Shown: positions 1 through 64,000 of the stretch, in pieces | Position numbering within the stretch: the stretch's first letter is position 1 | Layout: every line of letters begins with the position of its first letter | NCBI GenBank assembly: GCA_024642115.1 | Contig: JAHEBU010000003.1 | Coordinates: 124,001 to 188,000 of the forward strand | Length of the DNA: 64,000 nt | Origin: Marivivens sp. | Lineage (GTDB): Bacteria > Pseudomonadota > Alphaproteobacteria > Rhodobacterales > Rhodobacteraceae | Direction of reading: 5' to 3' | Position numbers and translations under genes: made by a program | Notes under the pieces: model-generated | Database searches by the model: none | What the model was told of the DNA's origin: nothing | Seen by the model: only the letters and a program-made list of their open reading frames with translations

Positions 1-228
1 CCCGCCCAGAACGCCCGTCATCAGGAAGGGACCCAGTTTCGCGGTGCCGCCCTTTTGCGCCAAAAGCAGGAACAGACAGCCCATTGCGAACGACCCGACG
101 ATATTTACGATCATGGTGCCGTAGGGAAAGCCTGTGCCAAACAGCCGCCCTGCCCCGACATTGGTCAGATACCGGCCCGACGCGCCGATGGCACCGCCAA
201 GCGCCACATATACAAGTGAATTGATCAT
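1..228 (-). CDS. crcB: Fluoride channel CrcB/Fluc (3' end outside window)
   Basis: Inner-membrane fluoride exporter of the Fluc family, which works as a dual-topology dimer. The visible 76 N-terminal residues hold the family signature: a glycine-rich first helix (ALGGAIGASGRY) followed by NIVGSFAMG, the conserved N-x-x-G-S-F motif that lines the fluoride pore. The ATG at 228 begins a hydrophobic helix, as expected. The gene runs off the left edge, so the second half is not seen. It lies 43 nt downstream of rarA on the same strand, probably cotranscribed. That gap is too short for an upstream fluoride riboswitch. Confidence 0.93.
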   Translation of the reverse strand, partial: MINSLVYVALGGAIGASGRYLTNVGAGRLFGTGFPYGTMIVNIVGSFAMGCLFLLLAQKGGTAKLGPFLMTGVLGG

Positions 229-271
229 TGCTGTCCCTTGGCGGTTTGGCGGGGCAGAGTCAATCGGGCGG

Positions 272-1597
272 TCAGTTTCGCCCTTTGTCCGGGTTGCGTT
301 TCGCCCGCAAGCCCGCGAAAAACTCGACCCGCTTTTTCAGTTCCCGTTCAAAGCCGCGATCGACCGGGGTGTAATAGACGCCCCGCTTCATGGTGTCGGG
401 GAAATAGTTCTGGCCGGAAAACCCGTCCTCGGCATCGTGGTCGTAGGAGTAGCCCGCGCCAAACCCCTGTTCCTTCATCATTCGCGTCGGGGCGTTGAGG
501 ATATGTTTGGGGGGCGGTTCTGACCCGGTCTTGCGCGCGCCATCCATCGCGGCCTTGAACGCCACATAGCCTGCGTTGGATTTGGGCGCGAGCGCGAGGT
601 AGGTCACGGCCTGCGCCAGCGCCAGTTCGCCTTCGGGACTGCCTAGTCGTTCGTAGGTTTCCCACGCGTGCAGGCAGATCGTCTGGGCCTGGGGGTCGGC
701 CAGGCCGATATCCTCGACTGCCATGCGGGTGATGCGACGGGCGAGAAAGCGGGGGTCTTCGCCCCCGGTCAGCATCCGGGCGAACCAATACAGCGCGGCG
801 TCCGGATCGGACCCGCGAACCGATTTGTGCAGGGCCGAGATCAGGTTGTAATGTTCATCGCCCGATTTGTCGTATTTCGCGGCCCGCTTCATCAGGCGGG
901 TGGTCAGGGCGTCGGTGCCCAGTTTGCCCGGCAGTTTCCACGCGGCCACCTGTTCGATCAGGTTGAGAAGCGCACGCCCGTCGCCGTCGGCCATTTCCAA
1001 AAGCGCCTCGCGCGCCGGACCGTCCAGCGGCATGGCGCGACCCATTTCCTGTTCGGCCCGTTGGGCCAGCCGTTCAAGGTCGGCAAGGGTGAGCCGATTG
1101 AGCACCAGCACCTGCGCCCGCGACAGCAAGGCCGCGTTCAGTTCAAACGACGGATTTTCCGTGGTCGCCCCCACCAGCAGGATCGTCCCATCCTCCATAT
1201 GCGGCAGGAACCCGTCCTGCTGGGCCTTGTTGAAGCGGTGGATTTCATCGACGAACAGCAGCGTGCCCTTGCCCGTGCGGCGGCGCATCTTGGCGGCCTC
1301 GAACACCTTGCGCAGTTCGGGGACGCCGGTGAAAATCGCACTGATCTGTTCGAAATGCAGGTCGGTTTCGCGGGCCAGAAGGCGGGCGATGGTGGTCTTG
1401 CCCACGCCCGGCGGCCCCCACAGAACCAACGACGACAGCGACCCCGAGGCCAGCATGATGCCCAGCGGCGCTTCGGGGCCAAGCACCTGTTCCTGCCCGA
1501 TCACGTCACCCAGCGTTTTCGGGCGCAGACGATCGGCCAGCGGTCGCGGGGGGGCGGCGCCGGTATCGTCAGTCGCGGTGTCGAACAGGTCGGCCAT
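272..1597 (-). CDS. rarA: Replication-associated recombination protein A (RarA/MgsA), AAA+ ATPase
   Basis: Clamp-loader-like AAA+ ATPase acting at stalled replication forks. At 441 residues it is normal length. Walker A is GPPGVGKTT at residues 61-69, Walker B is LFVDEIH at 114-120, sensor 1 is GATTENPS at 143-150, and an SR pair (159-160) fits the arginine finger. The C-terminal half is the RarA/Mgs1 tetramerisation region, ending in a basic tail. It starts 50 nt downstream of the luxI stop on the same strand, so read-through from the quorum-sensing genes is possible; crcB follows. Confidence 0.95.
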   Translation of the reverse strand: MADLFDTATDDTGAAPPRPLADRLRPKTLGDVIGQEQVLGPEAPLGIMLASGSLSSLVLWGPPGVGKTTIARLLARETDLHFEQISAIFTGVPELRKVFEAAKMRRRTGKGTLLFVDEIHRFNKAQQDGFLPHMEDGTILLVGATTENPSFELNAALLSRAQVLVLNRLTLADLERLAQRAEQEMGRAMPLDGPAREALLEMADGDGRALLNLIEQVAAWKLPGKLGTDALTTRLMKRAAKYDKSGDEHYNLISALHKSVRGSDPDAALYWFARMLTGGEDPRFLARRITRMAVEDIGLADPQAQTICLHAWETYERLGSPEGELALAQAVTYLALAPKSNAGYVAFKAAMDGARKTGSEPPPKHILNAPTRMMKEQGFGAGYSYDHDAEDGFSGQNYFPDTMKRGVYYTPVDRGFERELKKRVEFFAGLRAKRNPDKGRN

Positions 1598-1647
1598 AAA
1601 GGCAACTTATGCTGCCTCTGGCCGGTTTGAAAGAACAGCGACCCCGT

Positions 1648-2238
1648 TCAATGCAATTGGGTGGAAAAGTCGATCCAGACCGCCTGATAGTCGATCCCGC
1701 CCATGTTCATGTTCCGGCCCGCCGCCTGCATGTCAAGGCTGCACCGCGCGGCCCAACGTCCCCAGTTGGACGGCAAAAGGGCCAGCATCCGGCTGATACC
1801 CTCTTCGCGCGAGGTGCGCAGCATCTGCAGGACAAGGCGCATTCGCACGCGGTGGCGGATGTTGGCGGGAATGTCATGGGCGACAAAGCCGCGCGTCACC
1901 TCCCACGTGTAGGCGTCCACGGGTGCCTGCGAAAATAGCAGATCGTCGGGGATCGAATCGAGCAGGCCGCGCTGCGCATCCCGGATCATGTAGCTGTAGA
2001 TGCCACAGCGGGCGGTGGTCGGCGTCAGCCGCACCCCGGCCAGAACGCGGCCCACATCATCGTGAACGGCAAGCCAGCGGGATTGGGGGGTGTCATACTG
2101 GTCGTATTCCATCCCCATCGTCTCGGGTAGTTCCCACCGATTCCGGACGATGAAAGATTCCCGTCTGGCACGAAGAATATTGGCGAATAATTCGCCATGG
2201 TTGTGCATATTGGCGAACGAAAGGGTCGTGCTTTGCAT
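1648..2238 (-). CDS. luxI: LuxI-type acyl-homoserine-lactone synthase
   Basis: Makes an N-acyl-homoserine lactone from S-adenosylmethionine and an acyl carrier. Family-invariant residues are all present: R25/R26, F29, W35, the E44-Y-D46-Q-Y-D49 box, R70, and E113-x-x-R116. The ATG at 2238 (196 aa) is chosen because GGAGG lies 7 nt before it; a longer frame would start with TTG inside that ribosome-binding site. The gene is 59 nt downstream of luxR on the same strand, with a lux-box-like dyad in the gap, so positive autoinduction is likely. Acyl-chain preference cannot be read from the sequence. Confidence 0.95.
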   Translation of the reverse strand: MQSTTLSFANMHNHGELFANILRARRESFIVRNRWELPETMGMEYDQYDTPQSRWLAVHDDVGRVLAGVRLTPTTARCGIYSYMIRDAQRGLLDSIPDDLLFSQAPVDAYTWEVTRGFVAHDIPANIRHRVRMRLVLQMLRTSREEGISRMLALLPSNWGRWAARCSLDMQAAGRNMNMGGIDYQAVWIDFSTQLH

Positions 2239-2281
2239 CGGTACCTCCAGCAAAGGAAAGGGTCACACAACCCTGCCGGAG

Positions 2282-2297
2282 CTGTCCTAGGGGACAG
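2282..2297 (-). promoter_or_regulatory. Lux-box-like dyad upstream of luxI
   Basis: A perfect 6-bp inverted repeat CTGTCC-TAGG-GGACAG starts one base beyond the luxR stop codon and ends 43 bp upstream of the luxI ATG. Size, symmetry and location fit a binding site for the adjacent LuxR protein activating luxI. The sequence does not match the TraR or LuxR consensus literally, so assignment rests on position and symmetry. Confidence 0.6.
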
Positions 2298-2909
2298 TCA
2301 GAGCAATCTGTAATCCCTCGCCCGCTGAATGGCTTCGGTGGTGGTTCGAGCGAGCAGACTCGACCGTGCCGCCGAAAGACGGGCCTTGAGGGCGCTTTCC
2401 GAAATGTTCAATCGTGCTGCGGCAGCTGCATGACGATCCCCCTCGGCGATGCACCGCAGGGCTTCTATTTGGGCGTCCGTGAGTGATTTCGGGGGCTCGG
2501 TAATGTCATGGAGTTGCTGAATGAGCTCTGCAAATTCCGTAATCTCGGCATCCTGAAATTCCCGATCCGACCGCGAAGCAGAGGCGATCGTCCGTGACTT
2601 CATCGGGCCGCAGGAAACGGCAAAGCCATACGCCATTCCAAATTCCCTTGCCTGTCCAAGAATGTTGAACGGGTCGGGAATGTCGATTTCGCTCCATCGT
2701 GCAGTGCCGATCCGACTGAACCCCCAGGCAATAATCGGATCACGAAGCGCATAAGCCTCCTCTGTATAACGGTCGGTCCATCCCTGCGGGTAGGTCTGAT
2801 GATGCAGCAGCGGCAGTGCAAAGCGGATGTGCATTGCGAAAAAGAAACCGCCTGGCGCCAGTTGGGCGAGGCGGGCTGTGTGCGTATCGATTCCGGACCT
2901 CAGAGACAT
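2298..2909 (-). CDS. luxR: LuxR-family quorum-sensing transcription factor
   Basis: AHL-responsive regulator of 203 aa. The N-terminal autoinducer-binding domain carries Y40, W44, Y48 and D57, with exactly the spacing of TraR Y53, W57, Y61 and D70, the residues that contact the AHL head group and chain. Residues about 138-203 form a LuxR/FixJ-type helix-turn-helix, ending in the typical TEAIQRARDYRLL recognition and dimerisation segment. The canonical RExE turn is replaced by DAQIEAL. It is the likely cognate regulator of luxI, which follows 59 nt downstream. Length is slightly below the usual 230-250 aa because the N-terminus is short. Confidence 0.92.
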   Translation of the reverse strand: MSLRSGIDTHTARLAQLAPGGFFFAMHIRFALPLLHHQTYPQGWTDRYTEEAYALRDPIIAWGFSRIGTARWSEIDIPDPFNILGQAREFGMAYGFAVSCGPMKSRTIASASRSDREFQDAEITEFAELIQQLHDITEPPKSLTDAQIEALRCIAEGDRHAAAAARLNISESALKARLSAARSSLLARTTTEAIQRARDYRLL

Positions 2910-2921
2910 GCCTTTTTAGAC

Positions 2922-2946
2922 AAGTTGATTCAAATGCAGTCAACTT
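2922..2946. promoter_or_regulatory. Inverted repeat in the luxR / small-ORF divergent gap
   Basis: AAGTTGA at 2922-2928 and TCAACTT at 2940-2946 form a perfect 7-bp inverted repeat with an 11-bp spacer. It sits in the AT-rich 78-bp gap between luxR (minus) and the small ORF (plus). Position suggests an operator or promoter element for one or both genes. It does not resemble the dyad upstream of luxI, so a different regulator would be expected. Confidence 0.4.
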
Positions 2947-2987
2947 TAAATTGTAAGAAAATGAGCGAATAAAAAGGTGAGTCGCAT

Positions 2988-3158
2988 ATGCAACCCAGAG
3001 ATTCCGACGTCCTTGCCAGGATTGCAGGTCTTGATCGTAAGGATCTGACAGCATTACTGGAATTCATGTTCATCGAGGATGGACAGGCCGCAGATGAAAC
3101 ACGCGATCCGGCCAAATCAGGTGACGCAAGGTCAAGTCAGGACATATCCCGGAACTAG
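2988..3158 (+). CDS. Small ORF, 56 aa, divergent from luxR (hypothetical)
   Basis: A short plus-strand frame starting MQPRDSDVLARIAG, with AAGGTGA 7 nt before the ATG, stopping at TAG 3156-3158. The first 35 residues alternate charged and hydrophobic positions as in one amphipathic helix; the tail is polar. There are no cysteines and no membrane segment. It is divergent from luxR across an inverted repeat. It could be a small peptide controlled with quorum sensing or a chance frame; I recognise no family. Confidence 0.35.
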   Translation: MQPRDSDVLARIAGLDRKDLTALLEFMFIEDGQAADETRDPAKSGDARSSQDISRN

Positions 3159-3291
3159 AGGTTCGAGGGCCGGCAGAGGCCGGTCAAAAAGGCAATCAAA
3201 TCCACCCTGCCAAGGCGTCTTGGTCCCGGTTTGATCCGGTCCTTTCAGGCGTATTTTTGATCCTGCGAAACAGGCCCCGCACCTGAAACGC

Positions 3292-3318
3292 AAAAGGCCC
3301 CGCGTTCACCGCGAGGCC
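3292..3318 (-). terminator. Rho-independent terminator after rplQ
   Basis: A 9-bp stem (GGCCTCGCG / CGCGGGGCC read on the minus strand, one G-T pair) with a 5-nt loop is followed by TTTT. It lies 27 bp beyond the rplQ stop and closes the ribosomal cluster. Confidence 0.85.
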
Positions 3319-3344
3319 CGGAACCGATCGAAAGGTCGGTCAGA

Positions 3345-3770
3345 TCATTCAGCGTCAGCCATCGCCTCTTCGGCGTCCATGCGGGCATGGTCGGCAGCGC
3401 CTTTGGCGGACGGATCACGGTCAACCAGTTCGATGATCGCCATCGGGGCCATGTCACCATAGCGGAACCCGGCCTTGAGCACGCGGCAATAGCCACCGGT
3501 GCGGTCCTTGTAGCGCGGGCCCAGAATTTCAAACAGCTTGGCGACGTGCATGTCCTGCTTGAGCTGGCTGTCGGCCTGACGGCGGGCGTGCAGGTCGCCG
3601 CGTTTGCCCAGCGTGATCAGCTTGTCGATGATCCGCTTGAGTTCCTTGGCCTTGGGCAGGGTCGTCTTGATCTGTTCGTGTTCGATGAGCGAGCCGGCCA
3701 TGTTGGCGAACAGCGCCTTGCGGTGTTCGTGGGTCCGGTTCAGGCGGCGGTATCCGCGAGCGTGACGCAT
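3345..3770 (-). CDS. rplQ: 50S ribosomal protein L17
   Basis: L17 of the large subunit, 141 aa. It has the family N-terminus [20 protein letters not shown] and the conserved stretch around residues 37-60 ([19 protein letters not shown]). The last 20 residues are an alanine/acid-rich tail typical of alphaproteobacterial L17. It is the last gene of the alpha operon, separated from rpoA by 175 bp that hold an inverted pair of REP-like palindromes, which is longer than the usual spacing. Confidence 0.98.
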
Positions 3771-3866
3771 TTGAAGTCTCCTAGTGCTTTATGCTTTGTG
3801 CAGCGGTCTGATGCGTGCCAGCCGCGTTATTGGGGCGGGATTGCCCGGGTATTCGGGTTCTCCGCA

Positions 3867-3927
3867 CGGTGGGTTTCACCCACCCTACGGATATTCCGGG
3901 CCGGCGTATGGTGGGTGAAACCCACCG
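3867..3927. repeat. Inverted pair of REP-like palindromes (rpoA-rplQ gap)
   Basis: Two copies of GGTGGGTTTCACCCACC plus a CTACG/ATACG tail face each other: 3867-3890 on the plus strand and 3904-3927 on the minus strand. Each is a 7-bp stem with a 3-nt loop. Same family as the elements near 8946, 9857, 14224, 17119, 35491, 36779, 37954 and 52013. Confidence 0.85.
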
Positions 3928-3945
3928 AACGCCAAACCCGATGTC

Positions 3946-4962
3946 TTAGAACTGGTCTTCGAACTTCTTGGCCAGATCTTCGATGTTGTCCGGCGGCCAA
4001 TCCTCGACATCCATGCCAAGGTGCAGACCCATGCCCGACAGCACTTCCTTGATCTCGTTCAAGGATTTGCGGCCAAAGTTCGGGGTGCGGAGCATCTCGG
4101 CTTCGGTTTTCTGGATCAGGTCGCCAATATAAACGATGTTGTCGTTCTTGAGGCAGTTTGCCGAACGGACAGACAGTTCCAACTCGTCCACTTTCTTGAG
4201 CAGCAGCGGGTTGAATTCGAGGCCATCGTCCACCGACCCGGCCGAGGCCGATTCCGGCTCGTCAAAGTTGACGAAGATCGACAGCTGGTCCTGGATGATC
4301 CGGGCGGCGTAGGCCACCGCATCGTCCGGGGTGATCGATCCGTCGGTTTCGATCTTCATGGTCAGCTTGTCATAGTCCAGCACCTGGCCCTCGCGGGTGG
4401 GCTGCACTTCGTAAGAGACCTTCTTGATCGGCGAATAGATCGCGTCGATGGCGATCATGCCGATGGGCGCGTCCTCGGGCTTGTTCTTGTCAGCCGAGAC
4501 ATAGCCTTTGCCAGTGTTGACGGTCAGCTCCATATAGAGGCTGGCACCTTCGTCGAGGTGGCAGATGACGTGATGCTTGTTGAGGATCTCGATCCCGTTG
4601 GTTTCCGAGATGTCAGCAGCGGTCACAGCGCCCGGACCTTTGGCCTGAACGGTCAGACGCTTGGGCCCTTCGACGTCCATGCGGATATCGACGCCCTTGA
4701 GGTTCAGGACGATGTCGGTCACGTCTTCACGCACGCCCGACACGGACGAGAATTCGTGCAGAACGTTGTCGATCTGCACGGCAGTAATGGCGGCACCCTG
4801 AAGCGACGACATCAGGACGCGGCGAAGCGCGTTGCCAAGCGTGAGGCCAAAGCCCCGCTCCAGCGGTTCGGCGATCATGGTCGCCTGACGCGCCGGGTCG
4901 TTGCCCGGTTTGACGTCAAGCTGCACCGGCTTGATCAGCTCAGCCCAGTTTTTGTGGATCAT
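3946..4962 (-). CDS. rpoA: DNA-directed RNA polymerase alpha subunit
   Basis: Alpha subunit, 338 aa. The N-terminal domain (about 1-230) directs dimerisation and beta/beta-prime binding. An acidic linker is followed by the alpha-CTD (about 250-330), with the helix-hairpin-helix region [18 protein letters not shown] that binds UP elements and activators. The ATG at 4962 (MIHKNW) is preferred: GGAGGGA lies 3 nt before it, and the in-frame ATG 4 codons upstream overlaps this site. A terminator-like hairpin separates it from rpsK. Confidence 0.98.
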
Positions 4963-5019
4963 GCGTCCCTCCATTCTTGTCCAACTTCCATGTCCGTAAA
5001 GTCAGACGCCCGAGGTTTC

Positions 5020-5060
5020 AAAATAACGGACCGGGGCCGTGCGAAAGGGCACGACCCCGG
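5020..5060 (-). terminator. Terminator-like hairpin between rpsK and rpoA
   Basis: On the minus strand, a 12-bp stem CCGGGGTCGTGC / GCACGGCCCCGG (one G-T pair, loop of 6) is followed by TCCGTTATTTTG. It lies 16 bp beyond the rpsK stop and 57 bp before the rpoA start, within an otherwise continuous operon. It may terminate partially or mark an RNA processing site. Confidence 0.7.
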
Positions 5061-5076
5061 CTAATCAATGCGTGGG

Positions 5077-5469
5077 TTAGACGCGGCGACGCTTCGGCGG
5101 ACGGCAGCCGTTGTGCGCCATCGGGGTCACGTCACGGATCGAGGTGACGTTGAACCCGGCAGCAGCCAGCGCGCGCAGCGCCGATTCACGGCCCGAACCG
5201 GGGCCCTGCACTTCGACTTCCAGCGTTTTCACGCCATGTTCCTGCGCCTTTTTGGCGACATCCTCGGCGGCCATCTGGGCGGCATAGGGGGTCGATTTAC
5301 GCGACCCCTTGAAGCCCATGGTGCCTGCAGACGACCATGCGATCGCATTGCCCTGCACGTCGGAAATCAGGATCTTGGTGTTGTTGAAGGACGAGTTCAC
5401 ATGAGCAACGCCAGCGGCGATGTTCTTGGAAACCTTTTTCTTGCCACCACGGCGGGTATCACGAGCCAT
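5077..5469 (-). CDS. rpsK: 30S ribosomal protein S11
   Basis: S11 of the small-subunit platform, 130 aa, near the mRNA exit. Family landmarks are the N-terminal basic patch, [12 protein letters not shown], and the C-terminal [18 protein letters not shown]. It follows rpsM by 15 bp with an AGGGAGGG ribosome-binding site upstream. A strong hairpin lies just downstream before rpoA. Confidence 0.98.
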
Positions 5470-5484
5470 ATCTGATGCCCTCCC

Positions 5485-5853
5485 TTATTTCTTCTTGCCG
5501 GCAATGGCCTTTGCGGGGCCTTTGCGGGTACGGGCGTTGGTGTGCGTACGCTGACCGCGAACGGGCAGGTTGCGGCGATGACGCAGGCCGCGGTAGCAGC
5601 CAAGGTCCATCAGACGCTTGATGTTCATCGTCGTTTCGCGGCGCAGGTCGCCTTCAACCGTCAGGTTGGCGTCGATGTATTCGCGGATGGCGAGCACTTC
5701 GGCGTCGGACAGGTCGTTGACCCGGCGCTGTTCGTCGATTTTGGTGGCTTCGCAGATCTGGTGGGCGATCGCGGGGCCAATTCCGGTGATATAGGTGAGG
5801 GCGATGGGAACCCGCTTTGCAGTCGGGATATTCACGCCGGCAATACGTGCCAC
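5485..5853 (-). CDS. rpsM: 30S ribosomal protein S13
   Basis: S13 of the small-subunit head, 122 aa, forming intersubunit bridges and contacting P-site tRNA with its basic tail. The start [15 protein letters not shown], the GIG helix-hairpin-helix signature ([10 protein letters not shown]) and the C-terminal [15 protein letters not shown] are all typical. A 216-bp gap holding a GGGGGTC/GACCCCC hairpin separates it from adk upstream. Confidence 0.98.
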
Positions 5854-6069
5854 GTCAGGCTTCCTTTCGTTGCGGGTCCGTCATGCCGGACCCTTTTTTC
5901 ACAACGCAGGCCCGACGAGTTTCCCCACGGGCCGCATTTCATTGAGGTGGTCATCACCGACAGAACAGGTCCTGCCAATGACAGCGATTCCCTTGCGGGA
6001 CGGGTCTCCATATGGGGATTGCAGGCGGGGGTCAAGACCCCCGTCAGGCAAAGATATCGGGCAAAGATA

Positions 6070-6714
6070 TCAGGCCAGCGCGGTCTTGATGGCGGAGGCC
6101 ACGTCGTCCATGCTGGCAAGCCCGTCGACCGATTTCAGATCGCCCTTGGCATAGTAGTAGCCGATCAGGGGGCTGGTTTGTTTGTAGTATGCCAGCAGGC
6201 GCGTTTTCAGCGCCTCTTCGGTGTCGTCGGCGCGGCGGGTAAAGCTGGTTCCGCCGCAGTTAGTGCATTTGCCATCGGCAGGAACGGGCTTGGTCACGTC
6301 ATGGTAGACCTCGCCACACGACGCGCAGGTGCTTCGCCCGGTGATGCGGGCGACCAGTTCGGCGTCGTCCACTTGCATTTCGATCACGGCGTGCAGCGTC
6401 TGATGCTCTTCGGCGAGAAGCGCACCCAAGGCGTCGGCTTGGGCAAGTGTGCGAGGGAAGCCGTCAAAGATATAGCCGCCATTCTTTTGGCCGCTTTCCA
6501 GCTTTTCCCGGATCAGGCCAATGACGATCTCGTCGGTGACAAGGTGGCCCTTGTCCATGACTTCGGCGACGCGTTTGCCCATGTCGGTCCCGCTGGTGCG
6601 GGCCTCACGCAGCATATCCCCGGTGGACAGCTGAACCATGTTGCGTTCGTCCACCAGCTTGCGCGCCTGTGTCCCTTTGCCCGCCCCAGGCGGTCCCAGC
6701 AGAATGATATTCAT
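6070..6714 (-). CDS. adk: Adenylate kinase, zinc-type LID
   Basis: Cytosolic enzyme converting ATP + AMP to 2 ADP, 214 aa. The P-loop is GPPGAGKGT at 7-15, the NMP-binding region follows with STGDMLR, and FDGFPRT is at 83-89. The LID carries a C130-x2-C133 / C150-x2-C153 tetracysteine set, so it should bind structural zinc, unlike the E. coli enzyme. The start overlaps the secY stop by 4 nt (ATGA), indicating translational coupling. The 216 bp after the gene hold a GGGGGTC-tt-GACCCCC hairpin at about 6027-6042. Confidence 0.97.
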
Positions 6715-8075
6715 CGGCGCGACGGTCCCTTTTTCGCTTTGGTCGCTCCGCGTTTGCCGCGAAGTTGCGATTTCTCGATCAGCCCCTCGTACTGGTGGGC
6801 CAGCAGATGTGACTGGATTTGCTGGATCGTGTCCATCCCCACAGACACGATAATGAGGATCGACGTGCCGCCAAAGTAGAAGGGAATAGCGAACTGGTGC
6901 CGCAGGATTTCCGGGAACAGGCAGACGACAGCCAGATAGGCCGACCCAAGGACCAGCAGGCGATTGACGACATAGTCGAAATATTCCGCCGTCCGCTTGC
7001 CCGGACGGATACCGGGGACAAAGCCGTTCTGGTTCTTGAGGTTGTCGGCGACCTCGTCGGTCTTGAACGCCACTTCGTGGGTGTAGAAGTAGGTAAAGAA
7101 CACGATCATCGCCGTAAAGAACACAAGGTACAGCGGCTGGCCGGGGCCAAAATAGGCCAGAATGGTCGACATGATCGGTCCGCTGGAACTATGCGAAAAG
7201 GTCGCCAGCGTGGTCGGCAGCAGCAGCAGGGCCGAGGCAAAGATCGCCGGGATCACGCCCGCCGGGTTGACCTTGATCGGCAGGTGCGACGACCCGCCAT
7301 CATAAACCTTCATCCCCACCTGGCGGCGGGGATACTGGATGTGGATCTTGCGCAGGGATCGCTCCATGAACACCACAAAGGTCAGGACGGCCGCGATCAT
7401 GACGATCACCGCGATGATGATGCCGGGGCTGATGGCGCCAGACTGGCCCTGGCTGAGGAACCGGGCAAGGGCCGCAGGAATTTCCGCCACGATACCGACA
7501 AAGATGATCAGCGAGATACCGTTGCCGATGCCACGGGCCGTGATCTGTTCGCCGATCCACATCAGGAACATGGTACCGCCGACGATGGTGATGATCGACG
7601 AGGCCAGAAAGAACGGGCCGGGGTTGGAAACAAGGTTCCCTGCCTCAAGGCTGACGGACAGGCCATAGGCCTGGAACGTGGCCAGCAGGACGGTGCCGTA
7701 GCGGGTATATTGGTTGAGCTTCTTGCGCCCCGCCTCGCCCTCTTTCTTGAGCTGCTTCCAGGGTTCGTACATCGACCCCATCAGCTGCACGATGATCGAG
7801 GCCGAGATGTAGGGCATGATGCCGAGGGCAAAGATCCCCATACGCTTCAGCGCACCGCCAGTGAACATCGACAGGATGCCGCCGATGCCGGTCTGGGCTT
7901 CGTCCATGAAGGAGCGCAGCGCCTCGGTGTCGATACCGGGGACGGGAATGAAGGTGCCCAGCCGGTAAACGATGAGCAGGCCGAGGGTGAACATGATACG
8001 CTGACGCAATTCGGTCGCCTTGCCGAAGGTGCTCCAGCTCAGGTTGGCGGCCATTTGTTCTGCTGCGGATGCCAT
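6711..8075 (-). CDS. secY: Preprotein translocase subunit SecY
   Basis: Central pore subunit of the Sec translocon, 454 aa with ten predicted membrane helices. Diagnostic segments are [15 protein letters not shown] (helix 2 region), the [14 protein letters not shown] cytoplasmic loop and the basic C-terminus. The short N-terminal stretch MASAAEQ before MAANLSW is common in Rhodobacteraceae, and the ATG at 8075 follows an AGAGAG site. It lies between rplO and adk as in the standard spc operon, and overlaps adk by 4 nt. Confidence 0.98.
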
Positions 8076-8176
8076 GGGGCTCTCTTTTCATCAAAAACGC
8101 CGCTGGCCGTTCCCGGTCAGCGGCGTTGGGAAATCTGGGGTCAGATGTAAGCGGCGCGGGGGCCGCTCACAACCTG

Positions 8177-8662
8177 TTATTCCGCCGCATCACCGGAAAC
8201 TGAGGCCGTCTTGACCGTGATCTTGCCGCCCGCCTTTTCGATCGCCTCGACCGCACCGGCAGAGGCGCCGGTCACGTTCAGGGTCAGCTTGGATTTCAGT
8301 TCGCCCTTGGCGAGGATGCGGATTCCGTCGCGCTTGTGCCCGGTCAGGCCAGCGGCAACCAGCGCGTCTTCGGTGATCTCGCCCTTGATGTCGAGTTTCT
8401 TGGCATCGACGAATTTCTGGATCAGGCCGAGGTTGATGACGGCGAATTCCTTGCGGTTGGGCTTGTTGAAGCCGCGCTTGGGCAGACGCTGGTAGAGCGG
8501 CATCTGGCCGCCTTCATAGGCGTTCAGGGCCACACCCGAGCGGGATTTCTGACCCTTGATACCACGGCCAGCAGTCTTGCCGACGCCCGAACCGGGACCC
8601 CGCGCGACGCGCTTTTTCTTGTGGGCGGCACCGGGGTTGTCCCGAAGTTCATTCAGTTTCAT
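8177..8662 (-). CDS. rplO: 50S ribosomal protein L15
   Basis: L15 of the large subunit, 161 aa, with the glycine-rich rRNA-binding start [18 protein letters not shown] followed by [21 protein letters not shown]. The ATG at 8662 is chosen because AAGGAGA precedes it by 6 nt; the frame is open 26 codons further upstream but that part lacks family similarity. It is separated from rpmD by 306 bp containing a hairpin and an AT-rich palindromic patch, so it may have its own promoter. Confidence 0.97.
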
Positions 8663-8904
8663 GTCGCTTCTCCTTTGGCCGGAACTGCCCCCCAGCGACG
8701 GGAGCGGGCAAACACGGCGTTTCATATGAGTCTGCCCCAAGAAGGAGCGGACTTGGGGCGTATAGTGGGTTGGTGAAGGTCGTGCAAGGGGGGTGTTGCA
8801 GCGGCGTTCACGCGTGAGCAGTCATCAATATATTGATTTTAAATGAAAATCAGAAAAAGATGAATTCCGGCCAGCAACCAGGCGTCGCCAATTTTCAAAT
8901 GCAG

Positions 8905-8930
8905 AACGCCCCCGGTTTCCCGAGGGCGTT
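8905..8930 (-). terminator. Terminator-like hairpin after rpmD
   Basis: AACGCCC / GGGCGTT arms with an inner CGG/CCG extension (one mismatch). The run downstream on the minus strand is only moderately T-rich (TTCTGCATTTG). It could act in either direction. Confidence 0.5.
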
Positions 8931-8945
8931 TCAGATTTCCGATAG

Positions 8946-8968
8946 CGGTGGGTTGCACCCACCCTACG
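8946..8968. repeat. REP-like palindrome
   Basis: CGGTGGGTTGCACCCACCCTACG, a 7-bp stem with a TGC loop and a CTACG tail. It abuts the rpmD stop codon at 8969. Confidence 0.8.
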
Positions 8969-9157
8969 TTACCCGCGCTCTTCGACGATCGCGACGAGGT
9001 GGGGGATGCTGTCGACCATGCCGCGCACCGAAGGGGTATCTTCGAGTTCGCGGGTCTTGTGCATCTTGTTCAGGCCCAGACCGATCAGCGTGGAGCGCTG
9101 TTTGGCGGGGCGGCGGATCGGCGAGCCGATCTGCTTGACGACGATGGTTTTTGCCAT
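8969..9157 (-). CDS. rpmD: 50S ribosomal protein L30
   Basis: L30, 62 aa, a small ferredoxin-like protein of the large subunit. [16 protein letters not shown] and the [21 protein letters not shown] segment are family-typical. It sits 12 bp after rpsE. A REP-like palindrome abuts its stop codon. Confidence 0.97.
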
Positions 9158-9169
9158 TGGATCAGTTCC

Positions 9170-9739
9170 TTACGCTTCGGCCGCTTCGGCGGCTTCGGTG
9201 GGGGCATCGGCCCGCTGGGGCAGGATGTCGGCCACTTTCTTGCCCCGACGCTGAGCGACGGACCGCGGCGACGATTCCTTTTTCAAGCCGTCGATGGTGG
9301 CGCGGATCATGTTGTAGGGGTTGGTCGAGCCGAGCGACTTGGACACGACGTCCTTGATGCCCAGCATTTCGAAAACGGCGCGCATCGGGCCCCCGGCGAT
9401 GATCCCGGTCCCTTCGACAGCGGCCCGCATGACGACGCGTCCGGCGCCGTGGCGGCCTTCCATGTCGTGGTGCAGGGTGCGGCCTTCGCGCAGCTGGACG
9501 CGGATCATCTGACGCTTGGCCTGTTCGGTGGCCTTGCGGATCGCTTCCGGCACTTCCTTGGCTTTGCCTTTGCCATAGCCCACGCGGCCCTTCTGGTCGC
9601 CGACGACGACGAGGGCTGCAAAACCAAACCGCTTGCCGCCCTTGACGGTCTTGGACACGCGGTTGATGGCGACCAGGCGGTCGGCGAATTCAGGAGCGGC
9701 CTCTTCGCGGCCTCCCCGGCGGTTGTCACGTTCTGCCAT
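9170..9739 (-). CDS. rpsE: 30S ribosomal protein S5
   Basis: S5, 189 aa, involved in decoding fidelity and mRNA unwinding at the entry channel. The N-terminal double-stranded-RNA-binding fold includes [20 protein letters not shown], and the C-terminal domain includes [19 protein letters not shown]. The acidic/alanine tail (AEAAEAAEA) is a mild lineage feature. The 180-bp gap upstream to rplR contains an inverted pair of REP-like repeats. Confidence 0.98.
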
Positions 9740-9856
9740 GGTGGCATCCTTGTCGTTGCGGGCGGCTGACGCCCTTGAGTTAGGTCGATCCCTGGTGGGC
9801 CAGAGGCCCCCGGATCATCGAAAGGGCGATTGGGCCCCTTGCATGTTGTCGTGTCG

Positions 9857-9915
9857 TAGTGGGGTGGAACCCCACCCTACGGCGCATTGGTAGGGTGGGG
9901 TTTTCACCCCACCGC
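9857..9915. repeat. Inverted pair of REP-like palindromes (rplR-rpsE gap)
   Basis: Copy 1 (9857-9882) has GTGGGGT-gga-ACCCCAC with a CCTACGG tail. Copy 2 (9889-9915) is in the opposite orientation, with TAGGG before GGTGGGGT-tttc-ACCCCACC. Compensating changes keep both stems paired although the sequence differs from the 8946 copy. Confidence 0.8.
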
Positions 9916-9919
9916 ACCG

Positions 9920-10279
9920 TTAGATTTGCAGACCGGCCTCACGGGCGGCGTCGGCCAGAGCCTTGACCTTGCCGTGAAACAGGAAACCGCCGCGGTCGAA
10001 GTAGGCCGAGCTGACGCCCGCCTTTTTCGCCCGCTCGGCAATTGCAGCACCCACGACCTTGGCCGCGTCGATGTTGTTCTTGCCAACAACGCCCAGATCT
10101 TTTTCGAGCGAGGACGCGGCCGCGAGGGTCACGCCGTTCACATCGTCGATCAGCTGGACGCTGATGTTCTTGTTGGACCGGTGAATCGACAGGCGCATGC
10201 GCCCGGCGTTCACCGCCCGCAGTTTGTTCCGGACGCGCATGCGGCGCTTGAGAAACAATGTTCTTTTGCTGTTTGCCAT
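9920..10279 (-). CDS. rplR: 50S ribosomal protein L18
   Basis: L18, 119 aa, which binds 5S rRNA together with L5 and L25. The start [20 protein letters not shown] and the segment [20 protein letters not shown] are typical. The frame stays open 50 codons upstream into rplF, but those residues show no L18 similarity; the ATG at 10279 lies 10 bp after the rplF stop and is correct. Confidence 0.97.
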
Positions 10280-10289
10280 GATGCGTTCC

Positions 10290-10826
10290 TTACTTCTTCT
10301 TGCCTTCTTTGCGGAAGACGAACTCGCCCTTGTAGCGGATGCCCTTGCCTTTGTACGGCTCGGGTCCACGCCATTCGCGGATGTTCGCGGCGACCTGACC
10401 AACAAGCTGCTGGTCGATCCCTTCCACAATGATCTCGGTCTGCTTGGGGGCGGTCACGGTGACGCCCTCGGGGACCTCGAAGTTGACGTCATGGCTGTAA
10501 CCCAGCGCCAGTTTCAGGACCTTGTCGCCCTGCATGTTGGCCCGGTAGCCCACGCCCTGGATTTCAAGCTCTTTCTTGAAACCCGTGGACACGCCGGTCA
10601 CGAGGTTTTCCACCATCGAGCGGGTCATCCCCCACTGTTGGCGGGCCCGCTTGGACATGCCGCGCGGGGTGACCTTGATCGCGTCGTCTTCCATCGTCAG
10701 CGTGACGTCATCGGTCGCATGAAACGACCGGGTGCCTTTCGGCCCCTTCACTTCGATCGACTGCCCGGAGATGGTGGCCGAAACCCCCTTGGGCAGCTCG
10801 ACCGGCTTCTTACCAATACGAGACAT
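10290..10826 (-). CDS. rplF: 50S ribosomal protein L6
   Basis: L6, 178 aa, located near the factor-binding site and the sarcin-ricin loop. It has the two tandem L6 folds and the C-terminal signature [14 protein letters not shown]. The lysine-rich C-terminus (KEGKKK) is typical. It sits between rpsH and rplR with gaps of about 10-12 bp. Confidence 0.98.
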
Positions 10827-10838
10827 TCCCTGCTCTCC

Positions 10839-11231
10839 TTAGAAGATCGTGCACAGCACTTCGCCGCCGACATTGGCAGCGCGTGCATGTGCATCAGACA
10901 TCACACCCTTGGGGGTGGAGACAATCGACACACCCAGGCCCTGACGGACCGAGGGGATGTCCTTGACGCCCATGTAGACGCGACGACCGGGCTTGGAGAC
11001 CCGTTTGATTTCGCGAATGACGGGGGTGCCTTCGTAGTACTTCAGTTCGATTTTCAGGGCGGGGTGGCCGTCCTTGCCGTCGATCTTGGAGTAACCGCGG
11101 ATGTAGCCTTCGTCGGCCAGCACGTCGAGCACCCAGGCCCGCAGCTTGGACGCCGGTGTTTCCACCGTGGCCTTGCCGCGCATCTGGCTGTTGCGGATGC
11201 GGGTCAGCATATCACCGATAGGATCGTTCAT
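10839..11231 (-). CDS. rpsH: 30S ribosomal protein S8
   Basis: S8, 130 aa, a primary binder of 16S rRNA helix 21 and in E. coli the translational repressor of the spc operon. [16 protein letters not shown] and the C-terminal [17 protein letters not shown] are diagnostic. It is 12 bp from each neighbour. Whether S8 autoregulates this operon here was not assessed; I did not identify a mimic site near rplE. Confidence 0.98.
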
Positions 11232-11243
11232 ATCATGCGCTCC

Positions 11244-11549
11244 TTACCAGCTCGACTTGACCATGCCGGGGATCTCGCCATTGGAACCGAGGTTCCGCAG
11301 CATGATCCGGCTGACCTTGAGTTTGCGGTAATAGGCGTGCGGACGCCCGGTGAGTTGGCAACGGTTGTGCAGCCGTGTGGCCGACGAGTTGCGCGGCAGT
11401 TCGGCCAGTTTCAGGGTCGCCTTGAAGCGCTCCTCAACCGGTTTGGACTGGTCGTTGATGATCGCCTTGAGCGCGAGGCGCTTGGCGGCATACTGCTTGA
11501 CCAGGTGTTCGCGCTTCTTCTCGCGCTCGATCATGGATTTTTTAGCCAT
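11244..11549 (-). CDS. rpsN: 30S ribosomal protein S14 (zinc-independent form)
   Basis: S14, 101 aa. This is the long C-minus form lacking the CxxC zinc knuckle; the equivalent region reads [19 protein letters not shown] with one cysteine. The C-terminus [18 protein letters not shown] is typical. It lies between rplE and rpsH. Confidence 0.98.
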
Positions 11550-11567
11550 TGGTTCGGTCCTTCCGCG

Positions 11568-12131
11568 TCACGAGTTGAAGGGCATGTTGAATTGCTTCAA
11601 CAGCGCCTTGGCTTCCGCGTCGGTTTTCGCGGTGGTGCAGATGACGATGTCCATTCCCCAGACTTCATCGACCTTGTCGAAGTTGATCTCGGGGAAAATG
11701 ATGTGTTCCTTGATGCCGGTGGCATAGTTGCCCCGACCGTCAAAGGATTTGCCCGACACGCCGCGGAAGTCGCGGATGCGGGGCATGGCCACGGTGATCA
11801 GACGGTCGAGGAATTCGTACATCCGGTCGCCGCGCAGGGTCACCTTGGCACCCAAGGGCATCTCTTCGCGGACCCGGAAGCCGGCGATGGATTTCTTGGC
11901 CTTGGTCACGACGGCCTTTTGACCGGCGATCGTGGTCAGGTCTTCCTGAGCCGACTTGGCCTTTTTGCTGTCACGGACAGCTTCGGCGCCACAGCCGATG
12001 TTCAGGACGATCTTTTCCAGACGCGGGATCTGCATGTCGTTCTTGTAGGCGAACTCTTCTTTCAGAGCGGCCCGGAAGGTCGACATATACTGCGCCTTGA
12101 GGCGGGGGGTATAGGTTGCGGTATCAAGCAT
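11568..12131 (-). CDS. rplE: 50S ribosomal protein L5
   Basis: L5, 187 aa, which binds 5S rRNA and contacts P-site tRNA. Family landmarks are [16 protein letters not shown] and the C-terminal segment [20 protein letters not shown]. The start ATG overlaps the rplX stop by one base (TGATG), so translation is probably coupled. Confidence 0.98.
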
Positions 12132-12436
12132 CAGATGGCCTCCCCTGTGGTCTTGGCGAAACGCACCTTGGCGTCGCCGTCCATGCGGAAGCCGACGCGG
12201 GTCGCCTTGCCGTTGCCGTCCACCAGAGCGAGGTTGCTCAGGTCGATGGGCATCGCCTTGGGCGTGCGGCCGCCCTGCTGGCTCTGGCTTTGCTTGAGGT
12301 GGCGGATCGCCATGTTGACGCCCTCAACCACGGCCTTGCCGGCCTTGGGGTCCACGGAGGCGATTTCGCCCTTGAGACCTTTGTCCTTGCCGGCGAGAAC
12401 GACGACCTTGTCGCCTTTGCGGAGTTTCGCAGCCAT
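12131..12436 (-). CDS. rplX: 50S ribosomal protein L24
   Basis: L24, 101 aa, an early assembly initiator of the large subunit, with an N-terminal KOW motif ([19 protein letters not shown]). The ATG at 12436 lies 7 nt after GGAGG; the GTG one codon upstream is unlikely. It shares one base with the rplN stop and one with the rplE start, forming a tightly coupled trio. Confidence 0.97.
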
Positions 12437-12804
12437 CACAGCACCTCCGGAGCAAGCGAGATGATCTTCATGAAGTTCTTGGCGCGCAGTTCGCGCACAA
12501 CCGGCCCGAAGATACGGGTGCCGACAGGCTCCATGTTGTTGTTGAGGATGACGGCGGCGTTCCGGTCAAACCGGATTGCGGTGCCGTCTTCACGACGGAC
12601 TTCTTTGGCGGTGCGCACGACGACGGCCTTGCGGACGTCGCCCTTTTTCACGCGGCCGCGCGGGATGGCTTCCTTGACGGATACGACAATGATGTCTCCA
12701 ACACTGGCGTACCGACGGTGGGAACCACCCAGAACCTTGATGCACTGAACTCGGCGAGCGCCGGAGTTGTCAGCTACATCCAGATTGGTCTGCATCTGGA
12801 TCAT
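12436..12804 (-). CDS. rplN: 50S ribosomal protein L14
   Basis: L14, 122 aa, at the subunit interface where it bridges to 16S r[23 protein letters not shown] and the C-terminal [11 protein letters not shown] are typical. A 63-bp gap separates it from rpsQ. Confidence 0.98.
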
Positions 12805-12867
12805 TTGGTTTCTCCCGACCTTTGGGCTGACGAGCCCAGGGTTTCGATGGAGCCAGGAAGCGGTCGC

Positions 12868-13098
12868 TTAGTTTGCGATCACTTCCCAGCGTTTGGTTTT
12901 CGACTTGGGCGCACATTCCTGGATACGGACGGTGTCGCCGACGTTGAAGGCGTTCATTTCGTCGTGAGCCCGGTATTTCTTGGACTTACGGACGGTTTTT
13001 TGCAGCAGCGGGTGCTTGAAGCGGCGTTCGACCGACACGGTCACGGTCTGCTGGTTCTGGTTGGAGGTGACGACACCCTGAAGGATACGCTTGGGCAT
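12868..13098 (-). CDS. rpsQ: 30S ribosomal protein S17
   Basis: S17, 76 aa, an OB-fold protein that binds the 5' domain of 16S r[24 protein letters not shown] and [18 protein letters not shown] are the family blocks. It starts 3 bp after rpmC. Confidence 0.97.
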
Positions 13099-13101
13099 TC
13101 G

Positions 13102-13311
13102 TTAGGCCTCCGACTTGGCGGCGTCGGCCGCTTTCTGGTTCAGGATCGTCAGGACGCGGGCGGCATTGCGGCGCGCCTTGCGGATCTGAGCGGTATTTTC
13201 GAGCTGGCCGGTGGCCTGCTGAAAGCGCAGGTTGAACTGCTCTTTCTTGAAGGTGACCAGATCCTCGCGGAGTTGGTCAGGGGTCTTGCCCCGAAGTTCG
13301 TTGGCGTTCAT
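13102..13311 (-). CDS. rpmC: 50S ribosomal protein L29
   Basis: L29, 69 aa, a two-helix protein at the peptide exit tunnel near the SRP and trigger-factor dock. [14 protein letters not shown] and [20 protein letters not shown] are family-typical. The ATG at 13311 has AAGGAAA upstream; the frame is open 15 codons further but without similarity. In most bacteria rpmC follows rplP directly; here an oxygenase gene, a terminator and over 1 kb intervene, so rpmC probably begins a new transcript. Confidence 0.96.
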
Positions 13312-13388
13312 GCCATTTCCTTTTTTCACATCACCGGAGGGCCCTGAATGGGTCACCCTGATTCCGGTGGAGGTCAGATGAAGGCTGG

Positions 13389-13417
13389 CTCATAGACGGG
13401 ATGGGCCTGTGGCGCAA
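13389..13417 (-). promoter_or_regulatory. Candidate sigma-70 promoter for rpmC-rpsQ-rplN
   Basis: On the minus strand TTGCGC (13412-13417) and TATGAG (13389-13394) are separated by 17 bp and lie about 78 bp upstream of rpmC. This is a moderate match, supported by the need for a promoter after the terminator beyond rplP. Confidence 0.35.
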
Positions 13418-13455
13418 CCCCCCTGCCCTGCATGGGCGGGATATTTGTTGAGAGT

Positions 13456-13478
13456 CTGGGTGAACCCCAGCCTACAGG
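13456..13478. repeat. Degenerate REP-like palindrome (oxygenase-rpmC gap)
   Basis: CTGGGT-ga-ACCCCAG followed by CCTACAGG: same architecture as the other elements, with a decayed stem. Confidence 0.55.
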
Positions 13479-13531
13479 GGTTAAGCGGCCCGGCGTGTCC
13501 GCCGTATGAGTCGTCTGATCGGTGGACTGTT

Positions 13532-14152
13532 TTAGCCCCAGCTGTAGTTGAAGCTGATGCTGATCCGGTCGTCTTCGGCCATGTTCATCGGGACCTCGTG
13601 GCGCAGCCAGCTTTCCCACAGCAGCACCTCGCCCGCATCGGGGGACAGGTAGATGAATTGCTTGAGCTCGTCGGGCGCCTTTTTCTTCCGGCCGGGGGCG
13701 GCCATCATCATCGGCAGGCGCGGGTCCTCGAACCGGATGGCGCTGGTGCCAGAGGGCATGGCGACGTAGGTCGTCCCCGAGATCACCGAATGGGGGTGGA
13801 TGTGCCCCGTGTGGATGCCCCCCTGCGGCAGAATGTTGATCCAGATATCCTCGAGTTTCAGTTTCTTGCCGTCGAGGTCAAAGGCCACGTCCTTGGCAAA
13901 GGCCGCGACGTGTTTGTCTAGCAGTTTGACCAGATCCTTGATGATCGGGCTGCGCCACGGCAGGTCAGTCAGCGAGGCGTAGCTGGTGTAGCCCGCATAG
14001 CCATTCTTTTCGCACCAGTCCTGCCCCGCCTCGTCATCCTCGGCGATGCCGAGGCAGGTGTTTTCCAATTCCTCAAGGTCCGGGGCCTTGCCCTGATCGG
14101 ACAGTTGCGCGCGGTAGAGGCGGGTGACGAAGAGGGAGGAGATTGTGGTCAT
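13532..14152 (-). CDS. 2-oxoglutarate/Fe(II)-dependent oxygenase-like protein embedded in the S10 cluster
   Basis: A 206-aa protein of the putative 2OG-Fe(II) oxygenase family (TIGR02466 / 2OG-FeII_Oxy_5 type). The double-stranded beta-helix core is visible: GGIHTGHIHPHS with H114, H117 and H119 as candidate iron ligands, IRFEDPR with D143, the distal histidine H185 in SWLRHEVPMN, and R196 in DRISISFN, the likely 2-oxoglutarate carboxylate anchor. There is no signal peptide, so it should act in the cytoplasm. The ATG at 14152 (MTTISSLFVTRLYRAQL) has only a weak ribosome-binding site. The gene lies between rplP and rpmC, after a strong bidirectional terminator. Substrate unknown; a ribosomal protein is my inference from location. 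Confidence 0.85.
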   Translation of the reverse strand: MTTISSLFVTRLYRAQLSDQGKAPDLEELENTCLGIAEDDEAGQDWCEKNGYAGYTSYASLTDLPWRSPIIKDLVKLLDKHVAAFAKDVAFDLDGKKLKLEDIWINILPQGGIHTGHIHPHSVISGTTYVAMPSGTSAIRFEDPRLPMMMAAPGRKKKAPDELKQFIYLSPDAGEVLLWESWLRHEVPMNMAEDDRISISFNYSWG

Positions 14153-14223
14153 GGGGCCGGGTTTATCCTGAGCGGGGAGCGGAGGGAAGAGGGCCACGAG
14201 TGAGAGGTGGTTGGGGCGGGGTG

Positions 14224-14247
14224 CGGTGGGTTTCACCCACCCTACGG
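14224..14247. repeat. REP-like palindrome
   Basis: CGGTGGGTTTCACCCACCCTACGG in the gap between the oxygenase and the rplP terminator. The core is identical to the 3867 copy. Confidence 0.85.
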
Positions 14248-14271
14248 CGGGCGGTTGGGGGGCGGGCAAAG

Positions 14272-14307
14272 AAAAACCCCCGCCTGTTGAGGCGGGGGTT
14301 CGTTTTT
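14272..14307 (-). terminator. Strong bidirectional terminator between rplP and the oxygenase
   Basis: AACCCCCGCCT / AGGCGGGGGTT, an 11-bp perfect stem with a 4-nt loop, flanked by AAAAA and TTTTT so it works both ways. It lies 75 bp beyond the rplP stop and should end the rpsJ-to-rplP part of the S10 operon. Confidence 0.9.
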
Positions 14308-14381
14308 GCTCGACCGGGTGACGGCCCGGACGATGGCTTTGCCATCGCCGACACCGCGCGACCGACGACCTTGGGTCGCGG

Positions 14382-14795
14382 TTACCAGTCCTCTTTGACC
14401 ACCGTCCGGGTCTTGAGCGGGAGCTTCATCGCTGCAAGGCGCAGGGCCTCGCGGGCGACTTCTTCGCTCACGCCGTCGATTTCGAACATGATACGGCCGG
14501 GTTTGACCTTGGCCGCCCAGTAATCGACCGACCCCTTACCTTTACCCATCCGCACTTCGACGGGTTTGGAGGTCACGGCGGTATCCGGGAAAATCCGGAT
14601 CCAGACGCGGCCTTGCCGTTTCATGTGACGGGTCAGGGCGCGGCGGGCTGCCTCGATCTGACGGGCGGTCACACGCTCGGGCTGGGTGGCCTTGAGGCCG
14701 AACTGACCGAAGTTGAGGTCAGACCCGCCCTTGGCTTCGCCGTGGATCCGGCCCTTGTGGACCTTGCGGAACTTTGTGCGCTTTGGTTGCAGCAT
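14382..14795 (-). CDS. rplP: 50S ribosomal protein L16
   Basis: L16, 137 aa, at the A-site side of the peptidyl transferase centre. [19 protein letters not shown] and [19 protein letters not shown] are diagnostic; the RMGKGKG arginine corresponds to the region of E. coli L16 (Arg81) hydroxylated by the oxygenase YcfD/RoxA. It is the last gene before a strong terminator, with a 2OG oxygenase gene immediately beyond. Confidence 0.98.
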
Positions 14796-14807
14796 CTTTA
14801 ATACTCC

Positions 14808-15530
14808 TTACCGGTCGCGGTCGCGGCGGGGGCCGCCGGGGCCACGAGGGATCGCACCCTCTTGCATTTCGGCCTGCTTGCGGTCGGCAGCCTGAGGATC
14901 GTGCTCCATGATCTCGCCTTTGAAGATCCAGACCTTGATCCCGATGATCCCGTAGGGGGTCATGGCTTCGGACAGGGCATAGTCGATGTTGGCGCGCAGG
15001 GTGTGCAGCGGCACACGGCCTTCGCGGTACCATTCGGTCCGGGCAATCTCGGCGCCGCCAAGGCGGCCCGCAACGTTGACCCGGATACCCAGTGCACCCA
15101 TCCGCATGGCGTTCTGCACGGCGCGCTTCATGGCGCGACGGAAGGACACCCGGCGTTCGAGCTGCTGCGCAATGCTTTCACCGACCAGGGCGGCGTCGAG
15201 TTCCGGTTTGCGGACTTCGACGATGTTCAGGTGCAGTTCGGATTTGGTCAGCGCGGCCAGTTTCTTGCGCAGACCTTCGATGTCTGCACCTTTCTTGCCG
15301 ATGATGACACCGGGGCGGGCAGCGTGGATCGTGACCCGGCACTTGCGGTGCGGGCGTTCGATGATCACGCGGCTGATGCCGGCCTGCTTGGCCTCTTTCT
15401 TGACGAAAGCCTTGATCTTGAGGTCTTCGAGAAGCAGGTCACCGTAGTCCTTGGTGTTGGCGAACCAACGGCTGTCCCAAGTGCGGTTGACCTGAAGGCG
15501 CATGCCGACGGGATTGACTTTGTTACCCAT
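14808..15530 (-). CDS. rpsC: 30S ribosomal protein S3
   Basis: S3, 240 aa, at the mRNA entry channel. The KH domain holds [18 protein letters not shown], and the C-terminal domain [17 protein letters not shown] is typical. The tail is Gly/Arg/Asp-rich ([11 protein letters not shown]). Its start overlaps the rplV stop by one base. Confidence 0.98.
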
Positions 15531-15919
15531 TATGCTTGCTCCCCTTGGGGTTCGACCTGACGGACCAGAATGGTGATTTCCGAGAACGGCTTCATGATCT
15601 TGCCGAACCGGCCACGAGCCCGCGGACGACCGCGCTTCATCACCAGGTTCTTGCCGACATAGGCTTCGGCCACGATCAGTTCGTCCACGTCAAGCGAGTG
15701 GTTGTTTTCAGCGTTGGCAATCGCCGACTGAAGGCACTTCTTGACGTCCTCGGCGATCCGCTTTTTCGAGAAGGTGAGGTCGGCGAGAGCCTTGTCCACC
15801 TTTTTGCCGCGGATCAGTCCGGCGACGAGGTTCAGCTTTTGCGGGCTGGTTTTCAGCATCCGCAGTTTGGCGCGGGCTTCGTTGTCAGCCACGCGGCGGG
15901 GATTTTTATCCTTGCTCAT
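15530..15919 (-). CDS. rplV: 50S ribosomal protein L22
   Basis: L22, 129 aa, whose beta-hairpin lines the exit tunnel. Residues [20 protein letters not shown] and [17 protein letters not shown] (hairpin tip) are typical. The hairpin shows none of the deletions associated with macrolide resistance. It overlaps rpsC by 1 nt and follows rpsS by 3 bp. Confidence 0.98.
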
Positions 15920-15922
15920 GGC

Positions 15923-16201
15923 TTATTTCCGCTTCGCTTTTTTGTCGGCGGCGTGACCGTAATAGGTCCGGGTCGGCGAATATTCACCGAACTTCTGACC
16001 GATCATGTCTTCCGTGACGTTGACGGGGATGTGCTTTTTGCCGTTGTAGACGCCGAACGTCAGGCCCACGAACTGGGGCAGGATCGTCGAACGACGCGAC
16101 CAGATCTTGATCACTTCACTACGGCCACCTTCACGCGATGCTTCGGCTTTCTTAAGCACGTAAGCATCGACAAAAGGGCCTTTCCATACTGAGCGAGCCA
16201 T
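15923..16201 (-). CDS. rpsS: 30S ribosomal protein S19
   Basis: S19, 92 aa, of the small-subunit head, contacting S13 and A-site t[23 protein letters not shown] and [20 protein letters not shown] are diagnostic. It is 3 bp from both rplB and rplV. Confidence 0.98.
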
Positions 16202-16204
16202 GTG

Positions 16205-17044
16205 TCAGCGCCCTTTCTTGAGGTGCCGCGAGCGCACGATGAGCTTGCTGGACGCCTTGTTCCGGTTACGGGTCTTGTTACCCTTGGTTCCCTTGCCCCA
16301 GGGCGTCACAGGGTGACGGCCCCCAGAGGTCCGGCCTTCACCACCGCCGTGGGGGTGGTCGATGGGGTTCATCGCCACACCGCGGACGGAGGGGCGGATG
16401 CCGTAGTGACGGTTCCGACCGGCCTTGCCGATGTTCTGGTTGGAGTTGTCGGGGTTCGACACGGCACCAACGGTCGCCATGCATTCCTGACGGACCATGC
16501 GCAGTTCGCCCGAGGACAGGCGGATCTGAGCATAGCCACCGTCGCGGCCGACGAACTGGGCGTAGGTGCCAGCGGCGCGGGCGATCTGTCCGCCTTTGCC
16601 GGGTTTCATTTCGATGTTGTGGATGATCGTGCCGATCGGCATGCCCGAGAAGGGCATCGCGTTACCGGGCTTGATGTCCACTTTCGCGCCGGCGATCACC
16701 TTGTCGCCCACAGCCAGACGCTGCGGAGCAAGGATGTACGCCTGTTCGCCATCTTCATACTGGATGAGGGCGATGAACGCGGTCCGGTTGGGATCGTATT
16801 CGATGCGGGCAACGACTGCCGACATGTCGAACTTGTTCCGCTTGAAATCGACGATCCGGTAAAGACGCTTTGCGCCCCCACCCTTACGACGCATCGTGAT
16901 CCGTCCGGTGTTGTTCCGGCCGCCGTGCTTCATGAGACCCTCGGTGAGGGCCTTCACAGGGCGACCTTTCCAAAGCTCCGAACGGTCGATCAGCACCAGC
17001 CCACGCTGGCCCGGCGTCGTCGGTTTATACGACTTGAGTGCCAT
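16205..17044 (-). CDS. rplB: 50S ribosomal protein L2
   Basis: L2, 279 aa, a primary 23S rRNA binder essential for subunit joining and peptidyl transfer. [20 protein letters not shown] and the C-terminal [20 protein letters not shown], including the histidine that corresponds to E. coli His229, are present. The ATG at 17044 is the family start; the frame is open 56 codons upstream across a repeat and a terminator, which is spurious. A 171-bp gap with terminator and REP-like element precedes it. Confidence 0.98.
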
Positions 17045-17118
17045 GCTTTCTGTCTTCCGTTTGCTTTGCGGGGGGTTATCCCCGTCTGTGATAAAGGGCC
17101 CCGAAGGTCCCAGGTAAT

Positions 17119-17140
17119 GGTGGGTTGCACCCACCCTACG
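17119..17140. repeat. REP-like palindrome (rplW-rplB gap)
   Basis: GGTGGGT-tgc-ACCCACC with CTACG tail, 75 bp upstream of rplB. Confidence 0.85.
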
Positions 17141-17163
17141 AAGCCTGACCCGAAGGCCCGGCG

Positions 17164-17196
17164 ATAAAAGACGCGGCCCCGGACGAATCCGGGGCC
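17164..17196 (-). terminator. Terminator-like hairpin between rplW and rplB
   Basis: GGCCCCGGA / TCCGGGGCC, a 9-bp perfect stem with a 4-nt loop, followed on the minus strand by GCGTCTTTTATC. It lies 20 bp beyond the rplW stop, inside what is normally one S10 operon. Confidence 0.7.
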
Positions 17197-17215
17197 GAGC
17201 CGATGCGGTCAAGTA

Positions 17216-17539
17216 TTAAAGACCGGTCGACACGTCAATGGTGTTACCCTCGACGAGGGTCACATAGGCCTTTTTCACGTCATTCCGGGTGCCCAGGGCG
17301 CCGCGGAACCGCTTGACCTTGCCCTTGGTGATGGTCGTGTTCACGGCCTTCACCTTGACACCAAACAAAGCCTCGACGGCCTCTTTGATCTGGGGCTTGT
17401 TTGCGCCCATCGACACTTCGAACACGACGGCATTGGCTTCGGAGGCCATGGTCGCCTTTTCGGTGATGATCGGCTTGCGGATCACGTCGTAATGCTCGGG
17501 CTTTGCGGCCGAGTCGACCTTTTTGGGTGCTTTGCTCAT
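17216..17539 (-). CDS. rplW: 50S ribosomal protein L23
   Basis: L23, 107 aa, at the tunnel exit; docking site for trigger factor and [23 protein letters not shown] is the family signature near residues 18-37. The start overlaps the rplD stop by 4 nt (ATGA), so it is translationally coupled. A terminator-like hairpin follows directly. Confidence 0.97.
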
Positions 17540-18156
17540 TTCAGGCGAGCCTCCAGGGCTTCGACACCGGCTTTGGTGAGCACGAGCGTGTCACTGCGCA
17601 GGATGTCATAGACGTTGGCGCCCACCGAGGGGAGCACGTCAAGGTTGGCGATGTTGCGGGCGGCCCGGGCGAAATCCTCGTTCACCGACGCGCCGTCGAT
17701 GATGAGCGCACGTTTCCACCCCAGAGCACCGACCTGCTTGGCCAGCATCGAGGTTTTCACGTCCTTGATTTCCGCGACGTCCAGAACGACCAGCTCGCCC
17801 GCTGCAACCTTGGCCGACAGCGCATGGCGCAGGCCGAGTTTGCGGAACTTCTTGGTCAGGTCATGGGCGTGGCTGCGGGGCTGTGGGCCCTTGTAGATGC
17901 CGCCGTGCCGGAAGATCGGGGCCTTTTTGGAGCCGTGGCGTGCGCCACCGGTGCCTTTTTGGCGATAGATCTTCTTGGTCGAGTAGGACACGTCGGATTT
18001 GCCCAGGGTCGAGTGTGTACCCTGCTGGGCCTTGGCGCGTTGCCAACGGACGACGCGGTGCAGGATGTCCGCACGCGGGTCGAGCCCGAAGATGGCATCG
18101 TCCAGATCGACCGAGCCAGCGGCCTTGCCGTCGAGCTTGATTGCATCAGCCTTCAT
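17536..18156 (-). CDS. rplD: 50S ribosomal protein L4
   Basis: L4, 206 aa, whose extended loop lines the exit tunnel; in E. coli it also autoregulates the S10 operon. [20 protein letters not shown] is the tunnel loop. The ATG at 18156 has AGGAGG 8 nt upstream; the open frame extends 18 codons more into rplC but without similarity. The rplC stop overlaps this gene by 11 nt. Confidence 0.97.
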
Positions 18157-19021
18157 TTTTGTCGCCTCCTTCGGACGCGTCAGTTGCGGCGTCATCTGCC
18201 GGCGTTGCATTTGCAGCCTCGGCTTCAGCGGCCTTGATGGCGGCTTCTTCTGCTTCGGCTGCGGCCTTGGCGGCGGCGACTTCGGCGGCGTGGGCTTCAG
18301 CGGCGGCTTCTTCGGCCAGACGCTTGGCTTCTTCGGCGTGGCTGCGCAGGCCGGCGGGATAGATCACATGCTCGGGCACGGGCTTTTTCACCGCGTCCTT
18401 GACAGTGACCCAGCCACCTTTGGAGCCGGGGACAGCGCCCTTGACCATGATCAGGCCACGGTCGAGGTCGGTGCGGACCACTTGCAGGTTCTGGGTGGTA
18501 ACGCGGGCAGAGCCCATGTGACCGGCCATCTTCTTGCCTTTGAAGATACGGCCCGGATCCTGACACTGACCCACGGAGCCGTGCGAGCGGTGCGACACGG
18601 ACACACCGTGCGACGCGCGCAGACCACCGAAGTTGTGCCGCTTCATGGCACCGGCAAAGCCTTTACCGATCGAGGTGCCGGACACGTCGACATATTGTCC
18701 GTCAAAGTAGTGGGCGGCGATGATTTCCTCGCCCACGGGGATCATGTTTTCGGGGGCGACGCGGAATTCCGCGACCTTCCGCTTGGGTTCGACCTTGGCG
18801 GCGGCAAAGTGGCCGCGCATCGCCTGAGACACCCGCTTGACCTTGGCCGTGCCAGCGCCGAGCTGGACAGCGGTATAGCCGTCCTTTTCAACGGTCCGCT
18901 GGGCGACGACCTGAAGGTTTTCGAGTTGAAGAACGGTCACAGGGATCTGCTTGCCGTCTTCCATGAAAAGGCGGGTCATGCCGACCTTTTTCGCAATGAT
19001 ACCAGAGCGCAACATGGTCAT
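18146..19021 (-). CDS. rplC: 50S ribosomal protein L3 with Ala/Glu-rich C-terminal extension
   Basis: L3, 291 aa, compared with about 210 in E. coli. The body (1-228) is normal: [17 protein letters not shown] near the start and [13 protein letters not shown] around 147-158, containing the glutamine that PrmB methylates in E. coli. Residues 229-291 are an added tail of alanine, glutamate and lysine, predicted helical with a disordered acidic end ([11 protein letters not shown]). Start ambiguous: the ATG at 19021 (used) or 19015, where spacing from the G-rich site is better and the family usually begins. Confidence 0.96.
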
Positions 19022-19030
19022 GAGCCCCCC

Positions 19031-19342
19031 TTAAACCTTGATCTCGACGTCGACACCGGCGGCCAGGTCGAGCTTCATCAGCGCGTCCACGGTCTGCGGG
19101 GTCGGATCGACGATGTCCAGCAGACGCTTGTGCGTGCGGATCTCGAACTGATCGCGGGATTTCTTGTCGATGTGCGGTCCACGCAGAACGGTGAACTTTT
19201 CGATCTTGTTGGGCAGCGGGATCGGGCCACGGACCGAAGCGCCCGTGCGCTTGGCAGTCGAGACGATCTCGGCGGTGGAGGCGTCGAGGACGCGGTAGTC
19301 AAACGCCTTCAGGCGGATGCGGATATTCTGGCTGGCTGCCAT
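19031..19342 (-). CDS. rpsJ: 30S ribosomal protein S10 (NusE)
   Basis: S10, 103 aa, part of the small-subunit head and also the antitermination factor NusE, which pairs with NusB and Nus[21 protein letters not shown] and [20 protein letters not shown] are typical. The ATG at 19342 has AGAGG 7 nt upstream. First gene of the S10 block, 9 bp before rplC and 131 bp after tuf. Confidence 0.98.
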
Positions 19343-19425
19343 ATCATGGCCTCTCGTTGTCTTCAGATTGAGAGGTGGACTGCGCGGAATTGCACGGGCC
19401 ACATCGAATCTGTCTTGTCGAAACA

Positions 19426-19451
19426 GGAAGGCGGGCCATAGCCCACCTTCC
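19426..19451 (-). terminator. Hairpin between tuf (copy 1) and rpsJ
   Basis: GGAAGGTGGGC / GCCCGCCTTCC, an 11-bp stem with one G-T pair and a 4-nt loop, 22 bp beyond the tuf stop. The downstream run is TGTTTCGAC, so termination may be weak or Rho-assisted. Confidence 0.55.
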
Positions 19452-19473
19452 CTTGCCTTGCAATCGCGGAGTG

Positions 19474-20649
19474 TTACGCGACGATTTTGGACACGACGCC
19501 TGCGCCGACGGTGCGGCCGCCTTCGCGGATGGCGAAGCGCAGGCCGTCTTCCATGGCGATCGGGGCGATCAGTTCGACGTTGAACTTCAGGTTGTCCCCC
19601 GGCATCACCATTTCGGTGCCTTCGGGCAGAACCACGGTCCCGGTCACGTCCGTCGTGCGGAAGTAGAATTGCGGGCGGTAGTTCGCAAAGAACGGCGTGT
19701 GACGGCCGCCTTCTTCCTTGGTCAGGATATAGGCTTCGGCTTCGAACTTGGTGTGCGGGGCAACCGATTTCGGCTTGCACAGCACCTGGCCACGTTCCAC
19801 GCCTTCACGGTCGATACCGCGCAGCAGGACGCCGACGTTGTCGCCAGCCTCACCACGATCCAGCAGCTTGCGGAACATCTCGACGCCGGTGCAGACCGAC
19901 TTCTTGGTGTCCTTGATGCCCACGATCTCGATCTCGTCACCGACGTTGATCACGCCACGCTCGATCCGGCCGGTCACAACCGTACCCCGACCCGAAATCG
20001 AGAACACGCCTTCGATCGGCATCAGGAACGGCTTGTCCACCGCGCGGGCGGGGGTCGGGATGTACTCGTCCACGGCCTTCATCAGCGCCTTGATCGACTC
20101 TTCGCCAATCTCGGGACGGGTGCCGTTCATCGCGTGCAGCGCCGAGCCGGGGATGATCGGGATATCGTCGCCGGGATATTCGTACGAGGTCAGAAGCTCG
20201 CGGATTTCCATCTCGACCAGCTCGAGCAGTTCGGCGTCATCCACCTGATCGACCTTGTTCATGTAGACGACCATGTAGGGGATGCCCACCTGGCGACCCA
20301 GCAGGATGTGTTCGCGGGTCTGCGGCATCGGGCCGTCAGCAGCGTTCACCACCAGGATCGCGCCGTCCATCTGGGCGGCACCGGTGATCATGTTCTTGAC
20401 GTAGTCGGCATGGCCGGGGCAGTCGACGTGCGCATAGTGACGGGTTGCCGTCTCGTATTCCACGTGGGCCGTCGAGATCGTGATCCCGCGGGCCTTTTCC
20501 TCGGGCGCGGCGTCGATCTGGTCGTAGGCCTTGAAATCCCCAAAATACTTGGTGATCGCCGCCGTCAGCGTCGTCTTGCCGTGGTCCACGTGACCAATCG
20601 TCCCGATGTTCACGTGCGGTTTGTTCCGTTCAAACTTTGCCTTACCCAT
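19474..20649 (-). CDS. tuf: Elongation factor Tu, copy 1
   Basis: EF-Tu, 391 aa, the GTPase delivering aminoacyl-tRNA to the ribosome. G1 is GHVDHGKT at 19-26, the G3 box is DCPGH and the G4 box is NKVD. This copy follows fusA in the str operon. A second copy at 40887-42062 encodes exactly the same protein; identity extends from the penultimate codon region to one base past the ATG, with unrelated flanks. Confidence 0.99.
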
Positions 20650-20679
20650 GATGGGTCTCCTTCAATTCGATGTTTGGGC

Positions 20680-20730
20680 GGCGGGGAGAGCCCCGCCCTA
20701 CGGGAGTGGTACGGCGGGATCGCCCCGCCA
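20680..20730. repeat. Two GC-rich palindromes of the REP-like type (fusA-tuf gap)
   Basis: GGCGGGG-agag-CCCCGCC with CTACGG tail (20680-20703), and GGCGGG-atcgc-CCCGCC (20711-20730). They have the same stem-plus-CTACG layout as the GGTGGGT family but a different stem sequence. They fill the 87-bp gap. Confidence 0.65.
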
Positions 20731-20736
20731 CACCGC

Positions 20737-22860
<2,124 letters not shown>

Positions 22861-22872
22861 GTGGGGAACTCC

Positions 22873-23343
22873 TTACCAGCGGTAGTGGCTGAACGCTTTG
22901 TTGGCGTCGGCCATCTTGTGAGTGTCTTCGCGCTTTTTCACAGCCGTTCCGCGGCCGTTCACAGCATCCAGAAGCTCGCCGGCAAGGCGTTCTTCCATGG
23001 TGTGCTCGTTGCGCTTTTTGGCGGCGGTGATGAGCCAGCGGATGGCCAGCGCTTCACGACGCTCGGGGCGGACTTCGACGGGGACCTGATAGGTCGCACC
23101 ACCGACGCGGCGCGAGCGCACTTCGATCGACGGCTTGATGTTTTCCAGCGCCTCGTGGAACACTTCCACCGGGGCCTTCTTCAGGCGGGTTTCAACCCGT
23201 TCGAACGCCGAATAGACGATGCGTTCGGCGGTGGATTTCTTACCATCAACCATCAGGTTGTTCATGAATTTGGTCAGGACCGTATCGCCATACTTGGCAT
23301 CGGGCAGGACCTGGCGTTTTTCGGCGGCGTGACGACGCGACAT
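22873..23343 (-). CDS. rpsG: 30S ribosomal protein S7
   Basis: S7, 156 aa, the head-assembly initiator of the small subunit, contacting E-site t[23 protein letters not shown], the beta-hairpin [16 protein letters not shown] and the C-terminal FSHYRW are typical. A 109-bp gap with two copies of a CCCGGATCAGGTCCGGG hairpin lies between rpsL and this gene. Confidence 0.98.
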
Positions 23344-23374
23344 TGCGGATTCCTCTAATTTCGGCTGGGGCGAG

Positions 23375-23444
23375 GCCCCGGATCAGGTCCGGGGCGGCGC
23401 GCAAAACTGGATCGGCGGATCCCGGATCAGGTCCGGGACGCCGC
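23375..23444. repeat. Two copies of a CCCGGAtcaggTCCGGG hairpin (rpsL-rpsG gap)
   Basis: Copies at 23375-23395 (GCCCCGGA stem) and 23415-23444 (inner stem 23421-23437, outer GGCGG/CCGCC). No T-run follows either, so they look like repeats or RNA-stabilising hairpins rather than terminators. Confidence 0.6.
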
Positions 23445-23452
23445 CTGCGGCA

Positions 23453-23824
23453 TCACTTCGGACGCTTGGCACCGTATTTGGACCGGCGCTGTTTGCGGTT
23501 CTTGACGCCCTGGGTGTCGAGCACGCCGCGCAGGATGTGGTAGCGCACGCCGGGAAGGTCCTTGATACGGCCCCCACGGATCAGAACGACCGAGTGTTCC
23601 TGAAGGTTGTGGCTTTCGCCGGGAATGTAGCTGATGACCTCGAACCCGTTGGTCAGGCGCACCTTGGCAACCTTACGCATGGCCGAGTTCGGCTTTTTCG
23701 GGGTCGTGGTATAAACACGCGTGCAGACGCCCCGCTTTTGCGGACACTGTTCCAGGTGCTGCGACTTGGACTTGCGGACGTTGGGCTGGCGCGGTTTGCG
23801 GATCAGCTGTTGGATCGTTGGCAT
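23453..23824 (-). CDS. rpsL: 30S ribosomal protein S12
   Basis: S12, 123 aa, the decoding-centre protein. [16 protein letters not shown] keeps the lysine at position 43/44 associated with streptomycin sensitivity, and [12 protein letters not shown] keeps the second lysine; no classical resistance change is visible. First gene of the str operon, preceded by a 300-bp non-coding region. Confidence 0.98.
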
Positions 23825-24124
23825 TGGGCTCTTTTCCCCGTTTCCTACTTGTGTCGCGGCCCCGGAGGTCCGCCAGTTTTCATCAATCGCATGACGTGTC
23901 CGCCAAGCACAAAAATCCCGCAGTCGAACCCTTACCGGAGGTTCGGTGCGGTGAGTCTGCAGAGGATCGGAGCGATATTTGCCCGGATCGTGACCACGTC
24001 AGCTCTGATATGCGGACAAGGGGATTGCCCCTGCGCCCGGATGTGCGGCGTATAGGGGGAGTCGGAGGGGGTGTCAACAGGGCGGGCGGCAGGGAAATTG
24101 CCCCAGTGGATCACCCTGCCGAGA
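23825..24124. other. 300-bp non-coding region upstream of rpsL
   Basis: No gene. On the minus strand it should hold the str-operon promoter and leader. A dyad CGAACC-ctTaCCGGa-GGTTCG (23925-23945) is followed by ACTGCGGGATTTTTG, resembling an attenuator about 100 bp before rpsL. I could not single out a convincing -35/-10 pair. Confidence 0.45.
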
Positions 24125-24955
24125 TCAAGCGGCGGTCGTGCGCAACTCTGCCCAGGCCTGAGCAAAAGCGGCGGTGTCGATCCCGAACCGATCGCGCAAG
24201 AGCGCAGGAACCCCGGCCGGATCCGTCGGCAGCAAGACCGATTTTTTCAGACCGACCGTGCTGTCATTGCTGCCATGCGCCCCGCGCACGAACATGAACC
24301 GGTCCGACAGTGTCAGGGTGGGCATCCGCCACCACAGCTTGTTATGCGGGTAGTCCAGTAGCGACGACGGATCATCCGGTTTGAAATAGAGCGCCATTGC
24401 CGGAACCCAATAGGTCGTGACCAACGGGATGTAGCTGACCCCGTCCGGTTCGGTCCGGGCCACCATGCCCCGCTGAAAATCCAGGGCCGCCCGGTTCTGG
24501 GCTGTCAACATGGGCCTGAGCCACCGCGCCTTTCCCCGGCACTGACCGACAAAATCGATGGCGACCGCATCGTCGTCGTCCATCCGGAATTCGGCGACCC
24601 AGTCGGCCTTTGGGTCGCGGGCGGCCTGCATGACCTCGTTGCAGGTGGATTTCAGATCGCCCACAGCGCGAAAGACCGGAACGATCTGGGCCACTGGCTG
24701 AACAAGGTCCAGGAGGCGGGATCGGAACGGTTCCGGGAAATCCTCGCCGAGCAACAGGATCAGTTTGAAATCGCTGTCGCCCTGCGTCTTGATTCCCGGC
24801 AGGGTGACGTGTTCGAACCACATCATCCGTTCGGCCAGACGAACAGGATCATACAGGGCGGCCCGGTGTTCCTGCATCGTGCGCCCGACTGTCTGAAATC
24901 CGTTGAGGTTGGTCAGATAGGAAAACCGGCAAAGCCCCAGAACCTGAACGCGCAT
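24125..24955 (-). CDS. Putative rhamnosyltransferase-family glycosyltransferase
   Basis: 276 aa, resembling the putative rhamnosyl-transferase family found widely in Rhodobacteraceae. It begins with a beta-strand MRVQVLGLCRFSY, has the acidic metal/nucleotide-sugar motif RMDDDDA at 124-130, and a conserved-looking KLWWRMPTLTL block late in the protein. No signal peptide, so it is probably cytoplasmic, acting on a surface polysaccharide or small acceptor. It ends the minus-strand group that begins upstream with the EamA transporter (3-bp gap), so the two are probably cotranscribed. Confidence 0.7.
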   Translation of the reverse strand: MRVQVLGLCRFSYLTNLNGFQTVGRTMQEHRAALYDPVRLAERMMWFEHVTLPGIKTQGDSDFKLILLLGEDFPEPFRSRLLDLVQPVAQIVPVFRAVGDLKSTCNEVMQAARDPKADWVAEFRMDDDDAVAIDFVGQCRGKARWLRPMLTAQNRAALDFQRGMVARTEPDGVSYIPLVTTYWVPAMALYFKPDDPSSLLDYPHNKLWWRMPTLTLSDRFMFVRGAHGSNDSTVGLKKSVLLPTDPAGVPALLRDRFGIDTAAFAQAWAELRTTAA

Positions 24956-24958
24956 CTG

Positions 24959-25846
24959 TTACCCTTTGACCCGTGCCAATGCCGCGACCCTGCGTTCGCG
25001 GTACAGCGTGAACAGCCCTGTTGCGACCACGATGGCCGCCCCCAGCAAGGTCAGGGGTTTAGGCCAATCGCCCCAGATCACAAAGCCCAAAACCAGTGCG
25101 ACCAGTAAACTGGTATAGCGGAACGGCGCGACAAAACCGATTTCGCCCACCCGCATCGCCCCGACCGAGGCGACATAGCCCGCGATCACAAAGGTCATCG
25201 CCCCGCCCAGTTCCAGCGCAGTCTGGCCCGACACCGGTCGCCAATCGACGAACAACGCCCCGACACCGGCAAAGAGCGTTACGCCCCCCGCCGCCATGAG
25301 CGCGATCAAAAGGGACGGGATATGCCGGGGCATCCGCCGGGCGCTGACGTCGCGGACCGTGACGCAGACCACCGACAGCAAGGCAAAGACCGAATATTGC
25401 GTAAACCCCTCGGTGCCGGGGCGAATGATCAGCAAGACGCCCATCAGGCCGATCCCGATCGCGATCATCCGCCGCCAGCCCACCGCTTCGCGCAGGAACA
25501 GGGCGCTGGCCAGCGTTACCGTCAGGGGCAGCGATTGCAGAATGGCGCTGACGTTGCCGATGGGCATGTTGAACAGCGCCGTGATGAAAAACCACGCCCC
25601 GCCCGCCTCGGCCACCGTGCGCAGACCGATCAGCGCCCAGTCGCGCCGGGCGAGGTCAAACCGCAGATGCCCCATGAATTTGGTGAGGAGCAGCAGGAAC
25701 AGGGTCGTCCCGCAGCCCCGGATGAACAGGGCCTGAAACAGCGGCAAGTCGCCCGACAACGCCTTCATGCAGGCGTCGTTGCAGGTGAAGGCGGTCATCG
25801 CCGCCATCATCAGAAGCGCGCCGCGCGTGTTGTCCGTGACTGCCAT
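24959..25846 (-). CDS. EamA-family (DMT) transporter
   Basis: Inner-membrane protein of 295 aa with ten hydrophobic helices in two EamA repeats (about 8-140 and 150-285), the drug/metabolite transporter layout. The first repeat contains the typical ACMKALSGDLPLFQALFIRG segment near the first two helices. Substrate cannot be predicted. It is followed after 3 bp by the glycosyltransferase. Confidence 0.88.
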   Translation of the reverse strand: MAVTDNTRGALLMMAAMTAFTCNDACMKALSGDLPLFQALFIRGCGTTLFLLLLTKFMGHLRFDLARRDWALIGLRTVAEAGGAWFFITALFNMPIGNVSAILQSLPLTVTLASALFLREAVGWRRMIAIGIGLMGVLLIIRPGTEGFTQYSVFALLSVVCVTVRDVSARRMPRHIPSLLIALMAAGGVTLFAGVGALFVDWRPVSGQTALELGGAMTFVIAGYVASVGAMRVGEIGFVAPFRYTSLLVALVLGFVIWGDWPKPLTLLGAAIVVATGLFTLYRERRVAALARVKG

Positions 25847-25901
25847 CAGGGTCCCTCCGGTCAGCCTGCCTTAGCAGGCGAAAACCGGAGGGAACAGGGG
25901 C

Positions 25902-26621
25902 CTAGCCAAAGTTGGCAAAGAGCTTGGCATAGGCGGGTTTGAGGGCCGCAATCGCCGCCTTGACTTGTGCCACATCGCCCGCGCGGGTTGCGTCGAACAG
26001 CGCCTGCGTGGCCGCCTGCATCCCGCTGGCCAAACCGGAATAGCCGTTGCTGGCCGCCTCGGGCGCGGGATGGGCTGCGATGTCGGCAGCAAGGTAGGAC
26101 AGGACTGCTGCCTGATCCCGCAGGGCCGGGATTTCGTTGACGGTGAGCGTGGCGGGGTCCACAGCCAGCACTTCCTCCATCGTCAAGTGATAGGCGTTCA
26201 TCCGGTCGGAAAAGCCGATCACACCGTTGCGCTGGTGCAGATCCCAGATCTGGTTGCGCACCGCCTCAAGCTCTTCGTGGGTCTTGGTCAGATCGCCTGC
26301 GCCCACGGTATCGCGGGCCTGCGCCAGCATGGTGCCCACCGTGTCGAGCGTGCCGGACAGGGCTGAATCGTCTGCGTATTGCGGCGGGGGATTGGCAGTC
26401 CAGTCCGCGCTGATCGCTGCCCATTTTTCCACGGCCTGATCCAACGCGGTCTGGGTCGCCGGGGCGTTGCCCGCGTTGCTTTGGAACAATGCCGTCCGGT
26501 AGGCGGTGTAGGCGTCGCGCAACTGCGCCTCGGCATCTGTGACAGGTCCGGCGGTCGCGGAGGTTGCCAAAAGGACGGACGCCAAGAGTGCGGCCCGGGC
26601 GGTCTGGATGAGATTGGTCAT
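25902..26621 (-). CDS. Exported helical protein of unknown function
   Basis: 239 aa with a clear signal peptide (MTNLIQTARAALLASVLLA, cleavage after ATA at about residue 24). The ATG at 26621 has AGGAGA 7 nt before it; the frame stays open 20 codons upstream without a site. The mature protein is rich in helix-forming residues, with a central segment (about 115-150) carrying conserved-looking histidines and a methionine (DLHQRNGV, MNAYHLTMEEVL). This recalls four-helix-bundle periplasmic metal or haem proteins, but there is no CxxCH and I recognise no family. It is alone on its transcript side, 55 bp before the EamA gene. Confidence 0.7.
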   Translation of the reverse strand: MTNLIQTARAALLASVLLATSATAGPVTDAEAQLRDAYTAYRTALFQSNAGNAPATQTALDQAVEKWAAISADWTANPPPQYADDSALSGTLDTVGTMLAQARDTVGAGDLTKTHEELEAVRNQIWDLHQRNGVIGFSDRMNAYHLTMEEVLAVDPATLTVNEIPALRDQAAVLSYLAADIAAHPAPEAASNGYSGLASGMQAATQALFDATRAGDVAQVKAAIAALKPAYAKLFANFG

Positions 26622-26740
26622 CTGTCGTTCTCCTAGGGATTTTGGGTCCGATGTCCGAACCCTCTTCCTCGCCGATAACACATTCAGAAATTTTTATGTT
26701 TGATGCAGGTCAAGGGGACTGAAAAGGGTGACGCAGAAAC

Positions 26741-26767
26741 AAAAAGGGCCCCGCGAGGGGGCCCTTT
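26741..26767 (-). terminator. Terminator after rpoC (bidirectional)
   Basis: GGGCCCC / GGGGCCC stem extended by A-T pairs, with TTTTT on the minus side and CCCTTT on the plus side, 23 bp beyond the rpoC stop. Confidence 0.9.
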
Positions 26768-26790
26768 CCGTACACATCCCGAGGGATTTG

Positions 26791-31041
<4,251 letters not shown>

Positions 31042-31083
31042 TTTCGATCCTCAAATAAGGTGCGTCGGAAGGAGAGTAAGGGC

Positions 31084-31129
31084 GACGGTTTCCGCGCGGA
31101 AACCGTCCCGGAAAACGCGCGTTTTCCGG
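31084..31129. repeat. Two adjacent perfect palindromes in the rpoB-rpoC gap
   Basis: 31084-31107 is a perfect 24-bp palindrome with arms GACGGTTTCCGC / GCGGAAACCGTC. 31108-31129 is a perfect 22-bp palindrome with arms CCGGAAAACGC / GCGTTTTCCGG. They abut without spacer, together 46 bp of fully self-complementary DNA, ending 3 bp from the rpoB stop. In RNA they would form two neighbouring hairpins. Confidence 0.9.
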
Positions 31130-31132
31130 CCC

Positions 31133-35272
<4,140 letters not shown>

Positions 35273-35450
35273 GTGCGTCGTCACCTTTCAAATCTCTGCG
35301 GGGTCATGTCGCGCGGGGCCGCGGCATGTCGCCCATCTGAGAACGGGGGTTCCCGGTCCATTCGTGGCTTTCGTCCCACCGAAAGCCTCCCGACCATTGG
35401 GAACCTGCCCAAGGAGGGGGCTGCGTTCAGCCCTCTGCCAAGACAGGTTC

Positions 35451-35479
35451 GGCTGGACCCGCAGGACGCGGATCCAGCC
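35451..35479 (-). other. Long hairpin in the rpoB leader
   Basis: On the minus strand GGCTGGATCCGC / GCGGGTCCAGCC pairs over 12 bp (one G-T) with loop GTCCT, about 180 nt before rpoB. There is no T-run, so an RNase-processing or stabilising structure is more likely than a terminator. The rplL-rpoB gap is where E. coli has an attenuator and an RNase III site. Confidence 0.55.
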
Positions 35480-35491
35480 TTGAAATGAGCG

Positions 35492-35535
35492 GTGGGTTGC
35501 ACCCACCCTACGCGCGTAGGGTGGGTGCAACCCAC
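35492..35535. repeat. Perfect 44-bp palindrome in the rplL-rpoB gap
   Basis: Two REP-like units in head-to-head contact form a perfect 44-bp palindrome centred between 35513 and 35514. Each half is GTGGGTTGCACCCACC plus CTACGC, and each half can also fold on itself. It ends 8 bp from the rplL stop. Confidence 0.9.
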
Positions 35536-35542
35536 GTATCGC

Positions 35543-35920
35543 TTAGGCCAGTTCGACCTTGGCGCCAGCTGCTTCCAGCTTGGCTTTGATCGCTTCGGCG
35601 TCGGCTTTGTTGGCGCCTTCCTTGACCTTGCCACCGGCCTCGACGAGGTCCTTGGCTTCTTTCAGGCCCAGACCGGTGATCGCGCGAACTTCCTTGATCA
35701 CGTTGATCTTCTGGGCGCCGGCGTCTTTCAGGACGACGTCGAATTCGGTCTTTTCTTCAGCGGCTTCGGCAGCCGGGCCAGCGGCCGGGCCAGCCATCAT
35801 GACGGCGCCACCGGCGGCCGGCTCGATGCCGTATTCATCCTTGAGGATGGTTTTCAGTTCTTGAGCTTGCAGCAGCGTGAGGTTCACGATCTCTTCTGCG
35901 AGTTTTTTCAGATCAGCCAT
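35543..35920 (-). CDS. rplL: 50S ribosomal protein L7/L12
   Basis: Stalk protein L7/L12, 125 aa: N-terminal dimerisation domain (1-33), Ala/Gly hinge (about 38-55, [20 protein letters not shown]) and C-terminal factor-binding domain with [20 protein letters not shown]. It recruits and activates EF-Tu and EF-G. 69 bp downstream of rplJ. Confidence 0.98.
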
Positions 35921-35989
35921 TTTGCTTTCCGTTCGTTTAAGGTGTGTTCCAACGTCAGGGTTTTCAACCCCGAGGACAGTTCAGGTTGC

Positions 35990-36514
35990 TTATGCAGCTT
36001 TCTCTTCGGCCCGTTCTTCAATGGTCGAAAGAATGCTCGCGATGTTCGAAGCAGGCGCACCAATAGCCCCGGCGATGTTCGAAGCAGGCGCACCGATGCA
36101 GGCGACGATCGAAGCGATAAGCTCCTCACGCGACGGCATTTGTGCGACGGCTTTGACACCGGCGACGTCCAGCGCCGCATTGCCCATAGCCCCGCCAAGG
36201 ATGACGAACTTGTCGTTCGTCTTGGCATAGGCATCGACCACCTTCGCCGCAGCGACGGGGTCTTCGGAATAGGACAACACGGTCATGCCCGTGAGAAGGT
36301 CACCGATGCTTGCGCAGGGCTTTCCCTCAAGGGCGATCTTGGCGAGCTTGTTCTTGGCAACGCGCACGGACCCACCAACTTCGCGCATTTTACCGCGCAG
36401 GTCCTGCATTTGTGCAACCGTCATGCCTTCGTAGTGGGCAACCACTACGACGCCAGAGCTTTCAAAGATCTGGCCGAGTTCTTCGACCAGCTTCTCTTTT
36501 TGTGCTCTATCCAC
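35990..36514 (-). CDS. rplJ: 50S ribosomal protein L10 with a duplicated stalk-binding unit
   Basis: L10, 174 aa, the stalk base that anchors L7/L12 dimers through its C-terminal helix. [17 protein letters not shown] and [14 protein letters not shown] are typical. Residues 141-148 and 152-159 are the same octapeptide GAPASNIA, an 11-residue period encoded by a 23-bp direct DNA repeat (36039-36061 and 36072-36094). The repeat falls in the helix that binds L12, so an extra dimer site is possible. Confidence 0.97.
36039..36094. repeat. Short direct repeat within rplJ
   Basis: 23-bp exact direct repeat with a 33-bp period (starts 36039 and 36072), in frame, giving the repeated GAPASNIA in L10. 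Confidence 0.85.
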
Positions 36515-36808
36515 AGTTTCACTCCAAGTTTGGAGGGTTCCCCCTCCGGCTCATATTGACCCGCCGATGGTCTGGCGGGCACTTCGGGTCCTTACGGGTC
36601 CCGAGGCCTGGATCGCCCGAAGGAATGCCGCGGGGCATCCGAACGGAAATCTTGTCTCGTTTCCCATCTCAGGAAGGACTTAGCGGGGTTGGATCAGATC
36701 CGGGCCCCAGCCCTCCGTCTCGGACAGGACAGGGCCAAATTTGTGGCCCTGCCATTGACGGGCGAACCCGTCAAATTTCGTAGGGTGGGTGCAACCCACC
36801 GCGCGGGA
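36515..36808. other. 294-bp rplA-rplJ gap (L10 leader)
   Basis: No gene. It holds a REP-like palindrome (36779-36803), hairpin GACGGG-cgaa-CCCGTC (36758-36773) and hairpin AGGGCCA-aatttg-TGGCCCT (36731-36750), then about 200 nt of leader to rplJ. In E. coli this leader contains the L10 autoregulatory site; the same role is plausible but I could not identify the site itself. Confidence 0.5.
36779..36803. repeat. REP-like palindrome (reverse orientation)
   Basis: CGTAGGGTGGGTGCAACCCACC, the reverse complement of the 37954 copy, ending 5 bp from the rplA stop. Confidence 0.85.
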
Positions 36809-37507
36809 TCAGTTCCCGGTGGCGCTTGCCACGTTGATGCTGACGCCCGGACCCATGGTCGAGCTGATGGCGACCTTTTTCATATAGGTCCCCTTGGCGC
36901 CGGTAGGCTTGGCCTTGCTGACGGCATCAACGAAGGCGCGCAGGTTTTCTTCCAGCTTGGCCGCGTCGAACGAGGCCTTGCCGATCCCGGCATGGATGAC
37001 CCCGGCCTTTTCGGCCTTGAACTGAACCTGACCGCCTTTGGCGGCCATCACGGCCTCTTTCACATCCATCGTCACCGTCCCGATTTTCGGGTTCGGCATC
37101 AGGTTGCGCGGGCCCAGCACCTTGCCCAGACGGCCGACGATCGGCATCATGTCGGGGGTGGCGATGCAGCGATCAAAGTCGATCTTGCCGCCCTGCACGA
37201 TTTCCATCAGGTCCTCGGCGCCGACGATGTCGGCTCCGGCTGCCTTGGCTTCATCGGCCTTGGCACCACGAGCGAACACGGCGACGCGCACGGTCTTGCC
37301 GGTGCCGTTGGGCAGGTTGACCGTGCCACGGACCATCTGGTCGGCATGGCGGGGGTCGACGCCCAGGTTCATCGAAATTTCAATGGTTTCGTCGAACTTG
37401 GACTTGGCGTTGGCCTTGACCAGTGCCACGGCTTCGGCGACCGACAGATCACCCTTGCCTTCAAACGCGGCCTTGGCCGCAGTCATACGCTTACCGATTT
37501 TTGCCAT
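36809..37507 (-). CDS. rplA: 50S ribosomal protein L1
   Basis: L1, 232 aa, the mobile stalk protein at the E site and repressor of its own operon in E. coli. [20 protein letters not shown] and the hinge [14 protein letters not shown] are diagnostic. The ATG at 37507 overlaps the rplK stop by one base (TGATG); a GTG one codon upstream is unlikely. Confidence 0.98.
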
Positions 37508-37932
37508 CACTTCACCTCGATGCCCATGGAGCGGGCAGAGCCCAGAATGATCTGCATCGCGGCTTCGATCGAATTCGCGTTGAGGTCCTTCATCTTGGCC
37601 TCGGCGATTTCCTTGACCTGTGCGACGGTGACCGACCCTGCCACGGCTTTACCGGGGGTCTTGGACCCGGACGTCAGCTTGGCGGCCTTTTTCAGGAAAT
37701 AGGACGCAGGCGAGGTCTTCACTTCCATCGAGAACGACTTGTCCTGATAGTAGGTGATGATCACCGGCGTCGGTGCGCCGGGTTCCATGTCTGCGGTCTT
37801 GGCGTTGAACGCCTTGCAGAATTCCATGATGTTGATGCCGCGCTGACCCAGTGCGGGGCCGACGGGCGGGGAGGGGTTTGCTTGCCCGGCTTTCACCTGC
37901 AGCTTGAGCGAGCCCATTACTTTCTTGGCCAT
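37507..37932 (-). CDS. rplK: 50S ribosomal protein L11
   Basis: L11, 141 aa, of the GTPase-associated centre and thiostrepton site. The proline-rich N-terminal linker ([20 protein letters not shown]) is the site of trimethylation and thiostrepton contact, and the C-terminal [14 protein letters not shown] is typical. A 108-bp gap with a REP-like element separates it from nusG. Confidence 0.98.
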
Positions 37933-37953
37933 GAGGCCTCTCCTTCGTTTCAG

Positions 37954-37977
37954 CGGTGGGTTGCACCCACCCTACAA
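37954..37977. repeat. REP-like palindrome (nusG-rplK gap)
   Basis: CGGTGGGTTGCACCCACCCTAC, about 22 bp upstream of rplK. Confidence 0.85.
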
Positions 37978-38040
37978 TGCCCCAAAGGGCGGTTTGCCGT
38001 GGTTCGCGTCACCGCTCCCACGTCTGATCGCGCCTGCCGT

Positions 38041-38571
38041 CTATTGTTTGACAACCTGCGTGAATTCCAGTTCGACCGGTGTTGCCCGGCCAAAGATCGA
38101 CACAGTCACCTTGAGGCGCTGGTTGTCTTCGTCCACTTCCTCGACCATGCCGTCGAAATCCTCGAACGGGCCATCGGCCACCTTGACCTTTTCGCCGATC
38201 TCGAAATGGATCAACGTCCGCGGGCTTTCTTCGCCCTCTTGGACGCGACCCAGAATCGCAGTCACTTCGGCATCGCGCATCGGCATCGGGCGGCCCTGCG
38301 GGCCCAGAAATCCGGTCACGCGGTTGATCGAGTTGATCAGGTGATAGCCTTCGTCCGACATTTCCATGTGCACTAGCACATATCCGGGCATGAACCGCCG
38401 CTCGGTCGTCACCTTCTTGTTGCGCCGAACCTCGATCACCTCTTCGGTCGGGACCAGAACCTCGTCGATCTGATCCTCCAGGCCCTGTTCGGCGACCTTG
38501 GTGCGGATCGTTTCGGCGATCTTCTTCTCGAAATTCGAGAGGACGCTGACCGAGTACCACCGTTTCGCCAT
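38041..38571 (-). CDS. nusG: Transcription termination/antitermination factor NusG
   Basis: NusG, 176 aa. The NGN domain (about 1-115: MAKRWYSVSVLSNFEKK, FMPGYVLVHMEM) binds RNA polymerase; the C-terminal KOW domain (FEIGEKVKVADGPFEDFDGM) contacts Rho or S10. The ATG at 38571 has ACGGTGA before it. The frame is open 38 codons upstream without similarity. A 203-bp gap separates it from secE, unusually long for this pair. Confidence 0.97.
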   Translation of the reverse strand: MAKRWYSVSVLSNFEKKIAETIRTKVAEQGLEDQIDEVLVPTEEVIEVRRNKKVTTERRFMPGYVLVHMEMSDEGYHLINSINRVTGFLGPQGRPMPMRDAEVTAILGRVQEGEESPRTLIHFEIGEKVKVADGPFEDFDGMVEEVDEDNQRLKVTVSIFGRATPVELEFTQVVKQ

Positions 38572-38774
38572 ATTCACCGTGCCCTGTCCGTGCCAGCCCC
38601 AAGGACCGGAAGTTCCATTATTTTCAAGCAGTTCACACTGCCTGTTCCGAAAAAGAAAATCGGCGCGCAACACGATTCGCCGCACGCCATCCTCCGAAGT
38701 CCGTGGCTACTACCCCCCTTCCCCCCTGAATTCAAGGGGGTCCGGGGCGAATTGGCGCCGGACCTGACGGAGCG

Positions 38775-38975
38775 TCAGTTGCCAAAGGCACCCAGCACCC
38801 CGGTCAGACCTGACCGGATGACCAGATCGACCAGCGAAAAGAAGATCGAGATGAGTGTGGCCATGAAGAACACCATCGCCGTGGTCAAAAGCACCTCACG
38901 CCGCGACGGCCAGACGACCTTTGCGATTTCGGCGCGGGTCTGTTGGATGAACTGAACGGGGTTGGTGCGGGCCAT
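38775..38975 (-). CDS. secE: Preprotein translocase subunit SecE
   Basis: SecE, 66 aa, single-membrane-helix form. The amphipathic segment QQTRAEIAKVVWPSRREVLL precedes one membrane span (about residues 30-55). The ATG at 38975 has AAGGA 6 nt before it. A hairpin CTGACG-gag-CGTCAG overlaps the stop codon (38764-38778), and a C-rich/G-rich hairpin lies near 38720-38740 in the gap to nusG. Confidence 0.96.
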   Translation of the reverse strand: MARTNPVQFIQQTRAEIAKVVWPSRREVLLTTAMVFFMATLISIFFSLVDLVIRSGLTGVLGAFGN

Positions 38976-39027
38976 CGACATTTCCTTCATGGATCACGGG
39001 GCGACATACGGCCTATGGAGCAGCTTT

Positions 39028-39966
39028 TCAAGCCTTGCCAGACGGGGCGGCGGCTGGCAGCCGCGGGGTCAGGACGGTGACACCCGGAAGGGCCGCGATC
39101 TCCTCCATCTGCAAATCGTAAACGGCGGTCGCCGCGGCATTGATGGCGGTGTTGTAGAGGTCGAACTTGGGATTAGTGGTCGAAATCGGATGCGCCTCGC
39201 GGGCGCGACCGGCAAGCGCCCGGGTCTGCCCCTTGTCATGCCATGCCAGCACCTGCCGGACGGCGTCCTCCGACAGGCCGGGATGGACGGGAGTTTCGAT
39301 CGGGGCTATCCGGCTGCCCAGCCGCCATCGCAGCATCCGGCGCATCAGGGTGCGAAACAGGGCGCGATAATCCTCATACCGCCAAACGTAGATCTCGCCG
39401 ATGCCGGGAATGGCGGCAAAGCGGGCGACCAGCTGGGCCCAATCTATGTCCTCGACCGGGTTCATCGTGCGGAACGCCTTTGGGGTCAGGACATTTCCGC
39501 CAAACAGGGTCTGGCTGTAGGCCGAGGTGAGAAATGTTGCGGGGTTGCGGACCGACAGGAACAGGCGGACAGGGTTGGGGGCCACCGAGCGGACAAGGCT
39601 TTCCAACTGCTCGGGACCCGCGGCATAGATCGGTATGCTGATCCGCCCACCTGGCAGGTAGAGCGGCCCCAGAAAATTCTCTTCGCTGATGACAACCCTA
39701 GTCCCGCCGCGCGCCAGCATCTCGAGCCGGGCCTGCGCATCTTCGGGTCCTCCGGCGGGCCAAAGGCCGCGCAGCCCGAACATCCGGTCCAGCGATTTGC
39801 CTTTGCGCCGCAAATAGGACGGCCCGTAAAACCGCACACCGTCGTCGGCCAGAATGTCGTGATGCTGTTCAAGGCTGTTCTGAAGGTGCGAGGTCGCCGT
39901 CTTATGCGCCCCCATGTGGATCGTGACCGAGATCAGCTTTGCCAAGGCACCATCCGATATTGCCAT
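39028..39966 (-). CDS. Sulfotransferase-like protein
   Basis: 312 aa. Residues 16-26 (IHMGAHKTATS) match the 5'-phosphosulfate-binding loop of PAPS-dependent sulfotransferases, and RNPATFLTSAYS around 135-146 matches the 3'-phosphate-binding R..P.....S motif. It probably transfers sulfate from PAPS to an unknown acceptor, or is a degenerate relative. No signal peptide. The ribosome-binding site is weak. It lies between tRNA-Trp (45 bp) and secE (52 bp), so it should be expressed from the tRNA/secE promoter region, an unexpected place for this function. Confidence 0.75.
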   Translation of the reverse strand: MAISDGALAKLISVTIHMGAHKTATSHLQNSLEQHHDILADDGVRFYGPSYLRRKGKSLDRMFGLRGLWPAGGPEDAQARLEMLARGGTRVVISEENFLGPLYLPGGRISIPIYAAGPEQLESLVRSVAPNPVRLFLSVRNPATFLTSAYSQTLFGGNVLTPKAFRTMNPVEDIDWAQLVARFAAIPGIGEIYVWRYEDYRALFRTLMRRMLRWRLGSRIAPIETPVHPGLSEDAVRQVLAWHDKGQTRALAGRAREAHPISTTNPKFDLYNTAINAAATAVYDLQMEEIAALPGVTVLTPRLPAAAPSGKA

Positions 39967-40011
39967 CAAATCCGTCGGCCGCGCCGACCGGATCGACAGG
40001 CCGGTGGTCCG

Positions 40012-40087
40012 TGGCAGGGGCAGAAGGGCTCGAACCCTCGACCTACGGTTTTGGAGACCGTCGCTCTACCAACTGAGCTATACCCCT
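40012..40087 (-). tRNA. trnW: tRNA-Trp (anticodon CCA)
   Basis: 76 nt including an encoded CCA. The acceptor stem AGGGGTA / TGCCCCT, D-arm AGCTCAGTTGGTAGAGC, anticodon loop CTCCAAA (anticodon at 40052-40054) and T-arm GGGTTCGAGCCC are all present. Its position upstream of secE-nusG is the classical one. Confidence 0.97.
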
Positions 40088-40151
40088 AGGACCGAAGCGG
40101 GGCTTACGGCACCTGCCACGGGGAATCAAGAGGGCAAGACATCGTGTTGTG

Positions 40152-40709
40152 TCAGGCGTCCATCGGTCTGTAGCATTTGGGCGCGTTGAGCACCTTGTTG
40201 GAAATGGTAGTGGTGGTGGTGATCGTGATCTTGCCGTCAGGCGTGGTCGACTTTTCCACGCTGCTTGCAGTGGCAGTCGTCATCAGTTGCAGACGGACGA
40301 CCTGAACCTCGCCGATCATGTCGGGGATGTTTTGTTCGATGACGTCGACCAGCCCCGTTGACACGACGCGGATGACCATTGCGCTGTGCTGCGGCTGGCC
40401 GCGCGACTCTCCGGGGGTCTTGGAGTCCTCGTCCTCGCTTCCGTCAGAGCGCACGATCTTGATGTTGAGGGTCTGCGCCCAGTCGTAGTGGCTGAATTGC
40501 AGGACATCCCCCGGCTGAAGGGCCGCAATGGCGACCGGTTTGCCCCAAATCACGGACACCCCCGGACCGATATTGGGCGTCAGCGATTTCGAGGATTTGC
40601 CGCCATTGGCGACGACAGTGTCCTCGACAAGCGTCCAACACTGACCGTCACCGTAGCGGCCTGATTTTTGCTGGATCGAAGCGACAGCAGCAATGGCATT
40701 GTATGGCAT
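40152..40709 (-). CDS. Small papain-like-fold candidate (CHAP/NlpC-like), unknown function
   Basis: 185 aa, no signal peptide. YGDGQCWTLVED places C24 at the start of a helix, as in NlpC/P60 and CHAP peptidases. LQPGDVLQF at 64-72 is the usual 'pGDilqf' strand, H108 in QHSAMVIRV fits the catalytic histidine, and VIEQN at 123-127 offers the third polar residue. If active it would be a peptidoglycan amidase/endopeptidase or a cytosolic thiol hydrolase. The Thr/Ser-rich C-terminus (ITITTTTTIS) is low complexity. It lies between tuf copy 2 and tRNA-Trp; I see no obvious partner or immunity gene. Confidence 0.6.
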   Translation of the reverse strand: MPYNAIAAVASIQQKSGRYGDGQCWTLVEDTVVANGGKSSKSLTPNIGPGVSVIWGKPVAIAALQPGDVLQFSHYDWAQTLNIKIVRSDGSEDEDSKTPGESRGQPQHSAMVIRVVSTGLVDVIEQNIPDMIGEVQVVRLQLMTTATASSVEKSTTPDGKITITTTTTISNKVLNAPKCYRPMDA

Positions 40710-40837
40710 GACTGTGAAACCTGTTCTGGAAATGGGAGCGGCTGAAAACAGATTCAGATTACGCCTGTCTCCGAGGTTCGCCTAGATGGATTCCGGCGCT
40801 GGGCTGAACTGATGACGGCGGGCGGGAAACGCGCATG

Positions 40838-40864
40838 AAAAAGGCCGCCCGAAGGCGGCCTTTT
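40838..40864 (-). terminator. Terminator after tuf copy 2 (bidirectional)
   Basis: GGCCGCC / GGCGGCC stem with CGAA loop, flanked by AAAAA and TTTT, 22 bp beyond the tuf stop. Upstream it faces the 5' side of the papain-like gene. Confidence 0.92.
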
Positions 40865-40886
40865 GTGATCTATCCAGAGGTCTGGA

Positions 40887-42062
40887 TCAGGCGACGATTT
40901 TGGACACGACGCCTGCGCCGACGGTGCGGCCGCCTTCGCGGATGGCGAAGCGCAGGCCGTCTTCCATGGCGATCGGGGCGATCAGTTCGACGTTGAACTT
41001 CAGGTTGTCCCCCGGCATCACCATTTCGGTGCCTTCGGGCAGAACCACGGTCCCGGTCACGTCCGTCGTGCGGAAGTAGAATTGCGGGCGGTAGTTCGCA
41101 AAGAACGGCGTGTGACGGCCGCCTTCTTCCTTGGTCAGGATATAGGCTTCGGCTTCGAACTTGGTGTGCGGGGCAACCGATTTCGGCTTGCACAGCACCT
41201 GGCCACGTTCCACGCCTTCACGGTCGATACCGCGCAGCAGGACGCCGACGTTGTCGCCAGCCTCACCACGATCCAGCAGCTTGCGGAACATCTCGACGCC
41301 GGTGCAGACCGACTTCTTGGTGTCCTTGATGCCCACGATCTCGATCTCGTCACCGACGTTGATCACGCCACGCTCGATCCGGCCGGTCACAACCGTACCC
41401 CGACCCGAAATCGAGAACACGCCTTCGATCGGCATCAGGAACGGCTTGTCCACCGCGCGGGCGGGGGTCGGGATGTACTCGTCCACGGCCTTCATCAGCG
41501 CCTTGATCGACTCTTCGCCAATCTCGGGACGGGTGCCGTTCATCGCGTGCAGCGCCGAGCCGGGGATGATCGGGATATCGTCGCCGGGATATTCGTACGA
41601 GGTCAGAAGCTCGCGGATTTCCATCTCGACCAGCTCGAGCAGTTCGGCGTCATCCACCTGATCGACCTTGTTCATGTAGACGACCATGTAGGGGATGCCC
41701 ACCTGGCGACCCAGCAGGATGTGTTCGCGGGTCTGCGGCATCGGGCCGTCAGCAGCGTTCACCACCAGGATCGCGCCGTCCATCTGGGCGGCACCGGTGA
41801 TCATGTTCTTGACGTAGTCGGCATGGCCGGGGCAGTCGACGTGCGCATAGTGACGGGTTGCCGTCTCGTATTCCACGTGGGCCGTCGAGATCGTGATCCC
41901 GCGGGCCTTTTCCTCGGGCGCGGCGTCGATCTGGTCGTAGGCCTTGAAATCCCCAAAATACTTGGTGATCGCCGCCGTCAGCGTCGTCTTGCCGTGGTCC
42001 ACGTGACCAATCGTCCCGATGTTCACGTGCGGTTTGTTCCGTTCAAACTTTGCCTTACCCAT
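40887..42062 (-). CDS. tuf: Elongation factor Tu, copy 2
   Basis: EF-Tu, 391 aa, the same protein as copy 1. The matching block runs 40891-42063 against 19478-20650, an offset of exactly 21413; all reading frames I compared match, so the DNA is essentially identical. The last codon (GCC versus GCG), the stop (TGA versus TAA) and both flanks differ. It is a stand-alone transcript with a candidate promoter at 42121-42149 and a strong terminator. Confidence 0.99.
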
Positions 42063-42120
42063 GTGCCTGACGCCTTCTGGTTAGAGGGGCCGACAGCCGA
42101 CCCGTTTTAACATCGCGGGC

Positions 42121-42149
42121 GATGTATTGGCATTCGAAGGGGAAATCAA
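42121..42149 (-). promoter_or_regulatory. Candidate sigma-70 promoter for tuf copy 2
   Basis: On the minus strand TTGATT (42144-42149), a 17-bp spacer and TACATC (42121-42126), about 60 bp before the tuf ATG and just after the end of the lipoprotein gene. Confidence 0.45.
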
Positions 42150-42156
42150 GCCGCTG

Positions 42157-42801
42157 TTAGTTGGTGGCGGGCGGGGTCTGGTCCGGTTCCAGTGCAGCGG
42201 GATTATCGACCAGGACGTTCCCGGCCACGATGGTCGGGTCGGCCTCGGGCGTTTCGGGCGTTCCGCCGAACCAGTCGGCATGTTCGCGCATCAGCCGCTC
42301 GATCGCCCGTGCCGCGTTGAAGGCAAGGCCGTCCATCTGTTCTTCGCGGGTCTTGGTCATCCCCGACGACAGGAACGGCACGCTGCAACAGGGTTCGAAC
42401 ACAGTCAGCTGGATCGGTTCGGGGTTGATCTTGGATTGGGTGGCATCGTTGTAGAACGTCACAGAAAAGATCAGGACGGATTTGGGCGAATAGACCAGCG
42501 GTATGCCCGCCCGGCCCAGAACATAGCCCTGCACCGCCACCGCGATGTGATAATACTGGTCCCCATCATAGCGTTTGAACCGGTCGTTGACCGCTTTTTC
42601 CACTGCGGCGATCCATTCATCCGGGGTGGCATCGCGCGACACGGGCCCCTTTTGCGGGTCTTCGGCGACAACCACATTAAATCCCAACAAGAAGTGCCCG
42701 ATCGGATCGGGCGTTTGTGTCAGGTCGTCGCGCACCCCGCCGCAGGCCGAAAGCCCCAGTAATAGTATCAGGGCCAGAAAACGGGTCAGGAGTGTCTGCA
42801 C
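42157..42801 (-). CDS. Lipoprotein of unknown function
   Basis: 214 aa. The lipobox LSAC (residues 17-20) follows a hydrophobic run, so C20 should be lipidated. The GTG at 42801 is chosen because AAGGA lies 8 nt upstream and it gives a normal-length signal; the longer open frame would bury the signal 29 residues in. The mature part has no repeats; a Cys-Cys pair (EPCCSVPF) and an EEQMDGLAFNAARAIERLM helix stand out. The C-terminus is Pro/Asp-rich. It is upstream of tuf copy 2 on the same strand and divergent from the exported-protein/piuC pair. I recognise no family. Confidence 0.75.
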   Translation of the reverse strand: MQTLLTRFLALILLLGLSACGGVRDDLTQTPDPIGHFLLGFNVVVAEDPQKGPVSRDATPDEWIAAVEKAVNDRFKRYDGDQYYHIAVAVQGYVLGRAGIPLVYSPKSVLIFSVTFYNDATQSKINPEPIQLTVFEPCCSVPFLSSGMTKTREEQMDGLAFNAARAIERLMREHADWFGGTPETPEADPTIVAGNVLVDNPAALEPDQTPPATN

Positions 42802-42880
42802 GGCGGGCGTCCTTGTTGCGGCGTCGGCCCACGCTACGGAACCCACCTCCATGGCGCAAGCCCGCGTGAACCGCCCCCTT

Positions 42881-42910
42881 TTGACCAACTAATTTAGTCA
42901 AGATATCTTG
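42881..42910. promoter_or_regulatory. Overlapping dyads in the divergent gap before the piuC pair
   Basis: TTGAC...GTCAAG (42881-42902) encloses ACTAA-t-TTAGT, and overlaps a perfect 12-bp palindrome CAAGATATCTTG (42899-42910). They lie 55-84 bp upstream of the exported-protein ATG, where an iron-responsive repressor (RirA/Irr/Fur type) could act on a piuC operon. The specific regulator is not identified. Confidence 0.4.
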
Positions 42911-42964
42911 CGGCCCGCACGGCAACTGAATACAAAGTAAAAGACTCGGAATAAGGACCGTACC

Positions 42965-43798
42965 ATGTCTTCACTCAAATCTCCTCGCGCTGCAAACCCC
43001 CGCCGCTGGCAATCGCTGGCTCTTGCAGGAACGGCGGCCGGTTTGACTGCGTGGTCGCCTGCCACGGCTCAGGTTGCCCCGCAGGATGCAATGACTGCGC
43101 CGGCCGATGCGATGATCTGGACCGTCCAGGCCGAAGGAGGTGAAGGCGGGGAAAGCGGCGCCTTGGCCACCAATACTCAGGACGCCGCCTATCTGACCGA
43201 TCTGGGGATCGTGGACGCCCACCTGCGCGCCGCCGTCGCTGTCTATGCCGCCGGAATGGTGCCCGAGGCGATCGGTCTGGCCGGACACCCCGAGGCCGAA
43301 GTGATGGGCGACCTGCGCCCGCTGTTGGCCGACCGAAATGTCCCTGATTTCACCGATGCGCTCGACGCGCTTTCGGCTGCCATCGGGGCCGAGGCCCCGC
43401 TGGCCGACGTCAAAACTGCCTATGGCGTCGTCGCAGCCCAACTGGCCGAAGCCGCCAAGGCCGAAGACGGCGAACCCCGCGCCCGGCTGGATGCCATTGC
43501 CGCGCTGACCCGGGGGGCCGGTGCCGAATACGATCAGAGCGTGACGGATGGCGCGGTTTCGGATCCGGTCACCCTGCAAGAGGCTTTTGGATATATCCAG
43601 ACGGCCCGGCAGATGGCCAGCGCGCTGGCCACCTCGCCCGACCCGGCGGTCGCGACTGCGGGTGCGGCGGCGCTTGATTCGCTTAACACGACTGACCCGG
43701 CCTTCGGCGATCTGACGGGCACGACACTGACGGTGGACCCCAGCTTGATCTATGGGGCGGCCGCCCAGATCGATTTTGCCGCCGCCGGGATAAACTAG
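42965..43798 (+). CDS. Exported helical protein upstream of piuC
   Basis: 277 aa with a Tat-like or Sec signal (N-terminal RR at residues 13-14, hydrophobic 17-30, cleavage after SPATA at about 35). The mature protein is acidic, alanine-rich and mostly helical, with the segment VDAHLRAAVAVYAAGMVPEA followed by a histidine (GHPEAE) that recalls periplasmic metal-binding helical-bundle proteins. It is 2 bp upstream of the piuC-type gene, so the pair is an operon, perhaps iron-linked. I do not recognise a named family. Confidence 0.75.
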   Translation: MSSLKSPRAANPRRWQSLALAGTAAGLTAWSPATAQVAPQDAMTAPADAMIWTVQAEGGEGGESGALATNTQDAAYLTDLGIVDAHLRAAVAVYAAGMVPEAIGLAGHPEAEVMGDLRPLLADRNVPDFTDALDALSAAIGAEAPLADVKTAYGVVAAQLAEAAKAEDGEPRARLDAIAALTRGAGAEYDQSVTDGAVSDPVTLQEAFGYIQTARQMASALATSPDPAVATAGAAALDSLNTTDPAFGDLTGTTLTVDPSLIYGAAAQIDFAAAGIN

Positions 43799-43800
43799 CC

Positions 43801-44460
43801 ATGATGCTGGCCATCGACCAGGTCCTCGGCCCGGACGAGGTGTCGGCGATCCGCGCGGCGATCCCCGGCCTGACATTCGGCGACGGGGCCGCCAGCGCGG
43901 GGAAATTCGCGCGCGAGGTCAAAGCCAACGATCAGGCCGCCCCCTCGCCCGCACTGGACGCAGTTCTGGGACAAGTCACCCAGGCACTTACGGCCAACCC
44001 GATTTTTGGCTTTGCCGCCCGTCCCCGGTTGATGACCCGGCTGATCCTGTCGCGATATCGGACAGGCCAGACCTATGGCCTGCATGTGGACGATGCGCTG
44101 ATGAACGGTGTGCGCACGGACCTGTCCTTTACCCTGTTTTTGTCCGATCCCGACACTTACGAAGGCGGCGCATTGGTGATCGAGGACACGTTTGAACAGC
44201 GGGCGGTCAAATTGCCTGCAGGCGACCTGATTCTCTATCCCTCGACCACCCTGCACCGGGTCGAGCCTGTCACGTCAGGCGAACGGCTGGCGGTGGTGGG
44301 CTGGGTGCAAAGTTGGGTGCGATCTGCCGATCAGCGCGAAATCCTGTTCGATCTGGAACGCAGCCTGCGCCAGGTGCACGAGGCAGAGGGGAAATCGGCC
44401 CTGTTCGATACCCTGGCCAAGACGCGGACGAACCTGCTGCGGCTGTGGGCTGCCGATTAA
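43801..44460 (+). CDS. piuC: PKHD-type 2OG-Fe(II) hydroxylase (PiuC/YbiX family)
   Basis: 219 aa. Iron ligands are H95-x-D97 (YGLHVDDAL) and H152 (STTLHRVEP), and R162 (SGERLAVVGW) fits the 2-oxoglutarate anchor. PiuC/YbiX proteins are iron-regulated in many Gram-negatives and often neighbour siderophore receptors; the substrate is unknown. It follows an exported protein gene by 2 bp, and its stop overlaps the convergent M48 protease stop by 4 nt. It is a second, unrelated 2OG oxygenase in this window. Confidence 0.92.
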   Translation: MMLAIDQVLGPDEVSAIRAAIPGLTFGDGAASAGKFAREVKANDQAAPSPALDAVLGQVTQALTANPIFGFAARPRLMTRLILSRYRTGQTYGLHVDDALMNGVRTDLSFTLFLSDPDTYEGGALVIEDTFEQRAVKLPAGDLILYPSTTLHRVEPVTSGERLAVVGWVQSWVRSADQREILFDLERSLRQVHEAEGKSALFDTLAKTRTNLLRLWAAD

Positions 44461-45581
44461 TCGCAGATATACTTGAGCGCTTTCCATTCGGCGGGTTCGA
44501 GCAGCGGCACGGTGACCTGACCCTCAGGCGTCGCCGCGCGGGCGGCGGCGATCCGGTCGCCCAGCGCCGGGTGCGACATGAAGTGGCGCAGGATACTGGT
44601 GTCGTCCTCGTTCCCCTCAGCCCGCAACCGTTCAAAGAACGTGGCAATGGCAGAGGGCGGCAGGTCAGACCGGCGCAGCAGGTCGTGGGCATAAAGGTCG
44701 GCGTTCGCCTCGGCCTCGCGGGTGTAATCGGCCTGGATGATCCGGTTGGTGATGAACAGGACCATCGCCCCCCCGGCAAAATCGCCGAACAGCAGGCCCA
44801 GAACCCCGATCGACCCGGCGGATCGCAACGCGATGCGCGACGGATCGCGGGCAGACACATGGCCCATCTCGTGGGCCAGCACGGCGGCGACTTCCTCGGG
44901 GCTTTCGGCCTTTTCCAGCAATCCGCGGAACACGACGATATAGCCGCCCGGCAGGGCAAAGGCATTGACCATCTCGTGATCCAGCACCTGCACGGTGATC
45001 TCGATGGGTAGGTCGGCATTGGCGGTCAACCGCGCCTCGATCGTGCGCAGGGCGGCCAGACCATCCGTGGTTTCGCAGAGCGGCAACTCGCCATATCCGG
45101 TTTCGTCCAGCGCCTGACGGATCTGGGTCAGCGTGGCATCGCCCAACGCCTTTTCCCCGGCCGGTGGCAGAAAGGCGGCCAGTTGGTTGGCCATCAGCGG
45201 CACAAGACCAAAGATGATGAGCGCGACCGACCCGACGGCGGCCAAAGCCCAGGCCGCCAGCTTGCCCTTTTGGCGCAGGGGAGGACGGCGGCGCAGGTTG
45301 GCCGCCCGCGCCCGGATCAGGCCCGCGTCGTGGGCGGATACGATCAGGCGGGCGGTTTCCTCTCCTTGAACCGACAGGATCATCTGGTCGGGCCCCGCCA
45401 CATCGGGGACGATGCGCAGGTCGGCATAGGGCCAGGCATCCCGCTCGGTTTTGCCCTCAAGGATAAGGATGCCATTGGCGTCGTCTTCGAGGATCAAGAG
45501 AACTTCATGAACGGCGGCCGTTTCCCCGTCCAGCCAGAGGGCCGGAATGAACAGCGGCTCGGTCGTCGGCACCTCGGTCAT
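44457..45581 (-). CDS. Membrane-anchored M48 (HtpX/Oma1-like) metalloprotease
   Basis: 374 aa. Zinc site HEMGH at 237-241, with the third ligand probably E291 in EAEANAD. Residues 1-100 are a soluble N-terminal domain, and one membrane helix spans about 109-130, so the peptidase domain faces the periplasm or membrane surface. The ATG at 45581 overlaps the stop of the YjgN-like gene by 4 nt, giving coupled translation with that membrane protein. Likely role: quality control of membrane or periplasmic proteins. Overlaps the convergent piuC end by 4 nt. Confidence 0.9.
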   Translation of the reverse strand: MTEVPTTEPLFIPALWLDGETAAVHEVLLILEDDANGILILEGKTERDAWPYADLRIVPDVAGPDQMILSVQGEETARLIVSAHDAGLIRARAANLRRRPPLRQKGKLAAWALAAVGSVALIIFGLVPLMANQLAAFLPPAGEKALGDATLTQIRQALDETGYGELPLCETTDGLAALRTIEARLTANADLPIEITVQVLDHEMVNAFALPGGYIVVFRGLLEKAESPEEVAAVLAHEMGHVSARDPSRIALRSAGSIGVLGLLFGDFAGGAMVLFITNRIIQADYTREAEANADLYAHDLLRRSDLPPSAIATFFERLRAEGNEDDTSILRHFMSHPALGDRIAAARAATPEGQVTVPLLEPAEWKALKYICD

Positions 45582-46861
45582 ATCGCCGCCCCCAGATCCA
45601 GCGCCTCGGCAAAACCTTCTGCCTCGGTCGACGTATCGCGGGCGCGCTGGTGGACGTTGGTCAAGCCGGGAACGCCAGTGACCGTGATAGTCTGCGCATA
45701 GTGCCGCCACAGCGGCATGGTCACAAAGACGTGGCGCAGCACAGACCACGACAGGAACACGCCAAAGTAAAGGACCAGACCGACAATAATCAGCAGCCAG
45801 CGCGGCAGATCGAACAAGTGGGCCAGATCGCTTGCTTCACCCAGGCCCGCCTGCATCCGTTGAATTTGCATCAAGCCGAACAGGATGGTCAACGGCACCA
45901 ACGGGACAAGCATGGCAATCGACGTCAGCAGATAGCCCACCGAATAGATGCGAAAGACGGTTCCTGTCCGGGGCTGGGCAATCAGGCCGATATCACCCGC
46001 CGTTTTGGTGTCGGCCAGCCGCTTGGTCGCCTTGACCGAATAGTTGACGATCCCGATGCTGAACCACAGCCCCAAGGGGACAAGCAGCCAGAACAAGGGC
46101 AGGTTGCCGTCGATCCCGTCGCCTGTGAACCGCATATAGGCGAACAGGATCACCGTCCCCAGCACCGGAACCGCCACGTCAAGAAAGGGGCGATACAGCA
46201 TTTGCCACCGCCCCCCCTGCACCAGACGGACACTGCCGAACGAGGTCCGGTCGGTGCGGTATTTCTCAAGCCAGAACGTCATGCGCGGCCACAGCAGACC
46301 CAGCGACAAGATGGTGATGACCCAGTGCATCAGCGCCCGTCCGGCATAGCCCCAGGCCCCCGGCTCCATCCCGAACCGGATCCCCCGCCAGCGGGTTCGC
46401 GACAGGATGTATCGGCGGGCACGGTAGCGGGCGTAGAACCAGATCGGCACCACTCCGGCGAGGCTGACCGCATAGGCGGCAAAATTATTGGCCAGCAGCG
46501 AAAAGCTGACGAACATCAGGACCAGGTTCACGATGCCGATGTAGAACGCCATGACAACGACCGCGACCAGAAAGCCCATCATCTTTTCAATGCCGGTGCC
46601 TGTGTATTCCAGTGGCAGACCACCGGGGCGGATGCCTGACCAGTACCAGCGGCGCAGGCGGGTTTTCATCCAAAACCGGTAGAAGCCAAGCGTCAGGATC
46701 GTCAGCAGCCCGGTCCATAGCGCCAGCCCGAACAGCCGCCCGCGCGAGCCCACGAATTCGGTCTGAAACTCGGTCGGCTCGACATGCACGGGGCGCTGGG
46801 GCGGCACCGGCGGCGGCTGCACGACCCGCAGCGGTGGCGGCACTGGAGGAGGACCACCCAC
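45578..46861 (-). CDS. YjgN/DUF898-family membrane protein
   Basis: 427 aa with a proline-rich cytoplasmic head (1-28), a positively charged WMKTRLRRWYWSGIRPGG loop near residues 64-81, and six or more membrane helices with a repeat of the same layout (RYILSRTRWRGIRFG later). This matches the YjgN (DUF898) family; function unknown. The GTG start is weakly supported (AAGG immediately before it) and lies 3 bp after the preceding gene. Overlap with the M48 protease suggests a functional pair. Confidence 0.85.
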   Translation of the reverse strand: MGGPPPVPPPLRVVQPPPVPPQRPVHVEPTEFQTEFVGSRGRLFGLALWTGLLTILTLGFYRFWMKTRLRRWYWSGIRPGGLPLEYTGTGIEKMMGFLVAVVVMAFYIGIVNLVLMFVSFSLLANNFAAYAVSLAGVVPIWFYARYRARRYILSRTRWRGIRFGMEPGAWGYAGRALMHWVITILSLGLLWPRMTFWLEKYRTDRTSFGSVRLVQGGRWQMLYRPFLDVAVPVLGTVILFAYMRFTGDGIDGNLPLFWLLVPLGLWFSIGIVNYSVKATKRLADTKTAGDIGLIAQPRTGTVFRIYSVGYLLTSIAMLVPLVPLTILFGLMQIQRMQAGLGEASDLAHLFDLPRWLLIIVGLVLYFGVFLSWSVLRHVFVTMPLWRHYAQTITVTGVPGLTNVHQRARDTSTEAEGFAEALDLGAAI

Positions 46862-46864
46862 CCC

Positions 46865-47269
46865 TTAGCTGCCTGCCGGGACGAGGATGCAGGAATGCGC
46901 CTCGGTCCCGTTGCCACGCACGATGCCCACCTGCCCCGCTGGCACGTCGAAATAGCGGACGTCGGCCCCGGCGCGGGCGCGAACGGTCGCAGGCCCCGGC
47001 GCCTCGCACCGGAAGTTCGAGAAAAGCATCCGGCATTTGGTATAGGGCTGGCCCACTGCGTTCACGACCAGCACGCCGTTGGACGGATCACGCATCGACG
47101 ACATGGTGTGGTTGTAGGACAGACCAGCGGCGGTGGCCGCCTCGGCCGTGGTTTCGGAGCAGTCCGGCCCGTCAACTGGCGTATTGATGGTCAAGTACAG
47201 CCAGCCCATCACCCCGGCCACCCCGATAGCGACTACTGCCGCCAGTGGAACAAGGGGGTTCTTCAGCAT
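46865..47269 (-). CDS. Small membrane-anchored protein of unknown function
   Basis: 134 aa with one N-terminal membrane helix (about 5-27) and a periplasmic remainder holding four cysteines (near 37, 79, 87 and 126) that could form disulfides. It is 9 bp downstream of parC and 3 bp before the YjgN-like gene, so probably part of the same transcript. Confidence 0.7.
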   Translation of the reverse strand: MLKNPLVPLAAVVAIGVAGVMGWLYLTINTPVDGPDCSETTAEAATAAGLSYNHTMSSMRDPSNGVLVVNAVGQPYTKCRMLFSNFRCEAPGPATVRARAGADVRYFDVPAGQVGIVRGNGTEAHSCILVPAGS

Positions 47270-47278
47270 CTCGGCGCC

Positions 47279-49597
47279 TCAGGTAAAGGTGTTGTCCCGG
47301 GGGAACCCGCGCGGGGCCATCCGGCCCGCGGTCGCCCGCTTGGCCAGCCATTCCGACAAATCGGTTTCGGTGCGGGTCCGGCCTGCCGGGTCGAGCCAGC
47401 TAAGCCCGTCGGACAGGGTGAATGTCGTCGCGTCCGACAACCCGCCATCCTTGTATTTCTGCAACCGAACACCCTTCCCACGCCCCATTTCTGGCAACTC
47501 GTCCAAAGCAAACACCAGAACCTTGCGGTTGTCACCCACAACCGCGACGTGATCGCCGGCAACGGGCTTGCAGACCTTGGTCACGGCCCCTTCGCGGATA
47601 TTGAGGACCTGTTTACCTGCGCGGGTCTGGGCCAACACCTCGTCCTCGGGGACGACAAACCCGTCACCGTCGGACGAAGCGACAAGCAGTTTGGCGCCCG
47701 GGCGATGGATCAGGATATCGACGATCCCCGCTTCGTTGGGCAGGTCGATCATCAGGCGCAGGGGTTCGCCCATGCCGCGCCCACCCGGCAGGTTGGCCCC
47801 CGTGACGGTATAGAACCGGCCATTGCTGCCCACGATCAGCAGCTTGTCTGTGGTCTCGGCATGGATGACAAAACGACCCTCATCGCCGTCCTTGAACTTG
47901 AGCTCGGTCGCCTTGTCGATGTGGCCCTTCATGGCCCTGATCCAACCCATTTTCGAGCAGACGACGGTAATCGGCTCGCGGTCGATCATCGCCTCAAAGG
48001 GGACTTCGGCGACCTCGGTCGCCTCGGCGAACGTGGTGCGACGGGCGCCGCCGGGACTGTCCTTGCCGAATTGCTTGCGGGTTTCGCGCAACTGGTCGGC
48101 AATGCGGCCCCATTGCAGGTCACCACTGTCCAGCAGGTCCTCCAACTCGGCGCGTTCGACCATAAGGGCGTCCCGCTCGGCCACCAGTTCCATCTCTTCC
48201 AGACGGCGCAGGGACCGCAGGCGCATGTTCAACACGGCCTCGGCCTGCACCTCGTTCAAACCCACGGCATCTTCGCCCGCAGGCGTAGGCATTGGCGGCT
48301 TGTAATCCTTTTCGGACATCGCGCGGGCATGATCGCGCGACCAATCCTCGGCCATCAGGGCGGCCTTGGGATCGTCGTCATAGCGGATGATGTCGATCAC
48401 CCGGTCGAGGTTGAGAAAGGCAATGATGAAGCCTTCGAGCACGTCCAACCTGTGGTCGATCTTGTCCATGCGGTGCTGGCTGCGGCGGATCAGGACGGCG
48501 CGGCGATGATCGAGGAAGGCGCGCAAAACTTCCTTGAGGCTGCACACCTTGGGGGTGAGGCCGTCGATCAGCACGTTCATGTTCAGCGAAAACCGGATTT
48601 CCAGATCGGAATTTCGAAACAGCATCCCCATCAGCATGTCGGGATCGACCGTGCGGGCGCGAGGTTCCAGAACAATGCGGATATCGTCTGCGGATTCGTC
48701 GCGGACATCGGCCAGGATCGGGACCTTCTTGGTCTGGATGATCTCGGCCAGTTTTTCGATCAGCTTGGATTTCTGGACCTGATAGGGGATTTCGGTGACC
48801 ACGATCTGCCACTGACCCCGACCCAGATCCTCGATTTCATATCGGGCGCGCAGGCGGAACGATCCGCGGCCGGTGCGATAGGCCTCGGCGATATTGGCGG
48901 CGGGTTCGACCAGCACGCCACCGGTCGGAAAATCGGGGCCGGGGACGTATTGCAACAGGGTTTCGTCGCGGGCATCGGGGGTCTTGATCAGATGCAGACA
49001 GGCGCCGATCAGTTCGTGCAGGTTATGCGGCGGGATGTTGGTAGCCATCCCCACGGCAATGCCCGACGACCCGTTTGCCAGCAGGTTGGGAAATGCGGCC
49101 GGAAACACCACCGGCTCCTCAAGTGTGCCGTCATAGTTGGGGCGGAAATCGACGGCGTTCTCGGCCAAGCCCTCCATCAACGCTTCGGCGGCGGCGGTCA
49201 TCCGCGCCTCGGTATAGCGGCTGGCGGCGGGGTTATCGCCGTCGATGTTGCCGAAATTCCCCTGCCCGTCCACCAGCGGATAGCGGACGTTGAAATCCTG
49301 AGCCAGACGGGCCATCGCATCATAAATGGCCGCATCGCCGTGCGGGTGATAGTTGCCCATCACGTCGCCCGAAATCTTGGCTGATTTGCGGAACCCGCCG
49401 TTGGACGCCAGCTTTAACTCGCGCATCGCATAGAGGATGCGGCGATGGACAGGCTTCAACCCGTCCCGCGCATCAGGCAGTGCGCGGTTCATGATGGTGG
49501 ACAGCGCATAGGTCAGATAGCGGTCACCGATCGCGCGGCGCAGAGTTTCGGTAAACTCGACCGGCTCTATCTGGGGGGTGTCGGGCGTATCGGTCAT
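47279..49597 (-). CDS. parC: DNA topoisomerase IV subunit A
   Basis: ParC, 772 aa, the decatenating type II topoisomerase A subunit. The catalytic tyrosine is Y128 (AASRYTEAR). The quinolone-determining segment is NYHPHGDAAIYDAM at 82-95: the position of E. coli Ser80 is alanine (A89) and that of Glu84 is aspartate (D93). The C-terminal domain has six-blade beta-pinwheel repeats but lacks the GyrA box, supporting ParC over GyrA. It heads a minus-strand operon with the small membrane protein, YjgN-like and M48 genes. Confidence 0.96.
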   Translation of the reverse strand: MTDTPDTPQIEPVEFTETLRRAIGDRYLTYALSTIMNRALPDARDGLKPVHRRILYAMRELKLASNGGFRKSAKISGDVMGNYHPHGDAAIYDAMARLAQDFNVRYPLVDGQGNFGNIDGDNPAASRYTEARMTAAAEALMEGLAENAVDFRPNYDGTLEEPVVFPAAFPNLLANGSSGIAVGMATNIPPHNLHELIGACLHLIKTPDARDETLLQYVPGPDFPTGGVLVEPAANIAEAYRTGRGSFRLRARYEIEDLGRGQWQIVVTEIPYQVQKSKLIEKLAEIIQTKKVPILADVRDESADDIRIVLEPRARTVDPDMLMGMLFRNSDLEIRFSLNMNVLIDGLTPKVCSLKEVLRAFLDHRRAVLIRRSQHRMDKIDHRLDVLEGFIIAFLNLDRVIDIIRYDDDPKAALMAEDWSRDHARAMSEKDYKPPMPTPAGEDAVGLNEVQAEAVLNMRLRSLRRLEEMELVAERDALMVERAELEDLLDSGDLQWGRIADQLRETRKQFGKDSPGGARRTTFAEATEVAEVPFEAMIDREPITVVCSKMGWIRAMKGHIDKATELKFKDGDEGRFVIHAETTDKLLIVGSNGRFYTVTGANLPGGRGMGEPLRLMIDLPNEAGIVDILIHRPGAKLLVASSDGDGFVVPEDEVLAQTRAGKQVLNIREGAVTKVCKPVAGDHVAVVGDNRKVLVFALDELPEMGRGKGVRLQKYKDGGLSDATTFTLSDGLSWLDPAGRTRTETDLSEWLAKRATAGRMAPRGFPRDNTFT

Positions 49598-49763
49598 AGA
49601 TGTTGTCTAGCGGCTGAGGGCGCACTGATCCAGACCCGTTTTGGCCGAACACCGAATGATGGAACCAATGCAAGTTTCCGGGATTTCCCCCTAAATACCG
49701 GTCACCAAAAAGTGTATGCTATGCGCACTGCTGGTGATGTTGCCGATTCTGGGGGTCTAAGAC

Positions 49764-50288
49764 GTGAAACGATTCATCCTTGTCACATTCCTGTTCTTGG
49801 GATGGGCATTTTACGAGGTGTCGGGCGGCGCCAATTTCGTGCCAGAGGCGCGTGTGGCTAATGTCGATCCGCTGGCCACAGCCGAAACCGTGACACGCGC
49901 CAACACGACCGACATGGCCTCGCTTGGGCAAGGATCGGTTCCACTGGTCCAGCCAGCGACCGCGATTCCGGCTGCGGCAGCAGTCGTTTCGGCGGAACCC
50001 GCATCTTTTGAAACCACCCCGGCCATTGCACCGGTCGCGGCCACTGTAGCGGCGGACGTTGCCACCTCCTCGACCGTCGTGACCGCCGATCTGCGGAGCG
50101 TGTCCGGCCAGCGGGTCAACATGCGGCAGGGTCCCGGTACGTCGTTTGGCGTCGTCGATACGCTGCCCCAAGGAACGCTGGCCGAAGTGATCGAGGTTGG
50201 TGCAGACGGCTGGGCCAAGGTTCGGATCGTGGATACGGATCAGGTCGGCTGGATGGCCGAGCGGCTTTTGACCAAGTCGAACCTCTGA
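49764..50288 (+). CDS. Exported/anchored protein with C-terminal bacterial SH3 domain
   Basis: 174 aa. Hydrophobic N-terminus (1-18, signal or anchor), a low-complexity Ala/Thr/Pro/Val linker (about 30-105), and an SH3b domain at about 108-172 with VNMRQGPGTSFGVVDTLPQG and GWAKVRI. SH3b domains bind cell-wall peptides, so an envelope role is likely. A 166-bp gap separates it from divergent parC; an SDR gene follows 41 bp downstream. Confidence 0.85.
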   Translation: MKRFILVTFLFLGWAFYEVSGGANFVPEARVANVDPLATAETVTRANTTDMASLGQGSVPLVQPATAIPAAAAVVSAEPASFETTPAIAPVAATVAADVATSSTVVTADLRSVSGQRVNMRQGPGTSFGVVDTLPQGTLAEVIEVGADGWAKVRIVDTDQVGWMAERLLTKSNL

Positions 50289-50329
50289 CCCCACTTGCCG
50301 GGAAGGCCGGAACGGGCCAGAACGGCCCG

Positions 50330-51157
50330 ATGACAGGCAAGACTATCCTTATCACCGGCTGTTCGTCCGGAATCGGCTTTGACGCGGCGCATGGGCTGCG
50401 GGACGCCGGGTGGCGCGTGTTCGCCTCTTGCCGGGCCGAGGCCGACTGCGACAGGCTGCGCGGCCTGGGCTTTGACAGCCCCCGGATTGATTACGCCGAC
50501 CCTGATACGGTCTCCGCCGGACTGGACGAGGTACTGGAGGCGACGGGTGGGACTCTGGATGCCCTCTACAATAACGGTGCTTTCGCCTGTCCGGGCGCGG
50601 TCGAGGACCTTCCCCGCGACGCCCTGCGCGCGATATTCGAGGTGAACCTGTTCGGCTATCACGACCTGACCCGTCAGGTGATCCCGGTGATGCGGGCGCA
50701 GGGGCATGGGCGGATCGTCAACTGTTCCTCGGTCCTTGGGCTGGCCCCGATGAAATGGCGGGGGGCCTATGTGGCGACCAAGTTCGCGCTGGAAGGGCTG
50801 ACGGATGTGTTGCGGATCGAAATGCGGGACACCCCGATCAAGGTCATCCTGATCGAACCCGGCCCGATCACATCGTCCATCCGGGCCAAGGCGATCCCGC
50901 ATTTTGAACGCTGGATCGACTGGCACGGATCGGCCCGTGCCGGACAATACGGGGTGCTGCGCGACCGGCTTTATACCGACAGCGGGCCGGACCGGTTCGA
51001 ACTGCCCGCCTCGGCGGTCACGAAACGGCTGCTAAAGGCGCTGACGGCGCGCAATCCCGCCCCGCGCTATTTTGTCACGACACCGACCTGGATCATGGGC
51101 ACGCTCAAGCGGTTGTTGCCGTCGCGGGCGCTGGACTGGGTCATCGACAAGGGCTGA
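50330..51157 (+). CDS. Short-chain dehydrogenase/reductase
   Basis: 275 aa classical SDR. NAD(P)-binding TGCSSGIG at 9-16, the NNGA-type motif at 81-84, catalytic S133/S134, Y147 and K151 (YVATK). A basic residue after the second strand (RAEAD) allows NADPH. The C-terminus has a lipid-facing character (FVTTPTWIMGTLKRLLPSRALDW), as in long-chain or retinol-type SDRs. Substrate unknown. Confidence 0.9.
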   Translation: MTGKTILITGCSSGIGFDAAHGLRDAGWRVFASCRAEADCDRLRGLGFDSPRIDYADPDTVSAGLDEVLEATGGTLDALYNNGAFACPGAVEDLPRDALRAIFEVNLFGYHDLTRQVIPVMRAQGHGRIVNCSSVLGLAPMKWRGAYVATKFALEGLTDVLRIEMRDTPIKVILIEPGPITSSIRAKAIPHFERWIDWHGSARAGQYGVLRDRLYTDSGPDRFELPASAVTKRLLKALTARNPAPRYFVTTPTWIMGTLKRLLPSRALDWVIDKG

Positions 51158-51226
51158 GCCGGGTCATCCCCCTTGGCAGCGCCTGCCAGCCTGCTACATC
51201 GGGCCAGACTGACGAAAGGGACAGAC

Positions 51227-51436
51227 ATGCTCAAGGACCCGCTTTTCATCGCCGTCGCCATCGCCTGTCTGGTGGTGGCGGGCATCCTGATGTTCGGGAT
51301 CGGCACGTTCGGCAAAGGCGGCGAGTTCAACCGCAAGAACGCTAACAAGATCATGCAATGGCGGATCGGGGCGCAGTTCGTGGCTGTCATGATGCTGCTT
51401 CTGTTCGCCTGGATACGCAGCAAGGGGGGCAACTGA
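51227..51436 (+). CDS. HIG1/twin-transmembrane small protein
   Basis: 69 aa with two hydrophobic helices (about 6-25 and 43-62) joined by a polar loop ending NKIMQWRIGAQFVAV, the HIG1-domain signature (M-x-x-R-x-x-x-Q). Mitochondrial relatives act on respiratory supercomplexes. The ATG at 51227 has AAGGGA 5 nt upstream. It shares one base with the following adenosyltransferase start (TGATG). Confidence 0.82.
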   Translation: MLKDPLFIAVAIACLVVAGILMFGIGTFGKGGEFNRKNANKIMQWRIGAQFVAVMMLLLFAWIRSKGGN

Positions 51437-52008
51437 TGGTCGTTCTGAACAAGATCTACACCAAGACCGGCGATGATGGGGAAACCGCCCTTGGCAATGG
51501 CAGCCGGGTGGCCAAACATTCGCTTCGGGTGACGGCATACGGGACCGTGGACGAGACGAACGCGACGGTCGGCATGGCCCGACTGCATGCAGACGCCGAG
51601 ATGGACAGCTGGCTGGCGATGATCCAGAACGACCTGTTCGATCTGGGCGCCGATCTGTGCCGCCCCGATATGGAGCGGGACGCAGACAGCCCCTATCCCG
51701 TCCTGCGGATGGTGGACGCTCAGGTTGCCAGGCTTGAGGCCGAGATCGACCAGATGACGGGGCATCTGGAAAGCCTGCGCAGCTTTATCCTGCCGGGCGG
51801 GTCGGCGCTTGCCGCTCATCTGCATCTGTGCCGGACCGTCTCGCGGCGGGCGGAGCGGTTGACGGTCGAGCTTGCCACGATGGAATCGGTCAACCCGGCG
51901 GCGGTCAAGTATCTGAACCGGCTGTCGGACTGGTTCTTTCAGGCCAGCCGGATCGCCAACGAGAATGGCAAGAATGACGTGCTTTGGGTACCGGGAAAGA
52001 ACCGCTGA
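51436..52008 (+). CDS. pduO: PduO-type ATP:cob(I)alamin adenosyltransferase
   Basis: 190 aa. Transfers adenosine from ATP to cob(I)alamin, making adenosylcobalamin. N-terminal ATP-binding KIYTKTGDDGETALGNG and RVTAYGTVDETNA, then QNDLFDLGADLCRP, and the C-terminal LPGGSALAAHLHLCRTVSRR block are all family-defining. Translation is coupled to the HIG1-like gene by a 1-nt overlap. No cobalamin riboswitch is visible upstream. Confidence 0.95.
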   Translation: MVVLNKIYTKTGDDGETALGNGSRVAKHSLRVTAYGTVDETNATVGMARLHADAEMDSWLAMIQNDLFDLGADLCRPDMERDADSPYPVLRMVDAQVARLEAEIDQMTGHLESLRSFILPGGSALAAHLHLCRTVSRRAERLTVELATMESVNPAAVKYLNRLSDWFFQASRIANENGKNDVLWVPGKNR

Positions 52009-52012
52009 GGGG

Positions 52013-52035
52013 GGTGGGTTCCACCCACCCTACGG
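52013..52035. repeat. REP-like palindrome after pduO
   Basis: GGTGGGT-tcc-ACCCACC with CTACGG tail, 5 bp beyond the stop; the only copy found in the last 24 kb. The following 65 bp are AT-rich with no gene. Confidence 0.85.
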
Positions 52036-52100
52036 CATGTTCACGTTTGAACGCTCTTCAAATAACTGATTCCAAATAAAAATCCTGAAGTAACCGATTT

Positions 52101-52955
52101 TCAGGCGTGTCGGTCTTGCCCCTGTCGGGGCAGCACCGCCGCCCAGATTTCGAACCCACCCTTACCGGTAACGGGATCGAATTCGGGGCCATAGCGTTCC
52201 AGCGTAGGGCCGTCGTCAAACATCCACTCGGACCCGGCGATCCACGAAAACACCCCGTCGATTACAGCGCTAATGCTGGCGATATGATCCCCCGACGAAA
52301 ACACGGCATAGGTCCGGGCCGGAAAGGTCATGACCTGATATCCGTCGGGGTAGGCGCCGGGCCGGGACACTTCATAGGCGCAGGCATAGTCCCATGCGCC
52401 ATCATCGGTGAAGGCGTGGATGACGCCGTATGCCGCCCGACCCAGACTGTTTTCGATCTCGGGATCGGCCATGTTGAACCGTTCCCACTGCTGCGGAATC
52501 CCCTGTTTGGTCTGGTGGGTATAGTGGGCATTCAGGCCGACAAACGTGCGGGGACCACAGGGAACAAGGCGGGGCGGATCAAGAGTGACGGGGGCGTCCA
52601 TGAAAAAGTCCTTTGGCTGAAGTACGGACAGGGTGGCGGGGTCGCCCAGCGCCTGCATCATCGCAGGCGACAGGCCGAATTCGGCGCGAAAAGCGCGGGA
52701 AAATGCCTCGTGCGAGGCATAGCCGGCATCAAGGGCCACGTTCAGGATCGCCCCCTGTCCGCACGACAGCGCCTGAACGGCGCGGGCCAGCCTGCGCCGC
52801 CAGACGTAGCGCATGACCGGCAGGTCCGTCGCTTTGGCGAAAGTGCGGGCCAGATGGGAGGCGGAAACCCCCGCCTCGGCTGCCAAGACCCCCAGCGACA
52901 GGTCGTCGTCAAGATGACTTTCGATATACCACAGGGTCTTTTGCACGATGGACAT
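52101..52955 (-). CDS. AraC-family regulator with GyrI-like effector domain
   Basis: 284 aa. Two N-terminal helix-turn-helix units of the AraC type (about 5-100; LSLGVLAAEAGVSASHLARTF and ILNVALDAGYASHEAFSRAF), followed by a GyrI-like small-molecule-binding domain (about 125-282). This is the Rob/SoxS-GyrI layout typical of drug- or stress-responsive activators. The ATG at 52955 fits the AraC start; the open frame continues 60 codons upstream without similarity. It is divergent from etfB. Confidence 0.9.
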   Translation of the reverse strand: MSIVQKTLWYIESHLDDDLSLGVLAAEAGVSASHLARTFAKATDLPVMRYVWRRRLARAVQALSCGQGAILNVALDAGYASHEAFSRAFRAEFGLSPAMMQALGDPATLSVLQPKDFFMDAPVTLDPPRLVPCGPRTFVGLNAHYTHQTKQGIPQQWERFNMADPEIENSLGRAAYGVIHAFTDDGAWDYACAYEVSRPGAYPDGYQVMTFPARTYAVFSSGDHIASISAVIDGVFSWIAGSEWMFDDGPTLERYGPEFDPVTGKGGFEIWAAVLPRQGQDRHA

Positions 52956-53162
52956 GGAGCCGATCACCGTTGTTGCCCCATCAGCGTGACATGGCCGCTT
53001 GCGCCTGTCTTGATCGGAATTGATCCGCGCTGATAGTTGACGCATTGGTAAAGACGTGGCGTCCCTGATCCGATCTGCGTCGTTTTTTCCCTGTTTTCCC
53101 CTGCCCCATCGCGGTAACACCACCCGGTAACCCACGACTGTTTTTCAGGGAGAGCCATGCCG

Positions 53163-53921
53163 ATGAAGGTCCTTGTACCCGTCAAGCGCGTGATCGACTA
53201 CAACGTGAAGGTCCGCGTCAAGGCGGATGGGTCCGGTGTCGATCTTGCCAACGTCAAGATGTCGATGAACCCGTTTGACGAGATTGCCGTCGAAGAGGCG
53301 ATCCGCCTGAAAGAGGCCGGAAAGGCCGACGAGATCATCGCGGTGTCCGTGGGCGTCCGCCAAGCCCAGGAAACCCTGCGCACGGCACTCGCCATGGGCG
53401 CGGACCGTGCCATTCTGGTGATCGCCACCGAAGACGTTCATCAGGATATCGAGCCGCTGGCCGTGGCCAAGATCCTGGCCGGAATCGTCAAAGAGGAACA
53501 GCCGGGGCTGGTTTTGTGCGGCAAGCAAGCCATTGATAACGATATGAATGCCACGGGTCAGATGCTGGCCGCCCTGCTGGGTTGGTCGCAGGCCACGTTT
53601 GCGTCCGAACTGTCGGTCGATGGCGATACCGCCACCGTCACCCGCGAAGTGGACGGCGGATTGCAGTCGATCAAGGTCAAGATGCCCGCCATCGTGACTG
53701 TCGATCTGCGCCTGAACGAGCCGCGTTATGCGTCGCTGCCCAACATCATGAAGGCCAAGAAAAAGCAGTTGGATGAAAAGACCCCCGCCGATTATGGCGT
53801 GGACGTGACGCCGCGCCTGAGCGTGGTCAAGACGACCGAACCGGCCACCCGCAAGGCGGGCGTGATGGTCAAATCGGTCGATGAACTGGTGGCAAAACTC
53901 AAAGAAGCGGGGTTGGCGTGA
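53163..53921 (+). CDS. etfB: Electron transfer flavoprotein beta subunit
   Basis: EtfB, 252 aa, which binds AMP and with EtfA carries electrons from acyl-CoA and other dehydrogenases to ETF:quinone oxidoreductase. [16 protein letters not shown] and [20 protein letters not shown] (recognition-loop region) are diagnostic. The ATG at 53163 matches the family start; the ATG two codons upstream (53157) lies only 3 nt from GGGAGA. One-base overlap with etfA. Confidence 0.97.
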
Positions 53922-54847
53922 TGGCTGTTCTTCTGATCGGAGAAGTGACCGACGGGCAATTGTCGGTGGACGCGACCGCCAAGGCCGTGACGGCCGTGAA
54001 ATCGCTGGGCGAGGTGACGGTTCTGTGTGCGGGGGCCAATGCGTCGGCCGCCGCTGCCGAGGCTGCAAAGATTGCCGGCGTGGCCAAGGTTCTATGCGCC
54101 GAGGATGCCACGCTGGGTCATCGCCTGGCTGAACCCACCGCTGCGCTGATCGTGGGTCTGTCGGGTAACTATTCCCACATCGCCGCCCCCGGCACGTCTG
54201 ACGCCAAGAACGTGATGCCCCGTGTGGCTGCGTTGTTGGACGTGATGATGATTTCGGAAGTGACCGGCGTGATGGACGCCGACACGTTCGAGCGCCCGAT
54301 CTATGCGGGCAACGCGATCCAGACCGTCAAGTCGTCGGACAAGATCAAGGTCATGACGATCCGCACCGCCGGTTTTGACGCCGCCGAGATGGGTGGCTCT
54401 GCACCGGTTGAAAATATCGCTGCCGCCACCAACCCCGGCCTGTCCGAATGGGTCGAGGACCGCGTGGCCGCCAGCGACCGCCCCGAACTGACCAGCGCGG
54501 GCGTCGTCGTGTCGGGTGGACGCGGCGTGGGGTCCAAGGATGACTTCAAGATCATTGAAGCCTTGGCCGACAAGCTGGGTGCTGCTGTCGGCGCGTCCCG
54601 TGCTGCAGTCGATTCGGGCTATGCCCCGAACGACTGGCAAGTTGGCCAGACCGGCAAGGTGGTTGCCCCTGATCTGTATGTCGCCGTCGGTATCTCGGGC
54701 GCGATCCAGCATCTGGCCGGAATGAAGGACAGCAAGGTGATCGTCGCCATCAACAAGGACGAAGAGGCCCCGATTTTCCAAGTGGCTGATTTCGGGCTGG
54801 TCGCCGACCTGTTTACCGCCGTTCCGGAGTTGACCGGCAAGCTGTGA
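53921..54847 (+). CDS. etfA: Electron transfer flavoprotein alpha subunit
   Basis: EtfA, 308 aa, which holds the FAD. The C-terminal FAD domain has [35 protein letters not shown] and [12 protein letters not shown]. The ATG at 53921 overlaps the etfB stop (TGATG). A terminator follows. 3-hydroxybutyryl-CoA dehydrogenase lies about 1 kb further on the same strand. Confidence 0.98.
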
Positions 54848-54864
54848 TGCCTGTGTGATATCTG

Positions 54865-54895
54865 AAAAAGGCCCGCCTGCATGGCGGGCCTCTTT
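54865..54895. terminator. Terminator between convergent etfA and DUF6473-like gene
   Basis: GGCCCGCC / GGCGGGCC stem (54870-54890) with a 5-nt loop, AAAAA before and TCTTT after. The stop codon of the opposing gene (54895) lies at its edge. Confidence 0.88.
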
Positions 54896-55737
54896 CATTT
54901 CTGCATGGCGCGGCGCACGACCGGGATGAGCCGGGTTGCCGCCTCTTCATGAGCCGAGACGCCCAGAAGTTCGGCGGCGGCGTCAGCTTGGGTGAACGGA
55001 TAAACCATTCCGCTGGTGCCCCGTGCAAGGGCAGAGGCCGACGGCTGCGCCTCGACGATATCCAGCACGCGGGGGCGCAGGGTTTCGACCATGGTGCGTG
55101 TGACGAACAGCGGATCGGCCCGAAACGGGTGCGGCCGCACGTTCCAGGGATCGTCGGTCAGCGGGGCGTCAGCAAACCACAGCAACACGACGCGCGGTCC
55201 CAGCTGTTCGATCATCAGCCGCATCCGCGCCACCCAGGCGTTCTGAAGTTCGACCCGCAGAATTTCGAACCGTTCGGGCGAACGGGCATACAGCGTGGAC
55301 AGCATGTGCCGGGTGAACGTGAAATCCGAAAAGTCCACGTCGCTGTAAAGTGCGCCCAGCACCGTCGAGGCCGACAGAAACCGGTCATTGCGCCGCGGGT
55401 GGACCTTGTAGAACCGGTTTGACAGGTTCTGCGCCCCCATGATCTGCAACACCGTCAGATCGGCGTCGTGACAGATCGAGACGATCGACGGATCGTGGAT
55501 GAACGCATCCACCGAAGCGTTGACGATCCCGAGATTGACGCAGACCTCGCCCAGAGAGGGTTCGATCAGGGCCGGAAAGGGAAATTCGATATATTTCCCA
55601 TAGGTTTCGGTACCCCCCACAAAGGCCACATATTTCCCGTCAAGCGGCCGACGCGGACCGCGGAAGAAGATACGGCTTAGTCCGTACCGGCACGGGGCAT
55701 AGCTGAGCCCCGCTTCGCCAAGCGTGTCATGTTTCAT
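54895..55737 (-). CDS. DUF6473-like protein, unknown function
   Basis: 280 aa. Conserved-looking blocks are YGLSRIFFRGPRRPLDGKYV, FVGGTETYGKYI, CVNLGIVNASVDAF and VHPRRNDRFL; I believe these match DUF6473, a family found mainly in Rhodobacteraceae. GGTETYGK and LGxxNASxD resemble the glycine and asparagine motifs of SGNH/GDSL-type folds, but the catalytic set is unproven. The ATG at 55737 has GGTGGGA 3 nt upstream. Single gene, convergent with etfA and divergent from hbd. Confidence 0.65.
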   Translation of the reverse strand: MKHDTLGEAGLSYAPCRYGLSRIFFRGPRRPLDGKYVAFVGGTETYGKYIEFPFPALIEPSLGEVCVNLGIVNASVDAFIHDPSIVSICHDADLTVLQIMGAQNLSNRFYKVHPRRNDRFLSASTVLGALYSDVDFSDFTFTRHMLSTLYARSPERFEILRVELQNAWVARMRLMIEQLGPRVVLLWFADAPLTDDPWNVRPHPFRADPLFVTRTMVETLRPRVLDIVEAQPSASALARGTSGMVYPFTQADAAAELLGVSAHEEAATRLIPVVRRAMQK

Positions 55738-55902
55738 GGTTCCCACCACATTAGATTTTCACTCACCACCTGCGAGAGTCGCGTAAATCCATTGCCAAGA
55801 CGCTAAGACCCCAATTCATGGCAAGTTTTACAGATTTCTGCGCCTTGAACGCCGGGCGGGTCGCGGCCTATGGTGCGCAGGATCAATCAAAAGGGCCAAG
55901 CC

Positions 55903-56778
55903 ATGAGCATCGAACGGGTGGGCGTCGTGGGCGCGGGGCAGATGGGCAATGGCATCGCGCATGTCTTTGCGCTTGCTGGTTATGACGTGCTGATGACCGA
56001 CGTGAACAAGGACGCCATGGATGCCGCCGTTGCGGTGATCGCCAAGAACATGGATCGGCAAGTCGGCCGGGGCCTGATCACCGCCGATCAAAAAGCCGAG
56101 GCGCTGGCGCGGATATCGACCACGCCGAAACTGACCGACCTGGGCCAGACGGATCTGATCATCGAGGCCGCGACCGAGCGCGAGACCGTCAAGACCGCCA
56201 TTTTCGAGGATCTGGTTCCCCACCTCAAACCTTCGACCATCCTGACCTCGAATACCTCGTCCATTTCGATCACCAGGCTGGCCAGCCGCACGGACCGGCC
56301 GGAAAAGTTCATGGGGTTCCACTTCATGAACCCCGTGCCAATCATGCAGCTGGTCGAATTGATCCGGGGGATCGCTACCGACGAGCCGACGTTCAAGGCG
56401 TGTCATGCTGTGGTCGAACGGTTGGGCAAGACCAGTGCGACTGCCGAAGATTTCCCCGCCTTCATCGTCAACCGCATCCTGATGCCGATGATCAATGAGG
56501 CGATTTACACGCTGTACGAAGGGGTCGGATCAGTCCTGTCAATCGACACCTCGCTCAAACTGGGGGCCAATCATCCGATGGGTCCGCTGGAGCTGGCCGA
56601 TTTCATCGGGCTGGACACCTGTCTGGCCATCATGAATGTGCTGCACGACGGGCTGGCCGACACGAAATATCGCCCCTGCCCGCTGCTGACCAAATATGTC
56701 GAGGCCGGGTGGCTGGGCCGCAAGACCCAGCGCGGGTTCTATGATTACCGCGGGGACCATCCGGTCCCGACCCGTTAG
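55903..56778 (+). CDS. hbd: 3-hydroxybutyryl-CoA dehydrogenase
   Basis: 291 aa; oxidises or reduces 3-hydroxybutyryl-CoA/acetoacetyl-CoA with NAD(P), linking to polyhydroxybutyrate and fatty-acid or ethylmalonyl-CoA metabolism. Rossmann GAGQMG at 10-15, LTSNTSSISI, the catalytic-histidine segment HFMNPVPIMQLVE and the C-terminal GPLELADFIGLD are diagnostic. The ATG at 55903 has AAGGG 7 nt upstream. Near etfBA, fitting shared acyl-CoA oxidation. Confidence 0.96.
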   Translation: MSIERVGVVGAGQMGNGIAHVFALAGYDVLMTDVNKDAMDAAVAVIAKNMDRQVGRGLITADQKAEALARISTTPKLTDLGQTDLIIEAATERETVKTAIFEDLVPHLKPSTILTSNTSSISITRLASRTDRPEKFMGFHFMNPVPIMQLVELIRGIATDEPTFKACHAVVERLGKTSATAEDFPAFIVNRILMPMINEAIYTLYEGVGSVLSIDTSLKLGANHPMGPLELADFIGLDTCLAIMNVLHDGLADTKYRPCPLLTKYVEAGWLGRKTQRGFYDYRGDHPVPTR

Positions 56779-56787
56779 GTCACAGGC

Positions 56788-56835
56788 AAAAGGGGGCTCT
56801 GCCCCCCGCTTCGCTCCCCCCGGGATATTTTGAGC
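56788..56835. terminator. Terminator/repeat between convergent hbd and acyltransferase genes
   Basis: GGGGGC-tct-GCCCCC stem (56792-56806) preceded by AAAA, then a C-rich run and GGGATATTTTG. It serves plus or minus transcripts. The arrangement looks like a second widespread intergenic repeat type, but only one copy is seen here. Confidence 0.6.
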
Positions 56836-56865
56836 ACAGAGGCTGGCAGGATATAGGGCGCGATC

Positions 56866-57744
56866 CTAAGGCGTGAGCGCAAGTGTCTGTTCGCGCAGCC
56901 AGGCCATGAAGGGGCGCGGCTCCTTGATCCGGGCGGCAATCTCTTCGGCAGGGATCGGTTTGCCAATGATCGGCGCCTGAGGTTTGTCGAAGGAATGCAC
57001 CACCTCGTGCAGCAGCATTGCCTGGCGCAGCGTCGCCGAGATGCGGTTGGCGACGTGATACCAACGCGAGTTCTGGCCCTGGAATTTCAGCGGGACGACG
57101 GTGGCGCCCGAGGTGCGGATCAGCTTGGCGGTAAAAACGTTCCATTCCCCCTCGATCGCGGGGCCGAACATGGTGTCGGACACAGCAACCGCACCAGAGG
57201 GGAACACGGCGATCAGCCCGCCCTTTGCCAGATGGTCGCGCGCGATATTGCGCATTTCCAGCATCTTGGCCTGCGCATCGGGTTCGTGCGGAAACGGGAC
57301 CGGGATCATGTAACTGGCCGCAGATTCGTCGATCCCTGTCAACAGCGACCGTGTCAGGATGCGGTAGTCGTCGCGCCGCCGGCCGATCAGATCGGCCAGG
57401 ATCATGCCATCGACCAGCCCGTGGGGGTGATTGGCGACCAGCACGACCGGCCCCGTCGCGGGGATGTTGTCAAGCTGGGCCTGTGGTGTGCGCAGGTCGA
57501 TCCCCATGACTGCCATGGTGGCGGGCCAGAAGGCCTGCCCGGTGGGTGCGCCCCGCCGTTCGAATTCTCGTATGCGCCGTAAAATCGTGATCTTGCCCGT
57601 CACGAGTTCGATGGCGCGGATGACCGTGCGTTTGACCGGGCTTTCAAAGGTGTTGGAATAGGTCAGACTGCGACGGTCATAGACCCGGGGAGCCTCAAGG
57701 CTCACGGGCTGCCGCAACGGCACATTCCGGCTCGTATCGGTCAA
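56866..57744 (-). CDS. Lysophospholipid acyltransferase-family protein (PlsC-like)
   Basis: 292 aa. The acyltransferase motif I is NHPHGLVD (H-x4-D) around residues 104-111, and GLIAVFPSGAVA fits motif III. A C-terminal extension beyond the usual 240 aa resembles the haemolysin/OlsA-like acyltransferases. It probably acylates a lysophospholipid or ornithine lipid at the inner membrane. It is 42 bp downstream of ptsH on the same strand. Confidence 0.85.
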   Translation of the reverse strand: MTDTSRNVPLRQPVSLEAPRVYDRRSLTYSNTFESPVKRTVIRAIELVTGKITILRRIREFERRGAPTGQAFWPATMAVMGIDLRTPQAQLDNIPATGPVVLVANHPHGLVDGMILADLIGRRRDDYRILTRSLLTGIDESAASYMIPVPFPHEPDAQAKMLEMRNIARDHLAKGGLIAVFPSGAVAVSDTMFGPAIEGEWNVFTAKLIRTSGATVVPLKFQGQNSRWYHVANRISATLRQAMLLHEVVHSFDKPQAPIIGKPIPAEEIAARIKEPRPFMAWLREQTLALTP

Positions 57745-57786
57745 ATCGTTCAGGTTCCTTTAAGTCGCCCCGGCAGGACGGTTGGA

Positions 57787-58056
57787 TCAGTCGCCTTCAC
57801 CGAATTTGTCAGCCACGAGGTCAGCTATGGCCTGCGCAAGCTCATCGGCCTGGGGACCCGTTGTCTGGACTTCAATAAAGGTTCCCTTTGAGGCTGCCAA
57901 CATCAAAAGACCCATGATGCTGTCACCGCTGGCTGATTGCCCATCCTTGGATACCGTCGCGGTGGCGTCGAACCGTTCGGCCACTTCGACCAGTTTGGCC
58001 GAGGCGCGCGCATGCAACCCCTTGATATTGACGATCTGAAGGCGGAGCGAGGCCAT
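57787..58056 (-). CDS. ptsH: Phosphocarrier protein HPr
   Basis: HPr, 89 aa. His15 (GLHARASAK) accepts phosphate from EI, and Ser46 (GDSIMGLLML) is the target of HPr kinase. With a regulatory EIIA-Man and no sugar permease nearby, this is a signalling rather than transport PTS. Its start overlaps the EIIA stop by one base. EI itself is not in the window. Confidence 0.96.
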   Translation of the reverse strand: MASLRLQIVNIKGLHARASAKLVEVAERFDATATVSKDGQSASGDSIMGLLMLAASKGTFIEVQTTGPQADELAQAIADLVADKFGEGD

Positions 58057-58460
58057 CAGTCCATCAGCCCATCAGAGGATACGGCATGACTGTCGATGTA
58101 TTTCCGCCCGGCTGTCAGCGCCGCCTCGACAGCGTCGGGCACGGATTTGCGGCGGCTTTTGGCCAACTTGATCAGCATGGGCAGATTCATCCCATAGAGG
58201 ATCCGGCGGTTTTGCGGGGAACAGGCGCGCAGAGACAGGTTAGAGGGGGATCCGCCAAAGATGTCGGTCACGATCACCACACCGTCGCCGGTATCGACCG
58301 CGTCGGCGGCATCGCAGATCTCGGTTTGTTTGGAGGCGCGGTCATCCTCGGGCAGGATCGCGATATCGCGGATTCCGTCCTGACTGCCCACGACATGTTC
58401 CACGGCGGCCCGGTATTCCCGTGCCAACCCGCCATGTGCGACGATGACGATCCCGATCAC
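58056..58460 (-). CDS. manX: PTS EIIA-Man-type regulatory component
   Basis: 134 aa. His9 (VAHGGLA) is the phosphorylation site, and DIFGGSPSNLSLRAC is the mannose-type EIIA block. There is no EIIB/C/D gene here, typical of alphaproteobacteria where this EIIA is a phosphorylation-state sensor. Three bp after rapZ and 1-nt overlap with ptsH. Confidence 0.94.
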   Translation of the reverse strand: MIGIVIVAHGGLAREYRAAVEHVVGSQDGIRDIAILPEDDRASKQTEICDAADAVDTGDGVVIVTDIFGGSPSNLSLRACSPQNRRILYGMNLPMLIKLAKSRRKSVPDAVEAALTAGRKYIDSHAVSSDGLMD

Positions 58461-58463
58461 CCG

Positions 58464-59387
58464 TCAGGCCCTCGCTACACCGGTCTGCTCTCCCGTCCCG
58501 GAGAGGTTTCGGCGTTCCAATTCTCGATGCCGTTTAGACACATGCCATCCGTCCTCTGCAAGGGCTTTGGCCATGCGTTCCGTAACGGCGACCGACCGGT
58601 GTTGCCCGCCGGTACACCCAAAGCCGATGGACAGGTGCGATTTGCCCTCGTCCCGGTAGGCGGGCAGCAGCAGGCGGGCCAGATTGCGCACCCCGTCAAA
58701 GAAGGGGACAAAGCGCGGGTCGGCCGCCACATAGGCATCTACGGCCGCATCGCGTCCGTCCAGGCCCCGCAGGTCGGCCTCCCAATGCGGGTTGCGCAGG
58801 AACCGGCAGTCCATGACGATATCAAGCCCGCGGGGCAGTCCCCGTTTGTAGGAAAACGACTGGATCGTGACGCCCAGAAGGACGCGCCCGCGGGGCGCGA
58901 ACCAGGCCTCGATCTCGGCCCGCAGGTCATGGGGGGACATGCCGGTGGAATCGATCAGGAAATCGGCCCGCGCCCGGATCGGCACAAGCAGGTCGCGTTC
59001 ACGCTGCACCCCGACCAGAGGCGGCGCCTCTGGGGCCAGCGGGTGCCGGCGCCGGGTTTCGGAATAGCGGCGGACAAGTTCATCCTCGGCGCAGTCCAGA
59101 TACAGCACCTGCACGGCCGCCCCCTGCGTCGCTGTCAGACGGTCAATCGCTTCGATCAAGGCATCCACGCCAAAGTCCCGGTTGCGCACGTCCAGCCCCA
59201 GTGCCAGCGAGCGCGACAGCGGCGGACCGTCGATCAGTCGGCCCAACAAGGACAAGGGCAGGTTGTCTATGACCTCGAACCCGAGGTCTTCGAGTGTGTT
59301 GACAGCCGTGGACCGACCGGCCCCCGAAGGACCAGTGACAAGGACGATCCGTTGCGGATCGTTCGCGGGGATTTGGGCCTCAGACAT
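58464..59387 (-). CDS. rapZ: RapZ-type nucleotide-binding protein
   Basis: 307 aa. P-loop GPSGAGRS at 19-26, then VIDNLPLSL (Walker-like acidic), and the C-terminal [12 protein letters not shown] signature. In E. coli RapZ binds glucosamine-6-phosphate and directs small-RNA decay; in alphaproteobacteria its role is less defined, but it is linked to PTS genes. The ATG at 59387 overlaps the hprK stop (TGATG); GTG one codon earlier is not preferred. Confidence 0.95.
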
Positions 59388-59809
59388 CACTCACTCCGTC
59401 CGCCACGTACATATTGCACGATTGCGGCGGCAAAATGCCGGTTGTCGATGTTGTGAAGCAACGCCACGTCCTGTCCCATCAGCGCAACAGTCCGGTGGGG
59501 CGGAAGCCGGTCGGTTTCCGGAGTATCCAGGTCGATCACAAGGCGGACGATCGTCCGGGGGGCCGGACTGGCACGCAGGATGCCGATCCCCCGCGCCTCG
59601 ATCAAACCGCTGAGCGTCGGAGGACAGGAGGCCACCGGGCCGTCGGGGCCGGGTTGAAGAAAGGTGCGATCATCGGCGACCAGCGTGGCCCCCAGCGCCA
59701 TCAGGTCCAGCGCCAGCGCGGATTTGCCGCTGCCCGACGCGCCCCGGATCAGGATGCCATAGGGGCCAAAGGTGACCGTCGTGGCGTGCAGGGTGTCACT
59801 GGCAGTCAT
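59387..59809 (-). CDS. hprK: Short HPr kinase (HprK)
   Basis: 140 aa, about half the length of firmicute HPrK/P because the N-terminal domain is absent, as is usual in alphaproteobacteria. P-loop GASGSGKS at 23-30, followed by LVADDRTFL. It would phosphorylate HPr Ser46, here encoded two genes downstream. 14 bp after chvG, same strand. Confidence 0.95.
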
Positions 59810-59823
59810 GGCTGCCGGTCCGG

Positions 59824-61560
59824 TCAGACCGGCAAGCCGACAACGAAACGGGCGCCTAGCGGGTCCGAGGTAATGTCAGCCTCGGTCGGGCGGATGTTTT
59901 CGGCCCAGATGACACCGCCATGTGCCTCGACGATCTGTTTAGAGATGGCAAGGCCAAGGCCCGAATTGTTGCCGAACTGGCCCGCCGGCCGTTCGGAATA
60001 AAACCGTTTGAATATCTTTTGCAGTGCCTGTTCGGGAATACCGGGCCCGGTATCCTCGACCACGATGAGCACGCGATTTTCCCGCTTGCGCACCCAGACG
60101 CGGATCGCATCGCCGTCCTCGCAGAACGAAATCGCGTTGGTGATCAGGTTGACGAAAACCTGGGCCAGCCGCCCTTCGAGCCCCTGGACGAAAATCGGTT
60201 CGGGCGGCAAGTCGGCGATGTATTCGATGCCTTTGCCCTTTGCCTCGTTCCCAAGGAAATCGTTGATATTGCCCAACATCTTGAGCAGATCAAATTCTTC
60301 TTCTTCTTCCTTGACCAGTTCGGAATCAAGCCGCGACGCGTTGGAGATATCGCTGACCAGCCGGTCCAGACGGCGCACGTCGTGTTCGATCACCTCGAGC
60401 AGGCGTTCGCGTTGATCGTCCCGCTTGGCCACGCGCATCGTTCCAACGGCCGACCGCAGCGAGGCGAGCGGATTCTTGATTTCATGGGCCACGTCGGCGG
60501 CGAACTGTTCGTTGCTTTCAATCCGCTCATACAGCGCCGAAACCATGCCGCGCAGCGCCCCGGACAGCCGCCCGATTTCATCCGGCCTCGCGGTCAGATC
60601 GGGGATGCGGATGCGGTTGGGCGACATCTTGCGCGCGTTGCGCTCCCGCCCCAACTCAGCGGCAGCGGCAAGATCGGACAGCGGATTGGCAATGGTCGAG
60701 GCCAGAACAAGGCTGAGCCCGATGGACACCAGGATGCCGATGACGAACATCTGCAGGACCATCTCGCGTTCGCGCCGCACCAGCGAATCCAGCTCGCCCG
60801 CAGCGCTGACAATGGCCACGGCGCCCACGGCCTTGCCGTTCTGAAGGATCGGCGTGCCGACAACAAACACCGACTGGCCCTGCCCATTCGTGCGCGAAGT
60901 CACGTTTGTTCCCGCGAGTGCCGCGCCCGCCACGGTTTCGGCCTCTTGCCGGGCTCCGACCGACGGGGGCATGACCGTGTCAGGGGCCAAAAGCCCCGCC
61001 AGACCGTCCCAGACCCCGTTGAGGAAATCGGTGATCAACGTGCCGCCTTGGGACTGGCTCAGGCCATCGACAGACGTCGTCGACTCGGGTGCTACGACCG
61101 ATCCGATTACGGTGCCGGTGGTGTCAAAGACAAAAACGTTGATGCCGCCGCGCAATGTCAGCGCATCCAGGGTGGTGGGCAGGTCAATCCCGTCGCCCGA
61201 GGCGAGGTTGACCGGGGCGGAAACGGGCAGTTGCGCCTCGATCACGTTGGCGATCAGGGCGGCTTCGTTCACCAGACCGTTGGCCCGCTGAAAGGCAAGG
61301 TTGTCACGGCTGGGGTTCATATAGAGAACGCCCGCCACCATGATGATGATGGCCAGAAGGTTGAACGTGATGATCTTGCGCGCCAGTGGCGACCGGTTGA
61401 GCGTGACGAGCCCCCGCTTGGCCCGCTGTTCGCGCAACTCTTGGTCAGCGACGGCGTCGCCTGACACCCAATCGTCGCCCAGAACGACTTCAGACGACCT
61501 GTTTGCGGCCTGACGGACCGAAGAGAGGTCGTGAATGTCGATCTTGGGCGACATGTTCAT
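59824..61560 (-). CDS. chvG: Sensor histidine kinase ChvG (ExoS family)
   Basis: 578 aa. Cytoplasmic N-terminus (1-60), membrane helix 63-81, a large periplasmic sensor domain (about 82-268), helix 269-290, HAMP, then HisKA with phospho-acceptor H359 (DVAHEIKNPLASL) and a HATPase domain with N, G1 and G2 boxes (EDTGPGIPEQAL, GNNSGLGLAI). It senses acid/envelope stress in rhizobia, where periplasmic ExoR restrains it; exoR is not in this window. It follows chvI by 3 bp. Confidence 0.95.
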   Translation of the reverse strand: MNMSPKIDIHDLSSVRQAANRSSEVVLGDDWVSGDAVADQELREQRAKRGLVTLNRSPLARKIITFNLLAIIIMVAGVLYMNPSRDNLAFQRANGLVNEAALIANVIEAQLPVSAPVNLASGDGIDLPTTLDALTLRGGINVFVFDTTGTVIGSVVAPESTTSVDGLSQSQGGTLITDFLNGVWDGLAGLLAPDTVMPPSVGARQEAETVAGAALAGTNVTSRTNGQGQSVFVVGTPILQNGKAVGAVAIVSAAGELDSLVRREREMVLQMFVIGILVSIGLSLVLASTIANPLSDLAAAAELGRERNARKMSPNRIRIPDLTARPDEIGRLSGALRGMVSALYERIESNEQFAADVAHEIKNPLASLRSAVGTMRVAKRDDQRERLLEVIEHDVRRLDRLVSDISNASRLDSELVKEEEEEFDLLKMLGNINDFLGNEAKGKGIEYIADLPPEPIFVQGLEGRLAQVFVNLITNAISFCEDGDAIRVWVRKRENRVLIVVEDTGPGIPEQALQKIFKRFYSERPAGQFGNNSGLGLAISKQIVEAHGGVIWAENIRPTEADITSDPLGARFVVGLPV

Positions 61561-61563
61561 GAG

Positions 61564-62265
61564 TTATTCTTCGTTGTAGCGGTAGCCGATGCCATACAGC
61601 GTTTCGATCGCCGTAAAATCGTCGTCTGCCTGACGCATCTTCTTGCGCAACCGCTTGATGTGGCTGTCGATGGTGCGGTCATCGACATAGACCTGATCAT
61701 CATAGGCCACGTCCATGAGTTGATCGCGGGATTTCACGAAACCGGGCCGCTGGGCCAATGCCTGCAACAGCAGGAATTCGGTGACTGTCAGGGAGACGTC
61801 CATCCCCTTCCATTTGACCGCGTGGCGCAGGGGATCCATCGTCAGGTTGCCCCGGACCATCACCTTGGTCTCTTCGGTTTCTTCAATCACTTCGCCGGAA
61901 TTGGCTTCCTGACGGCGCAGCAAGGCGCGGATACGTTCGACCAGCAGGCGCTGGCTGAAGGGTTTCTTGACATAGTCGTCCGCCCCCATCCGCAGGCCCA
62001 ACACCTCGTCGATTTCGTCATCCTTGGAGGTGAGGAAGATCACCGGCATCGAGGTTTTCTGCCGCAGCCGTTGCAACAGGTCCATCCCGTCCATGCGCGG
62101 CATCTTGATGTCCAGCACGGCCATATCAGGCATGCGTTTGTTGAAGGCATCCAGCGCGGACTGACCGTCGTTGTAGGTTTCAACCTCGAACCCTTCGGCT
62201 TCGAGAGTCATCGACACCGACGTCAGGATATTCCTGTCGTCATCCACCAATGCGATTTTCGACAT
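61564..62265 (-). CDS. chvI: Response regulator ChvI (OmpR family)
   Basis: 233 aa. Receiver domain with acidic pocket D8-D10 and phospho-acceptor D52 ([11 protein letters not shown]), and a C-terminal winged helix (about 135-231). Partner of ChvG. In rhizobia and Agrobacterium ChvI lies next to pckA and affects its expression. The same arrangement, divergent, is seen here across a 310-bp region. Confidence 0.96.
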
Positions 62266-62575
62266 GGGAGGTTCCCCTTACTGCTCAATTGTTGTTTTTG
62301 CCTGCTTTTTCACAAGTATGTCCCTGTTTTGCAGGCGCGAATCAATCCCAAACTGCGAATCACCGCCTCTGGCCTGTCTCATTTGCGCCGAAAATCCGTA
62401 ACCAATGGCTAAAATGCCTCACCTTGGGTCCGATCGGAAACTGGTGGCGCTAACACAGGGAGTGGTTGCGCTAATGATTGCGCTAACTGCCAAAAAGCGG
62501 GTTGTTTGTGAATGAAATCATCGTGCTAAGTGGTCATGCAGGGGCGGAGGAGCCCCGGATCAAGGAGTGAAAGAT
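62266..62575. other. 310-bp divergent region chvI-pckA
   Basis: No gene. It holds three GCGCTAA motifs (62447, 62468, 62480) described separately, AT-rich segments near 62290-62320 and 62490-62520 that could contain the chvI and pckA promoters, and a GGGGC/GCCCC hairpin (62541-62556) in the pckA leader. Confidence 0.6.
62443..62488. promoter_or_regulatory. Three CceR-like GCGCTAA sites upstream of pckA
   Basis: GCGCTAA occurs at 62447-62453, 62468-62474 and 62480-62486, in contexts GGTGGCGCTAAC, GGTTGCGCTAAT and GATTGCGCTAAC. Sites 1 and 3 match 10 of 12 bases of the palindrome GTTAGCGCTAAC that I recall as the binding motif of the LacI-type regulator CceR; site 2 matches fewer. They lie 90-130 bp before the pckA ATG. 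Confidence 0.55.
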
Positions 62576-64000
62576 ATGGACCACGGACGCGTAAATCCCC
62601 AGATGACGCTGGATGCGATGGGTTTTCCGGGACTGGCCCACGTCTATTATAACGAGACCGAGGCGGATTTGGTGCAGGCCGCCGTCATGGCCGGCGAGGG
62701 CACATTGGGTCAGGGTGGCGCTTTCCTTGTCACCACGGGCAAGCACACCGGCCGCAGCCCCAAGGACAAGTTCGTCGTTCGGACGCCCGCCACCGAAAAC
62801 ACCATCTGGTGGGACAACAACCCGCCGATGGAGCCCGCTGCCTTTGACCAGTTACACGCCGATATGCTCGCCCACATGCAGGGTGGCACTTATCATGTGC
62901 AGGACCTTTACGCGGGGGCAGACCCCGCACAGCGGCTGGACGTGCGCATGGTCACCGAACTGGCCTGGCATGGTTTGTTCATCCGGCACATGCTGCGCCG
63001 TCCGGACCGCGCCGAGCTGGATACTTTCACCGCAGATTTCACCATCGTCAACTGCCCGACGTTCAAGGCCGACCCGGCGCGACACGGCTGTCGGTCCGAA
63101 ACGGTCATCGCTCTGAACTTTGACAAAAAGCTGATCCTGATCGGCGGATCGCAGTATGGCGGAGAGAACAAGAAGGCGGTGTTCACCCTGCTGAACTACC
63201 TGTTGCCGGAAAAGGGCATCATGCCGATGCATTGCTCGGCCAACCATGCGCCGGGCAATCCGGTGGACACGGCCATCTTCTTTGGCCTGTCGGGAACGGG
63301 CAAGACGACGCTGTCCGCTGAACCGTCCCGCGTGCTGATTGGCGACGACGAACACGGATGGTCGGACCGGGGCACCTTCAATTTCGAAGGCGGCTGCTAT
63401 GCCAAGACGATCAATCTGTCGCCCGAGGCAGAGCCGGAAATCTACAAGACGACAACGATGTTCGGCACGGTGATCGAGAACATGGTGTTTGATCCTGACA
63501 CCAAGGCGCTGGATTTCGAGGATGCGTCGCTCACCGCCAACATGCGGGCGGCTTATCCGCTGCATTACATCGGGAATGCGTCGGACACCGGTCTGGGCGG
63601 CCATCCCAAGAACATCATCATGCTGACCTGCGATGCGTTTGGCGTGTTGCCCCCCATTGCCAGGCTGACCCCTGCGCAGGCGATGTATCATTTCCTGTCC
63701 GGCTTCACCTCCAAGGTGGCGGGCACCGAGCGGGGCGTGACCGAACCCGAGCCCACGTTCAGCACCTGTTTCGGCGCGCCCTTCATGCCGCGCCGGCCCG
63801 AGGTGTACGGCAAGCTCTTGCAGGACAAGATCGCCACGCACGGCGCAACCTGCTGGCTGGTCAATACTGGCTGGACCGGCGGAGCCTATGGCACAGGCAC
63901 CCGGATGCCGATCAAGGCGACGCGCGCGCTACTGGCAGCTGCCTTGGATGGGAGCCTCGCGGAAGGGTCTTTCCGCAAGGACCCGAACTTTGGGTTTGAC
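62576..64000 (+). CDS. pckA: Phosphoenolpyruvate carboxykinase (ATP), 3' end outside window
   Basis: 475 codons visible of about 530. Converts oxaloacetate + ATP to PEP, the first step of gluconeogenesis. [13 protein letters not shown] near residues 55-67 is the substrate-binding start, [13 protein letters not shown] is the kinase-1a P-loop, and [10 protein letters not shown] is the kinase-2 metal site. The ATG at 62576 has AAGGAG 8 nt upstream. Divergent from chvI, with GCGCTAA repeats in the gap. Confidence 0.97.

Follow-up and report, generated by a model that had tools for sequence, protein, structure and literature searches.

A conserved, probably permissive rplP-rpmC boundary carries an uncharacterised 2OG-Fe(II)-type oxygenase gene in Rhodobacteraceae

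The window analysed here, a 64,000-nucleotide stretch of a Marivivens sp. genome, carries a gene for a 2OG-Fe(II)-type oxygenase between the ribosomal protein genes rplP and rpmC. All three genes point in one direction, with rplP upstream and rpmC downstream. The open reading frame starts with an ATG at 14152 and encodes 206 aa on the minus strand, exactly the frame given in the preliminary description of this DNA, to which we add the strand. The features of the junction, in the order of transcription, are as follows.

14382..14795, minus strand: rplP (ribosomal protein L16), the upstream neighbour.
14274..14301, minus strand: intrinsic terminator directly 3' of rplP, with a 12-bp GC-rich stem, a 4-nt loop and a T-rich tail.
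14225..14241, strand not assigned: GGTGGGTTTCACCCACC palindrome, REP-like, between the terminator and the oxygenase gene.
13532..14152, minus strand: 2OG-Fe(II)-type oxygenase of the TIGR02466/PF13759 family, 206 aa, assigned from profile matches, the invariant residues H117/H119/H185/R196, a structure model and structure matches.
13312..13531, minus strand: spacer before rpmC, where the promoter of rpmC-rpsQ-rplN would be expected.
13102..13311, minus strand: rpmC (ribosomal protein L29), the downstream neighbour.

The REP-like palindrome GGTGGGTNNNACCCACC occurs nine times in the window (at 3868, 3910, 8947, 14225, 17119, 35491, 36784, 37955 and 52013). An Rfam scan returned nothing besides the known leader near rplB, an L2-Alphaproteobacteria ribosomal protein leader at 17047-17112 on the minus strand (65.5 bits). 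No sigma-70 consensus promoter was found near the oxygenase gene or rpmC, a result that says little for alphaproteobacteria. Because a strong intrinsic terminator stands between rplP and the oxygenase gene, the latter appears from the sequence to lie between transcription units and not inside an operon. The earlier placement of the gene inside the S10 cluster is true by position, but the terminator sets it apart from the genes upstream.

The oxygenase is a functional-looking, ordinary member of a known yet uncharacterised family. It matches TIGR02466 over model positions 2-200 of 201 (E=1.6e-82; 276 bits, cut-off 62.5), PF13759 (2OG-FeII_Oxy_5; E=2.2e-34; 118 bits, cut-off 27) and PDB entry 3BVC (E=6.8e-105), and orthologues 62-81% identical to it occur across the window's family, in most of its genera; a chance open reading frame is therefore not at issue. 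The genome holds a single copy. The solved structures 3BVC (Roseovarius nubinhibens ISM_01780) and 2RG4 (Oceanicola granulosus) are 70-74% identical to the window protein over the full length, share its fold and show no essential difference from it. They come from structural genomics and are both uncharacterised, and we found no functional study of TIGR02466, PF13759, 3BVC or 2RG4 in the open-access literature.

The AlphaFold2 (AF2) model (pLDDT 86) is a double-stranded beta-helix. Foldseek matched it to 3BVC and 2RG4 with a TM of 0.93 and to many 2OG oxygenases. The solved folds next in similarity, behind these two orthologues, are those of PolD (a 2OG enzyme from Burkholderia) and of the PHD/P4H prolyl hydroxylases, among them PHD2 and the Pseudomonas putida P4H that acts on EF-Tu. 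These PHD/P4H enzymes are more distant (TM ~0.34-0.57, 10-19% identity) and have HxD where the window protein has HxH. Family and predicted fold, together with the solved orthologues, support the 2OG-type assignment that had first been made from the motif.

The predicted active site departs from the textbook arrangement. Canonical 2OG oxygenases use a metal triad HxD/E...H, with Asp or Glu as the second ligand; here the triad is replaced by HxH...H throughout the family, whose full pattern is HxH...H...R. All six residues previously proposed for the core (H114, H117, H119, D143, H185 and R196) are present in the window protein, but H114 and D143 vary in an alignment of distant bacterial and phage homologues, whereas H117, H119, H185 and R196 are invariant. 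Since only these four are invariant, the metal site is probably made of three histidines, H117, H119 and H185. R196 lies 11 residues after H185, close to the ~10 residues after the distal His at which the basic 2OG-binding residue is expected. In an hhalign comparison with a PKHD-type enzyme encoded in the same genome, H117/H119 fall on HxD with the distal His and the Arg in register, although at low probability. A PKHD-type 2OG oxygenase with canonical HxD (PF13640 plus PKHD_C) is encoded in the window at ~43801-44460 on the plus strand (L271:1255-1914).

How conserved is the placement between rplP and rpmC? Our survey of the window's family took in 200 genera, which, going by the named loci, comprise Yoonia, Sulfitobacter, Loktanella and their relatives; an orthologue is present in 131. 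In 97 genera, counted where both flanks were mapped, it occupies the rplP-rpmC interval, so the location is conserved across relatives in the gene-order comparison that the preliminary description had proposed. Two further genera have the gene next to rpmC, at an S10 junction that has been rearranged. At two loci (L158 and L270) a break between rplP and rpmC splits the S10 block, of which one half is inverted, with the oxygenase gene still near rpmC. In at least five genera the gene is elsewhere in the genome and rplP and rpmC have closed up to 97-331 bp.

The conserved place also looks permissive. Among the 97 intervals, the gene runs in the operon direction in 59 and is reversed in 38, mostly divergent from rpmC. 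Junctions scored as gene-less are short, with a median of 225 bp. In occupied junctions the median length beyond the oxygenase gene itself is ~1.6 kb, and this cargo is heterogeneous and mostly unrelated. A crude clustering of open reading frames yielded no clear conserved partner gene in the interval, the largest clear recurrent cluster being proteins of ~67 aa at 8 loci. A similar terminator after rplP is found at 78 of 97 gene-bearing junctions and at 22 of the 42 scored gene-less at S10, against ~0-1% in shuffled sequences. Together with the frequent inversion, it argues against co-transcription of the oxygenase gene with the S10 genes.

On the ribosomal tree, ~20 changes of orientation and 21 of presence are needed for the gene. 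The gene tree agrees with the ribosomal tree in part (rho 0.40), and nearest neighbours in the gene tree fall inside the ribosomal top five in 36 of 98 cases, where ~5 would be expected. The window's own nearest relative in the ribosomal-tree set (G195) lacks the oxygenase and has a 273-bp junction. One otherwise gene-less genus (G087) retains a 60-residue remnant on the minus strand, ~2.8 kb from rplP (L121, ~8757-8936), which suggests decay in place; since only a remnant is left, the oxygenase is dispensable in that genus. We found no published work dealing with the rplP-rpmC gap of Rhodobacter, or with modification of L16 there.

Outside the family the S10 setting was not seen. Within the flanks fetched, orthologues in other alphaproteobacterial families have no S10 genes beside them, and non-family orthologues have no neighbour gene in common. 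Phage 2OG-Fe(II) oxygenases of cyanophages and pelagiphages (PHROG 81) are homologous over most of the length at ~26-33% identity and share HxH...H...R; we found no function for them.

We propose that the oxygenase is a hydroxylase dependent on Fe(II) and 2-oxoglutarate, with a double-stranded beta-helix of the PHD/P4H kind, its gene inserted at a permissive, conserved boundary between rplP and rpmC, and that its substrate is not necessarily ribosomal (probability roughly 0.58). Iron would probably be bound by H117, H119 and H185 and 2-oxoglutarate by R196, and the enzyme would most likely hydroxylate side chains of proteins or peptides, a substrate class that need not include ribosomal proteins. 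On the genomic side, rplP would close one transcription unit at its terminator and rpmC would open the next; a gap at such a boundary would tolerate insertions in either direction. An ancestral insertion may have placed the gene in this tolerant junction. From then on it would have been inherited, with flips in orientation, losses and an occasional move to another place, and its transmission would in part have included the rplP flank. Three findings count against this reading: the gene stays in the rplP-rpmC interval despite many flips, amino-acid variation in L16 correlates with it above simulated phylogenetic traits, and residue S25 of L16 follows presence of the gene anywhere in the genome better than its presence at S10.

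We treat the correlation with L16 as a real lead rather than an established result. In 911 residue tests across eight ribosomal proteins, the three top sites by independent pairs were all in L16: H18, S25 and T79. Raw independent-pair scores at synonymous sites reach extremes like those of the L16 residue sites; because the raw scores for L16 are thus not decisive alone, we used phylogenetic regression calibrated against 1000 simulated traits that change at a similar tempo; the tree was built with FastTree from these ribosomal proteins themselves, and the scan covered only ribosomal genes. Mean |r| for L16 was 0.119 against 0.068 expected, none of the 1000 simulated traits was as high, and the calibrated family-wise p was 0 to 0.003, depending on lambda. 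The seven other proteins were near null, except at one L24 site, N75. This residue of L24 (rplX, 12131-12436, not adjacent to the oxygenase gene) has, with r 0.369, the second-strongest residue association after L16 S25. A distance-residual test also gave an excess for L16, but with comparable values for L24 and S14, and so does not discriminate. A second set of 12 proteins, partly independent in that it used other gene-bearing genomes but largely the same gene-less ones, again ranked L16 sites 79 and 18 at the top, and the flanking proteins S3 and L29 were not raised on average.

Part of this signal is linkage. Synonymous sites of L16 are also mildly raised (p ~0.003-0.013), which indicates that rplP and the oxygenase gene are partly co-inherited, and linked presence fits H18 and T79 better than presence anywhere in the genome. 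S25 behaves in the opposite way, with r 0.447 for presence anywhere and 0.354 for presence at S10, which pure linkage does not predict. Of 13 genomes in which the gene is off S10 or sits at a rearranged junction, 12 have S25; among the 42 scored gene-less at S10, a class that includes the genus with the remnant, 15 do. L16 variation in the family tracks the oxygenase beyond phylogeny, at least in part through linkage.

The strongest competitor to our reading makes the enzyme a ribosomal oxygenase of independent origin with L16 as its substrate; the hydroxylated site would perhaps lie in or near the R82 loop of the peptidyl transferase centre, and coevolution would keep the gene beside rplP. 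The preliminary description had raised such a ribosomal hydroxylase. A precedent exists in YcfD/RoxA, a JmjC-type ribosomal oxygenase (PF08007) whose target is R81 of L16. It belongs to the same 2OG-oxygenase superfamily, and the adjacency of the window gene to rplP suggests a putative shared target. The two are nonetheless of different subfamilies: the window protein has no PF08007 (JmjC_2) match, YcfD has the iron motif HxD...H in place of HxH, and nothing in the 206-aa single-domain protein corresponds to the dimerisation and winged-helix domains of YcfD. The window genome encodes no PF08007 protein, as would suit an enzyme with the same target, but strong PF08007 matches occur in six genera of the family and all six also carry the oxygenase. 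RoxA-type proteins thus co-occur with it, and the enzyme does not look like a simple replacement for RoxA.

The covariation gives the L16 reading its main support, most of all through the calibrated test, the repeat ranking of sites 79 and 18 and the behaviour of S25. In addition, R82 (R81 of E. coli), which YcfD hydroxylates in R. marinus (PMC5862935), comes three residues after site 79. Against it stand the raised synonymous sites, the better fit of H18 and T79 to linked presence and the lack of any L16 association outside the family, where S25 is absent and carriers and non-carriers are alike at site 25; R82 was present in 42 of 42 alphaproteobacterial L16s checked there, with or without the oxygenase. 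Elsewhere, moreover, the enzyme occurs without S10 linkage, and also in phages. What stands of the earlier proposal is the conserved placement and an L16 covariation that exceeds the phylogenetic null and is the strongest among the ribosomal proteins tested; the rplP terminator, the many changes of orientation, the partial linkage and the absence of both S10 linkage and L16 signal outside the family speak against it. We regard L16 hydroxylation as a tentative alternative, and another substrate combined with a permissive boundary as likelier than a genuine L16 link. The bolder form of the idea, that marine roseobacters have a second bacterial ribosomal oxygenase of separate evolutionary origin, a 2OG enzyme with three histidines that acts on L16 near the peptidyl transferase centre and coevolves with the L16 loop, is more doubtful still.

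Two other readings are improbable. The enzyme might hydroxylate a different translation factor, for instance EF-Tu, the target of the structurally similar P4H of Pseudomonas. With Foldseek, P4H of P. putida, its EF-Tu complex 4IW3 included, ranks among the characterised folds closest to the model; but the TM is only ~0.5 at 11-18% identity, many unrelated 2OG enzymes score alike, and HxH stands in place of HxD. Equally improbable is that the change from Asp/Glu to His marks a beta-helix protein with lost or altered oxygenase chemistry, serving another oxidation or a non-catalytic role: the invariance of HxH across bacteria and phages would suit it, but H185 and R196 are invariant too, which favours retained metal and 2OG binding.

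Together, the conserved rplP-rpmC placement and the L16 covariation make the idea of ribosome modification testable for an uncharacterised oxygenase family with two solved structures and phage relatives. If no ribosomal hydroxylation takes place, the placement would be accounted for by an insertion that the boundary between transcription units tolerates. If L16 or another ribosomal component is hydroxylated, the enzyme would represent a new control of translation linked to oxygen, iron and 2-oxoglutarate.
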